Positions 1 to 64,000 of a stretch of DNA of 64,000 nt are shown piece by piece. Each line of letters begins with the position of its first letter. Position 1 is the first letter of the stretch. This stretch comes from Falciphora oryzae (taxonomy: Eukaryota; Ascomycota; Sordariomycetes; Magnaporthales; Magnaporthaceae). The notes below the pieces were generated by a model. The model was not told the DNA's origin, ran no database searches, and saw nothing but the letters and a program-made list of their open reading frames with translations. Where the stretch lies: positions 91,148 through 155,147 of the forward strand of contig JNVV01000044.1 of the NCBI GenBank assembly GCA_000733355.1, read 5' to 3'. Both the position numbers and the translations under genes were made by a program.

Positions 1-951
1 GCTAAAGCACCTAACGTTAAGCGGTTAAAAGAAATGAAACGAATACGGAAGCATGCAAAACGTAATAATGTTATATTTTTAGCAATAAAGCTCGAAATCC
101 GTTAAATAGTAGCTTTCGTAACCGTTTAGCACTAACAAACGATGTATGCTTTTCGTACGCGATATAATGTGTTTGTTAAAATGCTGGATCCATTTTAAGC
201 CGAGCTCGTTCGTAATCCACCCGTTAAAATTTATTGCGATAACTTAATTGCGTGGAAGGTCGGTTTCCGAATACCAATTGGCCAAATGGTATTGCTTTTT
301 AACGATAATGAAAAAGGGGACCGCTTAACCGCAATAATTAACCCTTTGGATGATTGTAGCCCATTCCCGGTTGCTAAGTTGGACCAGCTTTGTTTTACCG
401 CGGCTTTCCGATGTTGTAATAACTATAACGGCCGCCATTATGCCTATAAGGAAGCCGGTTTCGTCGAAATTGTAAATGTCATTATCTAAAATGCTATATT
501 TGGCCACAGTAGTCCGCATAAGGTCGAACCACGCAAAAACGAGCTTGGAATTTTCGCATTTGGCCCTTTGGTAATCGTATTTTCGAATTTAGCGCGTGCC
601 GAGCTCCGGGCGGCGTTTAACGAACTTGTTAACCTAGCATTTGCTAACGGTGCCCGCGTCGCGTTCGGTAAGCAGTCGGTTGGCTATAGCTTTAACACTA
701 AAAGGCCGGGGAGGAAATGCTCGGGAATCCAGCTTAAATATGTACTTAACAAGCGCCTCCTGTTCGGATTCCGTTAATTTCCGTGTTTTGGGCATTGTGT
801 CGCGTCGAGCAGGTTGGCCGCGCTTCCAACGCGTTAAAGTCGATCTCGCGACCGAGTAGATCTTTGCAGCTTCCCGCACGCTTAGTTTTGGGTTGGATTG
901 CAAAGCTTGAAGGGTAAGAATTACCCGGCTTTCGTCGCTTTCTATTAACAT
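1..951 (-). pseudogene. pogo-1 transposase, N-terminal and central part, decayed
   Basis: Start ATG at 949-951. The N-terminus has the psq-type helix-turn-helix layout (SVREAAKIYSVARSTL, then KLTESEQEALVKYI), followed by a CENP-B-like second DNA-binding region (RPFSVKAIANRLL). The DDE domain begins near 325-480 with IYNFDETGF, which holds the first catalytic Asp. Frame changes and TAA/TAG codons separate these blocks, so no full protein can be made. In the family, this enzyme cuts and pastes the element at TA sites in the nucleus. The C-terminus lies beyond the window start. Confidence 0.8.
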
Positions 952-1049
952 TGTTGTTGGTGGAGGAATTGGTTGCGAAAGAAGAAGGGTCGCGTTGTCG
1001 CGTCGAATGGCCCACTCGCTGATGTGGCCTACTCACTAATGAACCACGT
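1..1049 (-). mobile_element. pogo-1: pogo/Fot1-like DNA transposon, 3' part outside the window
   Basis: The right end carries the family terminal inverted repeat, reading ACGTGGTTCA inward from 1049, and TA at 1050-1051 is the target duplication. The body matches the transposase of pogo-2, -3 and -4 in this window. The 5' end of the transposase lies to the right, so the element runs leftward past base 1. It abuts the Copia remnant that starts at 1052, which suggests pogo-1 inserted into the 3' part of that Copia element. Confidence 0.85.
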
Positions 1050-1075
1050 TAACTAAAAAGCACTAAGGAAAAAAC

Positions 1076-2361
1076 TTAAGCTGGGGTTTGTAAGCCTATT
1101 AGCTTTAAAAAAGCCTTGTGTTTTGGAGGGGTTAAAGGCTTAATCAACCCATTAGCGGGCATATTCTTGGTATCGATGTACTGTATCGTAATTGTTTTAG
1201 CGCTAACTTCCTCCCTGACGAAATGGAACTTTAGCAGGGTATGTTTAGTCCTTGCATGCATGGTAGGGTTGTGCGCATTTCCGATAGAACCAGTGTTATC
1301 GCCAAAAATAGCAATAGGTCCGTTAATAGGGCTTTGCAGCTCTGTAAACAGGTACCTTAACCACTTCGCCTTTCGAAAAGTTTCCGCTAAAGCATTAGTT
1401 TCAACCTTAACAGTGCTAAGGGCTATAGTGCCGGCCCTTTTGCACTTCCAACTAATGGGACCACCTGTTAGGCAAAATAAATAGCCATAAGTTGATTTTG
1501 AAGTGGATTTATCCCCCGCATAATCGCTATCGCTAAAACCAACTACTTTTAACAAGTTACTTGCAATTTGTGCATGTATTGGATTTGTTGTATTTTTCTT
1601 TAGGTGCCCGTAACAGATAGTTGTTTGACGGGTTGTACCTAAGTACTTAAATAGGTTTTTTGCAGCGTTAATATGCGTGTTGGTAGGCGCTATAAGGTAG
1701 CGTGAAATCCACTAAACAGTAAAACCGATATCCGGGCGGGTTAAAAGCATTAGGTACATAACGGTCCCTATAATCTTTTATAGCAATTTAACTTTAATAA
1801 AGGTTACAGGTGATCTGTTAGTATCGTTTAGCACACCCGGTTGTAAAGGGATACTTATATTTCGAAAATTTTGCAACCCGAAAGCTACTAGCATTTCATC
1901 GATGTACTGGCTTTGGTGGATTCAAAGAAGCCTTTTAGGCCTATCCCTTATAATTTAAACACCTAAAAAATAGGTGGCAGGCCCACGGTCTTCTAATACA
2001 TACACTTTGTTTAACGACTTTTTCAAGGACCGGATATATTTAATATTAGGCCCTATTAATAAGCAGTCGTCCATAAAGGTGATAATAAAATGCTTTGTTT
2101 TTGCATTAAAGTAAACCGCTGGATTAAAAACAAAAGGCGTAAAACCTTTTTTTTAAATAGGGTTTTTAGCTTGTTTTGCCATTTACGGGGTCCCTATTTC
2201 AAACCATATAGTGCCCTTTTCAACAGGATCACTTATTTTTCCGAAAATTTAAAGCCAAAATGCTTAGCAAGCTTTTTAATTTCAGGGGTTGCAGTAACTA
2301 ACTACTTTTTAAAGCCTTTTGAAATACTAAAGTATAGCTCCACGTTAAGGTTACTATTTAA
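1076..2361 (-). pseudogene. Copia-1 reverse transcriptase (C-terminal half) and RNase H
   Basis: The RNase H part at 1076-1555 reads SDSDYAGDKSTSKSTYGYLF and then ALSTVKVETNALAE, the classic Copia RNase H signature. Upstream (higher coordinates) are RALYGLK followed by a stop where Gln is expected, the polymerase motif FMDDCLL near 2060-2085, and a block (SQYIDEML, LMLLTRPDIGF) that follows the palm in Copia. The reading is interrupted by several TAA/TAG codons. The N-terminal half of the same reverse transcriptase lies beyond Gypsy-1 from 9346, so Gypsy-1 split this gene. Confidence 0.85.
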
Positions 2362-2366
2362 AAATG

Positions 2367-2651
2367 TGTCACACGGAAGAACCTGTGGACTCACCTAATC
2401 GGCCCCACAGAAGGTCCGGGAACCGGTATAGGTGCCCAACGGCCCTAAGGCCCAAAGGCCGAAGGCCGGAATGGCAGTGTGAATCATATACTTAATACTT
2501 CGCACGGATCACAGGGTGGTTTATATAAACCCTGCCATCTCCTATGTCCTCCATGAAAGATTCCTTCTTCCTCAAGCATCTCTTGAGCCCATAGAAAGAT
2601 TATCTGCAATATAGAGATCCTTTTCCAAGCCGTTTTTGACCCTTTGTTACA
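2367..2651 (+). repeat. Gypsy-1 5' LTR (subfamily A)
   Basis: 285 bp, TG...CA ends. TATA box TTATATAAA at about 2521-2529. The 12-mer TAGAAAGATTAT at 2592-2603 is the proposed RNA 5'-end segment for self-priming. The same length as the 3' LTR; the visible differences are transitions. Confidence 0.95.
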
Positions 2652-2652
2652 A

Positions 2653-2664
2653 ATAATCTTTTTC
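2653..2664 (+). promoter_or_regulatory. Gypsy-1 putative self-priming primer-binding site
   Basis: One base after the LTR, ATAATCTTT is complementary to AGAAAGATTAT-type sequence inside the LTR at 2592-2603. In this copy the last bases are mutated (TTC in place of CTA). Copies 2 and 4 keep the full 12-base site. No TGG start complementary to a tRNA 3' end is present, so a tRNA primer is unlikely. Confidence 0.65.
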
Positions 2665-5346
2665 ACGCTTTGCCCTTTGACGGAAGCCTCACTATCTTTC
2701 CTTTTAAGCTTTGGAGAGGCCTTGTTAGTCGGTACCCCCAAACCCCAACTGTTGCTTTCTTTAGCGAATAAAACCCTAGGGCTACACCATAAACATTTTG
2801 ATTGTTACCGGTGTTTTCGAACGGGTAAAAGCGAAAAGAATATATAAAAGGGTCGTTTCACCTTTTTAGTCGCCTTAGCGAAATTACGGGATTCCAAAAG
2901 AGGCCGGAAGATCTCCCTTATACGTTTAGGACTTTACGCTGCCTAGGAATACAGGGAACCGGACCCCCTCATTTCGTTTGTAACGATATCTCCTTCCCTA
3001 CCAAGCGATTTTGGCATGCCGGCCCGGGAATTAACGGAATCCCCGTTTTTGCCCAGCAATTCCGGTATGCCTGCCGATACGATGCCGGCCCAATCTGGAA
3101 AAGCGGCCGGAAAAGCCCTCGAAGGCCCCTCCCGGTTTATACCGGAAAAACGCCAAAATACCCCTATGTTTGACGATCAGGGGGCACTTATCCTGTATTC
3201 GGCACCCCCCTTCAGCATGGCCCTCGAACAACAAGCCCTTATATCCATAGGACGCCTTTAGGACCCCCCGGGCTGGATGACCGAAATCCAACGGGAATTC
3301 ATCAGTACGCACGAAGCAATTTCGGCCCTATCCCGAAATGTGAGCCAGGAAATCCTCGCCGATCGGGAACAAATCCGCGAAATAAGGACCCATTACGACC
3401 ATATCACCCACGCGTACAATACCGTCGTCTTTTTATATAAGGAAGGTTTGATCGCTTCCGCCGACCAACAAAAGGCATTCCGGCAACGGATTATCGGAAA
3501 AAGCCAAGCATTCGCACAACAAGTTTGGGCTACGGTTGCCACTTTGGCCAAAAAGCAACAAACCCGTTCGGAGGCCCTAGTTCAGCTTTGGGATGTTACT
3601 CGGGCCTAACAAAACCATTTGCAAAACCTACAAGCACGGCTTTCCACCTTCAAAGAGGGAGTTACTAACTGGGCCGTCGATAAGGATGCCCAGATCCAGG
3701 ATCTCCTAACCAAGGAGCATATTTCGCCCGAGGCCCTTACCGAAGCCGAGCGACGCATATTGGCCCAAATTTACCAGCTTGTTAAAGACGCCGTACGGGA
3801 AAGCCGGCGGCTTACAGCACAAGGAAAGCGGCCTAAATCAGCTATTGTACTTTCGGCCCTGCAACGATCGTTTCAACAACCCGGATCAAACCGAAGCTTT
3901 CCCTAGGACGTACCCGTCCCTACTAGGGAAGATAGGGCCGAAGTTGATACCGATATATTTCCGCCTTCCGCTTTTAAATAAATAAGCTCGATAGCGCGGG
4001 AACGGATCGTTGGATCGAACGCCGGCTTGCTAGCCGTACAAATGGAAAGGACCTTAAGGGATTTACAAACCCGAATAAACCAGGCCCGCATAGGCATTAC
4101 GCCGGGACGGACATAAGGATAACCCGCCGGTAATCCGGACTTTTCGGACTTTTCGGAATCGGATGGTAGCGATAATAGCTTGCTACCGCGACCTTTTAAC
4201 CGAAGGCCACGGCTGTTTTGATTACTTTTTCCGTTAGACGATAGGGCCTTGCAACCCCTTAGGGGAACTCCCTAGGGCACGGTTTTTATGGTTAACCCCG
4301 TGCAATTTAAAGCCCCTAGCGCTTTCGAAAAGGATCGCACCAAATTTAAAGACTGGTGGTTCGTGGTATAGGCTTATATGAACGCTTGCCCCCAAAGCTT
4401 TACGGGTGACCCGTACCGCATCATTTGGGTCGGGTCCCTCCTAAAAGGAGCCGCCTTCCAATAGCACGTGGCCAGGGCACGTTTACTGGAATTTATAAAC
4501 GTTCGAAATTCTTGGAAAGGATACGCTTTGTCGCTGGAGGAGCATTATAAGGACCTTAACGAGGAACGAACCGATGCCAAAAAGCTCCGGTCTTTAAAGT
4601 ACAACGGCGATATCGTCGGCTATTTAACGGAGCTAGGGCAATACAATATTACCACCCGATAAACCGGTACGACCTTCCGGGATTTCGTCCGATCCTCGCT
4701 ACCCGAAGGTATCGCCGATTTGGTATATGCTAATAAAGGTTAAATCCTTACGGACGACGCCGAATTCCTCGAAGCCTTCCAAAAGGCAGGGATTACTTAC
4801 GAGCAAAAGCTTGCGGATAAAGCCTCTATTAAGGCTTTAATGTAAGGAACGGGTTAAAAGGAAAAGGGAAAAAACGAGCCCGTTTCGAATTAGGAGCGCT
4901 CAAACGCGGGCCGTCGCCGCGGCAAGGGCTCCAAAGACAGGAACCCAAATCCATCCTTAAGCTCCCGTTCCGGAAAGAAGGCCAACGATAAAAAGGCCGC
5001 CGATAAAAAGAACAACATTTGGACTACCACCAAATTGGCACTCGAAGGAATCGAACAACGCGATATCGACGCACGAAAGTTGGCCAAAGCCGATTGCTGG
5101 CGCTGCGGAAGAGAAGGGCACCATACGTTAGAATGCTACGCTAAAAAGGACATTAACGGCAAGGAACTCCCTTTTACACCAGCAAAAACGGCCGGTGCCA
5201 AATCCATCTTTAAACGCTTTGTAACGGACGAACAGAAGGAATAGCTACAAGCTAAAAAGGCTAAAATCGCTGGCCTCACCTTAGAAGCCCCGAACGAGCT
5301 ACGAATTTTTGAACTATCAAATTCGAAATCGGACGATAACTGTTAA
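2654..5346 (+). pseudogene. Gypsy-1 gag, decayed
   Basis: One frame runs from just after the LTR to TAA at 5344-5346, with TAA/TAG stops at expected Gln and Trp codons. It would form the virus-like particle and bind element RNA. The first in-frame ATG is at 3016, but coding-like sequence with a Cys/His-rich block (HHKHFDCYRCFRTGKSEKN, about 2785-2840) lies upstream, so the true start is uncertain. The middle is helical and charged (3277-3906). Near the end is a CCHC zinc knuckle, CWRCGREGHHTLEC at 5095-5136, after a lysine-rich stretch. The final TAA is followed in frame by pol. Confidence 0.85.
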
Positions 5347-8300
5347 CAACCATCGACTATCGCCGCCAACCAGTCCCGAAGGCCTTTAACGGATAAGGAA
5401 TTCGCAAAACCGATCCTCCGCATGTATATACGGGCGAAGGGATCGAAGGAGATACCTGTCCGGGTCCTTTTAAATGGAAGCAGCGATACGAAAGTCATGT
5501 TAAACAAAATAGCGAAGCAACTCCCGGGTCACCTGGTTAACAGAGCTATCCCTCGCGTGATGACCTCCTTTTTAGGGAAAATCGAACCAGAGGCCGGAAA
5601 GCAACTAGTCGTTGACGTTACCCTCCGGCACAAAACGCACTATTCTACGGAAACGTTCGAAGTTAATCCTACGGATCCAGATTGCGATATTATCCTGCCC
5701 TTCGCATGGCAAAGGCAACACTTACCGCTAGGGTTACTGGATCGCGACCTTCGGGATATCCGGATGGATTCGGACAAATGCCGGAAATGCAACAAGCCCC
5801 GGGCCCGAAAGCTACCGGATTTACGGCCGCCTAAAGGCTTACGCCTTCGGGAGAACATAAAAACAGTCGAGCCCGCAACTATTGCCGCTATTAAATACGG
5901 GCACGGTATTCCTTCCCTTAAGGAAGTAACTAAAGCGGATTCGGACGGCCTCGAATCGGTGCCACAGGAATTTAGGGAATTTCTCCCTATTATAACGGAA
6001 GCGGCTGCCACCCGTTTTTCCGATCATTAGCTTTGGGACTACGAAATTCACTTTAAAAAAGGAGCTTAATTAACCTATGGCCCCTTGTACCTAATGAGCT
6101 AAAGGGAATTGGATGTCCTAAAGCCGTGGCTGGAAAAGCAGGTACAAATCGGTCGGGCCAGGCTATGCAAAACTGCCAACAGTTCGCCCCTTATGTTCGC
6201 AAAAAAAAAGACCTCCTCGATCCCTTAAGGGTGGTGGTCGACTATAGGGACGTTAACGCTAAAACGATCCCGATTCGGTGCCTTATCCCGTTTATTACGG
6301 AGCTCCAAGATCGACTTCGGAATGCCAAATGGAAAACGAAAATCGACTTTAAAACCGGGTTTAACCTAATTCGGATAAAAAAGGGGTACGAATGGCTTAC
6401 GGCCTTCCGCTACAAATACGGCGTTTTCGAGTTCACGGTTATACCTATAGGCTTTATTAACGCCCCCGCCACCTTCCAAAGCATAATGAACCATATTTTT
6501 ATAAACTTTATCGATACCGGGCTCCTCGTATATTTGGATGACCTTTTAATATACGCAAAAACTAAGGAATAACACGATAATTTGGTAAAGGAAATGCTTC
6601 GCCGCTTTATTAAATACAACCTGGCCGTGGCCCTTCGCAAATGCGTTTGGGGGGTACACGAAGTCGAGTTCTTTGGTTACATAATAGGACCCAATAGCAT
6701 CGCAATGTCCAAGGATAAAGTGGACGCCATCGTGCAATAGAAAGCCCCCAAATGCCTTAAGGACTCCCAATCCTTTATTGGCTTCGCCAACTTTTACAGG
6801 AGGTTTATCAAAGGGTTTTCCAAAATCGTTAGGCCTATAACGATAGCTAACGCCTTGCTTAAAAGCTAATGGCGATAAACCCCCGAAATGGACCAGGCTT
6901 TCGAAGCCCTTAAAGTCGCTTTCGTTTCGCCTCCGATATTCCGGCATTTTGATCCGTTTTTCCTAGCGCAAATCGAAATAAACGCTTCGGACTTTGCCTT
7001 TGGAGGGGTGTTATCCCAAAGGGACCCCGAAACCAATAAACTATACCCCGTTGCTTTCCATTTACGCAAAATGTCGCCCGCCGAAATTAACTATGAAATT
7101 TACGATAAAGAACTTTTGGCGGTCGTCGACTGTTTCGCTAGGTGGAGGCATTACCTTAAAGGGGCAAAACACCGGATAGAGGTTTATATAGATTACCGGA
7201 ACTTCGAATATTTCCTGACGGCCAAAGTCCTTAATCGAAAGCAAACCCGGTGGGCACAATAGCTAGCTGGTTATTGGTTTATAATTAACTACCGGCTAGG
7301 AAAATAAAACGATAAGGCCGACGTGTTTTCGAAACTTTTTTAACACAGGTTTAAAAAAGGGGGGAGTAAGGATTAGCCGATTATAACGATTTTATAAAAA
7401 AAACATTTCCTAGTAAAAATTTCGGCCCTGGAAGGATAAAAAAATAACCCTATGGAAAAAGCGTTGCCGCAAAAAGCACCTTCTTTCCTTTTATCCCCAG
7501 GCCGGCTTTGCAATATTCCAGTTCTAAAGTGGGCTACGGAATTTACTGATAAAGTTAAGTAAGCTGGTATATCGGATTCCGAATACTAGGGCCGCCTTTA
7601 AAAGCCCGAAAAGGGTAAAGAAGTTGAGGATAGCCTCTTTTATTATAAGGAAAAATTGTAGGTGCTAACGGAGGCCCTGCAAAAAGAAGTTTTTAAGTCC
7701 GAATATGACACAAAAGTCGCTGGATATATGGGTATGGATAAAACCCTCGAGTTAATTATTCGGCACTTTTGGTAGCCCAATATCGAGGTAAAAGTCCGGG
7801 AATACGTAAGGGGATGCCTGGAGTGCTAACGTAATAAGGCCCTAAAGCATGCCCCCTTTGGACCCCTACAACCTATGGAGCTGCATTACCAGCCCTGGAA
7901 AACGGTGGCTATAAACTTCATCACGGACCTCCCTTTAAGCGATGGGTGCGATTCAATCTGGGTAATGGTAAACCCCTTTACCAAAATGGCGCATTTCGTC
8001 CCCTTTAAAGTCGAGGGTAAGAAGTCGGATGACCTTATCCGCATTTTCGCCAAAGAATACTAGCGATTGCACGGTGTGCCTCTAAATATTATCTTTAATA
8101 GAGATTCCAGATTTACAAGCCACTTGTGGAAAGATTTCCTCCGTTTGGTAAGCATCAAGCCAAGAATGAGCACTGCCTTCCATCCCCAAACGGATGGACA
8201 AACCGAAAGGCTTAACCAAAGCCTGGAAGCCTATTTTAAGTTTTTCGTAAATTACGAAATGACCAATTGGGTCGAGCTATTACCTACGGCGGAATTTGCC

Positions 8301-9092
8301 TATAATAATATATCTTCGGCAAGTACCTCTATTACTCCCTTTTTCGCCAACTACGGGTACCACCCAGTTTCTAATAATCCCCCTCTCCCAGGACGAGTAC
8401 GCAATCCAGTAAGCCAATTTTACCGGCATTAGATGACCTAGGTGCACGAAAAAGCTAAACAATACCTTGAGAAAGCCCGGGAACGAATGAAGCATTGGGC
8501 CGACAAAAGGAGAAGCCCTTCGCCGGTCCTTACCGAAGGACAGTTCGTTATGTTAAACGCCCGGCATATAAAGACCCGTCGCCCCGCTAAGAAACTCGAT
8601 GCTAAAATGCTCGGGCCCTTCCGGATCCTTAAGGTTATTTCTCCCACGGCGGTACGACTGGCCCTGCCTAAAACCTGGAAAATCCATAATGCTTTCCACG
8701 TGTCCCTTATCGAACCCTACCGCTTTGGCATTCAGGCAAGACCTGACCCTGACCAGGTACTGCGGGAGGCCCCCTCGGTTATAGGAGATTTCGTTGTGGA
8801 CAAGGTTATGGACTCCATGGATACAGGCGGGAAGGTTCGTTACCTTGTCCGATGGGAAGATTACCTACGCAAAAAGGGCTGGACGTGGGAACCCTGGGAG
8901 CATTTCGATACCGACGGGTCTAAGCAACACGTTGTTGCCTTTCATCGGCTCAACCCCGATAAGCCTAGGGACCCCCGCGTGCCACAAGATATAGGCACGG
9001 CCGCATTCCTTAAGCGGGCTTTAAACGGTCTCGAGACGCGCCCTAGGAAGAGGAGGATAGTGTCACACGGAAGAACCTGTGGACTCACCTAA
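5347..9092 (+). pseudogene. Gypsy-1 pol with C-terminal chromodomain, decayed
   Basis: Pol follows gag in frame after TAA. Domains: aspartic protease near 5450-5520 (LLNGSSDTKV; LLDGGSDTKV in other copies), reverse transcriptase 6126-6572 (VVVDYRDVNAKTIP, YLDDLLIYA), RNase H 6888-7262 ([25 protein letters not shown]), integrase with a zinc-binding HHCC block near 7720-7850 and a DDE core 7875-8432 (FITDLPLSD, NRDSRFTS, TAFHPQTDGQTERLN), GPF module near 8610, and chromodomain at about 8785-8960 (VRYLVRWEDYL, WTWEPWEHF). A one-base loss in the A-run at 6201-6209 shifts the frame. The stop lies in the 3' LTR. Confidence 0.92.
9045..9060 (+). promoter_or_regulatory. Gypsy-1 polypurine tract
   Basis: AGGAAGAGGAGGATAG lies directly before the 3' LTR, where plus-strand DNA synthesis is primed. 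It is also coding: it reads RKRRI near the end of pol, so the tract is inside the open frame. Confidence 0.8.
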
Positions 9093-9345
9093 TCGGCCCC
9101 ATAAAAGGTCCGGGAACCAGTATAGGTGCCCAACGGCCCTGAGGCCCAAAGGCCGAAGGCCGGAATGGCAGTGTGAATCATATACTTAATACTTCGCACG
9201 GATCACAAGGTGGTTTATATAAACCCTGCCATCTCCTATGTCCTCCATAAAAGATTCCTTCTTCCTCAAGCATCTCTTAAGCCCATAGAAAGATTATCTG
9301 CAATATAAAGATCCTTCTCCAAGCCGTCTTTAACCCCTTGTTACA
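9061..9345 (+). repeat. Gypsy-1 3' LTR (subfamily A)
   Basis: 285 bp, same ends and length as the 5' LTR. The first 32 bases encode the last residues and stop (9090-9092) of pol. Followed by the target duplication aaatg. Confidence 0.95.
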
Positions 9346-9350
9346 AAATG

Positions 9351-11350
9351 CCCCAATAAAATCGATTTGTTCGATTTCCCAATCTTTTGCTACAGCAAAG
9401 GCCAGCAAAATACGCCAGGTAGGCGGTATACTAGTAAAGGCAAAGGTTTTGATAAAATCCAAGCCTTTTATTTGCAAAAAACCCCTAGCAACCAGCCTAG
9501 CTTTATACTTTAGGGGGCGATTTTCTTTATTTTTTTTAAGCTTAAAAACCGGTCGACAGGTTATTAATCTCCGCCCTTTAAGTAGTTTAGCTTTTGGCAG
9601 GAAGTTAAAAGTTCCAGCACGTAAAAGTTGCTCGAATTCTAACCCTAAAGCAGTTAACCAATATTTATTATAAGGGCTTTTTAAAGCCTTTTTATAGGAA
9701 TTGGGTTCGCCGTTTTTAGCAGGCTTTTTTTTAACAGCCTATTTTGCCTTATAGCAGATATAGTGAACGAAATCGTCGACTTCCATTAGGTCTGGTTTAA
9801 GTAATACCTTCCTCAAAGCATCAGCGAAAATATCGCTAACACGCACTTCCTCATCCACTATAGGTACCAGTATTTTACATGTCGGGGGCACTGAAACTGT
9901 AGGCTTTTTAGGGGGCCGTATAGTAGTTTGAACAGGCTTAGGGGGCTTGTATTACAGGGTAGGTAGCGGAGCTTTTAAAGTCCCCGCAAGCAGTTGATTT
10001 GGTAGAGAATCGATTTCCACTTCGCTTTTAAATTCGCTAACGGGGGTGAAAACATTAGTTGGAATAGTGCCTTTTTCAGCAGGGTTTTCGACAGTAACCC
10101 CCTTTGAATTATTATCCCCCTCTGGAACGAGATTTTCTACTGTTACCCCCTTTAATAGCTTGATTGTAGAGGTTTTATATACCGCCCTTCGTGCAGGCGC
10201 ATATACAAGGACAGTTGTTTTGCTCAGGGCTCCGAGGAGCCTGACGGGTTCCGTTCTGGTTGCTAGTTTTTTCGATTTTGCCCTGTGTTCCAGGGGTATC
10301 AATGCCTCCGCATGGGTACCAATCACCCTATAATGGCCTAAATTAGGCCTGTGAGAAGATCTGGGTTCTATTTCGTCATAAAACTTTTGGTAGGGGCTAA
10401 GCTCCCTATTAGTGACTGCAGTAGCGTTCACTAGTTCAACCACGGCGGGTAGGATATAACACCATAAATAAAACGGCAGGCTTGCCGCATTAATTGTGGC
10501 CCTAAGCCTGTCTAAAATCACCTTTACAAAGCGTTCTAACAGGCCATTTTGCCCGTGGTTATAGGAGTTTGACGTTTCAAACGCAGTGCCTTTTTTACTA
10601 AGCTAATCTTTTAGCGCCAAATTAACCTCCCTACTACCATTAAAGAATAACCTTGAGGGATAGCGCCCGTAATTTGCTTTTAAGCCCTTAAAAAAGGACT
10701 TTATAGCAGTATACACTACTGGGCCGTGCTTACTGGATAGCTGGAAGGCCCACCTATATCTTAATTTTCGATTAATAAGCACAAGGATTACTGGCTTTTT
10801 GTTGTGTGGCGTTGGGGATAAAGCAACAGTATCCCCTTCGATAGAATTTAAAACGTTATCCGGTAAAATCAACGGGCCTTTTCTAGTTCTCCACACCGCT
10901 ACAGTTTTGGCACAAATTGCGCATTACAGCCCTTAAACCTTATTAAAGTTAGGGAAACCTGCAGTTATTTTAGCAGTCTTTTTCAGCAACGCCAACCCCA
11001 AATGCCCTAATCGGCGGTGCCAAAACAGCGCTTTTAGGGCCAGATCTTCATCACACCCTTTTACAACGTCCCCCTCTGCACTTACCCATCCGTCAGCTGA
11101 CTTTTGGAGGCCTTTAGGGGTAATATTGATATGAGGGGCCGCCTGTACCTTACTTATTAGGGGAAACTCGGGCAACGGATCTTTTGCATAAGAAATCCCC
11201 CTTTTTAGTAAAATAACGTCCTTTAAAATAGGCTTTTCAATGGACTTGTTTAGTAGCTTGCCGAGCTTACGAAGTTTAATTACACGGGAGTTTTCAAGGC
11301 TTTTTGCACTAAATTTAAGCTTGGTTTTAGTAGCCCCCTTTTCCAATTTT
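9351..11350 (-). pseudogene. Copia-1 integrase and N-terminal half of reverse transcriptase
   Basis: Reading leftward: GAG-pre-integrase (ALFWHRRLGHLGLALL, near 10933-11050), integrase core pieces at 10603-10896, integrase C-terminal region 9952-10521 (ILDRLRATINAASLPFYLW, then NLGHYRVIGTHAEALIP), and reverse transcriptase start (YKARLVARGF near 9480-9515, then WEIEQIDFIGAF up to 9351). Gypsy-1 interrupts the reverse transcriptase just after this point. The linker between integrase and reverse transcriptase holds two copies of GVTVEN. Stops and frame changes make this non-functional. Confidence 0.85.
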
Positions 11351-11602
11351 TTTTTGGTTTAAGGTAGCTTTACCTTTAGTATAAGGTAGCTTTTCCGTTT
11401 AATCCGTATTTTCTTCCGAATCAGAATCGAAACGAGCATATTCCTCCTAATTTACAGGGGGAACGTTGTTAAATTTAATGCTAATTACAGGAGTTACCCG
11501 CTATAAGGCATAGCTAAAACTTGTGCTATAGTAAAATCCTTTGCGTACATTAGGCAAAATATGCCCTTTAACGTTAAGGAAAAAACCGTTATTAACGGGA
11601 TC
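11351..11602 (-). other. Copia-1 protease-integrase interval, degraded
   Basis: Falls between the pre-integrase block and the protease block of Copia-1. No motif could be read with confidence; it is best taken as degraded coding sequence of the same element. Confidence 0.5.
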
Positions 11603-11607
11603 CAAAA

Positions 11608-11722
11608 TGTCACGGGACAAGACCAAGGTTGTACTACGTGCACCACGAAGGCAAAAGAGGAACGTTGTTGTAGCTGGGACTACAACCGTGCGAGGTCCTT
11701 ATCAAGGGATCGCACCGTGACA
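11608..11722 (-). repeat. Miniature LTR element, 3' LTR
   Basis: 115 bp, TG...CA, with near-palindromic ends (TGTCACGG / CCGTGACA) and an internal hairpin GTTGTAG...CTACAAC. One base differs from the other LTR. Confidence 0.9.
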
Positions 11723-12027
11723 ATACCCCACCCTTAAACCGCAATTGTCCTCAATTGCAACTCAAGGTTTGCCTTCCAGGGTTGCGCTGCACAAGCAAGG
11801 TGCTGGCGCTAGCGCTGCGCAAGCGAGGCGCTGGCGCTTTGCCACGGGAATCGCTTAATAAGCTTCCCCCGAAAAGCCTCGGTCGGCTTTTCGAATCGCT
11901 GGAGCCAATTGCCCCCGCCCCCAGCAGAAGAAGCGCCACAGTTGGCTTCCGTGCACGCCACCGTTGCGCCACGGATGAAATCTGTGCGCGCGACCGTGCG
12001 GGGGATTGAACTCGAGCGACCCATAGG

Positions 12028-12038
12028 AGCTACAACAA
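12028..12038 (-). promoter_or_regulatory. Putative self-priming primer-binding site of the miniature LTR element
   Basis: On the minus strand TTGTTGTAGCT begins two bases after the LTR. Its complement AGCTACAACAA occurs in the minus-strand LTR at 12098-12108, so the RNA 5' region could pair with this site for 11 bases. Confidence 0.6.
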
Positions 12039-12040
12039 AC

Positions 12041-12155
12041 TGTCACGGGACAAGACCAAGGTTGTACCACGTGCACCACGAAGGCAAAAGAGGAACGTTG
12101 TTGTAGCTGGGACTACAACCGTGCGAGGTCCTTATCAAGGGATCGCACCGTGACA
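12041..12155 (-). repeat. Miniature LTR element, 5' LTR
   Basis: 115 bp, the same ends as the partner LTR. Contains the 11-mer (12098-12108) complementary to the proposed primer-binding site. Followed by target duplication caaaa. Confidence 0.9.
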
Positions 12156-12160
12156 CAAAA

Positions 12161-14218
12161 CGCCCCAACATTTGCGATTGGAATTAAACAGCTTGTGTTT
12201 AATAAGGACACCGCCTAACTTATAATAACGAAAACTACTAATAATATTAACATCGAATTCGGGGATAAACAATACGTTTTTTAATGTTATTATTTCGAAA
12301 TCATTAAAGTTTTTAAAGCATTTTACTGCTATTTTAACAATGCCTATACCTTTAGTAGTTACGGGGCCGCCGCCCGTCGTAATCTTTTTTTTAGTTTTGG
12401 TACTAAAATTAAAAAAATGCTCCTTAAAGTTAAAAATGTGATTTGTGCTACCTGTATCGTATAAAACAAGGGCTTTTAAAGCCTTTTTAGCATTATTTAC
12501 AAATTTACAATGCGTACAATACGCTGCCACCGGTAAATCAAAGGTAGTTAAAGCCTTTAAATCGGATTTAATATCCGAAAAGTCACTATCGTTTAATGCG
12601 TTTAGTGACTCCAAATCCACAGTTTCGCTAGTAGCGTTACTTTCCGAAAACCTTACAAAAGGGTTTTTAGCACCAAAGTCCCCTAATAGGAGATTGTAAT
12701 TTAGCACTGCAAAGGAAGTTCCTTTTTTATCGGAGGACTTATTACCGTCTTTTCTCTTCTTTTTAAATTTATCAAATCCAAAGGAGCTATTTTAGCTTTT
12801 AGGCTCATTTTTAGCCTTTTTGCCTTTCCCTTCAGCGGCTTTCTTCTCCTTCTTTTTACCTTTGCCTTTAGCATTAGTACCCTTTTCACCTTTTAGCTTA
12901 TTTTGCATTTAAGCCCTGTAGCTAGCAGCCTATTTGTGGGCTATAAAGATTGGATTATAAGTTTCAGCAATTAAATCAACCATTAGGTACTGCAAATTAA
13001 TACCTTCGGTAAACTGCCTTAAAGCAGTAGCACTACGAATAATGCTCCGAAACCTTTCAGCCTAATGGGGAAAAAACCCCTCCATAGCCTTTAGGTATTA
13101 ATTTTTAATATCTGTAACAAGGGGTCAAAGACGGCTTGGAGAAAGAATCTCTATATTGCAGATAATCTTTCTATAGGCTCAAGAGATGCTTGAGGAGGAA
13201 GGAATCTTTCGTGAAGGACATAGGAGATGGCAGGGTTTATATAGACCCTTTGTGATCCGTGCGAAGTATCGAGTACATGATTCACACTGCCTTCCGACCT
13301 TCACCGCTTGGCCTTAGGGCCGTTGACCGCCTATGCGGGTCTTCGACCCTCCGTGAGGCCGACTCGTGATGCCGACTAGTTAGGTCCACGGGTTCTTCCG
13401 TGTGACATATCAATAGCAGCTAATTGCACTTAACTATTCCGAAGCCGAATTAGCAGTAAATTAAAGTAGGAATTAAACTCGCTAATACCGCCTTTATATT
13501 TAACGTAATCTAGGGCATAAAATTCCCTATAAAGGGCATCTCGTTCGATTTTTAGCGTTAGGGAGTAACTATCCCTTAAGGCAATAAACGCTCTAGTAGG
13601 TGTTATTTCCCAAATTATAATATAAAGCACCTCCTTACTGCAACTATCCTTTAGAAATAGCAATAAATTTGCTTAATTTGCTAGCGAGATATAAATAGCT
13701 GCTTTAAAGTTCTTTATAAACCCCGTTATACCCATTGCGGTAAATTGTAACTCCAGCGTATGTTTCCATTCTGCATAGTTTTGGGCCCCTTTTAGCTTTA
13801 AAGTTTCAGGAAAAGAGTGCACTTTACGGAACAATTCCCTCATTACTGGGTTGGAATAGGATAAAATATCCGCCCAATTATTAGGGGCTGGTGGTGCAGG
13901 TGCAAGCGGTGCGGGCGGCGGAGATAGTGCCCTCGATAAATTAATTAGATTTTCAAATACGCTAGGGGCAGCAATTGTAGGAACTCCCAACTGCCCAAGG
14001 ACTTAAAAATTAAACGGGGTAGGTGTAACCCCCGTTGCCCCCTGTTGTTGCGTTTGGTTGCTCCCATTAGTGCCTTGTAGCGCTTCTAAAGCCTTAATTA
14101 ATTTATCGATACGCGCCGCTTATGCAATCACTGTGGCTAATATTGTTTCCAGTGCAGTTGGGGCAGTGTTACCCCCTTCACCCGTCGTTTAAGTTCCATC
14201 GTCTAGGTTGTTTTGCAT
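12161..14218 (-). pseudogene. Copia-1 gag and protease, decayed
   Basis: Start ATG at 14216-14218 (MQNNLDDGT, then TAA where Gln is expected). Gag continues through a Pro/Ala-rich block and a region (NYAEWKHTLELQF near 13750) typical of Copia gag, then 13430-13663. A solo Gypsy LTR at 13113-13407 interrupts it. A Lys-rich basic stretch at 12701-12889 precedes the aspartic protease, whose active-site motif is DTGSTNHIF near 12430-12460 within the open stretch 12135-12707. All early stops I read in gag are TAA at Gln codons. Confidence 0.82.
13113..13407 (-). repeat. Solo Gypsy LTR (subfamily B) inside Copia-1 gag
   Basis: 295 bp, TGTAACAAGG to CCGTGTGACA, matching the LTRs of Gypsy-2 and Gypsy-3. 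The flanking tetranucleotide TATC is repeated (13109-13112 and 13408-13411), consistent with a target duplication. No internal sequence remains, as after LTR-LTR recombination. Confidence 0.9.
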
Positions 14219-15718
14219 ATTTGCTTAAAATGCCCTATATAGGGTAACTTATAGCAATTTTAACCTCGCAATTCCTATTTATAACAATACTACTTAAATG
14301 CCTAAAGGTCACCGTCCTCCAGGGCTTTTAACAGTTGCTTTGCGCCAACTAACCTAAAAGGTGCCTAATCTTTTAGGGTTTTGCTTAACAGTTACTGTAA
14401 CGCAACTGGCTTGGAGCTTGCAAAATTCCAGGGCTTAAAAATACAAGGTAGCTTTAAAGGCTAACTAGACCTTATATTCCCTTAAGGGATCGTTACAACT
14501 ACAATTAGTTAACCTAAAAGTGGCTAAGCCCTAGGATTTTATTTCCAACTTCCACGTGCACTAACAGGGTTCCTAAAGTGCAGCTATTCAGCGTTCCTTT
14601 AGGTGCTAAATGCACTACTAACACCAATTAAGTCGTTAGTTACCGAAGCAAGCAACTTCCGCTTTAATGGGTTTACCGCGAAGGTAGAACGTTTTTTAAG
14701 GTAGGTTACAAACTGCCTTAACCGAGGTATATCTCCTACGAAGCTGCATAACAATCTGCGCAACGTTACCCCCACGAATATAAAACCAGATAGGTATTTA
14801 TAGTGCGCTCCTAAGCGCTATAGCCCCTAATTAATAACTGGGTATCCCTATTTAAATTATTTACAGCGTTTTGCAACGCCGCAATAAGCTTTGGTATTAG
14901 CGCTCCTCAGCGCCTACTAGTAGGTGTTACCACCTTCTAGCAATTAGCTCCAATACCTTTAATTCCCCAAATCAAAGCCCTAACTCGCCCTCCAAAAAGC
15001 GGTCGCAAGGTCTATCAATAGGTTCAATTCAGCACTCGATAAGCTCCGATCGCCCGCCAGTCACTGAATCTCCTAGGCTCATAACCTGTTAATATTCGGA
15101 AGTCAAATCGGGGATTTGCAACGCAGTCACAATGGCCAGCAAGGTTTCGGTTAGTTGGATTGGGCCCTAACAGGCGTTATAAATAACGCTGTCGGGGCCC
15201 CAAGCTTAATGGGTGGAACAAGCTTATATTGCAGTTAAGGGGCGCCAATAATCGCTTCCCTCATATACCTACCGACATCGATCCCGCGGGTTCTCCGCCG
15301 TAGGGGCTTCCGGTGCCGCGAGCGATTTTCCGAAAAATTATTTTGTATGGGATTTCCAAAAAATCGACCCACGGCCACCAAACCCATCTCCGCGTTAGGC
15401 CTCCAATTTTAACTTGTGCAAATTGACTTTTAACTAATTTTGTGCAGGGTAGATGTGCAGGGTAGGCGAGTCAGTGCGACCCACAATGGCTAACTTGGGT
15501 GCTTAGGCATCCTACAAGGGCTACAAGCCACCTTTAAGCTTTCGGTAAGCGCTGTAAATGCTGTAAGCCACCCCCGGGTACGCTATAAGCCCTGCCCGCT
15601 ACTCCTGTGCACAACCCCACAACAGTACAGGGTAGATAATCTAATAAGGGTAGTACATGGTAGGTTGGGCCTATGCACCCAACCTAAGCTAAATACATTA
15701 GTTCTTTTAACAATCATT
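14219..15718. other. No recognised gene; upstream flank of Copia-1
   Basis: The part next to 14218 should contain the Copia-1 leader and 5' LTR, but no TG...CA pair or primer-binding site could be fixed, because the partner LTR lies outside the window. The rest has many stops in all frames, no domain I recognise, and short palindromes such as GGTTGGG...CCCAACC near 15661-15682. It may include part of an older DUF6589/RecQ-family fragment split by pogo-2 (see 31917-32005). Confidence 0.5.
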
Positions 15719-16289
15719 TAACGTAGTTCACTACCGAATCGCGCAAACCACCAAATCGCGCATTTTCCATCGCGATACGCGTTTCCCACTTCCAACTTCA
15801 ATTCCTTAACAGCCACAAATGCTATCGATATCGAAAAAAGTTAGGATTAGTTTTGCCGTACGGGCAATCCAATCCAATGCATAATTGAATGTGCGAAAGG
15901 CAGCAAAAATTTACGACGTTCCTAAATTTATATTACGCGACCGACGTTGCGGCCGACCTGCTTGACGCGATAGCAAGCCTAATTCCCGGAAATTGACGGA
16001 ATCCGAAAAAGAAGCGCTTGTTAAGTACATATTTGAGCTGGATTTTCGAGCATTCCCTTCCCGGCCTTTTAGTGTTAAAAATATGGCCAACCGATTGCTT
16101 GCCGAACGCGACGCGAATACCGTCGGGATTAACTGGGTCGCGAGGTTCGTTAAACGCCGCCCGGAGCTTAGCACGCGTTAAATTCGAAAGTACGACTACC
16201 AAAGGGCCAAATGCGAAAATCCCAAGCTCGTTTTTGCGTAATTCGACCTTATGCGGAACATTGTCGCCAAATATGGTATTTAGGATAAC

Positions 16290-16590
16290 TGTTGGATTGC
16301 ACTGGCCTGTGCAGGCAATCGGCAGAGCCCAGAGAGAGTCGGATCCTCCGGTCCCGTGATCTCTGATCACGGGATCCGAGGACCCGCAAGCCTGCGGAGG
16401 CTGGGAGCAGGGGAAGGCCCCTTTGGTGATCAGGATCGTGTATATATAGCCTCCCTTCTGCTCCCTCTCTGGCAGATAGGTTCCTTTCCTCTTCGTGCAC
16501 AATAGATTATGATTCCTCTGATATAAGGGATCATTGTTCACCCTGTTTTGGAGATCTCCGAGCCCACAGGAGTACATACTCCTACCAACA
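16290..16590 (+). repeat. Solo LTR of a Copia-type element, 301 bp, not visibly RIPped
   Basis: TGTTGGATTG to CTACCAACA, flanked by target duplication ataac (16285-16289 and 16591-16595). Removing it restores the pogo transposase reading (compare pogo-4 at 55535-55575). It has a TATA box, GTATATATA at about 16438-16446, and a strong stem-loop with arms CCCGTGAT / ATCACGGG near 16350-16375. Its GC-rich sequence contrasts with the decayed surroundings, suggesting recent arrival. TGTTGG...CCAACA ends are common in Copia; orientation follows the TATA box. Confidence 0.85.
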
Positions 16591-16927
16591 ATAACGATAT
16601 TTACAATTTCGACGAAACCGGCTTTTTTATAGGCATAATCGCCGCCATTATGGTTATTACAACGTCGGAAGGCCGTAGTAAAGCAAAGCTGGTCCAGTTT
16701 AGCAACCGGAAATGGGCTACAATTATCCAAAGGGTTAACTATTGCGGTTAGGCGGTCCTTTCTTTTATTATCGTTAAAAGGCAGTATTACCTAGCCAATT
16801 GGTATTTGGAAACCGACCTTTTACGCAATTGGGTTATCGTAATAAGCGCTAACAGGTGGATTACGAACGAGCTTAGTTTGGAATGGATTTGGCATTTCGA
16901 TAAACATATCGCAGTTCGTTTTACGGG

Positions 16928-17222
16928 TGTAACAAGGGGTTAAAGACGGCTTGGAGAAAGAATCTCTAAATTGCAGATAATCTTTCTATGGGCTCAAGAG
17001 ATGCTTGAGGAGGAAGGAATCTCTCGTGAAGGACATAGGAGATGGCAGGGTTTATATAGACCCTTTGTGATCCGTGCGAAGTATCGAGTACATGATTCAC
17101 ACTGCCTTCCGACCTTTACCGTTTGGCCTTAAGGCCGTTGACCGCCTATGCGGGTTTTTAAACCTTCGTAAAGCCGATTCGTGATGCCGACTAGTTGGGT
17201 CCACGGGTTTTTCCGTGTGACA
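16928..17222 (-). repeat. Gypsy-2 3' LTR (subfamily B)
   Basis: 295 bp. On the minus strand its first 32 bases hold the end of pol with TAG at 17191-17193. Confidence 0.93.
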
Positions 17223-20200
17223 CTATCCTCTTTTTCCTAGGGCGCGTTTCGAGACCTTCCGAAGCCCGTTTAAAGGATGCGGCCGTGCTTATATCTAGTG
17301 GCACGCGGGGGTTTTTAGGTTTGTTGGGGTTAAGCCGATGAAAAGCAATAACGTGCTGCTTAAATCCGTTGGTATCGAAATGCTCCCAAGGTTCCTACGT
17401 CCAGTCCTTTTTGCGTGGGTAATCCTCCTATCGGATAAGGTAACGAACTTTCCCTTTTGTATCCATAGAGTCTATAACCTTTTTTATAACGAAATTTCCT
17501 ATAACCGAGGGGGCCTCTTGCAGTACCTGGTTAGGGTTAGGTTGTGCTTGAATGCTAAAGCGGTAGGGCTTGATGAGGGATACGTGGAAAGCGTTATGGA
17601 TTTTCCAGGTTTTAAGCAGGGCTAGTAGTATCGCCGTGGGAGAGATGACCTTAAGGATCCGGAAGGGCCCGAGCATTTTGGCATCGAGTTTTTTAGTAGG
17701 GCGACGGGTTTTTATGTGCCGAGCGTTTAGCATAACAAGCTATCTTTCGGTAAGGACCGGCGAAAGGCCTTTCTTTTTGTCGGCTTAATGCTTTATCCGT
17801 TCCCGGGCTTTTTCGAGGTGCCGTTTGGCTTTTTCGTGCATTTGGGTTATTTAATGCCGGTAAAGTTGGCTTGCTGGATTGCGTATTCGTTTTGGGAGAG
17901 GGGGATTATTAGAAGCTGGGTGATACCCGTAGTTGGCGAAAAAAGGGGTAATGGAAGTATTTGCCGAAAATGTATTATTATATGCAAATTCCGCCGTAGG
18001 TAGTAGTTTAACCCAATCGGTTATTTCGTAGTTTACGAAGGATTTAAAGTAAGTTTCCAGGCTTTGGTTAAGCCTTTCGGTTTGTTTATCCGTTTGGGGG
18101 TGGAAGGCAGTGCTTATTTTTAGCTTAATGCCTACCAAACGGAGGAAATCTTTCCATAAATGGCTCGTAAATCTGGAATTTCTATTAAAGATAATATCCA
18201 AAAGCACACCGTGCAATCGCCAGTATTTTTTGGCGAAAATGCGGATAAGGTTATCCGACTTTTTACCTTTGATTTTAAGGGGGACGAAATGCGCCATTTT
18301 GGTAAAAGGGTCTACCATTACCCAGATTGAATCGCACCTATCGCTTAAAGGGAGGTCCGTGATGAAGTTTATAGCTACCGTTTTCTAAGGCTGGTAATGC
18401 AGCTTTATGGGTTGTAGGGGTCCAAAAAGGGCATGCTTTAGGGCCTTATTGCGTTGGCATTCCAGGCATCCCCTTACGTATTCCCGGACTTTTGCTTCGA
18501 TATTGGGCCACCAAAAATGCCGAGTAATTAACTCGAAGGTTTTATCCATACCTATATGTCTAGCGACTTTTGTGTTATGTTCGGACTTGAGGACTTCCTT
18601 TTGTAAGGCCTTTATTGGCACCCACAGTTTTTTTTTATAATAAAGGAGGCTATCTTTAACTTTTTCACCCTTTTCGGGCTTTTGGAAGCGGCTTTAGTAT
18701 TTGGAATCCGATATACCAGCTTGTTTAACTTTGTTAGTAAATTTCGTAGCCCATTTTAGGACTAGAATACTGCAAAGCCGGCTTAGGGATAGGAGGAAAA
18801 AAGGTGCTCTTTGCGGCAAAACTTCTTCCATGGGGTTATTTTTTTGTCCTTCCAGGGCCGAAATTCTTGTTGGGAAGTGTTTTTTTTGCAGGATCGTTGT
18901 AATCGGCTAATCCTTACTCCCCCTTTTTTTAAGCTTGTGCTAGGGTAATTTCGATAGCACATCGGCCTTTTTATTTTGCTTTCCTGGCCGGTAGTTAATT
19001 ATAAACTAATAACCAGCCAGCTATTGTGCCTATTTAGCTTGCTTTCGATTAAAAACTTTAGCCGTTAAAAAATATTCGAGGTTCCGGTAATCCGTATAAA
19101 CCTTTATCCGGTACTTTACCTTTTCGAAGTAATGCCTCCACCTAGCGAAACAATCGACGACCGCTAAAAGTTCCTTATCGTAAATTTTATAATTAATTTC
19201 GGCGGGTAACATTTTACGCGAATAGAAAGCAACGGGGTGCAATTTGTTAGTTTCGGGGTCCCTTTGGGATAGTACCCCTTTAAAGGCAAAGTTCGAAGCG
19301 TCCACTTCAACTTATACTGGAAGAGATGGGTCGAAATGCCGGAGTATCGGAGGCGAAACGAAAGCGATTTTAAAGGCTTCGAAGGCTTGTTTTATTTCGG
19401 GGGTCCATCGCTATTAGCTTTTTAACAGGGCGTTAGCTATCGTTATAGGCCTAACGATTTTAAAAAACCCTTTAATAAACCTTTTGTAAAAGTTGGCGAA
19501 ACTAATAAAGGATTGGGAGTCTTTAAGGCATTTAGGGGCTTCCTATTGCACGATAGCGTCTATTTTATCCTTAAATATTACGATGCCATTGGGTTTTATT
19601 ATGTAACCAAAGAATTTAATTTCGTGTACCCCCTAAACGCATTTGCGAGGGGCTACGGCTAAATTATATTTGGTAAGGCGGCGAAGCACCTCCTTTACCA
19701 AGTTATCGTGTTGTTCCTTAGTTTCGGCGTATATCAGGAGGTTATTTAGATATACAAGGAGCCCGGTATCGATAAGGTTTATAAAAATATAGTTTATTAT
19801 GCTTTAAAAGGTGGCGGGGGCGTTGATAAGTCCTATAAGCATAACCGTAAACTCGAAAACGCCGTATTTGTAACGGAAGGCCGTAAACCATTCGTGCCTT
19901 TTCTTTATCCGAATTAGGTTAAACCCGGTTTTAAGGTCGATTTTCGTTTTCCATTTGGCATTCCGAAGTCGATTTTGGAGCTCCGTAATAAGCGGGATAA
20001 GGCACCGAATCGGGATCGTTTTGGCGTTAACGTCCCTATAGTCGACCACTACCCTTAAAGGATCAAAGGGGTTTTTTTTTGTGCGAATATAAGGGGCGAA
20101 CTGTTAGCAGTTTTGCATGGCCTAACCTTGCCGGTTCGCATATGCTTTTCCAGCTAAGGTTTTAAAACGTCCAGCTCCCTTTAGCTTATTTGGTATAGGG

Positions 20201-20936
20201 GGCTATGGGTTAATTGGGCTCCTTCCTTTAAGTGAATTTCGTAGTCCCAGGGTTGATGATCGGGAAAACGGGTAGCGGCCGCTTCCGTTATAATAGGAAG
20301 GAACTCTTTAAACTCCTTTGGTACCGATTCGAAGCCGTCCGAATCTGCTTTAGCCACTTCCTTAGGGGAAGGAATACCATGCCCGTATTTAATGGCCGCA
20401 ATAACTGCGGGTTCGACCGTTTTCATATCCTCCCGAAGGCGTAAGCCTTTTAGGGGTCGTAAGTCCTGTGGCTTCCGGGCCCGGGGCTTGTGGCACTTCC
20501 GGCATTTGTCCGAATCCATACGGATATCCCAAAGGTTGCGATCTAATAAGCCTAACGGTGGGTGTTGCCTTTGCCATGCGAAGGGTAGGATAACGTCGCA
20601 ATCTGGATCCGTAGGACTAATTTCGAACGTTTCCGTAAAATAGTGCGTTTTGTGCCGGAGGGTAACGTCGACCACTAGTTGCTTTCCGGCCCTTAGTTCG
20701 ACCGCCCTTAAAAAGGTAGTTATAATGCGGGGAATAGCTTTATCGACCAAATGCCCTAAAAGCTGCTTGGCTATTTTGTCCGAAATAACCTTCGTATCGC
20801 TGCCTCCGTCTAAAAGGACCCGAACAGGTATCTCCTTCAATCCCTTCGCTCGTATATACATGCGGAAGATCGGCCTTGCAAGTTCCCTATCCGTTAGGGG
20901 CCTTCTGGTCCGGTTAGCAGCGATAATCGATGGTTG
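17191..20936 (-). pseudogene. Gypsy-2 pol, decayed
   Basis: Protease 20700-20861 (VRVLLDGGSDTKVISDKIA), zinc-like spacer CRKCHKPRARK near 20480, reverse transcriptase 19741-20049 (VDYRDVNAKTIPIRCLIP; the catalytic YLDD reads YLNN, consistent with G-to-A change), RNase H 19030-19305 ([13 protein letters not shown]), integrase 17851-18621 (HIGMDKTFELITRHFWWPN, CLECQRN; NRNSRFTS; FHPQTDKQTERLN), GPF and chromodomain 17339-17733. The frame changes once at the A-run near 20071-20081. Gag lies immediately upstream in the same frame across TAA 20937-20939. Confidence 0.9.
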
Positions 20937-23623
20937 TTAACAGTCATCGTCCGATTCCGAGTTTAATAATTCAAAGATTCGTGTTTCGCTTGGGGCTTCC
21001 GAAACGAGGCCTGCAATTTTAGCCCTTTTAGCTTGTAGCTGTTCCTCCTATTCGTTCGTCGCAAGGCGTTTAAGGATAAACTTGGCGCCGGCCGTCTTTG
21101 CCGGTGCAGGAGGGAGTTCTTTACCGTTAATGTCCTTTTTAGCGTAGCATTCCAACGTGTAGTGCCCTTCTTTTCCATAACGCCAGCAGTCGGCTTTGGC
21201 CAACTTTCGTGCGTCGATATCGCGTTGTTCGACCCCTTCGAGTGCTAGTTTGGTCGTAGTCCAAACGTTACTTTTCTTGTTGGCAGCTTTATCGTTGGCC
21301 CTTTTTCCGGAACGGGAGCTTGAGGATAGACTTTGGCTCTTGTCCTTAAAGCTTTTACCTTAGCGACGGCCCGCGTTCGAACGCTCCGAAGTCGAAACGG
21401 GCTCGTCTTTTCCCTTATCCTTCGGGGTTAGCCTAAGGTCCTGGAGCATAGCCTCGTGGATTTTGCCGGCTTCCTGGATTGCGGCGAAGAATTCTTCGTC
21501 CGTATCAAAGACTCCTCCGCAACGAGAATATACCAATTTGGTAATTTCCTTTGGGAGGGTGCGGGAAATGTGCTCCCTAAATATAACGCCCGACCATTGC
21601 ACCGCTTCGTTAAGGTCGAAAAGTTCAATAAAGTATTAAACGGTATCTCCCTTATACCTAAGCTCCCTTATCTTTTTAGCGTTACGGTGGTGTTCGGTAG
21701 CGTCCCGGAAGCGTTCCTATAGGGCCGCCGAATAAGCCCGCCAGTTATTTTCGAATTGTGCGCTTCGAAGGGACCGAAAGCGTTGATAGTGCCAAACTTG
21801 TGCGTTTTCCGTGAGTAGGGACCCGACCCAGTTAATTTTAACGGTATCGTTAAAAAAGCTTTCAACGTAGGTTTCCATATAGGAGGTAACGCGAAGCCAC
21901 CATGGCCTAAATTTAGCCAAATCCTTACCGTCGTAACTGGGGGGCTTATTAAGCTGGACTGGGTTAATAACGGCCGTAGGGATCGGACTACGCGGGCGAG
22001 CAGTTCCCTATTAGATAGCTTTAATAAGGTCCCGCAAATCGGGGTCCTTAAGGGTCCGTTTGTTATTTTCGGGGGCATCGTCGTTTAAGGAGGAGTCCGA
22101 AGGTTTTAAAGGTTTTAAAGGAATAGCAATATGCTCGGGGGTTTCGTTAAATAGCCCTTAGGAAAGCCCCTAAAAAAGTTTTCCGAAGCTTCCGGAGTGC
22201 CTAAAACCTGCCGTTACGGCTTTGTACTATTGTTAAGCAGCGGAGGCAGTAGCCCGAACTTGTTGCCGTCGGAGGTTATTAAACGATAGGGGGTCCTAAA
22301 GGTCCTAGCGTGATAATGCCGACGTTTTAAACGCCGGTTGGGGTAGCGGTTTCTCCGTGGAAGGAACGGGTTCCCCCTTTACTGGAGTGCTTTAACGTGA
22401 GCCCGGTGGAAGGGACGACCTTTGGAAGGCCGAAAGTACCGTAGCTGATCTAAGCCGCTTTCCTTATGCCGCAAATCGCCGACTTTCCCGTACGGCGTCC
22501 CTAACGAGCTGATGCGTTTGGGCCAATATGCGCCGTTCGGTATTAGTAAGGGCTTCGGGCGATACGTGCTCTTTAGTTAGGAGATCCTGGATTTAAACAT
22601 CCTTATTAACGGCCCAGTTAGTAACTCTTTTTTCGAAAGTGGAAAGTCGTGCTTATAGGTTTTGCAAATGGTTTTATTGGGCCCGAGTAACGTTCCGGAG
22701 CTAAACTAGGGCCTCCGAACGGGTTTGTTGCTTTTCGGCTAAAGTGGCAATCGTAGCCCAAACTTATTATGCAAATGCTTAGCTTTTTCCGATAATCCGT
22801 TGCCGGAATGCCTTTTATTAGTCGGCGGAAGCGATTAGGCCTTCTTTATATAAGGAAACGATGGTATTGTACGCGTGGGTGATGTGGTCGTAATAGGTTT
22901 TGATTTCGCGGATTTGTTCCCGATCGGCGAGGATTTCCTGGCTTATATTTTAAGATAGGGCCGAAATTGCTTCGTGCGTACTGATAAATTTCCGCTGGAT
23001 TTTAATCATCCAGCCCGGGGGATCTTAAAAGCGTTTTACGGATATAAGGGCTTATTATTCGAGGGCTATGCTAAAAGGGGGTGCCAAATACAGGATAAGT
23101 GCCCCTTAATCGTTAAACATAGGTATATCTTAACGTTCTTTCGGTACAGACCGGGAGGAGCCTTCGGGGGCTTTTCCGGCCGCTTTTTCAAATTAAGCCG
23201 GCATAATATCGGCAAATATATCGGAATCGCTAAGCAAAAAAGGGGATTTTATAGCCGGTATGCTAAAATCGCTTGGTAAGGAAGGAGATGTCGTTGCAAA
23301 CGAGATGAAGGGGTCCGGTTCCCTGTATTCCTAGGCAGCGTAAAATCCTAAAGGTACAAGGGAGAATTTCCGGCCTCTTTTGGAATCCCGTGGTTTCTCT
23401 AAAGCGATTAAAAGGGTGAAACGACCCTCCTATATATTCTTCTCGCTTTCACCCGTTCAAAAACACCGGTAACAGTCAAAATGTCTATAGTGTAGCCCCA
23501 AAGTTTTATTCGCTAAAGAAGGCAACAATTAAGGCTTAGGGGTACCAACTAACAGGGCCTCTCCAAAGCTTAGGAAGAAAGATAGTGAGGTTTCCGTCAA
23601 GGGGCAGAGCGTAGAAAGATTAT
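20937..23623 (-). pseudogene. Gypsy-2 gag, decayed
   Basis: Runs from the 5' LTR at 23624 to TAA at 20937-20939. The C-terminal half is best preserved (21360-21602: FREHISRTLPKEITKLVYSRCGG). The zinc knuckle is near 21140-21185 and lacks the intact first Cys/His set because of point mutations (ECYAKKD remains). The N-terminal part is broken by many TAA/TAG codons. Its last codons, in frame with pol, are GAC TGT TAA CAA CCA. Confidence 0.82.
23612..23623 (-). promoter_or_regulatory. Gypsy-2 putative self-priming primer-binding site (intact 12-mer)
   Basis: On the minus strand ATAATCTTTCTA starts one base after the 5' LTR. It is the exact complement of TAGAAAGATTAT in the 5' LTR at 23674-23685. 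This is the clearest copy of the arrangement in the window. Confidence 0.72.
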
Positions 23624-23624
23624 T

Positions 23625-23919
23625 TGTAACAAAAGGTTAAAGACGGCTTGGAGAAAGAATCTCTAAATTGCAGATAATCTTTCTATGGGCTCAAAAGATG
23701 CTTAAGGAGGAAGGAATCTCTCGTAAAGGACATAGGAGATGGCAGGGTTTATATAAACCCTTTGTAATCCGTGCGAAGTATCGAGTACATGATTCACACT
23801 GCCTTCCGACCTTCACCGCTTAGCCTCAAGGCCGTTAACCGCTTATGCGGGTCTTCAAACCTCCGTGAGGCCGACTCGTAATGCCAACTAGTTAGGTCCA
23901 CGGGTTTTTCCGTGTGACA
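23625..23919 (-). repeat. Gypsy-2 5' LTR (subfamily B)
   Basis: 295 bp, TATA-like GGTTTATATAAACC on the minus strand near 23745-23760, then the 12-mer at 23674-23685 that pairs with the primer-binding site. Confidence 0.93.
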
Positions 23920-24846
23920 ACGGGGTCTTATCGTTTGTTAGTGCTGGACGGCCACAAAAGCTACCATTTGACGGATTTCGAACTTTATTGCCAAAAATAT
24001 AACATTATTACGCTTTGCATACTTCCGTATTCGTTTTACTTTTTTTAGCCGCTTAACGTTGGGTGTTTCGGCCCAATAAAGCGGGCGTACGGTCGATAAA
24101 TCGAAAATTTAATAAGGTTATACGTTAGCCACGTAACTAAAGTCGAGTTCCTTTCGGCGTTTAAAACGGCATTTTTTAATTCCATAACCAAAGAAAATAT
24201 TTAAAAAGGCTTTCGAAGGGCTGGCTTTGCTCCTTTCAATCCGGATTTAGTTTTGGAAAAGCTGGATGTGAGGTTACAGATTCCAACTCCCCCGAGGACG
24301 CTTTTAAACGACCCCGAACTTTGGACCTTTAAAACGCCCCGGACGGTTAGGGAAGCAACTTCGCAATCCGAACATATTAAAATTTAGATTTCCAATTACT
24401 AAAGCAGCTTTCCGATATCTATATTAGCGGTTGTAGATTAGTTTGCGAAAGGGGCGAAGGCAATTATGTATCGGGTTAACCTTTTGGAAAAAAAAGTGCT
24501 TTAAATTACGAAAGGCGAACGAAGCACTAAGCAAACGCCAGAGGGCTAAAAAAATACGTGTCCAATTTGGAGGGTCACTTACCATTAACGAAGTACGAGA
24601 TGTTTTAAACCAGTAGGAGCTGGATAGGCAGCTATAGCAAAAAATGCGCGATTATGGTGTCCAAGAAAGGAAGGCGACGACGATTCGTCAGCGATATAGC
24701 ACTTGCGGCAAAACCGGACACAATACGCGCACCTGTTAAAAAAAGTGGAAATATCCGATGTATACAGTTCTAAATAGTTTGAATGGATTGCTGGCGTTAT
24801 TGGGTTGGCATGCGCGTTAATTGACTAGAGGTCGGGTGTGGGTGCG

Positions 24847-25141
24847 TGTTACACGGAAGAACCCGTGGACCTAACTAGTCGGCATCACGAGTCGGCTTTA
24901 CGGAGGGTCGAAGACCCGTATAGGCGGTTAACGGCCTTAAGGCCAAGCGGTAAAGGTCGGAAAGCAGTGTGAATCATGTACTCGATACTTCGCACGGATT
25001 ACAAAGGGTTTATATAAACCCTGCTATTTCCTATATCTTTTACGAAAGATTCCTGCCTCCTTAAGCATCTTTTGAGCTCATAGAAAGATTATCTGCAATC
25101 TAAAGATTCTTTTTCCAAGCCGTTTTTAACCCCTTGTTATA
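24847..25141 (+). repeat. Gypsy-3 5' LTR (subfamily B)
   Basis: 295 bp, starts TGTTACACGG and ends TTGTTATA; both ends carry transitions relative to the family consensus. Confidence 0.92.
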
Positions 25142-25142
25142 A

Positions 25143-27868
25143 ATAATTTTTCTTTGCTTTGCCCCCTAACGGAAGCCTTACTATCTTTCCTCCTAAGCTT
25201 TAGAAAGGCCCTGTTAGTCGGCACCCCCAAGCCCTAACTGTTGCCTTCTTTAGCGAATAAAACCCTGGGGCCACACCATAAACATTTTAACTGTTACCGG
25301 TGTTTTTAAACGGGTAAAAGCGAAAAGAATATACAAAAAGGTCGTTTCAGCCTCTTAGTCGCCCTAACGAAATCACGGGATTGCAAAAGAAATCGGAAAT
25401 TCTCCCTTGTACTTTTGGGATTTTACGCCGCCCAGGAATATAAGGAACCGGACCCCTTTATTTCGTTTGCAACAACGTTACCCTCGCTACCAAGTGATTT
25501 CGGCATGCCCTTCGTGGAAGCGGCTAAATCGACGGTTTTTATTTCACCTTTGGGACTACTGGAATCCCCAAAACCCGTCGACGCTATGCCAATCCAATCG
25601 GCGAAAGCGGCCGGAAAGGCCCCGGAAGCCCCGTTTCGGCAACCCACGCTAAAAGAACGTTAGGATACCCCGATGCTTAACGTAAAAGGGGCATTTATCC
25701 TTTATTCTGCACCCCCTTTTAGCGTAGCCCTCGAACAATACGGCCTTATATCCGTAAGGCGCTTTCCGGATCCCCCGGGCTGGATGACCGAAATCCAGCA
25801 GGAATTTATCAATACGCACGAAGCAATTTCGGCCCTATCCCGAAATGTAAGCCGGGAAATCCTGGCCGATCGGGAACAAGTCCGCGAAATTAGGACCCAT
25901 TACGACCGCATCACCCACGCGTACAATACCGTCGTTTCTTTATATAAAAAAGGCCTAATCGCTTCCGCCGACTAACAAAAGGCATTCCGGCAACGAATTA
26001 TTAGCAAAAACCAAGCATTCGCACAACAAATTTGGGCCACGGTCGCCACTTTGGCCGGAAAATAACAAACCCGTTCGGAGGCCCTAATTCAGCTTCGGGA
26101 CGTTACTCGGGCACAGCAACAACACTTTTATAACCTACAGGCCCAACTTTCCACCTTTAAGGAAAAAGTTACTAACTAGGCCGTTAATAAGGATGCCCAA
26201 ATCTAAAATCTTTTAATTAAAAAGCATATTTCGCCCGAAGCTTTTACTAATACCGAACGGCGCATATTAGCCCAAACGTATCAACTCGTTAAAAATGCCG
26301 TACGAAAAAGCCGGCGACTTGCAGCATAAAAAAAGCGGCCTAAATCAGCTACGGTACTTTCGGCCTTTTAAAAATCGTCCCTTCCACCGGGCTCACGTTA
26401 AAGCACTCCAGTAAAAAGGGAACCCGTCCTTTCCACGGAGAAACCCCTACCCCAATCGGCGCTTAAAACGCCGGCATCATCACGCTAAAGCTTTTAAAAC
26501 CCCCTATCGTCCGATAACCTCCGACGGCAACAAGTTCGGGCTACTGCCTTCGCTGCCCAACAACAGTACAAGGCCGTAACGGCAGGTCCTAAGCATTCCG
26601 GAAACCTCGGGGGACTCCTTCAAAGGCTTCCCCAAAGGCCACCTAACGAACCCCCCGAACATATTACTATTTCTTCAGAACCTTCAAAACCTTCGGACTC
26701 CTTCTTGGACGACGACGCCCCCGAAAATAACGGACGGGCCCCTAAAAACCCCGATTTACGGGACCTTATCCGAACCATCCAACAGGGAACTACTCACCTG
26801 CGTAATCCGATCCCTACGGCCGTTATCAACCCGGTCCAGCTTAATAAACCACCCAGTTACGACGGCAAAAACCTAGCTAAATTTAGGCTATAATGGCTTC
26901 GTGTTACCTCTTATATAAAAATTTACGTCAAAAGCTTCCCTAACGACACCGTTAAAATCAACTAGGTCGGGTCCCTACTTACGGAAAACGCACAAATTTA
27001 GCACTATCAACGCCTTCGGTTTTTTCGAAGCGCGCAATTCGAAAATAACTAACGGGCCTATTCGGCGGCCTTACAGGAACGCTTCCGGGACGCCACCGAA
27101 CACCACCGCAACGCTAAAAAAATAAAAGAGCTTAAATACAAAGGAAATACCGTCTAGTACCTCACTAAGCTCCTTAACCTTAACGAAGCGGTCCAATGGT
27201 CCGGCGTCATATTCAAAGAGCACATTTCCCGCACCCTCCCAAAGGAAATTACCAAATTGGTATATTCCCGTTGCGGAGGAGTTCCCGATACGGACGAAAA
27301 ATTCCTCGCCGCAATCCAAAAGGCTGGCAAAATCCACGAGGTTATGCTTTAGGACCCGGGGCTAACCCCGAAGGATAAAGGAAAAGACAAGCCCGCTTCG
27401 ACCCCGGAACGCTCGAACGCGGGCCGTTAAGGCAAAGGCTCCAAAGACAAAAACCAAAGTCCATCCTCAAGCTCCCGGTCCGAAAAGAGGGCCAACGATA
27501 AAGCTGCCAACAAGAAAAACAACGTTTAAACTACGATTAAACTTGCACTCGAAGGGGTCGAACAACGCGATATCGACGCACGAAAGTTGGCCAAAACCGA
27601 CTGCTGGCGCTGCGGGAAAGAAGGGCACCATACGTTGGAATGCTACGCCAAAAAGGACACTAACGGCACGGAACTTCCTCCTGCACCTGCAAAAACGGCC
27701 GGCGCCAAATCCATCCCTAAACGCCCTGCAACGGACGAACGGGAGGAACAGCCACAGGCTAAAAAGGCCAAAATCGCCGGCCTCGTTTCGGAAGCCCTGG
27801 AAGGAAACGCCCTTACCGGATCCCGAATCTTCGAGCTGTCAAATTCGGAATCAAACGATGACTGTTAA
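25143..27868 (+). pseudogene. Gypsy-3 gag, decayed
   Basis: Open blocks: 25415-25663 (FAATTLPSLPSDF-type N-terminal region), 25673-25975 (PGWMTEIQQEFINTHEAISALSRNVS), 26705-26893 (RDLIRTIQQGTTHLRNPIPTA) and 27587-27868. The last block has an intact CCHC knuckle, CWRCGKEGHHTLEC, followed by a Lys/Ala-rich tail. It ends GAT GAC TGT TAA (27866-27868), and the same frame continues as pol. TAA/TAG codons at expected Gln/Trp positions break the rest. Confidence 0.85.
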
Positions 27869-30800
27869 CAACCATCGACCGTCGCTGCTGCCCGAAGGCC
27901 CCTAACGGATAAGGAGCTCGCAAGGCCGATTCTCCGTATGTATATACGGGCAAAGGGATCGAAGGAAATACCTATTCGGGTCCTTTTAGACGGAGGCAGC
28001 GATACGAAGGTTATTTCGGACAAAATAGCCAAGCAGCTTCCAAGGCATTTGGTCGACAAAGCTATTCCCCGCATTATAACTACCTTTTTAGGGGCGGTCG
28101 AACTAAAGGCCGGAAAGCAACTAGTAGTCGACGTTACCTTCCGGCACAAAACGCACTATTCCACGGAAACGTTCGAAGTTAATCTTACGGATCCAAATTG
28201 CGACGTTATCCTACCCTTCGCATAGCAAAAGCAACACCCACCGTTGGGCTTATTGGATCGCGACCTTCGGGATATCCGTATGGATTCGGACAAATGCCGG
28301 AAATGTAACAAACCCCGGGCCCGAAAGCCGCCGGATTTACGGCCACTTAAAGGCTTACGCTTTCGGGAAAATATAAAAACAGTCGAGCTTGCGACTATTG
28401 CCGCCATTAAATACGGGCATAGTATTCCTTCCCTTAAGGAAGTGGCTAAAGCAGATTTAAACGGCTTCGAATCGGTATTAAAGGAGTTTAGGGAATTCCT
28501 TCCTATTATAACGGAAGCGGCCGCTACACGCTTTCCCGATCATTAGCTTTGGGACCACGAAATTCACTTAAAGGAAGGAGCCCAATTAACCCATAAACCC
28601 CTATACCAAATGAGCTAAAGGGAACTGGACGTTTTAAAGCCTTGGCTGGGAAAGCATATGCGAACCGGCAAGGTTAAGCTATGCAAAACTGCTAACAGTT
28701 CGCCCCTTATATTCGCACAAAAAAAAACCCCTTGATCCTTTAAGGGTAGTGGTCGACTATAAGGACGTTAACGCTAAAACGATCCCGATTCGGTGCCCCA
28801 TCCCGCTCATTACGGAGCTCCAGGATCGATTTCGAAATGCCAAATAAATAACGAAAATCGACCTTAAAACCGGGTTTAACCTGATTCGAATAAAAGAAGG
28901 CCACGAATGGCTTACAGCTTTTCGTTGCAAGTACGAAATCTTCGAATTCACGGTTATACCCATAGGCCTTATTAACGCCCCCGCCACCTTCTAAAGCATA
29001 ATAAACCATATCTTTATAAACCTTATCGATGCCGGGCTCTTTGTATATTTGAATAACCTTTTAATATACGCCGAAACCAAAGAACAACACGACGATTTAG
29101 TAAAAGAGGTGCTTCGCTGCTTTACTAAGCACAATTTGGCCGTGGCCCCTCGCAAATGCGTTTAGGGGGTGTACGAAGTCGAATTCCTTGGTCATATAAT
29201 AGGACCCGACGGCATTGCAATATCCAAAGATAAAGTGGACTTTATTGTGCAATAGGAAGCTCCCAAATGCTTTAAGGATTCCCAATCCTTTATTAGCTTC
29301 GCCAACTTTTACAAAAGGTTTATTAAAAGGTTTTCCGGAATCGTTAAGCCTATAACGACGGCTAACGCCCTGTTAAAAAGCCAATAGCGATGGACCCCCG
29401 AAATGGACTAGGCCTTCGAGGCTTTTAAAGTCGCTTTCGTTTCGCCTCCGATATTCCGGCATTTCGATCCGTTTCTCCCGGCGTAAGTTGAGGTAAACGC
29501 TTCGGACTTTACCTTTGGAAAGGTACTATCCTAAAGGGACCCCGAAACCAACAAACTGCACCCCGTTGCCTTCCATTCGCGCAAAATGTCACCCGCCGAA
29601 ATCAACTATAAAATCCACGATAAAGAACTTTTAGCGGTCGTCGACTATTTCGCTAGGTGGAGGCATTACTTCGAAGGGGCAAAGCACCGGATAAAGGTTT
29701 ATACGGATTACCGGAACCTCGAATATTTCCTAACGGCCAAAGTCCTTAATTAAAGGCAAGCCAAATGGGCATAATAGTTGGCTGGTTATCAGTTTATAAT
29801 TAACTACCGGCCAGGAATGCAAAATAAAAAGGCCGATGTGCTGTCGAAATTACCCCAGCACAAGCCTAAGAAAAGGGGGAGTAAGGATCAGCCGATTACA
29901 ACGATCCTGTAAAAAAAACATTTCCTAATAAGAATTTCGGCCCTAAAGGGATAAGGAAAAGCCCGGCCGCAAGGAGCATTTTCCTTCCTTTTATCCCCAA
30001 GCCGGCTTTGCAGTATTCCAGTTCTAAAATGGGTTACGGAATTTACTAACAAAGTTAAACAAACTGGTATTACGGATCCCGAATACCATGGCCGCTTCCA
30101 AAAGCCCGAAAAGGGTGAAAAAGTTAAGGATGGCCTCCTTTATTATAAAAAAAAACTGTGGGTGCTAACGGAAGCCTTGCAAAAGGAAATTCTCGAATCC
30201 GAACATAACACAAAAATCGCTAAACATATGGGTATGGATAAAACCCTCGAGTTAATTACTCGGCACTTTTGGTGGCCTAATATCGAAGTAAAAGTCCGGG
30301 AATACGTAAAGGGATGCTTGGAGTGCTAACGCAATAAGGCCCTAAAGCATGCCCCCTTTGGACTCCTACAACCTATGGAGCTGCATTACCAGCCCTGGAA
30401 AACGGTAGCTATGGACTTTATTACGAACCTCCCTTTAAGCGATAGGTGTGATTCAATCTGGGTAATAGTAAACCCCTTTACCAAAATGGCGCATTTCGTC
30501 CCCCTTAAAATCGAAAGTAAAAAATCGGATAACCTTATCCGCATTTTCGCTAAAAAATACTAGCGATTGCACGGTATGCCTTTAGATATTATCTTTAATA
30601 AAAATTCTAAATTTACGAGCTATTTGTGGAAAGATTTCTTCCGTTTGGTAAGCATTAAGCCAAAAATAAGCATTGCCTTCCATCCCCAAACGGATAAACA
30701 AACTAAAAGGCTTAACTAAAGCCTAAAAGCTTACTTTAGGTTTTTCGTAAATTACGAAATAACTAATTGGGTTAAGCTGTTACCTACGGCGGAATTTGCT

Positions 30801-31591
30801 TATAATAATATATTTTCGGCAAGTACTTCTATTACTCCTTTTTTCGCCAACTACGGGTACCATTTAGCTTTTAATAATCCCCCTTTCCCAGGACGAGTAC
30901 GCAATCTAGCAAGCCAACTTTACCGGCATTGGATGACCTAGGTGCACGAAAAAGCCAAACAATACTTCGAAAAAGCCCGGGAACGAATAAAGCATTGGGC
31001 TAACAAAAGGAGAAGCCCTTCGCCGGTCTTTACGAAAGACAGTTCGTTATATTAAACGCCTGGCATATAAAGACCCGTCGCCCCGCTAAGAAACTCGATG
31101 CTAAAATGCTCGGGCCCTTTCGGATCCTTAAGGTTATTTTTCCCACGGCGGTACGACTGGCCCTGCCTAAAACCTGGAAAATCTATAACGCTTTCCACGT
31201 ATCCTTTATCGAACCCTACCGCTTTAGCATTTAGGCACGACCTAACCTTAACCAGGTATTGCGGGAGGCCCCTTCGGTTATAGGAGATTTCGTTATAAAG
31301 AAAGTTATGGATTTTATGGATATAAGCGGGAAAGTTCGTTACTTTGTCCAGTGGGAGGATTACCCACGCAAAAAGGATTGGACGTAGGAACCTTAGGAGC
31401 ATTTCGATACCGACGGATTTAAGCAGCACGTTATTGCTTTTCATCGGCTTAACCCCGATAAGCCTAAGGACCCCCGCGTGCTATAAGACATAGGCACGGC
31501 CGCATCCTTTAAGCGGGCTTCGGAAGGTTTCGAAACGCGCCTTAGGAAGAGGAGGATAGTATTATACGGAAGAACCCGTGGACCTAACTAG
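27869..31591 (+). pseudogene. Gypsy-3 pol, decayed
   Basis: Protease 27938-28225 (IRVLLDGGSDTKVISDKIA) is open. Spacer with CRKCNKPRARK near 28300. Reverse transcriptase 28740-29080 contains stops and loses two bases near the A-run at 28716-28735. RNase H 29490-29760, integrase zinc block near 30210-30330, integrase core 30375-30563 and onward to about 30760, GPF and chromodomain 31095-31450. The stop falls inside the 3' LTR (31589-31591). Many stops are TAA/TAG. Confidence 0.88.
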
Positions 31592-31854
31592 TCGGCATTA
31601 CGAGTCGGCCTTACGGAGGGTCGAAAACCCGCATAGGCGGTCAACGGCCTTAAGGCTAAGCGGTGAAGGTCGGAAGGCAGTGTGAATTATATATTCGATA
31701 TTTCGTACGGATTACAAAGGGTTTATATAAACCCTGCCATCTCCTATGTCCTTTACGAAAGATTCCTGCCTCTTTAAGCATTTTTTGAGCTTATAGAAAG
31801 ATTATTTGCAATTTAGAGATTCTTTTTCCAAGCCGTCTTTGACCCTTTGTTACA
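31560..31854 (+). repeat. Gypsy-3 3' LTR (subfamily B)
   Basis: 295 bp. Its first bases read TATTATACGG in place of TGTCACACGG, all explained by transitions. Followed by target duplication gtgcg. Confidence 0.92.
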
Positions 31855-31914
31855 GTGCGCGACTCGGTGGTTTACGCGACTCGGTGGTTTACGCGACTCG
31901 GTGGTGAACCACGT
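31855..31914 (+). repeat. pogo-2 3' terminal region with three iterated motifs
   Basis: The motif CGCGACTCGGTGGT occurs three times, about 17 bases apart, ending in TGAACCACGT. Other pogo-family ends here carry two copies of the related CGACTCGCTTG. The spacing suggests iterated transposase-binding sites. Confidence 0.75.
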
Positions 31915-31916
31915 TA

Positions 31917-32005
31917 TGCTTTTTTCAAAAATCTTAAAAACCGCCGGTTTTTATGATTAGTATGGGAAAAAACTAAAAAACCTTTTGTATTAAACAGCCC
32001 CTTAG
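31917..32005 (-). repeat. Terminal fragment of the DUF6589/RecQ element family
   Basis: Read on the minus strand from about 32005: GGGGCTGTTTAATACAAAAG, then T-rich sequence, CCCATACTA and AAAAACCG. This matches the order at the right end of the 32413-39427 element and the left end of the 42446-43135 element. TTA lies just outside, as expected for this family. pogo-2 inserted into this fragment, so any remainder should continue below 15719. Confidence 0.6.
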
Positions 32006-32008
32006 TGC

Positions 32009-32409
32009 GGCGGAATCCGGTCCAGGAAGCGAATGCCAAGACTGCCTGTTCGCGCCCGCTTGCCCCTAATAGACTTCACTGTCTTCAGCCGCACCTGCTA
32101 GACGGCGAAGGGCATTGCAGAAACGCCCAAGCTACGATGTATTCGGGTGGTTTATTAACTTGCTTCATTCTAAGCGCTCGCAAGCGGACAGGTACGCCGG
32201 GCTACTTACCTTTCCCCGCGACAAAAAGGGATGTTTAGTGTTTGGCCACTCGCCTAACGGCGTTAGAAACAAACCGTGATGCGCTTGATAGCGCGAGCTG
32301 TGTGCCGAAATGTCGGTGCCCTTCAACGCTGACGACACGGGACACATTTGCGATGTGCACATTGTCCTACACCGTCCGGGCTTTTTCAATGTTAAAACTG
32401 GTTTTTCCC
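32009..32409. other. No recognised gene; target region of the DUF6589/RecQ element
   Basis: Less decayed, GC-richer sequence than the Gypsy copies. No open frame with recognisable motifs or domain. It ends with TAA at 32410-32412, the target duplication of the large element. Confidence 0.5.
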
Positions 32410-32412
32410 TAA

Positions 32413-33038
32413 GGGCCTGTCCTAGACTATTAGTTTTTTAGTTTTTTGACCCCCCTTGCCGGTTTTTTGGATAAGCGAGGATCGTCACAAGGGGCCCTGC
32501 AATAAAAAATGTACCTTTATAAAAAGGCTCTTCCCGGCCACGCACCCTTTTTCTCCCGCACCCAACCCCACCCCGGTATCGATCGCCATGCAATTTTTTA
32601 TAGCGCACCCACACAAAACGGACATGGGCTTCAAAAGGGAAGCATTTACAGCACGGGCGCGTCAATTGACACCTCTGCACCTCTGCACCTCTGCACCTTT
32701 GCACCTTTGCACTTTTATTTGCACCTCTACTTGCTAGTCTCAGTGGCTCAGACCAGATAAGGGGCGAAGGTCACACAAGTCACTTTTTCTCCACTCCCAG
32801 CCACAGCATTAATTTAACCAATCATAATCCCCACACAACTTCGCCGCCATCTGGTCTGAGGTCGGATGGTGCGAAAAGCGTTATTGATTTTCTAAATCCC
32901 ACCAAACTACCAAACCACCAAAATTGCATTTTTCCATTCCCCCTACCATACCACGCGTGCAATTCGCATCTACCAGGCGATTTATTCGAATCTGCGCCTA
33001 CGAAAATTAAAATTCCTACTATTTCTGCAATCTTTGCA
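32413..33038. promoter_or_regulatory. Left subterminal region, upstream of the DUF6589-like gene
   Basis: Contains a TATA-like TATAAAAAG at about 32517-32525, a CACCTCTG-type microsatellite (about 32668-32730), and a 12-base inverted repeat, CTCAGACCAGAT (32747-32758) and ATCTGGTCTGAG (32849-32860). About 100 bases from 32450 are similar to the right end of the miniature element (minus strand of 43020-43110), including CAATAAAAAATGTACCTT. Confidence 0.6.
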
Positions 33039-35958
33039 ATGTTTTCCCCATCGTCTTTTTCCTACTTGCCTGCCTTCCCTTCCGGGCAGCCGCCGCAAAA
33101 TGCCCCTGATGCCGCGGTCCCTACGTCGGATCTTACGATTCCCCCAACATTACCATTTCCGCCGCCGTCGCTCGAATCCGACTTTGACTCCGAATCCGAC
33201 TCCGAATCCGATACGCCGTTGAACATCTTCCCCAATTTGACGCCTCGTCCGCCTGCTTCCGATTCCCCTTCCGTCGCCCAGCATCGCCGATTGCAGAACC
33301 GTCGACTAAGGGTCGCCGCATCTTCCCACGAACCCCGCCCCCACCTCCCATTTGACGATGCCTTCGAGGCGCCCGACGAAACCAACATGTTCGCCGATAA
33401 TCTAGTAGACGAAACACTAGAATGCTGGCGCGCCCGTCACCATACTATCCGCGGGCAGCATCATTCTACTTTCGCACATTTTATCAAACAATGGGCGTGC
33501 CAGCGCCGCAGCGACGGTCAACGCAATGGACCTCGCCTCCATCAATTCCGCGCTTCTTTGCAAGACCCCGAAGTCAAAAGCGCTCTCTTTGAAACCGGCG
33601 TTGAGGTCCGATTCGATGGCGAAGGCCAACCCGCAGACGCGTACCATACCACCCTCCGCCGAGAGCTCGACAACCTTACCGCATTCAACCCTTTTAACAC
33701 CTTCGACCCCGAACAGTATTGTGAAGGGGAAGACCTTTACAGCGCTAAAGACATTTGCGACGTTACCTGGGTGAAAAAAGACCTTGTCCAGAGCGACACG
33801 CGCTTTCAAGAACATGCGCCTCACTTGTACCAGTTGCTGACTGCTGTCATGGCCAACTCCCGCGCCGATTGGGACTCCTACGGCCCCAACCAACATACCC
33901 CCAACCCTATAACAAAGGGGGGACCGTCCCCGCCCAAAAAAGACAAAAACATTGGCCCCCGGTTCTTAATCGCGAGTTTGATGGCACACGCGCGGGCGCC
34001 TAAGAAGAGCAATTATTTGGGGCGGATATTTGGGGTGTATTAGGTGCAGAGCGGGGTTACCAAAAGGGTGACGAATGTGCTCGCGAAATTCGGAATCAGT
34101 TCGTCTTACAGGGTTACGAAGAAGCAAATGGGCGGGCTGGTAGATAGGGCTACAGTACGTATAACTACCAGCTAAATAATGTATAATTATATAGTTAGTT
34201 AACTATAGATATTTTATTTAGAAAAACCTCAAACGCATCGCACTCGATCCCAGTCTCACCTTCGTTTACGACAATTTTAACTTCATAGACCGGGTCCAAG
34301 ACCTCGGTCATAGCCGCAAAGACGTTATGCGGAATATCACCATTTGCCTCGCTATCGGGAACCCTAATATCGTCCGCTACACCTAGTCTTAATGGCATGC
34401 GACCGTACCGTTTAACGACGAATGGCTTTTGGGGCCGTATATGTCCGCATCACCTCAAACTATGGCGCAGTGCTCCGATTTTTTTTTCCGCTATGAGACG
34501 ATGCATTATCTTTTTGGAGGGAAGCTCCCTTTTTATTTCTTAGACCGTCAGTTCCCCGAAGTTGCCCGCGTTACTACGCCAAAGTCCTACATTATCCAAA
34601 CCCCTGCTATTATGGAAAACGAAGGGGAGCTTGGCGGCGTCCTTCGGATACACGAAAAACTATTCCAAGGATTGCTCGGCCTTAAACCGGACATTTTCGA
34701 TTACGATAACGTACTTTTCCTCCTGCATGGCGACCAGAAAACCACGTCCTTTATCAGGTATGTTCAATTTGCTCAGCTCGAATGCACGACACCTTTCGAC
34801 CGCAAGCAATGGATGCTTCCTATCCCGGCATTTTTTTACGTCCAGCACAATTTTATTTATCATGTTTGGAAGGAATTTTCTCCTCTGGTTAAGGCCGACG
34901 TATTGGGCCTGGGTCGCACCCAGAAACTTTCGGTTGCCAAGCCAGAGTTTTATTATGCGATTCGACTGCTCCAGGACGCCTACCGCGCACGCGTCCTCGC
35001 CATGGTTATATACGTGCTGCAACAGGACGACAAACTTCCCAAAGGTTAAGGCCTCACCCCTTTTGCGGTAGAGGATGCATTTGCTGCGGCGCCCCCAAAT
35101 TATATGGACCAAACACTGGCTAAAGTACACATCGACGCATTTTTTCAACGTGCTACCGCTGGTTTGTACCCAGATACACCTGGACTTATCAACATCCCTT
35201 TCCGGTTACAATGTCGGTACCTCCAAATTATACAACTCCTTTGGACTATTAACGAAGCTGTACGCCGGGGAGATTTCGGCGTCCTTTAACAGCATATCCC
35301 TCTCTTTGTATTTTTTTTTTACGGATGCAAAGCCAAAAACTATGGGCCAGAAATGCTGTATCTGGCTTGGCTTTTGCATCCAGAAGTTACAGACGAGCCG
35401 CTTCGCACGGGTATCCTTCGGTCAGGTCTCGTCCGCTGTACTACAGCCGGCAGCGGGTTTAAACCTATCGACCTTGCCATCGAACACCTTAACAAAGCAT
35501 TTTCGCTCGACATCCAAGCCAATAAAAACTCTACCTATGATATGTGGGCTACCTTTAGAGACTGTGCCGCTCTCGGACCGATAGGAGCAGTTATTCGGAA
35601 GGTATTGGAAATAGAGTTTGGCCAATACAATAATGCTTGACACATAGTGGCATCGACCAAGCAAGACGTCCTGCAATATGCTTGCCTGTTTGTTAACAAC
35701 GGGAATGGGAGCAGGTACGACAAGGTGAATTAAAACGCCGAATTCGATGCCCCGCCGCTTTTCCAAAAAGGAATGAAGCATATGCTTAATGGCAAATTGG
35801 ATACGTTTAATCGAACCATTGTCCGGCCCATCGACGTATATTATCAGCAGGGTTTGGCAGTAGCAGAAGAGGGAATAGCCGATCTGGTTATCGAAAATAG
35901 GGAGGGCGAGCGTGAATATTTTTCAGGGGACGACGACGATAGCGGGGCTGAGGCGTAA
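33039..35958 (+). pseudogene. DUF6589-like protein gene, broken by in-frame stops
   Basis: Start ATG 33039. N-terminus is Pro/Ser-rich with an acidic DSESDSESD run. Conserved family-like blocks follow: LGRIFGVY*VQSGVTKRV and SYRVTKKQMGGLVDRA (about 34010-34160), YDNFNFIDRVQDLGHS (about 34270-34320), FLLHGDQKTTSFIRYVQF (about 34720-34770), FKPIDLAIEHLNKAF (about 35460-35505), and an acidic C-terminus ending at 35958. A likely intron is at about 34156-34222 (GTACGT...TTTAG); splicing keeps the frame. Stops interrupt at 34041, 34384, 34390, 35047, 35287, 35638 and 35731 (six TAA/TAG, one TGA). Function of the family is not established; acidic residues in the DNF and GDQ blocks could be catalytic. 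Confidence 0.75.
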
Positions 35959-36034
35959 ATGCTGGGTTCATCCCGGAGTTCCGCAACGCTAAATAAGGAC
36001 CCCCCTAGTATCCTCCGTCGGCCCATTGCACCCG

Positions 36035-38357
36035 TTATCGTCTTTTCGGCGGGGTTGACTGCTTAGAAACTCCAGATGCCCTTATGTTCCGTTTCCTTCG
36101 CCCGCTTGAACCAGCACCAGTAGGCTGGGACGCTTTGGCCCTACGGTTGGCCTTATCTTTTTCCTTCCACGTATAGTATGCTGCTATGCCCCTGGCTTTA
36201 ATGTCTTCGCATTTTTGCACCAACAGCTGGCCGTATGGAACGAGCCAATGCTTGCATGCACTTTGGCTGATAGCTTTTACCCGCCGGCACAGGTCGTCAA
36301 CGTCCTGGATGGGCCTGTCGGTTGATTTGAGGTCGAGCGAAAGCTGTACCGCAATTTCGGGCTTTAACATCCACTCGCCAGGCAGGTCGAGCCATCGCCA
36401 CTCGTTGGGGCTGATGACGTATGTGGCAAGGTAGGACGCATATTTCATCAACTCTTGGTAAATGAACCATTCCATCGTACGTGCGCGTACAGTAGGATCC
36501 TTCGATTTTTCGACCACCGTTAAAGGAAGTCGCCCGAGCTTATGGTGGCATGCGTTGCAGCATTTGGTATGCTCGACTGACGAAGGATTTACTTTTTGCA
36601 GCAAGTCGAGTGTCGTTTGCCTAAAGCATTTGGCATTGGCGAATTCGTATATTTCGGGATGCGCCTTTTGAAATTTTCCGCGTCGGCGGATGTCGTCGTT
36701 TGTCCATTTTTCGTATTGCTTCCCGGAAAAGATACCCAATTCCAGGTCGAACTCGCTGCCAGTTACCGGTATCATTTGGCTGCCGGCTATACTGGATTCT
36801 ACGTCGATAATGGAGAACCGGGCTTGAGAATAGTCCGACCCTGACAGTTGAGAATCGTCTGCTTTTGTGGACGTACCGGAGGCGGCTGTTCCAAACCGCA
36901 AACTGTTAGATACCGTAGGAGTATGAGTTTTTTTCGAGCCACGTTTGGGTTTGACTGGTTTAGGGACACTGGTCCCTATGGTGTCGAAATACCAGTAGGG
37001 GGCAAAAAAATAGGCTGTGCCTTGCCCCACAGCGGACCGGGACGCTTTGCCGAACCGCTGGACCAGATCCGCTACATCCAATGAGATCGGTGCCCTGAAC
37101 TGTACCACGCGCATTACATCTGGAATATCTATGCCTATACCCAGCGATACAGTAGCTAAAATAAATCGAATCGTAGAGTCGGTGCGCCGGAATATGTTGT
37201 AGATGATGCGCTGGTCCGTCGATGGTGTTAGGGAATGGTAGGTCATAATGGTGCGGGTAGCGGTATTTTTATCGACCCCTTTCGACGTTAGGTAATGGAG
37301 GAGTGAGTGACGAGCGTTGACGAGCTCCGATTTGTTGTTTATATAGATGATGGTTTTGGGAATAGATTGAAGAGGTGTGTCCGGTTGGACGTTGGCGAGA
37401 AGAAACAGCAGTGGATTGTGATTTTTTTGCAGTTTCTTCCTTGCTAACGCTTGGAGGACGATGGTGATATCTGGCCGGTCGACAGACGTACGTATAATCC
37501 GGAGCTGGTTTACGCTTGGGCCGAGCTGCCGGAAGCCGGTATGAGATAATACGAAGGCTTCTGCTTCTGCGGTTAAGGTGGCAGTATACCCAAAAAAGGG
37601 AATAGATATGGGGATGGCAGACCGGATTAGGTGAAGATTGGGGTAAGAAGTGCGGAATTTTTTCCATTGATGGACCGTATGGAGTTCGTCGATGGCAATG
37701 AACGCAATGTGCTGGTTAAATTCAGTATGGCGGAGGAGAGCGAGAAACCGCGCATTTGTGGCTTGTTCCGGACCCAGGAGGATGTGGGTGTATTGCGTGG
37801 CTTTCTGTGCGTTCCAGATATCGGCATCCTATTATTTATATATTAGTATTTATTATTTCCATTAATTTGACCGCGTAAAGGAGTACTTTGCGTGTGGTTT
37901 GGTTAATAAGGATGGGGTTGGCAAAAGGGAACCTGGCAACCATTTCGGCTTGTTCTTCCCCCAGTTTGCTCAGGGGGATGATCTGGATAGTAATATGCCT
38001 GTTTTTGATAATAGACACTGCTTGGAATACGATGCTTTTGCCGTATCCAGTTTTGGCAATGAGTATCGTATTTCCCAGTTGGTAGATAATACGCCGGATG
38101 CACTCGATCTGATCGGGTTTAGGATGACGGGGTTTTTGGCCTGTTGGCGTCTTTTGGTTAAGGAGAGACGTAGTAATAGCTTTTATAAACTGTTTTTGCA
38201 TATCGAGATCGTTTGCGCATGCGGAATACTTATACAATTCTGAAATAACCTGACGGAAAGGCACGGTTTGAACCTGCTTTCCAGCTAGATTCTTGCTGCT
38301 AGCGATGGCAGAGAGCAAAAACGCAACACGGGGGGCGCGAGCCACTAGCCCAGCCAT
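36035..38357 (-). CDS. RecQ-like DNA helicase, two exons, intact
   Basis: Exons 38357-37887 and 37828-36035 give about 754 residues. The 58-nt intron (37886-37829) starts GTACTC, contains TACTAAT and ends TAG; it is phase 0. Superfamily 2 motifs: Walker A TGYGKS, DExH motif IAIDELHTVHQW with the RecQ aromatic loop (QW, then FR, then Y), motif III GYTATLT, motif V ATVSLGIGID, motif VI QRFGKASR in place of the usual QxxGRxGR. A four-Cys zinc region reads CFRQTTLDLL...CCNAC. The C-terminus is basic. No internal stop occurs, unlike the convergent partner. Start chosen at ATG 38355-38357; an upstream exon is possible because a TATA-like site lies far upstream near 39222. It could unwind DNA during element replication or repair; this is inferred. 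Confidence 0.85.
37829..37886 (-). other. Intron of the RecQ-like helicase gene
   Basis: 58 nt, GT...AG on the minus strand, with a TACTAAT branch site about 20 bases before the acceptor. Removing it joins NQTTRK to DADIWNAQ in frame; reading through it gives no conserved helicase sequence. Confidence 0.85.
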
Positions 38358-39427
38358 ATTTGGCTCCAAATTTGGAGCCGGTACTAGACCTGGTGGTCGA
38401 TTTGATATGGGGGTAGCTGGGTGAGGCTATTCCCAAGGTGTAAGAAATTGCTCCTTTTCGATTAGCAAACCTATTTCTAGTCCGAATACCGAACACAAAA
38501 AAATATCATTGGATACAGAACATTAAGCTTACCCCCAACGTTTTATTTTTGAGCCCAGATGAATTGGGTCGAATGGCGAGATTTTGGAGTGAAGTTTGTG
38601 GGATTTTTATATTGTGTGGGCGATCCTAAGGTGTAAGCCCGAAAATCACCATGCGATCCCAGACTCAAACCACAAAAAGACCCCAGCCCCACAGTACATC
38701 TGCACGGACCAGTGACTCGAGCGTGAGCCACATCGTGAGCCACAACCCACCGGAGGTGGGTCGCTCACTGAAGGTGGGTTCCCTTTTTGTGGGCTTTGAG
38801 TCTGGGCCTCTGAGACTATCTACTTGCACCTTTTTGCGCACCTTTTCGCGCGTACCGTTTCGCGCGGATTTTGTGGCTGGATGCCTGGGCCTCAGTGGCT
38901 TTATCGCAAATGCGCGACTAATGGCATTAAGTTTGTCAGCAGCGAAACCGCTTTGTGCACAGGCTAAACGTGGGGCAGCGGGGTAAAGGCGGCGGGGTAA
39001 AAGCGGCAGCAGTTTGCAAGCGAATTTCCCTTTTAGGAAGTAGCAAAAAAAAAAAATTATTATTATCTGGTCCTATTTGCACGCGCCAAAACCCTCGTGC
39101 CCGGCCTATTAAACGTGCCCGGCCTTTTAAACGTGCCCGGCCCTCCCTAGGGCGGCCCTTTTTTTAGGTTCGAAATTTCTCCAAATCAAACTTTTTCGAA
39201 GGCGGGAGGGTCGTTAGCTTTATATATTCAATAAGTGGCACAGGAGCTGGCAAAGGAGCTGGCTAGGGCCCGGGGGCCGCGACTCGTTGTCCTGCGAAAA
39301 GATACTTCTGGCGGGTCTTCCGAAAGATCTTCACAAGGGTTTGCGTGGACCCGCAAACTGGTTTTCAAGCGGTTTTTAAAAATAGTATGGGAAAATCCAA
39401 AAACCCGATTTACTCTAGGACAGGCCC
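38358..39427 (-). promoter_or_regulatory. Right subterminal region, upstream of the helicase gene
   Basis: Holds an imperfect inverted repeat of about 23 bases (38658-38680 and 38782-38806, arms CCCAGACTCAAA / TTTGAGTCTGGG), three 18-bp tandem units CGTGCCCGGCC(T/C)... (39096-39146), and a minus-strand TATA-like TATATAAAG near 39220-39229. From about 39020 to the terminus it resembles the left end of the miniature element at 42446-42960 read in the opposite direction, so it probably contains conserved ends or a promoter. Confidence 0.6.
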
Positions 39428-39430
39428 TAA

Positions 39431-39605
39431 AGAAGTCCGAAGATGTCTGGTTTTTGCTCGCTTAGATCAACAAAGGGTTAGCGCTTTCTAAGGGAGCTAC
39501 AGCTAGAAGCTTTTAGTCCTCTTTAAAGAAAATCCTAGTTGGTCGGAGATGTATGGAGAAAGTTGTCTGTCCGCTGAGAAGAACAATGTGTTGTCATGAT
39601 AGCTT
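39431..39605. other. Unique spacer between the large element and the LINE insertion
   Basis: No gene or repeat recognised. Together with 42453 onward it is the pre-insertion target of the LINE. Confidence 0.5.
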
Positions 39606-39640
39606 GCAGACTTAGGGCGTGAGAGAGAGAGAGAGAGAGT

Positions 39641-42436
39641 CTATTTAACGTCGGTGAATCGGGATCTACCAGTCCCTGCCTCCCAAGGGGCATACGACGT
39701 GCTAGCGCTACCTAAGCTTGACACTAGGCTACATGTTGCTATCGAGGCGGCTAACAGAATTAAACCATGGGGCAAGCCCAAGGCACACGGAGTTCGGGCC
39801 GCATTCCGGCGCTCCTTGTTAGTGAGCGGGCAATCGGCAAAGGGGGCGAGTAAACGCCTGGGCGCTATAGGCGCTGCTGTTGGTAGGAGTGCTATCGGCC
39901 GGCGGGTGTGCCGGAAAAGGGGGTTAGGCCGGGTTTGGGCGGGGGGGGTCCTCGGGACCCCCCCTGGGCCCGGCCGGAGGTACGGGGGNNNNNNNNNNNN
40001 NNNNNNNNNNNNNNNNNNNNNNNNNNNNNNNNNNNNNNNNNNNNNNNNNNNNNNNNNNNNNNNNNNNNNNNNNNNNNNNNNNNNNNNNNNNNNNNNNNNN
40101 NNNNNNNNNNNNNNNNNNNNNNNNNNNNNNNNNNNNNNNNNNNNNNNNNNNNNNNNNNNNNNNNNNNNNNNNNNNNNNNNNNNNNNNNNNNNNNNNNNNN
40201 NNNNNNNNNNNNNNNNNNNNNNNNNNNNNNNNNNNNNNNNNNNNNNNNNNNNNNNNNNNNNNNNNNNNNNNNNNNNNNNNNNNNNNNNNNNNNNNNNNNN
40301 NNNNNNNNNNNNNNNNNNNNNNNNNNNNNNNNNNNNNNNNNNNNNNNNNNNNNNNCAGGTGTTTCGGGCGTCGCGGGCTATTTTTCGGGCTGCAGCCTTT
40401 ATTCCGGCTACCGTTGGTTTGGAGTGTTGGGGTATCGGCAGAGCCGATCCCAACTTAGCTTCGGCATCGGCCTTTTCGTTCCCGGGGATTCCCGTGTGGC
40501 CCGGGGACCAACGGACGTGTACTCGGTATTTATCCATAAAGTAATGGACTTCTTTAAAAGCCCTTTATAAGCTGTCGGGGGCCGTGCTTAAAAAGCCGTT
40601 AGCCGCCGAAGTGTTGTCGAGGCACAAGTGGAAAGTGCAGTTGCGGAAACTCCAAACGGCTTTGCGAAGGCCCATCCGGCCCCCTTCCGCTTCGCCGTCG
40701 AATACTTCCGCCGGGTGCGCCAGCCGGCCGTGCCCGGAAAGTTTGCGTTAGCCGGCTTGGTGGATTACCCAACCGTAACCAACTGCCCCGTTTTCCGCTT
40801 TGGACCCGTCGCTATATACTATAACGTCGGTAGGGGGAAGGGTGCGAAGCCATGCCATAAATGCTTTAGCGGCTGCTTGCTTTTCTTGTGTAGCCACCGT
40901 AAGCCCCGTATATCTATAGGGGAGGTAAGCCGGGCGGGTGCACGCCGGAAAGAGTCCGGCTGTCCTTTGCAGCGAGGTTGTAAGCCTGCCGGGCAGGCCT
41001 GCCCTAGGCCCCCGGGCGTTAAAAATCGGCTTGGCCGCTGCGGCCAGGGGGTGATCCTCCGGAACCGTCTTTATACGGGCCGCAAAACGGAAGCGGGCTT
41101 GTTCCAAAAGCGCTTCGGCGCCAGGGATGCCGGATTCGTAGTGCAAAGCGTTTATTGGTATGGTTTTCCAAAATGGTACCACTGCCCGGAGGGACGCTTG
41201 TAGGGCTTTGTCGACCCGTTCGATTAAATGGCCTTGCCGGGTACTTTGCTGTTGTGCCGGCTTATACGGGTGTGGTTTGGTTTTGCCCCTATACCACACT
41301 TCGGCCCCGTATAAAGCCGTAGGGATTATAACCGTTGTAACGGCTTTGTAAACCGAATGCGCCGGTATCCCCCCTATCGAGTTCGTAAGCCCCCGGAGGT
41401 GGTTGGCAACGCTTTGGGCTTTTGCGACCCTATGGTTGACGTGAGGGCCAAAATTAAGCCGTTAATCGAAAAGGACCCCTAACCACCGTAAAGCTCCTGT
41501 AGCTTGTTAAATGGTAAGGCCTTCCGCCATAACCGGCGGGGTTGTGGGAATTCTCCGCCTAGAGAAATGCATAAGCTCGCACTTCCCCGGGTCGAAAGCC
41601 ACTTTATTAGCCCTTCCCCAACGAAGGATTTCCGTTACCGTAGCCCCTGCTTTACGGGAGCACTCCTCCGGGGTGCCTCCCGTTACGCAAATGCCTATAT
41701 CGTCCGCATATCCGTACCTGACCGCTTTTGCTTTAGGTAGGATTTCGGCTATATAAAGCATAAACAAGACCGGTGATGCCGGTAACCCTTGGGGTAGCCC
41801 GCAATCCGGGGGGAAAAGGGGGTGCCGTAACGTCTTCCAAACGCACATTAACCACCCTGTTTCCTGCGAAGGATAATACCCATCGTACGAGCGTTGGGTC
41901 CCACCCTTAGTTTAATAGCCTCCGGAGGAGCCTCCGGCGGAATACGGCGTCGAAAGCCCCTTGTACGTCCATAGTGACGAGGGCGGCCGTTTTGCCCTTT
42001 TGAAAAGCCCGTTCCACCTCATGGGCCACGCACGCCGTTAAATCGGTGGCGGCCTTTTTCGGGGTAGCCCCGGCGTGTTGCGGGGCTATCAGCCCGTGCT
42101 GCAACGCGAGGGATGCCATCCGCGAAGCTACTAAACGCTCTAACCCCTTCCCTAAACACGGGAGTAAGGCTATCGGGCGGTAGGACTTCGGATCCGTCAT
42201 GTCCTCTTTGTTCGGCTTTTTTATCATTACCACCTCCGCGGTACGGAAAGGGCCTGGGTGGTGCCCGGCCCTAAGGCAGGCTTCGAAGAGTGCCCTAACG
42301 TATTCCCCTACTGCCGGCCATGCCGCTGTAAGCAGCCTAACCGATAGGGAATCAACACCCGGGGCCGTGTTTGCCGTGCCTATAGTGCACTTCCGGCATT
42401 CCTCCAACGGGACTTGGGGGTCCCACGGGAGTCGTG
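39641..42436 (-). pseudogene. LINE reverse transcriptase and RNase H, truncated and gapped
   Basis: From high to low coordinates: reverse transcriptase (TAPGVDSLSVRLL, MIKKPNKEDMTDPKSYRPIA, MDVQGAFDAV at 41907-42430; GLPQGLPASPVLFMLYIAEIL and the catalytic YADDIGI at 41507-41848), a connection region, and RNase H (VIVYSDGSKAENGAVGYGWVI near 40760-40825, SPGHTGIPGNEKADAEAK near 40470-40525). This is the order of Tad/I-clade elements with a C-terminal RNase H. A TAA near 41910 and a frame change near 41820 break the reading. The sequencing gap removes the RNase H middle. Confidence 0.85.
39989..40355. other. Assembly gap (367 N)
   Basis: Run of N inside the LINE. The preceding bases form a GC-rich hairpin (GGGGGGTCC near 39945-39955 with GGACCCCCC near 39955-39965), a likely cause of the gap. 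Any reading through it is meaningless. Confidence 0.99.
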
Positions 42437-42445
42437 GCAGACTTA

Positions 42446-43135
42446 GGGCGTGTTTGTTACTAAGGGTGTTTTTTGTTTTTTCCATACTATTTTAAAAACC
42501 GCTTGTTTATCGGTTTGCGGATCCGTGCCAGGGGCTTTCTGGCCCTTGTGAAAATCATTCCAAAGACCCGCTAGAAGTATCTTTTTAACCAGGCCTACGA
42601 GTCGCGTTGGCACGGCCTTCGCCACCTCCTTTGCCACCCCCTTTGCCACCTAACCAGGGACTTTGGCACGACCAATATATAAAGCTAAGCACCCTCCCGC
42701 CTTTCGAAAAGCTTTTGCCTTAAAAAAAATTCGAACCCCGAAGGGGCCACCTGTTATGGCGTGGCGTGCCCTCTCGTACGGCCTTGCCTCACAGAGGGTA
42801 CTTGAGCCTCCAATTGAGCCAAAGTTTCGACTTTGGCTTAGTCGTCCTTTTGGTAGCTAGTGGGTGGAGGCTCCTATTGCCGAACCGTGACACCACCCCC
42901 AAAAGGGCCCAGCACGCGCAAATAGGATTAAATAGTAATAAATGCTTTTTTTTTTTTTTTTTGCCACCGCCCAAATAGGAAATTGGTTTGCAAATGTGAT
43001 ACCGGTAAAAATGGAGAAAAAAAAGGTACATTTTTTATTGCAAGGCCCTTAGTTACGCTTATTTCGGGAGTATCCGTGTGCAAAAAACCGGTCCAGGGTC
43101 AAAAAACAAAAAACATGCTAGTGACAAACACGCCC
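42446..43135. mobile_element. 690-bp miniature relative of the DUF6589/RecQ element
   Basis: Inverted termini GGGCGTGTTTGTTACTA at 42446 and, from the complement of the right end, GGGCGTGTTTGTCACTA; both continue into TGTTTTTTGTTTTTT. TTA is duplicated at 42443-42445 and 43136-43138. The left ~500 bases resemble the right end of the 32413-39427 element (including CCATACTATTTTTAAAAACCGC and a TATATAAAGC site near 42674-42682); the right ~110 bases resemble its left end. No gene is present, so it is a non-autonomous deletion derivative of a diverged family member. Confidence 0.82.
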
Positions 43136-43276
43136 TTATATCAACACGTATTCTGACCAGGTGCCTATACTTTCCTGAGCATCTTTCCCCAACGCTTCCA
43201 CCAAAACCATCATCCTCACACCGTCTGCCGGGCTTCCTCGCCACTCGAGGAATACGCCTTACAAGCACGCATCACG

Positions 43277-43645
43277 ATGCCTTCTTGCAAAAACAACCCA
43301 GCCCAAGCCTCCACGCAGCCGGAGCTAACGGGCGAGCAGGCGCACCAGCTGATGGGCCTCATCCATCACCACGTCATCACTCGACCCGAAACCTTGGGAG
43401 GCCACGCCCCAGGTGAGCAAGGACCGCCGACGATGCCGGATGATCCTATGCAGGCCGCTTCTAATGCCAGAATCGAACAGCAAACCCTGGTGGCGGCACG
43501 GCGAGCCAGGGCAGAGGCCCTAGAGGCGATCAATACCCGGAACCTCATCGCGCTTATGGCCGCGCGCCATCTTCCCAGTATCATCCCTGGCTCCGATGAG
43601 GGTGGACTCCTGAGGCCGGGGCAGATGAACCCACGGCCTGGTTGA
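43277..43645 (+). CDS. Hypothetical protein, 122 aa
   Basis: ATG 43277 to stop 43643-43645. The product starts MPSCKNNPAQAS, has a His-rich patch (GLIHHHVITRP), then an Ala/Arg/Glu-rich helix-like stretch (VAARRARAEALEAI) and ends RPGQMNPRPG. I do not recognise a family. The region is GC-rich and shows no RIP-type stops, so it may be ordinary host sequence next to the miniature element. Splice-joined extensions cannot be excluded, because the upstream 140 bases are also GC-rich. Confidence 0.45.
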   Translation: MPSCKNNPAQASTQPELTGEQAHQLMGLIHHHVITRPETLGGHAPGEQGPPTMPDDPMQAASNARIEQQTLVAARRARAEALEAINTRNLIALMAARHLPSIIPGSDEGGLLRPGQMNPRPG

Positions 43646-43957
43646 GACACGGGGACAAGGTATGGGGGATGTGATTTCTGCTTCTGTGTAAGGAAAGCCT
43701 GGGTACTATCAGGACCATTGGGTTATGTTTACTGTGGCAGCCCTGGGGCCCCCTTGTCTTGATAAAAAAAAGGCTGGATAGAGAAAAGAAGCAAAGGCCT
43801 CCGCGGTGTGTAAACATTTGGGAGGCTTGGATACGGAAGCCAAACAGGGTAGCAAGCGTCGGGCACGGGTATCAGGTGGTAGGCTGAGGGAAGCCCGGGG
43901 ATAGTATAATGGAAAGGTAATACATGTAGTAAATGCGCCTGTGGGTGTTTTAACCCA
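43646..43957. other. Spacer between the two host-like coding regions
   Basis: No protein motif or repeat recognised. It may contain the untranslated ends of the two neighbours. Confidence 0.4.
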
Positions 43958-45245
43958 TCACCGCTGCTGCTGCAGAGCGCGAGGCTTGGGACTATTGGGG
44001 CAATCACTCCGGATTCCGTCCTCTTTCATATGGTGATCGCCCAACCGGCCGACGAGCACGACGACACTTTCGGCAAAGTTGTCGAGACACCTCCCCTCCT
44101 TCAGTCGCTGTGAGTTCTTCCTTCTAGGTCCTCCATTAATCAATCTACGCAGCCACTCCCTTGGGATTGTGCTTGGAGAAACCAGCAATATCGGTTCATT
44201 CTGGTTGTTAGGCTTGTCGACAGACACAAGAAGGGGAGCGTCAGGGTGGCCAATGAGGTACGAGTCCGCATGCCTCAATGTCCAGCTAGTGGGCGTGGGG
44301 ACTGTAATAGCAACGACGGCTACGGCAGAGGTGTTAGGGCCGGCACTGGTGCTGGAACCAGCAGTGGTGCTAGGGCCGGCGGGGGTACTGGGGCCAGCAG
44401 CTGGGGTCGGTGGTGACACCGTCGGCGTTGACGACGATGCTAACGACATCGTAGTAATGTGCGCCTCGCAGCACGAGACGACTGTCCACAGCATGGTGGT
44501 GGAGTTGGCCCAAGGCGCTTTCGGCTCGTTACACGTGGCACTCAGCGTCTCGAGGCACCTTGTTGTGACACAGGCAAAGGTTGCCGTGTCCTCGGAGTCA
44601 GTGAGCATACGCGCCCACGTGTTCTCCTCCTTGCACGGAACCCTGAAGCATTGGAATGGAAGGTCGGGTTGAAGGCAGGCAATGATGAAGTCCTAACCTC
44701 TACGGTCGATGCCCGTGTCGCGAAGGAGGTGTAGGGCCTCTCGAACGAGGCTCTCGAACGCTGCCTGCTGGGCGTGGTCAAGCTTCGCCAGCCAGCACTT
44801 GAGATCCTTATCTCCTTGGAGAAAGCGAGTGATGTTATGTGTTTCGTTTAGTGCATCCCACGCCCGGGGCTTCGTAACGACCCCAGCCACGTAGGCGGGG
44901 AGGACGTCGGTAAGGAGGTTCCGCAGTCGGACGCGCCGTGCGATGCCGGTACAAACACTGACCTGTACTCCAAGGAGGCTTTCCAGGTCTGGGATATAAA
45001 TTTGCGGCCGCGCCAGCATGACGGCCTTCTCCGTGACATCCTTCATCTTGGCCCAGTTCTGGTTGAACTGCGCAGAGGCAAGGCCAGAAAGGCCGGCCTG
45101 AGCTGCCTGGGCCTGCAGGCTGAGTCCGAGCCGTCTTTCCGACCGTTCCCAGAAACCTGAAAATACACCCAGATCCTTGAGCCGTGGAGCTGATTTGCGC
45201 AGTCGCTCGCTCGGATCTCCCACACACAGGGTTCGGAAAAAAGTT
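43958..45245 (-). pseudogene. Unrecognised host-like gene, 5'-truncated, with an in-frame TAG
   Basis: One minus-strand frame runs from about 45245 to 43958 and is interrupted only by TAG at 44693-44695. Before the stop: RLRKSAPRLKDLGVFSGFWE, a helical region and ALHLLRDTGIDRRG. After it: DFIIACLQPDLPFQCFRVPC, then a low-complexity Ser/Thr/Pro/Ala stretch (44300-44430), then LVSVDKPNNQNEPILLVSPS and a basic C-terminus. The in-frame continuation suggests one gene hit by a stop (Gln to TAG fits) or a missed intron. The 5' end is cut by the palindromic block at 45236 and the pogo-family nest. No domain recognised. Confidence 0.45.
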
Positions 45246-45310
45246 AGTCAGTCAAGTCATCACTGTGACTATGACTGACTTTTTTAGTCACGGCCGTGAC
45301 TATGACTTTT
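45236..45310. repeat. Palindromic GTCA/TGAC-rich block
   Basis: AAAAAAGTTAGTCAGTC pairs with GACTATGACTGACTTTTTT (45236-45284), followed by AGTCACGGCCGTGACT and a second ATGACTTTTT. It lies exactly between the truncated host-like gene and the first pogo-family terminus. Could be a tiny foldback element or a rearrangement scar. Confidence 0.55.
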
Positions 45311-45563
45311 TGTAACGTGGTTCACAAGCGAGTGGGACAACGGAAAATACACCGTAAACCCGTTTTTCTTTAGTTAAATAACTCGCTCAATTTACAGCTA
45401 AATTTTACCAAAATTTAGCTAACGTGGTTCACAAGCGAGCCGCGCACACAAGCGAGTCGCGCACTTCAAAATCTCATACTAAACGCAGTTTTCGACATCC
45501 TTGCTAACTCGACCAATTTTGATCCAAATTCGATGCAATTTTGTATATAACGTTTTAATTATA

Positions 45564-45707
45564 TACCTGATTTTATGTAATTATCTTCGATTTTACAACC
45601 CTAACCCGGGTGAGATATTAAAAATACAGGGGTTAAATTAGCGCATTTCTTAATATCTCACCCGGGTTAGGGTTGTAAAATCGAAGATAATTACATAAAA
45701 TCAGGTA
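45564..45707. mobile_element. Hairpin MITE, 144 bp
   Basis: An almost perfect inverted repeat with arms of about 57 bases starting TACCTGATTTTATGTAATTA and a short loop (AAAATACAGGGGTTAAATTAGC region). TA flanks both sides. The arms contain AACCCTAACCCGGG. It has no gene and lies between the foldback element centre and the left end of pogo-3. Confidence 0.8.
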
Positions 45708-46330
45708 TAACGTGGTTCATCACCGAGTGGCGCATATTAGCGAGTGGCGCACCCACACCCGACATTTAGTTAATCGACGCGCATACTAACCCAACAACGC
45801 CAGGAATCCATTCAAACTACTCGGAACTGTATACATCGGACATTTCTACTTCTTCCTAACAAATGCGCGCATTGTATCCGGTTTTGCCGCAGGTGCTACA
45901 TCGCCGTCGAGCCGCCGGCGCCCTTTTTTCCGGACCCCCCTAATCGCGCATTTTTTGCTGTATTTGTCCATCTAGCGCCTCCTGGTCCAGCACATTTCGT
46001 ACCTTTTTAATAGTAAATAACCCTCCAAATCGGACACGTATTTTTTTGGCCTTCCGGCGTTTGCTTAGTGCTTCGTTCGCCTTTTTAAACGTAGACACTT
46101 CTGCTCGGAAAAGGGCCACTTCGTACATAATCGCCTTCGCCCCTTTTACAATTTGGTTTATAGCTATATTAATGGATGTCGGAAAGCTGCTTTAGTAATT
46201 AGAAATTCGAATTTTAATGTGTTCGGATTGCGAAATTGCTTCCCTAGCTGTCCTGGGCGTTTTGGAGGTCCAAGGTTCGGTATCGCTTAAAGGCTCCCTC
46301 GGGGGCGTTAAAGTTCGTAGCCTCACATCC

Positions 46331-46616
46331 TGTAACAAGGGGTCAAAGACGGCTTGGAGAAAGAATCTCTAAATTGCAGATAATCTTTCTATGGGCTCAA
46401 GAGATGCTTGAGGAAGAAGGAATCTTTCATAAAGGATATAGGAGATGGCAGGGTTTATATAAACCACCCTGTGATCCGTGCAAAATATTAAGTACATGAT
46501 TCACACTGCCCCTCCGGCCTTCGGCCTTTAGGCCTCGGGGCCGTTGGGCACCTATACCGGTTCCCGGACCTTTTGTGGGGCCGATTAAGTAAGTCTACAG
46601 GTTCTTCCGTGTGACA
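46331..46616 (-). repeat. Gypsy-4 3' LTR (subfamily A)
   Basis: 286 bp, TGTAACAAGG to GTGTGACA. The TAA that ends pol lies at 46585-46587. Confidence 0.93.
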
Positions 46617-49600
46617 CTATCCTCCTTTTCCTAAAGCGCGTCTCGAAACCTTTTGAAACCCGTTTAAAGGATGCGGCTGTGCCTATATCTTATGGTACGC
46701 GGGGGTCCTTAGGCTTATCGGGGTTAAGCTGATGAAAAGCAACAACGTATTGCTTAAACCCGTCGGTATCAAAATGCTCCCAAGGTTCCTACGTCCAGTC
46801 CTTTTTGCGTGGGTAATCTTCCTATCGGATAAAGTAACGAACTTTCCCGCTTGTATCCATAGAATCTATAACCTTTTTTATAACGAAATTTCCTATAACC
46901 GAAGGGGCTTCCCGCAATACCTGGTTAGGGTCAGGTCGTGCTTAAATGCTAAAGCGGTAGGGTTTGATAAGGGACACGTGGAAAGCGTTATGGATTTTTT
47001 AAATTTTAGGCAGGGCTAGTCGTACCGCCGTGGGAGAAATAACCTTAAAGATCCGGAAGGGCCCAAGCATTTTGGCATCGAGTTTTTTGGCAAGGCGACG
47101 GGTTTTTATGTGCCGGGCGTTTAACATAACGAATTGTTTTTCGGTAAGGACCGGCGAAGGGCTTTTCCTTTTATTGGCCCAATGCTTTATTCGTTCCCGG
47201 GCTTTTTTAAGGTATTGTTTAGCTTTTTCGTGCACCTGGGTTATTTAATGCCGGTAAAATTGGCTTGCTAGATTGCGTACTCGTTTTGGGAAAGGGGGAT
47301 TATTAGAAGCTGGGTAGTACCCGTAGTTGGCGAAAAAGGGAGTAATGGAGGTATTTGCCGAAAATATATTATTATAAGCAAATTCCGCCGTGGGTAATAG
47401 CTCGACCTAGTTGGTTATTTCGTAATTTACGAAAGATTTAAGGTAAGCTTCCAGGCTTTAGTTAAGCCTTTCGGTTTGTCCATCCGTTTAGGGATGGAAA
47501 GTAGTGCTTATTTTTGGTTTAATGCCTACCAAACGGAAGAAATCCTTCCACAAGTGGCTCGTAAATCTGGAATTTCTATTAAAAATAATATCCAAAGGCA
47601 CACCGTGCAATCGCTAGTATTTTTTGGCGAAAATGCGGATAAGGTTATCCGACTTCTTACCTTCGATTTTAAAGGGGACGAAATGCGCCATTTTGGTAAA
47701 GGGGTTTACTATTACCTAGATTGAATCGCACCCATCGCTTAGAGGGAAGTCCGTAATAAAGTCTATAGCTACCGTTTTCCAGGGCTGGTAATGCAGCTCT
47801 ATAGGTTGTAGGGGTCCAAAGGGGGTATGCTTTAGGGCTTTATTGCGTTAGCATTTTAAGCATCCCTTTACGTATTCCCGGACTTTTGCTTCGATATTGG
47901 GCCACTAAAAGTGCCGAATAATTAATTCGAAGGTTTTATTTATACCCATATGTTTAGCGACTTTTGTATTATGTTCGGATTCGAAAACTTCTTTTTGTAG
48001 GGCCTCCGTTGGCACCCACAATCTTTCCTTATAATAAAGGAGGCCATCCTCAACTTTTTCACCCTTTTCGGGCTTTTGGAAGCGGCTTTAATATTTGGAA
48101 TCCGATATACCAGCTTGCTTAACTTTGTTAGTAAATTCCGTAGCCTATTTTAGGATTGGAATATTACAAAGCCGGTTTGGGGATAGGAGGAAAAAAGGTG
48201 CTCTTTGCGGCAAAACTTCTTTTATAGGGTTATCTCCTTATTTTTCCAGGGCCGAAATTTTTATTAGGAAGTGTTTTTTTTACAAAATCGTCGTAATCGG
48301 CTAATCCTTACTCCCCCTTTTTTTAAGCTTGTGCTAGGGTAATTTCGATAGCACATCGGCCTTTTTATTTTGCTTTCCTGGCCGGTAGTTGATTATAAAC
48401 TAATAACTAGCTAGCTATTATGCCTATCTAGCTTGCTTTTAATTAAGGACTTTGGCCGTTAAAAAATATTCGAGGTTCCGGTGATCCGTATAAACCTTTA
48501 TCCGGTGCTTTGCCTTTTCGAGGTAATGCTTCCACCTAACGAAGCAATTAACGACCGCTAAAAGTTCCTTATCGTGGATTTTATAGTTAATTTCGGCGGG
48601 CGACATTTTACGTGAATGGAAAGCAACGGGGTGCAGTTTATTGGTTTCGGGGTCCTTTTGGGATAACACCCTTCCAAGGGTAAAGTCCAAAGCGTCCATT
48701 TCAACTTATGTTAAAAAAGATGGGTCGAAATGCCGGAATATCGGAAGCAAAACGAAAGCGACTTTAAGGGCTTCGAAGGCTTATTCCATTTTAGGGGTTT
48801 ATTGCTATTGGCTTTTAAGCAAAGCGTTAGCCGTCGTTATAAGCTTAACGATTTTTGAAAACCCTTTAATAAACCTCCTGTAAAAGTTGGCAAAGCCGAC
48901 GAACGACTGGGAGTTTTTAAGGCAGTTAGGGGCCTTCCATTAAATAATAGCATCAACCTTGTCCTTAGATATAGCGATGCTTTCGGGTCCTATTATGTAA
49001 CTAAAGAACTCGATTTCGTATACCCCCCAAACGCATTTGCGAAGGGCTACGGCCAGGTTGTGTTTAGTAAAGCGGCGAAACACCTCCTTTACCAAACTAT
49101 CATATTGTTTTTTAGTTTTTGCGTATATTAGAAGGTTATCCAAATATACGAGGAGCCCGGCATCGATAAGGTCCATAAAGATATGGTTCATTATGTTTTA
49201 AAAGGTAGCGGGGGCGTTAATAAGGCCTATAGGCATAACCGTAAACTCGAAAACGCCGTATTTGCAGCGGAAGGCCGTAAACCATTCGTGCCCTTTTTTT
49301 ATCCGAATTAGGTTAAACCCGGTTTTAAAATCGATTTTCGTTTTCCATTTAGCATTCCGAAATCGATCCTAAAGCTTCGTAATAAACGGGATAAGGCACC
49401 GAATCGAAATCGTTTTGGCGTTTACGTCCTTATAATCGACCACCACTTTTAAAAGATCGAAGGGGTTTTTTTTTTTTGCGAACATAAAGGGCGAACTGTT
49501 AGCAGTTTTGCATGGCCTGGCCCGACCGATTCGTATTTGCTTTTCCAGCCACGGCTTTAGGATATCCAATTCCCTTTAGCTTATTGGGTATAAGGGGCTA

Positions 49601-50331
49601 TGGGTTAATTAAGCTCCTTTTTTAAAGTGAATTTCGTGGTCCCAAGCCTGATGATCGGGAAAACGGGTGGCAGCCGCTTCCGTTATAATAGGGAGAAATT
49701 CCTTAAACTTTTGTGGCACCGATTTGAGGCCGTTCGAATTTGCTTTATTTACTTCCTTAAAGGAAGGAATACCGTGCCCGTATTTAATAGCGGCAATAAT
49801 CGCGGGCTCGACTGTTTTTATGTTCTCCCGAAGGCGTAAGCCTTTGGGCGGCCGTAAATCTTGTGGCTTTCGGGCCCGGGGTTTGTTGCATTTCCGGCAT
49901 TTGTCCGAATCCATCCGGATATCCCGAAGGTTGCGATCCAGTAACCCCAGCGGTGGGTGTTGCCTTTGCTATGCGAAGGGCAGGATAATATCGCAATTTG
50001 GATCCGTAGGACTAACTTCGAACGTTTTTGTAAAATAGTGCGTTTTGTGCCGGAGGGTAACGTCGATAACTAGTTGCTTTCCGGTTTCCGGTTCGATTTT
50101 CTTTGAAAAGGAGGTTATTACGCGAGGGATAGTTTTGTCAACCAGGTGACCCGGGAGTTGCTTCGCTATTTTGTCCGATATGACCTTCGTATCGCTGCTT
50201 CCATCCAAAAAGACCCGGACAGGTATCTCCTTCGATCCCTTCGCCCGTATATACATACGGAGGATCGGTTTTGCGAGTTTTTTATCCGTTAAGGGCTTTT
50301 GGGACCGGTTGGCGGCGATAATCGATGGTTG
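46585..50331 (-). pseudogene. Gypsy-4 pol, decayed but in one frame
   Basis: Protease 49969-50256 (VRVFLDGSSDTKVISDKIA), spacer CRKCNKPRARK at about 49900, reverse transcriptase 48940-49569 (VVVDYKDVNAKTIS; YLDNLLIYA with the second Asp changed to Asn), RNase H 48439-48699 ([13 protein letters not shown]), integrase about 47240-48000 (zinc block and DDE region with stops), GPF module 46999-47235, chromodomain about 46730-46960. No frame change is needed, including at the 12-base A-run that is shortened in three other copies. Confidence 0.9.
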
Positions 50332-53021
50332 TTAACAGTCATCGTCCGATTCCGAATCTGATAGTTTAAAGATTTGTAGTTCGTTCGGGGCTTTTGAGGT
50401 GAAGCTAGCGATTTTAGCCTTTTTAGCCTGTGGCTGTTCCTCCTATTCGTTTGTTGCAAGGCGTTTAAAAATGGATTTGGCACCGGCCGTTTTTGCTAGT
50501 GTAGGAGGGAGTTCCTTGCCGTTAGTGTCCTTTTTAGCGTAGCATTCTAACGTATAGTGCCTTTCTCTTCCGCAGCGCTAGCAGTCGGCTTTGGCCAACT
50601 TTTATGCGTTGATATCGCGTTGTTCGATTCCTTCGAGTGCTAATTTGGTGGTAGTCCAAATGTTGTTCTTTTTGTCGGCGGCCTTTTTATCGTTGGCCTT
50701 TTTTCCGGAACGGGAGCTTGAGGATAGACTTGGGTTCCTGTTTTTGGAGCCCTTACCGCGGCGACGGCCCACATTCGAGCGCTCCGGAGTCGAAGCGGGC
50801 TCGTTTTTTCCCTTATCTTTTGGGGTTAGCCCCGGGTTTTAGAGCATAACCTCGTAGATTTTGCCGGCCTTTTAAATTGCAGCAAGGAATTCTTCGTCCG
50901 TATCAAAGACTCCTCCGCAACGGGAACATACCAATTTGGTAATTTCCTTTGGAAGGGTGCGGGAAATGTGCTCTTTGAATATGACGCCGGACTATTGGAC
51001 CGCTTCGTTAAAGTTAAGGAGCTCAGTAAGGTATTGAACGGTATCTCCTTTGTATTTAAGCTCCCGCATTTTTTTAGCGTTGCGGTAGTGTTCGGTAGCG
51101 TCCCGGAAGCGTTCCTATAGGGCCGCCGAATAGGCCCGCCAGTTGTTTTCGAGCTGCGCGCTTCGAAGGGACCGAAGGCGTTAATGGTGCCAAATTTGTG
51201 CGTTTTCCGTAAGTAGGGACCCGACCCAGTTGATTTTAACTGTATCGTTAGAAAAGCTTTCGACGTAGGTCTCCATATAGGAGGTAACGCGAAGCCACCA
51301 TAGCCTAAATTTAGCCAAATCCTTGCCGTCGTAACTGGGTGGCTTGTTAAGCTGGACTGGGTTGATGACGGCCGTAGGGATCGGACTACGCGGGCGAGCA
51401 GTTCCCTATTGGATGGCTTTGATAAGGTCCCGCAAATCGGGGTCCTTAAAGGCCCGTCCGTTATTTTCGGGGGCATCGTCTTCCGAAAAGGAGTCCGAAG
51501 GTTTTAAAGGTTCCGAAGGAATAGCAATATGCTTAGGAGGTTCGTTAGGTGGCCCCTAGGGAGGCCCTTAAAGAAGTTTTCCGAAGCTTCCAAAGTGCCT
51601 AGGACCTGCCGTTGCGGCCTTGTACTATTGTTAGGCAGCGGAGGCAATAGCCCGAACTTGTTGCCGTCGGAGGTTATCGGACGATAAGGGGTCCTAAAAG
51701 CCCTAGCGTGATAATGCCGACGTTTTAAGCGCCGATTGGGGCAATGGTTTCTCCGTGGAAGGGACGGGTTCTTCCCTTTCTGGAGTGCTTTGACGTGAGC
51801 CCGGTGGAAGGGACGACTTTTAAAGGGCCGAAAGTACCGTAGCTGATTTAAGCCGCCTTTTTTGTGCCGCAAGTCGCCGGCTTTCCCGTACGGCGTCTTT
51901 AACAAACTGGTAAATTTGGGCCAATATGCGTCGCTTGGCTTCGGTGAGGGCTTCGGGCGAAACATGCTCTTTGGTTAGGAGATCCTGGATTTAAACATCC
52001 TTATCGACGGCCCAATTAGTAACTCCTTTTTCGAAAGTGGAAAGTCGTGCTTATAGGTTTTGCAAGTGGTTTTGTTGGGCCCAAATAACGTCCCGGAGCT
52101 AAATTAGGGCTTCCGAACGGGTTTGTTGCTTTTTAGCTAAAGTGGCAATCGTAGCCCAAATTTGTTATGCAAATGCCTGGCTTTTTCCGATAATCCGTTG
52201 CCGGAATGCCTTTTGTTGGTTAGCGGAAGCGATTAGGCTTTTTTTATATAATAAGACGACGGTATTGTACGCGTGGGTGATATGGTCGTAATAGGTCCTG
52301 ATTTCGCGGATTTGTTCCCGATCGGCGAGGATTTCCTGGCTCACATTTCGGGATAGGGCCGAAATTGCTTCGTACGTACTAATAAATTCCTGCTAAATTT
52401 CGGTCATCCAGCCCGGGGGGTTGTGAAAGCGTCCCACGGATATAAGGGCTTGTTGTTCGAGGGCTATGCTGAAGGGGGGTGCCGAATAAAGGATAAATGC
52501 CCTTTAATCGTTAAGCATAAGTGTATCCTAACGTTTTTTCGGTGCAAACCGGGAAGGGCCTTCGGGGGCTTTTCCAGCCGCTTTTTCAAATTAGGCCGGC
52601 ATGGTATCGGCAGGCATACCGGAATCGCTAGGCAAAAAAGGGGATTTCATAGCCGGCATGCTAAAGTCGCTTGGTAGGGAAGGAGATGTCGTTGCAAACG
52701 AGATGAAGGGGTTCGGTTCCCTGTATTCCTGGGCAGCGTAAAATCCTAAAAGTGCAAGGGAGAATTTCCGGCCTTTTTTGGAATCCCGTGGTTTCTCTAG
52801 GGTGATTGAGAGGGTAAAACGACCCTTTTGTATATTCTTCTCGCTTTTACCCGTTCGAAAACACCGGTGACAGTTAAAATGTTTGTGGTGTGGCCCCAGG
52901 GTTTTATTCGCTAAAGAAGGCAATAGTTGGGGTTTGGGGGTGCCGATTAACAGGGCCTCTCCAAAGCTTAGGAGGAAAGATAGTGAGGCTTCCGTTAGGG
53001 GGCAGAGCGTAGAAAGATTAT
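50332..53021 (-). pseudogene. Gypsy-4 gag, decayed
   Basis: Runs from the 5' LTR to TAA 50332-50334. The N-terminal part is open at 52591-52923 and shows a Cys/His block (HHKHFNCHRCFRTGKSEKN) followed by a Ser/Pro-rich region. The zinc knuckle near 50540-50585 has one Trp changed to stop (C*RCGRERHYTLEC), so the binding residues remain but the protein does not. The final codons before pol are GAC TGT TAA CAA CCA. Confidence 0.84.
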
Positions 53022-53022
53022 T

Positions 53023-53308
53023 TGTAACAAGGGGTTAAAGACGGCTTGGAGAAAGAATCTCTAGATTGCAGATAATTTTTTTATGGGCTTAAGAGATGCT
53101 TGAGGAAGAAGGAATCTTTCATGGAGGATATAGGAGATGGCAGGGTTTATATAAACCACCCTGTGATCCGTGCGAAGTATTGAGTACATGATTCACACTG
53201 CCCTTCCGGCCTTCGGCCTTTGGGCCTCGGGGCCGTTGGGCACCTATACCGGTTCCCGGACCTTCTGTGGGGCCGATTAGGTGAGTCCACAGGTTCTTCC
53301 GTGTGATA
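53023..53308 (-). repeat. Gypsy-4 5' LTR (subfamily A)
   Basis: 286 bp. The LTR 12-mer used for priming is mutated here (ATAATTTTTTTA on the minus-strand complement), while the primer-binding site just inside (plus-strand TAGAAAGATTAT at 53010-53021) is intact. Confidence 0.93.
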
Positions 53309-54637
53309 CATCCAGCTTTTTTAAAACCGATACCGGATTGAAAGGAGCAAGGCCAGCTTTTCGGAAACCTTTTCGGATGTTTCCTTTAGTTATAAAGTTA
53401 AAAAATGCCGCTTTAAACGCCGAAAGGAACTCGACCTTAGTTACGTAACTAACGTGTAACCTTATTAAATTTTCGATTTATCGACCGTACGCCCGCTTTA
53501 TTAGGCCGAAGCACCCGACGTTAAACGGTTAAAAGAAGTGAAACGAATGCGGAAATATACAAAACGTAATGATGTTGTATTTTTGGCAATAAAGCTCAAA
53601 ATCCGTTAAATGGTAGCTTTCGTAGCCGTTTAGCACTAATAAACGATAGGGGCCTTTTGTACGCGACGTAATATGTTTATCGAAATGCTGGATTTATTTT
53701 AGGCCGAGTTCGTTCGTAATCCACCCGTTAGAATTTGTTGCGATAACCTAGTTACGTAGGAGGTCGGTTTCCGAATACCAATTGGCTAGGTGGTATTACC
53801 TTTTAACGATAATAAAAGGAGGGATCGCCTAACCGTAACAATTAACCCTTTGGATAACTGTGGCCCATTCCCGGTTGCCAAGCTAAACCAGCTTTGTTTT
53901 ATTACGGCCTTCCGACGTTGTAATAATTATAACGGCGGCGATTATGCCTATAAGGAAGCCGGTTTCGTTAAAGTTATAAATATCGTTATCTAAAATGCTA
54001 TATTTGGCCACAATGTTCCGTATAAGGTTAAATTACGCAAAAACGAGCTTGGGATTTTCGCATTTGGCCTTTTAGTAATCGTATTTTCAAATCCAGCGCG
54101 TACCGAGCTCCGGGCGGCGTTTAACGAATTTCGCGATCCAGCACTTGCTAACAGTGCCCGCGTCGCGTTCGGCGAGCAATTAATTAGCTATATTTTTAAC
54201 ATTAAAAGGCCGGGGAGGGAATGCGCGAGAATCCAGCTTGAGTATGTATTTGATAAGCGCCTCCTTTTCGGATTCCGTCAATTTCCGAAAGTTAGGCATA
54301 TTGTCGCGTCGAACACATTGGCTAGCGCGTCGGCGACGTAGCGTGGTTTTAAGGACGTCGTAAATTTTGGCTGCCGAACGAACACTTAACGTTGGATTAG
54401 ATTAGATTGCCCGTATGGCAAAAACAATTCTAGCTTCGCTAAATGTCGACGCCATTTGTAGTTGTTAAGGAATTGAGGTTGGAAGTGGGAAACGCGAGTC
54501 GCGATAGAAAACGCGCCATTCGCTAATATGCGCCACTCGGTAATGAACCACGTTATAATTAAAACGTTATATATAAAATTGCATCGAATTTGGATCAAAA
54601 TTAGTCGAGTTAGTAAAGATGTTGAAAACTGCGTTTA

Positions 54638-54752
54638 TGTTACGGGATAAGACCAAGGTTGTACCACGTGCACCACGAAGGCAAAAGAGGAACGTTGTTG
54701 TAGCTGGGACTACAACCGTGCGAGGTCCTTATTAAGGGATCGCACCGTGACA
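54638..54752 (-). repeat. Solo LTR of the miniature LTR element
   Basis: 115 bp, TGTTACGGGATAAG to CGCACCGTGACA, flanked by gttta at 54633-54637 and 54753-54757. It differs from the LTR at 12041-12155 by three C-to-T changes. The inverted sister arm at 45422-45563 has the unoccupied site TAAAC at 45480-45484. Confidence 0.93.
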
Positions 54753-54817
54753 GTTTAGTATGGGATTTTAAAGTGCGCGACTCGCTTATGTGCGCGGCTC
54801 GCTTGTGAACCACGTTA

Positions 54818-54988
54818 CTTTTACATTATTATATAGTGAATTTAATTTCAATTTTGTTATAATTTTATTACCTTCCCTTTTAAGGTAGTTCGCAAATTTC
54901 GTATAATATATTAGTTATACAGTATTGTAAACTAACTTAAAACGGGTAATATTACAAATTTGAAAAAATTATTTTTGTAATTACTATA
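54818..54988. other. AT-rich spacer between the foldback element and pogo-4
   Basis: No gene. Probably the middle of the outer non-autonomous element (nest Z). Contains AATATATTAG and a short palindrome CCTTCCCTTTTAAGG. Confidence 0.5.
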
Positions 54989-54990
54989 TA

Positions 54991-56851
54991 ACGTGGTTTA
55001 CAAATAAGTGGCGCACACAAATAAATAGCGCGTTTTCCATCGCGATTCGCGTCTCCCACTTCCAACCTCAATTTTTTAATAACTACAAATGGCGTTAACA
55101 TTTAACGAAGCGAAAATTGTTTTTGCTATACGGGCAATCCAATCTAATCCAATATTAAATGTGCGTTCGGCAGCTAAAATTTACGACGTTCCTAAAACCA
55201 CGCTACGTCGCTAACGCGCTAGCTAAATTATTCGACGCGATTACGTATCTAAATTACAGAAATTGACGGAATCCGAAAAGGAGGCGCTTGTTAAATACAT
55301 ATTCGAGTTGGATTCCCGCGCATTTCCTCCCCGGCCTTTTAGTGTTAAAGATATAGCTAACCGATTGCTCGCCGAACGCAACGCGCGCGCCGTTAGCAAA
55401 AACTAGGTCGCGAATTTCGTTAAGCGCCGCGCAAAGCTTAGCATACGCTAAATTCGAAAATACGATTACTAAAAGGCCAAATGCGAAAATCCCAAGTTCG
55501 TTTTTGCCTGGTTCGATTTTATACGGAATATTATAGCTAAATATGGCATCCTAAATAACGACATTTATAATTTCGACGAAACCGGCTTCCTTATAGGTAT
55601 AATCGTTCCCGTTATAGTTATTACAACGTCGGAAAGCCGTAATAAAGCAAAATTAGTCCAACTTAGCAATAAGGAATAGGTTACAATTATTTAAAAGGTT
55701 AATTGTTGCGGTTAGGCGATCTTTTTTTTTATTATCGTTAAAAGGCAGTACTACCTAACCAATTGGTACTCGGAAACCAACCTTTTACGCGATTAGGTTA
55801 TTTTAACAAATTCCAACGGGTGGATTACGAACGAGCTCGGTTTGGAATGGATTCGGCATTTTAATAAACATATTATATCGCATACGAAAGGTACCTATCG
55901 TTTGTTAGTACTGGACGGGCATAAAAGCTACTATTTAACGAATTTCGAGCTTTATTGCCAAAAATATAATATCGTTACGCTTTGCATGCTTCCGTATTCG
56001 TTTTACTTCTTTTAGCCTCTTAACGTTAAGTGCTTTAGCTTATTAAAAAAAGCGTACGGTTAATAAATCGAAAATTTAATAAGGTTATACGTTAGCTACG
56101 TGACTAAGGTTAAGTTCCTTTCGGCGTTTAAAGCGGCATTTTTTAATTCTATAACCGAAGGAAACATTTAAGGAAGCTTTTAAAAGGCTGGCTTTGCTCC
56201 TTTTAATCCGGATTCGGTTTTGGAAAAGCTGGATATAAGGCTACGGATTCCAATTCCCCTAAGGACGCCCCTAAATAACCCCGAACTTTGGACCTCCAAA
56301 ACGCCGCGGATAGCTAGGGAAGCAACTTCGCAATCTGAACATATTAAAACTCGGATCTCCAATTACCGAAGCAGCTTTCCGATACCTATGCTAGCGGCTG
56401 TGGACCAGTTTGCGAAAGGGACGAATTCGATTATATATTAAATGGCCCTTTTTAAGGCCGAAGTTGCTTCGTTACGCAAAGCGAACGAAATATTAAGCAA
56501 ACGCCGGAGGGCCAAAAAAAACACGTGTTCGATTTAGAAGGTCACTTACTATCGAAAAGGTACGAGATGTTTTGGACCAGGAGGAGCTGGATGGATAGTT
56601 ATAGTAAAAAATGCGCGACCATAGGGGTTAAAAAAGAAGGGCGACGACGATTCGTTAGCGATATAGCATTTGCGGCAAAACCGGACATAATGCGCGCACT
56701 TGCTAAAAGGAAGTAGAAATGTCCGATGTATACAGTTCCGAGTAGTTTGAATGGATTCCTGGCGTTATTGGGTTGGCATGCGCGTCGATTGACCGGAGGT
56801 CGGTGTGGGTGCGCCATTTACTTGTGTGCGCCACTTACTTGTGAACCACGT
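54991..56851 (+). mobile_element. pogo-4: uninterrupted pogo/Fot1-like transposon
   Basis: 1,861 bp between ACGTGGTTTACAAATAAGTG at 54991 and the complement ending ACTTGTGAACCACGT at 56851, with TA at 54989-54990 and 56852-56853. It is the only copy here without an insertion and gives the reference length. It is still inactive because of stops in the transposase. Confidence 0.92.
55089..56706 (+). pseudogene. pogo-4 transposase, decayed
   Basis: ATG 55089 (MALTFNEAKIVFAIRAIQSN) to TAA 56704-56706, about 539 codons. Helix-turn-helix near 55150-55220, KLTESEKEALVKYIFELD at about 55260-55315, CENP-B-like block to 55450, DIYNFDETGF near 55560, LLVLDGHKSYYLTNFE near 55905-55950 (second Asp), ending of the catalytic domain near 56060, helical tail 56220-56440, and C-terminal CCHC-like knuckle near 56665-56703 (CGKTGHNARTC, first Cys lost). 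At least a dozen TAA/TAG codons and a frame change near 56510. The family inserts at TA. Confidence 0.85.
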
Positions 56852-56853
56852 TA

Positions 56854-56993
56854 GTTAAATATAACTAGTTATTTAAATTTTCGTTAAATTTTACTAAAAG
56901 TTAGGTGAGATGTACGGTCGTGCACGGACGGTTTTAATATGCGTTTTTTACTGTCCGACTCGCTTGAGTGTCCGACTCGCTTGTGAACCACGT
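56854..56993 (-). repeat. Right arm of the outer pogo-family element
   Basis: Ends CGACTCGCTTGTGAACCACGT with a second CGACTCGCTTG 17 bases inside, then TA. Pairs with the arm starting at 45315. Confidence 0.65.
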
Positions 56994-56995
56994 TA

Positions 56996-57439
56996 ACCGT
57001 TTTAACCTTTTAAATGCATTTGTTGTAAAGGGATTTCCAAGCACCAAAAAACTAGCAAAAAACAAAAAACCAAAAACCATTTACCACCAAACCTGCCCTA
57101 ACACTCGGCGGTTTCTTGTTTCTGCCTTAAATGCAACGTTATCCACTCACACTGGCCCCCCGGCTTAAGACCGGTGTATTGTGCATTTGCTTTCCTATTG
57201 CTGTCCTAGCTGGTTCCCCCTTTCGGTGGTAGTGTGGGAGGGGCATTAGGATATGCATTCAGCTTCGCGACGAATAATTGGTAGCCTAACCGCTAGATGG
57301 CTGGGTAGGGGTGACGCCCGGTTTGTTTTGGGAAACCAGGGAGGGGAGCGAGAGGGAGCTCCGACGGTAACTGGGATTTCAAATGGCAGAGACAAGCAGG
57401 GTGTTAGCTAAAGGAATTAGGTGCTATTTAACAGCAAAT
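56996..57439. other. No recognised gene
   Basis: Mostly GC-richer sequence without RIP-type decay and without a recognisable protein. The stretch 57035-57085 is A-rich (CAAAAAACTAGCAAAAAACA) and resembles the subterminal A/T runs of the DUF6589/RecQ family. Confidence 0.45.
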
Positions 57440-57598
57440 TTGTTTTTTTTTTTGGTTTTCCTATACTATTTTTAACAACCGCTTGACAACCGAGTTGCAG
57501 ATCTGCGTCAAAGGCTCCCTAACTTTTGTAAAAGCCTGATAAATATAGCTCCAGGCTCGCCAAAAGTATCTTTTTAACCAGGGCAACGAATCGCGTAA
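57440..57598. repeat. Terminal fragment of the DUF6589/RecQ element family, interrupted by Gypsy-5
   Basis: Reads TTTGGTTTTCCTATACTATTTTTAACAACCGC-like sequence, then CAAAAGTATCTTTTTAACCAGGGCAACGAATCGCG. This parallels 42470-42615 of the miniature element and the complement of 39260-39400 of the large element. Gypsy-5 begins at 57599 inside it. The terminus itself is not clear; TTAGGTGC at about 57418 is a weak candidate. Confidence 0.6.
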
Positions 57599-57884
57599 TG
57601 TCACACGGAAGAACCTGTGGACTCACCTAATCGGCCCCACAGAAGGTCCGGGAACCGGTATAGGTGCCCAACGGCCCCGAGGCCCAAAGGCCGAAGGCCG
57701 GAGGGGCAGTGTGAATCATGTACTCAATACTTCGCACGGATCACAGGGTGGTTTATATAAACCCTGCCATCTCCTATGTCCTCCATGAAAGATTCCTTCT
57801 TCCTCAAACATCTCTTAAGCCCATAAAAAGATTATCTACAATTTAGAGATTCTTTTTCCAAACCGTTTTTAACCCCTTGTTACA
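57599..57884 (+). repeat. Gypsy-5 5' LTR (subfamily A)
   Basis: 286 bp, TGTCACACGG to TTGTTACA, followed by AATAATCTTTCTTACG, the primer-binding site with one extra T relative to other copies. Confidence 0.93.
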
Positions 57885-57885
57885 A

Positions 57886-60578
57886 ATAATCTTTCTTACG
57901 CTTTGCCCCCTAACGGAAACCTTACTATTTTTCCTCCTAAGCTTTAAAAAAGCCCTGTTAATCGGTACCCCTAAACCCTAATTGTTGCTTTTTTTAGCGA
58001 ATAAAACCTTAAGGCCACACCATAAACATTTTAACTGTTACCGGTATTTTCAAACGGGTAAAAGCGAAAAGAATATATAAAAAGGTCGTTTCACTTTCTT
58101 AATCGCCCTAGCGAAATTACGGGATTCCAAAAAAGGCCGGAAGATCTCCCTTGTACGTTTAGAACTTTACGCTGCCCAGGAATATAGGGAACCGGACCCC
58201 CTTATCTCGTTTGCAACGATATCTCCTTTTTTACCAAGCGATTTTAATATACCGGCCCGGGAATTAACGGAATCCCCTTTTTTGCCTAGCGATTCCGGTA
58301 TACTTGCCGATACGATGCCGGCCCAATTTGGAAAAGCGGCCGGAAAAGCCCCCGAAAGCCCTTCCCGGTCTACACCGGAAGAACGCCAAGATACCCCTAT
58401 GTTTGACGATTAAGGGGCATTTATCTTGTATTCGGCACCCCCCTTTAGCATGGCCTTCGAACAATAAGCCCTTATATCCGTAAAACGCTTTCAAAATCCC
58501 CCGGGCTGGATGACTAAAATCCAGCGGGAATTCATCAATACGCACGAAGCAATTTCGGCCCTATCCCGAAATGTGAGCCAGGAAATCCTCGCCAATCGGG
58601 AACAAATCCGCAAAATCAGGACCTATTACAACTACATCACCTACGCGTACAATACCGTCGTCTCTTTATATAAAAAAGGCCTGGTCGCTTTTGCCGAGCA
58701 ACAAAAAGCATTCCGGTAACGGATTATTAAAAAAAGCTAGGCATTTGCACAATAAATTTAGGCTACGATTGCCACTTTGGCTAAAAAGCAATAAACCCGT
58801 TCGGAGGCTTTAATTTAGCTCCGGAACGTTATTTAGGCCCAACAAAACCATTTGCAAAACCTACAAACACAACTTTCCACCTTCGAAAAAGGAATTACTA
58901 ACTAGGCCGTCGATAAAGATGCCCAGATCCAGGATCTCCTAACCAAGGAGCATATTTCGCCCGAAGCCCTTACCGAAGCCGAGCGACGCATATTGGCCCA
59001 AACTCGCCAGCTTGTTAAAGACGCCGTACGGGAAAGCCGGCGGCTTACAGCACAAAGAAAGCGGCCTAAATCAGCTACTATACTCTCGGCCCTGCAACGA
59101 TCGTCTCAACAACCTGGATCAAACCGAAGCTCTCCCCAGGACGTACCCGTCACTACTAAAAAAAACAAAGCCGAAATTGATACCGATATACTTCCGCCTT
59201 CCGCTTTTAAACAAACAAACTCGATAGCGCGGGAACGGATCGTCGGATCGAACGCCGGCTTGCTAGCCGCACAAATAAAACGGACCCTAAAAAATTCGCA
59301 AACCCGAACGAACCAAACCCGCACAAGCATTACCCCGGAACGGACACAAAAACAACCCGCTAGTAATCCGGACTTTTCGGACTCTTCGGAATCGGATAAT
59401 AGCGATAATAACCTGCCACCGAAACCTCCTAACCAAAAGCCACGGCTATTCCGATCACCCTCTCCGCCAAGCGATAAGGCCTCGCAACCCCCTAAGGGAA
59501 CTCCCCAAAGCACGGTTTTTATAATCAACCCCGTGCAATTCAAAACCCCCAACGCTTTCGAAAAGGATCGCACCAAATTTAAAAACTAATGGTTCGTGGT
59601 ACAGGCTTATATAAACGCCTGCCCCCAAAATTTCACGGGTAACCCGTACCGCATCACTTAGGTTAGGTCCCTCCTAAAAGGAGCCGCTTTCCAATAGCAC
59701 GTAGCCAAGGCACGTTTATTAAAATCCATAAACGTTCAAGATTTTTGGAAAAAATACGCTTCGTTACTGGAAAAGCATTATAAAAACCCTAACGAGGAAA
59801 AAACTGATATAAAAAAGCTCCGGTCCTTAAAATATAACGGCGATATCGTTAGTTACTTAACGGAGCTAGGGCAATACAATATTACTACCCGATAAACCGG
59901 CACGACCTTCCGGGATTTCGTCCAATCCTCGCTACCCGAAAGTATCGCCGATTTGGTATATGCCAATAAAGGTCGAATCCTTACGGACGACGCCGAATTT
60001 TTCAAAGCCTTCTAAAAGGCAAAGATCACTTACGAGCAAAAGCTCGCAAATAAAGCCTCCATTAAAGCTTTGATGCAAAAAACGGGCCAAAAGGAAAAAG
60101 GAAAAAACGAGCCCGCTTCGAATCAAAAGCGCTCGAACGCGGGCCGTCGCCGCGGCAAAAGCTCCAAAGACAAAAACCCAAATCCATCCTTAAGCTCCCG
60201 TTCCGGAAAAAGGGCTAACGATAAAAAGGCCGCCGATAAAAAAAACAACATTTGGACTACCACCAAATTGGCACTCGAAGGAATCGAACAACGCGATATA
60301 AACGCACGAAAGTTGGCCAAAGCCGACTGCTAGCGCTGCGGAAAAGAAGGGCACCATACGTTAAAATGCTACGCCAAAAAGGACACTAACGGCAAAAAAC
60401 TCCCTCCTACACTAGCAAAAACGGCCGGTACCAAATCCATTTTTAAACGCTTTGCAACGGACGAATAAAAAAAATAGCCACAAGCTAAAAAGGCTAAAAT
60501 CGCTAGCCTCACCTTAAAAGCCCCGAACGAACCACGAATCTTTAAACTATTAAATTCGGAATCGGACGATAACTGTTA
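57886..60578 (+). pseudogene. Gypsy-5 gag, decayed
   Basis: Open blocks 58510-58719 (FINTHEAISALSRNVSQEIL), 58993-59589 (198 residues, ending FEKDRTKFKN, with an acidic-Ser stretch DFSDSSESDNSDNN) and 60070-60333. The knuckle near 60328-60369 has Trp and Cys positions changed (C*RCGKEGHHTLKC). Ends TGT TAA, followed in frame by CAA CTA and pol. Read together with Gypsy-1, its open middle shows the native gag where Gypsy-1 has stops. Confidence 0.84.
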
Positions 60579-63500
60579 ACAACTATCGATTATCGCCGCC
60601 AACCAGTCCCGAAAGCCTTTAACGGATAAGGAATTCGTAAAACCAATCCTCCGCATATATATACGGGCGAGGGGATCGAAGGAAATACCTGTCCGGGTTT
60701 TTTTAAACGGAGGCAGCGATACGAAGGTTATATCGGACAAAATAGCTAAGCAACTCCCAAATCACCTAATTAACAAAGCTATTTCTCGCGTAATGACTTC
60801 CTTTTTAAGGAAAATCGAACCAAAAGCCGGAAAGCAACTAATTATCGACGTTACCTTCCGGCACAAAACGTACTATTTTACGGAAACGTTTAAAGTTAAT
60901 CCTACGGATCCAGATTGCGATATTATCCTGCTTTTCGTATAGCAAAAGCAATACCTACCGCTAGGGTTATTAGATCGCGATTTTCGGGATATCCGGATAG
61001 ATTTGGACAAATGCCGAAAGTGCAACAAGCCCCGGGCACGGAAGCTACAGGATATACGGCCGCCTAAAGGCTTACGCCTTCGGGAGAATATAAAAACAGT
61101 CGAGCTTGCGATTATTGCCGCTATTAAATACGGGCACGGTATTCCTTCCTTTAAAGAAGTGAACAAAGCAGATTCGGACGGCTTCGAATCGGTGCTATAA
61201 AAATTTAGGGAATTTTTCCCTATTATAACGGAAGCGGCTATTACCCGTTTTCCCGATTATTAGCCCTGGGATTACGAAATTCATTTTAAAGAAGGAGCTT
61301 AATTAACCCATGGCCCTTTGTACCTAATAAGCTAAAGGGAATTGGATGTCCTAAAGCCGTGGTTGGAAAAGCAAATACGAATCGGTCGGGCCAGGCCATG
61401 CAAAACTGCCAATAGTTCGCCCTTTATGTTCGTAGAAAAGAAAAACCCTTTCGATCCTTTAAAGGTAGTGGTCGATTACAAGGACGTGAACGCTAAAACG
61501 ATTTCGATTTGGTGCCTTATTCCGTTTATTACGGAGCTTCAAAATCGATTTCGGAATGCTAAATGGAAAACGAAAATTAACTTTAAAACCGGGTTTAATT
61601 TAATTCGGATGAAGAAAGAGCACGAATGGCTTACGGCCTTCCGTTGCAAATACGGCGTTTTCGAGTTTACGGTTATGCTTATAGGCCTTATTAACGCCCC
61701 CGCCACTTTTTAAAGCATGATGAACCATATTTTTATGGACTTTATCGATGCCGGGCTTTTTGTGTATTTGGATAACCTTTTAATATACGCAGAAATTAAA
61801 GAACAATACGATAGTTTGGTAAAAGAGGTGCTTCGCCGCTTTACTAAACATAACCTAGCTGTAGCCCCTCGCAAATGCGTTTAAGGGGTACACGAAGTCG
61901 AGTTCTTTGGTTATATAATAGGATTTGAAGGTATCGCAATATCCAAAGATAAGGTTGATGCTATTATCTAATGGAAGGCCCCCAATTGCTTTAAGGACTC
62001 CTAATCGTTCGTCGGTTTTGCCAACTTTTATAAGAGGTTTATTAAGGGGTTTTTAGAAATCGTTAGGCTTATAACGACGGCCAACGCTTTGCTAAAGAAC
62101 TAATAGCGATGGACCCCCGAAATGGAACAGGCTTTCGAAGCCTTTAAAGTCGCTTTCGTTTCGCTTCTAATACTCCGGCATTTCGATCCGTTTTTCCCGG
62201 CGCAAATCGAGGTAGACGCTTCGGATTTTGCCTTTGGAAGGGTGTTATCCTAAAAGGACCCCGAAACTAATAAATTGCACCCCGTTGCCTTTTATTTACG
62301 TAAAATGTCGCCCGCCGAAATCAACTATAAAATTTACGATAAGGAACTTTTGGCGGTCGTCGACTGTTTCGCTAGGTGGAGGCATTACCTTAAAGGGGCA
62401 AAGCACCGGATAAAGGTTTATACGGATTACCGGAACCTCGAATATTTCTTAACGGCTAAAGTTTTTAATCGAAAGCAAGCTAGATGGGCATAATAGCTGG
62501 CTGGTTATTGGTTTATGATTAACTACCGGCCAGGAAAGCAAAATGAAAAGGCCGATGTGCTATCGAAATTACTTTAGCACAAGTTTGAGAAAGGGGGGAG
62601 TGAGGATTAGCCGATTACGACGATTTTGTAAGAAAAACATTTCTTAGCAAGAATTTCGGCTTTGGAAGGATAAGGAGATAACTTTATGGAAAAAGCTTTG
62701 CCGTAAGGAGCACTTTTTTTTTTTTATCCCTAAGCCGGCTTTGTAATATTCCAGTTTTAAAATGGGCTACGGAATTTACTAATAAAGTTAAGCAAGTTGG
62801 TATATCGGATCCCGAATATTAGGGCCGCTTTTAAAAGCCTAAAAAGGGTGAAGAAGTTGAGGATGGCCTTTTTTATTATAAGGAAAGATTGTGGGTGCTA
62901 ACGGAAGCCCTGCAAAAAGAAGTCCTCGAGTCCGAATATGATACAAAAGTCGCTGGACATATGGGTATGGATAAAACCTTCGAGTTAATTACTCGGCATT
63001 TTTAGTGGCCCAATATCGAGGTAAAAGTCCGGGAATACGTAAGGGGATGCTTGGAGTGCTAACGCAATAAGGCCCTAAGGCATGCCCTTTTTGGACCCCT
63101 ATAACCTATGGAGCTGCATTACTAGCCTTAGAAGACGGTGGCTATAAACTTTATTACGGACCTCCTTTTAAGCGATAGGTGCGATTCAATCTGGGTAATG
63201 GTAAACCTTTTTATTAAGATGGCGCATTTCGTCCCTTTTAAAGTCGAGGGTAAGAAGTCGGATGACTTTATCCGCATTTTCGCCAAAGAATATTGGCGAT
63301 TGCACGGTGTGCCTTTGGATATTATTTCTAATAGAGATTTTAGATTTACGAGCTATTTGTGGAAAGATTTCCTCCGTTTGGTAGGCATTAAGCTAAGAAT
63401 GAGCATTGCCTTTTATCTTTAAACAGATGGATAAACCGAAAGGTTTAACTAAAGCTTGGAAGCTTATTTTAGGTTTTTCGTAAATTACGAAATGATTAAT

Positions 63501-64000
63501 TGGGTCGAGCTATTACCTACGGCGGAATTTGCTTATAATAATATATTTTCGGCAAGTATTTCCATTACTCCCTTTTTCGCCAACTACGGGTATTACCTAG
63601 CTTCCAATAATCCCCCTCTCTTAGGACGAGTACGCAATTTAGCAAGCCAATTTTACCAGTATTGGATGACCTAAGTGTACGAAGAAGCCAAATAACACCT
63701 AGAGAAAGCCCGGGAACGAATAAAGCATTGGGCCGACAAAAGGAGAAGCCTTTCGCCGGTTTTTACCGAAGGATAGTTCGTTATATTAAACGCCCGGCAT
63801 ATAAAAACCCGTCGCCCCGTTAAGAAACTTGATGCTAAAATGTTTGGGCCCTTTCGGATTTTTAAGGTTATTTCTCTTACGGCGGTACGATTGGCTTTGC
63901 CTAAAACTTGGAAAATTTATAACGCTTTCCACGTGTCTTTTATCGAACTTTACCGCTTTGGCATTCAAGCAAGACCTAACTTTGACTAAGTACTGCGGGA
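60579..64000 (+). pseudogene. Gypsy-5 pol, decayed, 3' end outside the window
   Basis: Protease near 60690-60760 (NGGSDTKVISDKIA, catalytic Asp changed to Asn), spacer 61003-61200 (CRKCNKPRARK), reverse transcriptase 61342-61713 (VVVDYKDVNAKTIS; YLDNLLIYA near 61755), RNase H 62205-62493 (DASDFAFGRVLS), integrase zinc block near 62940-63065, core 63138-63674 (FITDLLLSD, AFYL at the FHPQ motif), GPF module near 63780-63960. A frame change lies between 62493 and 63138. The A-run at 61437 is uncontracted here. Confidence 0.88.

Follow-up and report, generated by a model that had tools for sequence, protein, structure and literature searches.

A DUF6589 gene and a RecQ-like helicase gene share a probable AcademH-type transposon nested within a small fungal element

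Given that two convergent genes lie between short inverted ends at positions 32413–39427 of the window (the whole 64-kb stretch of DNA analysed here), this locus raises the question of whether those ends belong to the element that carries the genes. The ends, GGGCCTGTCCTAGA at 32413–32426 and 39414–39427, are present as an earlier note on this DNA had described them, with TAA on both sides, and the two genes that it had recognized, encoding a DUF6589 protein (Pfam PF20231) and a RecQ-like helicase, were both found. That the locus has been mobile is confirmed by further copies, target duplications and an empty site. The stretch that had been read as one element is, however, two nested elements. 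We consider it likely that the inner one, which was inserted into the small outer element, is a cut-and-paste transposon of the AcademH type with the DUF6589 protein as its DDE transposase (Table 1; the exon and intron models of both genes were read from the sequence alone).

Table 1. Features of the two nested elements and their genes, in window coordinates
Feature	Position	Strand	Remark
TAA duplication of outer element, left	32410..32412		read directly
Outer element, left part with 14-base end	32413..32734		genome copies and empty copy
9-bp target site duplication TCTACTTGC, left copy	32726..32734		also single in empty site
Inner transposon, probably AcademH-type	32735..38818		6,084 bp; genome copies share both limits; empty site
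Left terminal inverted repeat TAGTCTCAGTGGCTCAGAC	32735..32753	+	89% complementary to right end
Transposase exon 1	33039..34154	+	372 codons in L039; 1 stop in window
Putative intron, 67 bp, GTACGT...TTTAG	34155..34221	+	sequence reading
Transposase exon 2, DUF6589 and predicted DDE core	34222..35955	+	578 codons in L039; 6 stops in window
Helicase exon 2	36038..37828	-	597 codons; frame open in window
Helicase exon 1	37887..38408	-	174 codons in L039; Ile in window at likely start Met
Right terminal inverted repeat	38800..38818	-	pairs with left end
9-bp target site duplication TCTACTTGC, right copy	38819..38827		also single in empty site
Outer element, right part with 14-base end	38819..39427		starts with the 9 repeated target bases
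TAA duplication of outer element, right	39428..39430		read directly

The nesting emerged from comparison of both sides of the locus with the rest of the genome, in searches whose match counts are lower bounds. With the left 1,001 bases as query, the eight strongest matches apart from the window itself begin at query positions 321–323 (window 32733–32735), and other matches span only positions 1–316 or 1–296. On the right side, gene-bearing copies stop at query positions 519–523 (window 38818–38822; one at 535, window 38834), and copies of the outer element, such as that on contig C77, begin at position 520. The inner-type and outer-type matches meet at 32735 and 38818. The C77 copy (L050) is an empty outer element of 927 bp, flanked by TAA, that lacks the inner element and contains TCTACTTGC once; when the window flanks were joined and aligned to it, the two were identical for 30 bases on either side of the junction and matched in 888 of 946 columns overall. 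A single 7-kb element mobilized as a whole with TAA duplications would make sense of the 14-base ends and TAA, which are real, but it is contradicted by two-gene copies that lack these ends together with outer copies that lack the genes, and again by the junction in L050; we give it practically no credence. Such two-gene copies, which the earlier note had named as evidence against its own reading, were found in a genome-wide search, and its view that the 14-base ends and a 3-bp TAA duplication bound both genes was overturned by the inner element's own ends and 9-bp duplication. At this locus, nesting has made the ends of one element look like those of another, as insertions of this kind can do.

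Only one of the ten other two-ended inner copies L039–L048 has a 14-base end within its fetched flanks (about 350–480 bp). In this copy, L040, the end belongs to a separate 229-bp outer-type element (136–365), and the inner element sits at the extreme end of that element, with its 9-bp duplication overlapping the terminal repeat.

The ends of the inner element recur throughout the genome. A search with the 24-base left end, allowing up to three mismatches, returned 57 matches, and the reversed control returned none. Both inner ends could be read in 16 copies, of which 11 have a perfect 9-bp duplication (the window copy, L039, L040, L041, L045, L046, L047, L059, and those on C23 (L060/L065), C16 (L064) and C69 (L066/L067)), two have a duplication matching at eight of nine positions with a C/T difference (L043 and L044) and three have none (L042, L048 and L063). 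The duplicated target itself varies in sequence from copy to copy. These 16 include two-gene copies with about 66–98% DNA identity to the window copy, two distant copies with helicase protein identities of 49% (C59) and 42% (C23), a 140-bp unit (L063), and a 1.5-kb unit (L064, 74–1605, on C16) that has inner-type ends, a perfect 9-bp duplication and no frame longer than 124 codons and is likely to be a non-autonomous derivative. The 5.9-kb unit on C69 (39033–44911, ends L066 and L067) likewise has inner-type ends and a perfect 9-bp duplication; genome-wide matching placed neither a DUF6589 nor a helicase match inside it.

Copies that look split, stretches showing one end only and L062, a locus with two left-like ends in an odd order (C69:68920–69222), were kept outside the 16. 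L051 and L055 are ends on different contigs (C16 and C38) whose duplications agree at nine of nine positions; L053 and L054 lie far apart on C82 and agree at eight of nine. Each pair looks like one copy split in two, either by rearrangement through the element or by a fault of the assembly.

The outer element belongs to a family of its own, with two-ended genome copies that measure roughly 0.2 to 1.1 kb. All seven distinct two-ended copies (single-ended copies excluded) have a 3-bp duplication, which is TAA in three and CTA, TGA, TCA or TCG in the others. The target of PIF/Harbinger elements is TAA/TTA. Membership of the outer element in this superfamily is possible: the 3-bp duplication fits, but the target is not confined to TAA/TTA. 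The earlier note had also described a miniature element with matching ends. Within the 64-kb window, a search allowing up to two mismatches turned up no other pair of 14-base ends; short two-ended copies do lie elsewhere in the genome. A diverged outer-family end, CCTTTTGTATTAAACAGCCCC, followed by TTA, lies at 31981–32001; a partner for it was looked for and not found.

We then turned to the protein that would move the inner element. The DUF6589 gene in the window matches PF20231 in two pieces (E 7.4e-21 and 1.2e-16), and its frame is interrupted by seven stops; in L039 (contig C92), a copy 97.6% identical to that of the window, both genes are open. Structure prediction of the DUF6589 exon gave an RNase H-like DDE transposase fold with a helical part. 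The closest solved folds are the P element, hAT (Hermes) and RAG1/Transib transposases, with P element and Hermes nearest and with no detectable sequence match to any of them; the Foldseek matches were weak (best E 0.011), and the comparison with RAG1 gave a Z below 8, a level that the comparison tool describes as common. Among candidates for the third catalytic residue, E421 (exon-2 numbering) is compatible with where the aligned ranges of P element, Hermes and RAG1 end, given the residues that we take to be catalytic in those enzymes; E377 is as conserved as E421. The predicted fold supports the earlier proposal that the DUF6589 protein is the transposase, which we regard as most likely.

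The same fold bears on another candidate, a MuDR/MULE-type element that carries a helicase. MuDR duplicates 9–11 bp of target, a range that includes the 9 bp observed here, and a DDE fold with a helical part would suit such a transposase. Against this, a Pfam scan of six DUF6589 proteins at E values up to 10 returned DUF6589 only, with no MULE-type or other family, a result that does not exclude kinship; we judge a MULE origin very improbable. Nor did any solved structure match the transposase by sequence.

Relatives of the DUF6589 protein were sought in two protein searches, each scoring about 8,000 best candidates, which yielded at least 33 and at least 38 matches; PF20231 was present in 31 of 33 and 38 of 38 of these, and the named organisms among them are, we presume, ascomycetes. 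Pattern searches gave 101 matches in viral contigs and 35 in bacterial and archaeal genomes, none of which was confirmed as a relative. Literature searches on DUF6589 by name, with most subscription papers outside their reach, found none, and PF20231 led to a single unrelated paper.

The second gene, interrupted by a 58-bp intron, encodes a helicase with matches among structures of the RecQ family, the best being WRN (E 1.7e-11), and to the NCBIfam model recQ_fam (E 3.3e-22). The latter score, 78.9 bits, is far under the model's cut-off of 219.8. The protein may fairly be called RecQ-like, which stops short of identifying it as a true RecQ. The earlier note had considered this gene intact. Its frame is indeed open, but the likely start Met, common to L039 and L045, is lost in the window copy, and the Arg of QRFGRASR, presumably helicase motif VI, has become Lys.

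The helicase travels with the transposase gene. The 47 DUF6589 matches in the genome fall into 42 clusters. A helicase match lies within 6 kb of 36 of these clusters, convergent in every case, so that the proposed association of the two genes held. Of the other six, those on C35, C69 and C72 lie 9 to 16 kb from a helicase in the orientation expected (the C69 helicase already has a partner, a DUF6589 fragment next to it); the remaining three are without one nearby. Conversely, 11 helicase clusters had no DUF6589 partner in the 6-kb pairing test. Four of these (C6, C9:118733, C11 and C54:188823) have open frames with 25–28% identity and are probably host genes.

Why the window transposase is broken is suggested by comparison with L039. 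Relative to L039, the window copy carries 149 substitutions over 6,084 bases, with neither indels nor transversions: read on the plus strand, 136 are C to T, 7 are G to A, 2 are T to C and 4 are A to G. The C to T and G to A changes in the window mostly precede A or T; 67 of 409 CpA and 63 of 351 CpT sites are changed on the plus strand, and 4 of 372 CpA sites on the minus strand. In five further copies the number of substitutions relative to L039 ranges from 616 to 709, and C to T or G to A changes account for at least 96% of these. The pattern in the window looks like repeat-induced point mutation (RIP) acting mainly on one strand. This one-sidedness may partly explain why the plus-strand transposase acquired its stops and the minus-strand helicase stayed open. 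We interpret RIP-like mutation as having broken the window transposase and left the helicase frame open but altered. Since the two copies are nearly identical apart from these changes, they appear to have parted recently relative to ordinary mutation.

The observed boundaries, 9-bp duplication, empty site, gene pairing and predicted fold are consistent with the following course of events. The DUF6589 protein, acting as a DDE transposase, would bind the TAGTCTCAG ends and excise them, and would then attach them to a target at positions staggered by 9 bp, which yields the 9-bp duplication; in the window, that target would have been the small outer element with its 14-base ends. The convergent RecQ-like helicase, carried between the same inner ends, would be an accessory enzyme that perhaps opens strands at the ends or processes the gapped product. 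RIP-like C to T mutation would later have broken the window transposase, with L039, in which both genes are open, persisting elsewhere in the genome.

The inner element is ordinary in kind, and what is useful here is the probable assignment of DUF6589 to a transposase. It gives a probable role to a Pfam family of unknown function: ascomycete DUF6589 proteins are probably transposases, and in this genome the neighbouring RecQ-like genes are probably transposon genes rather than host genes. What a helicase does in DDE transposition could be tested with this element, since its ends are defined, an empty site is available and both genes are open in one copy.

Several known systems resemble the inner element in part. 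The 8-bp target duplications of hAT and of the P element, against 9 bp here, exclude both, despite Hermes and the P element being the nearest folds. For hAT, 8 bp is described as usual, with variants of 5–7 bp, in the accessible text of PMC12730594. The same source gives 8 bp for Zisupton and Dileera and 7 for Kyakuja; these KDZ elements are also fungal and, like the inner element, carry accessory genes alongside a large DDE transposase, and the lengths of their duplications exclude them too. KolobokH, as described in part in PMC9587614, is closer in content, being fungal with a DDE transposase and a RecQ helicase, but Kolobok duplicates TTAA, 4 bp, whereas the inner element duplicates 9 bp of varied sequence, and KolobokH is rejected on that ground.

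Because Kolobok also gained a RecQ helicase, pairings of transposase and RecQ helicase can arise repeatedly, which lends something to the view that DUF6589 elements are a DDE superfamily of their own, outside Academ, with 9-bp duplications and an independently acquired RecQ-like helicase. The confinement of the six DUF6589 proteins to their own Pfam family and the lack of a sequence match among solved structures are in keeping with this. If so, the superfamily would be an unnamed one of filamentous ascomycetes, possibly still mobile in this genome, and would add one more case in which a DDE transposase and a RecQ helicase came together independently. We nevertheless think it rather unlikely, as both the helicase and the 9-bp duplication match AcademH as described, and the available part of PMC6416283 reports recognizable domains, for example DEAD helicase and recQ_fam, in most fungal Academ copies. 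Since helicase-bearing Academ elements are thus reported in fungi, the earlier suggestion of an undescribed mobile system is weakened.

The Academ lead itself was a good one, but it points to AcademH and not to the branch with 3-bp duplications. AcademH is the helicase-bearing lineage of the Academ superfamily (Kojima 2020, via PMC10045372 and PMC10799480), and PMC10045372, in its accessible text, gives duplications of 9 or 10 bp for AcademH and 3 or 4 bp for AcademX, a difference that seems tied to helicase versus nuclease. The 9 bp observed here exclude AcademX. No difference from AcademH was found in the accessible parts of these descriptions, in which the name DUF6589 does not appear, and PMC10799480 places AcademH in Basidiomycota, Ascomycota and Mucoromycota. 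Compared by description, the inner element resembles AcademH in its helicase beside the transposase, its 9-bp duplication and its ascomycete host; the duplication fits the range of 9 or 10 bp, and the RecQ-like helicase lies between the same ends. Judged by helicase and duplication length as described, rather than by transposase sequence, AcademH is most likely the lineage to which the inner element belongs.
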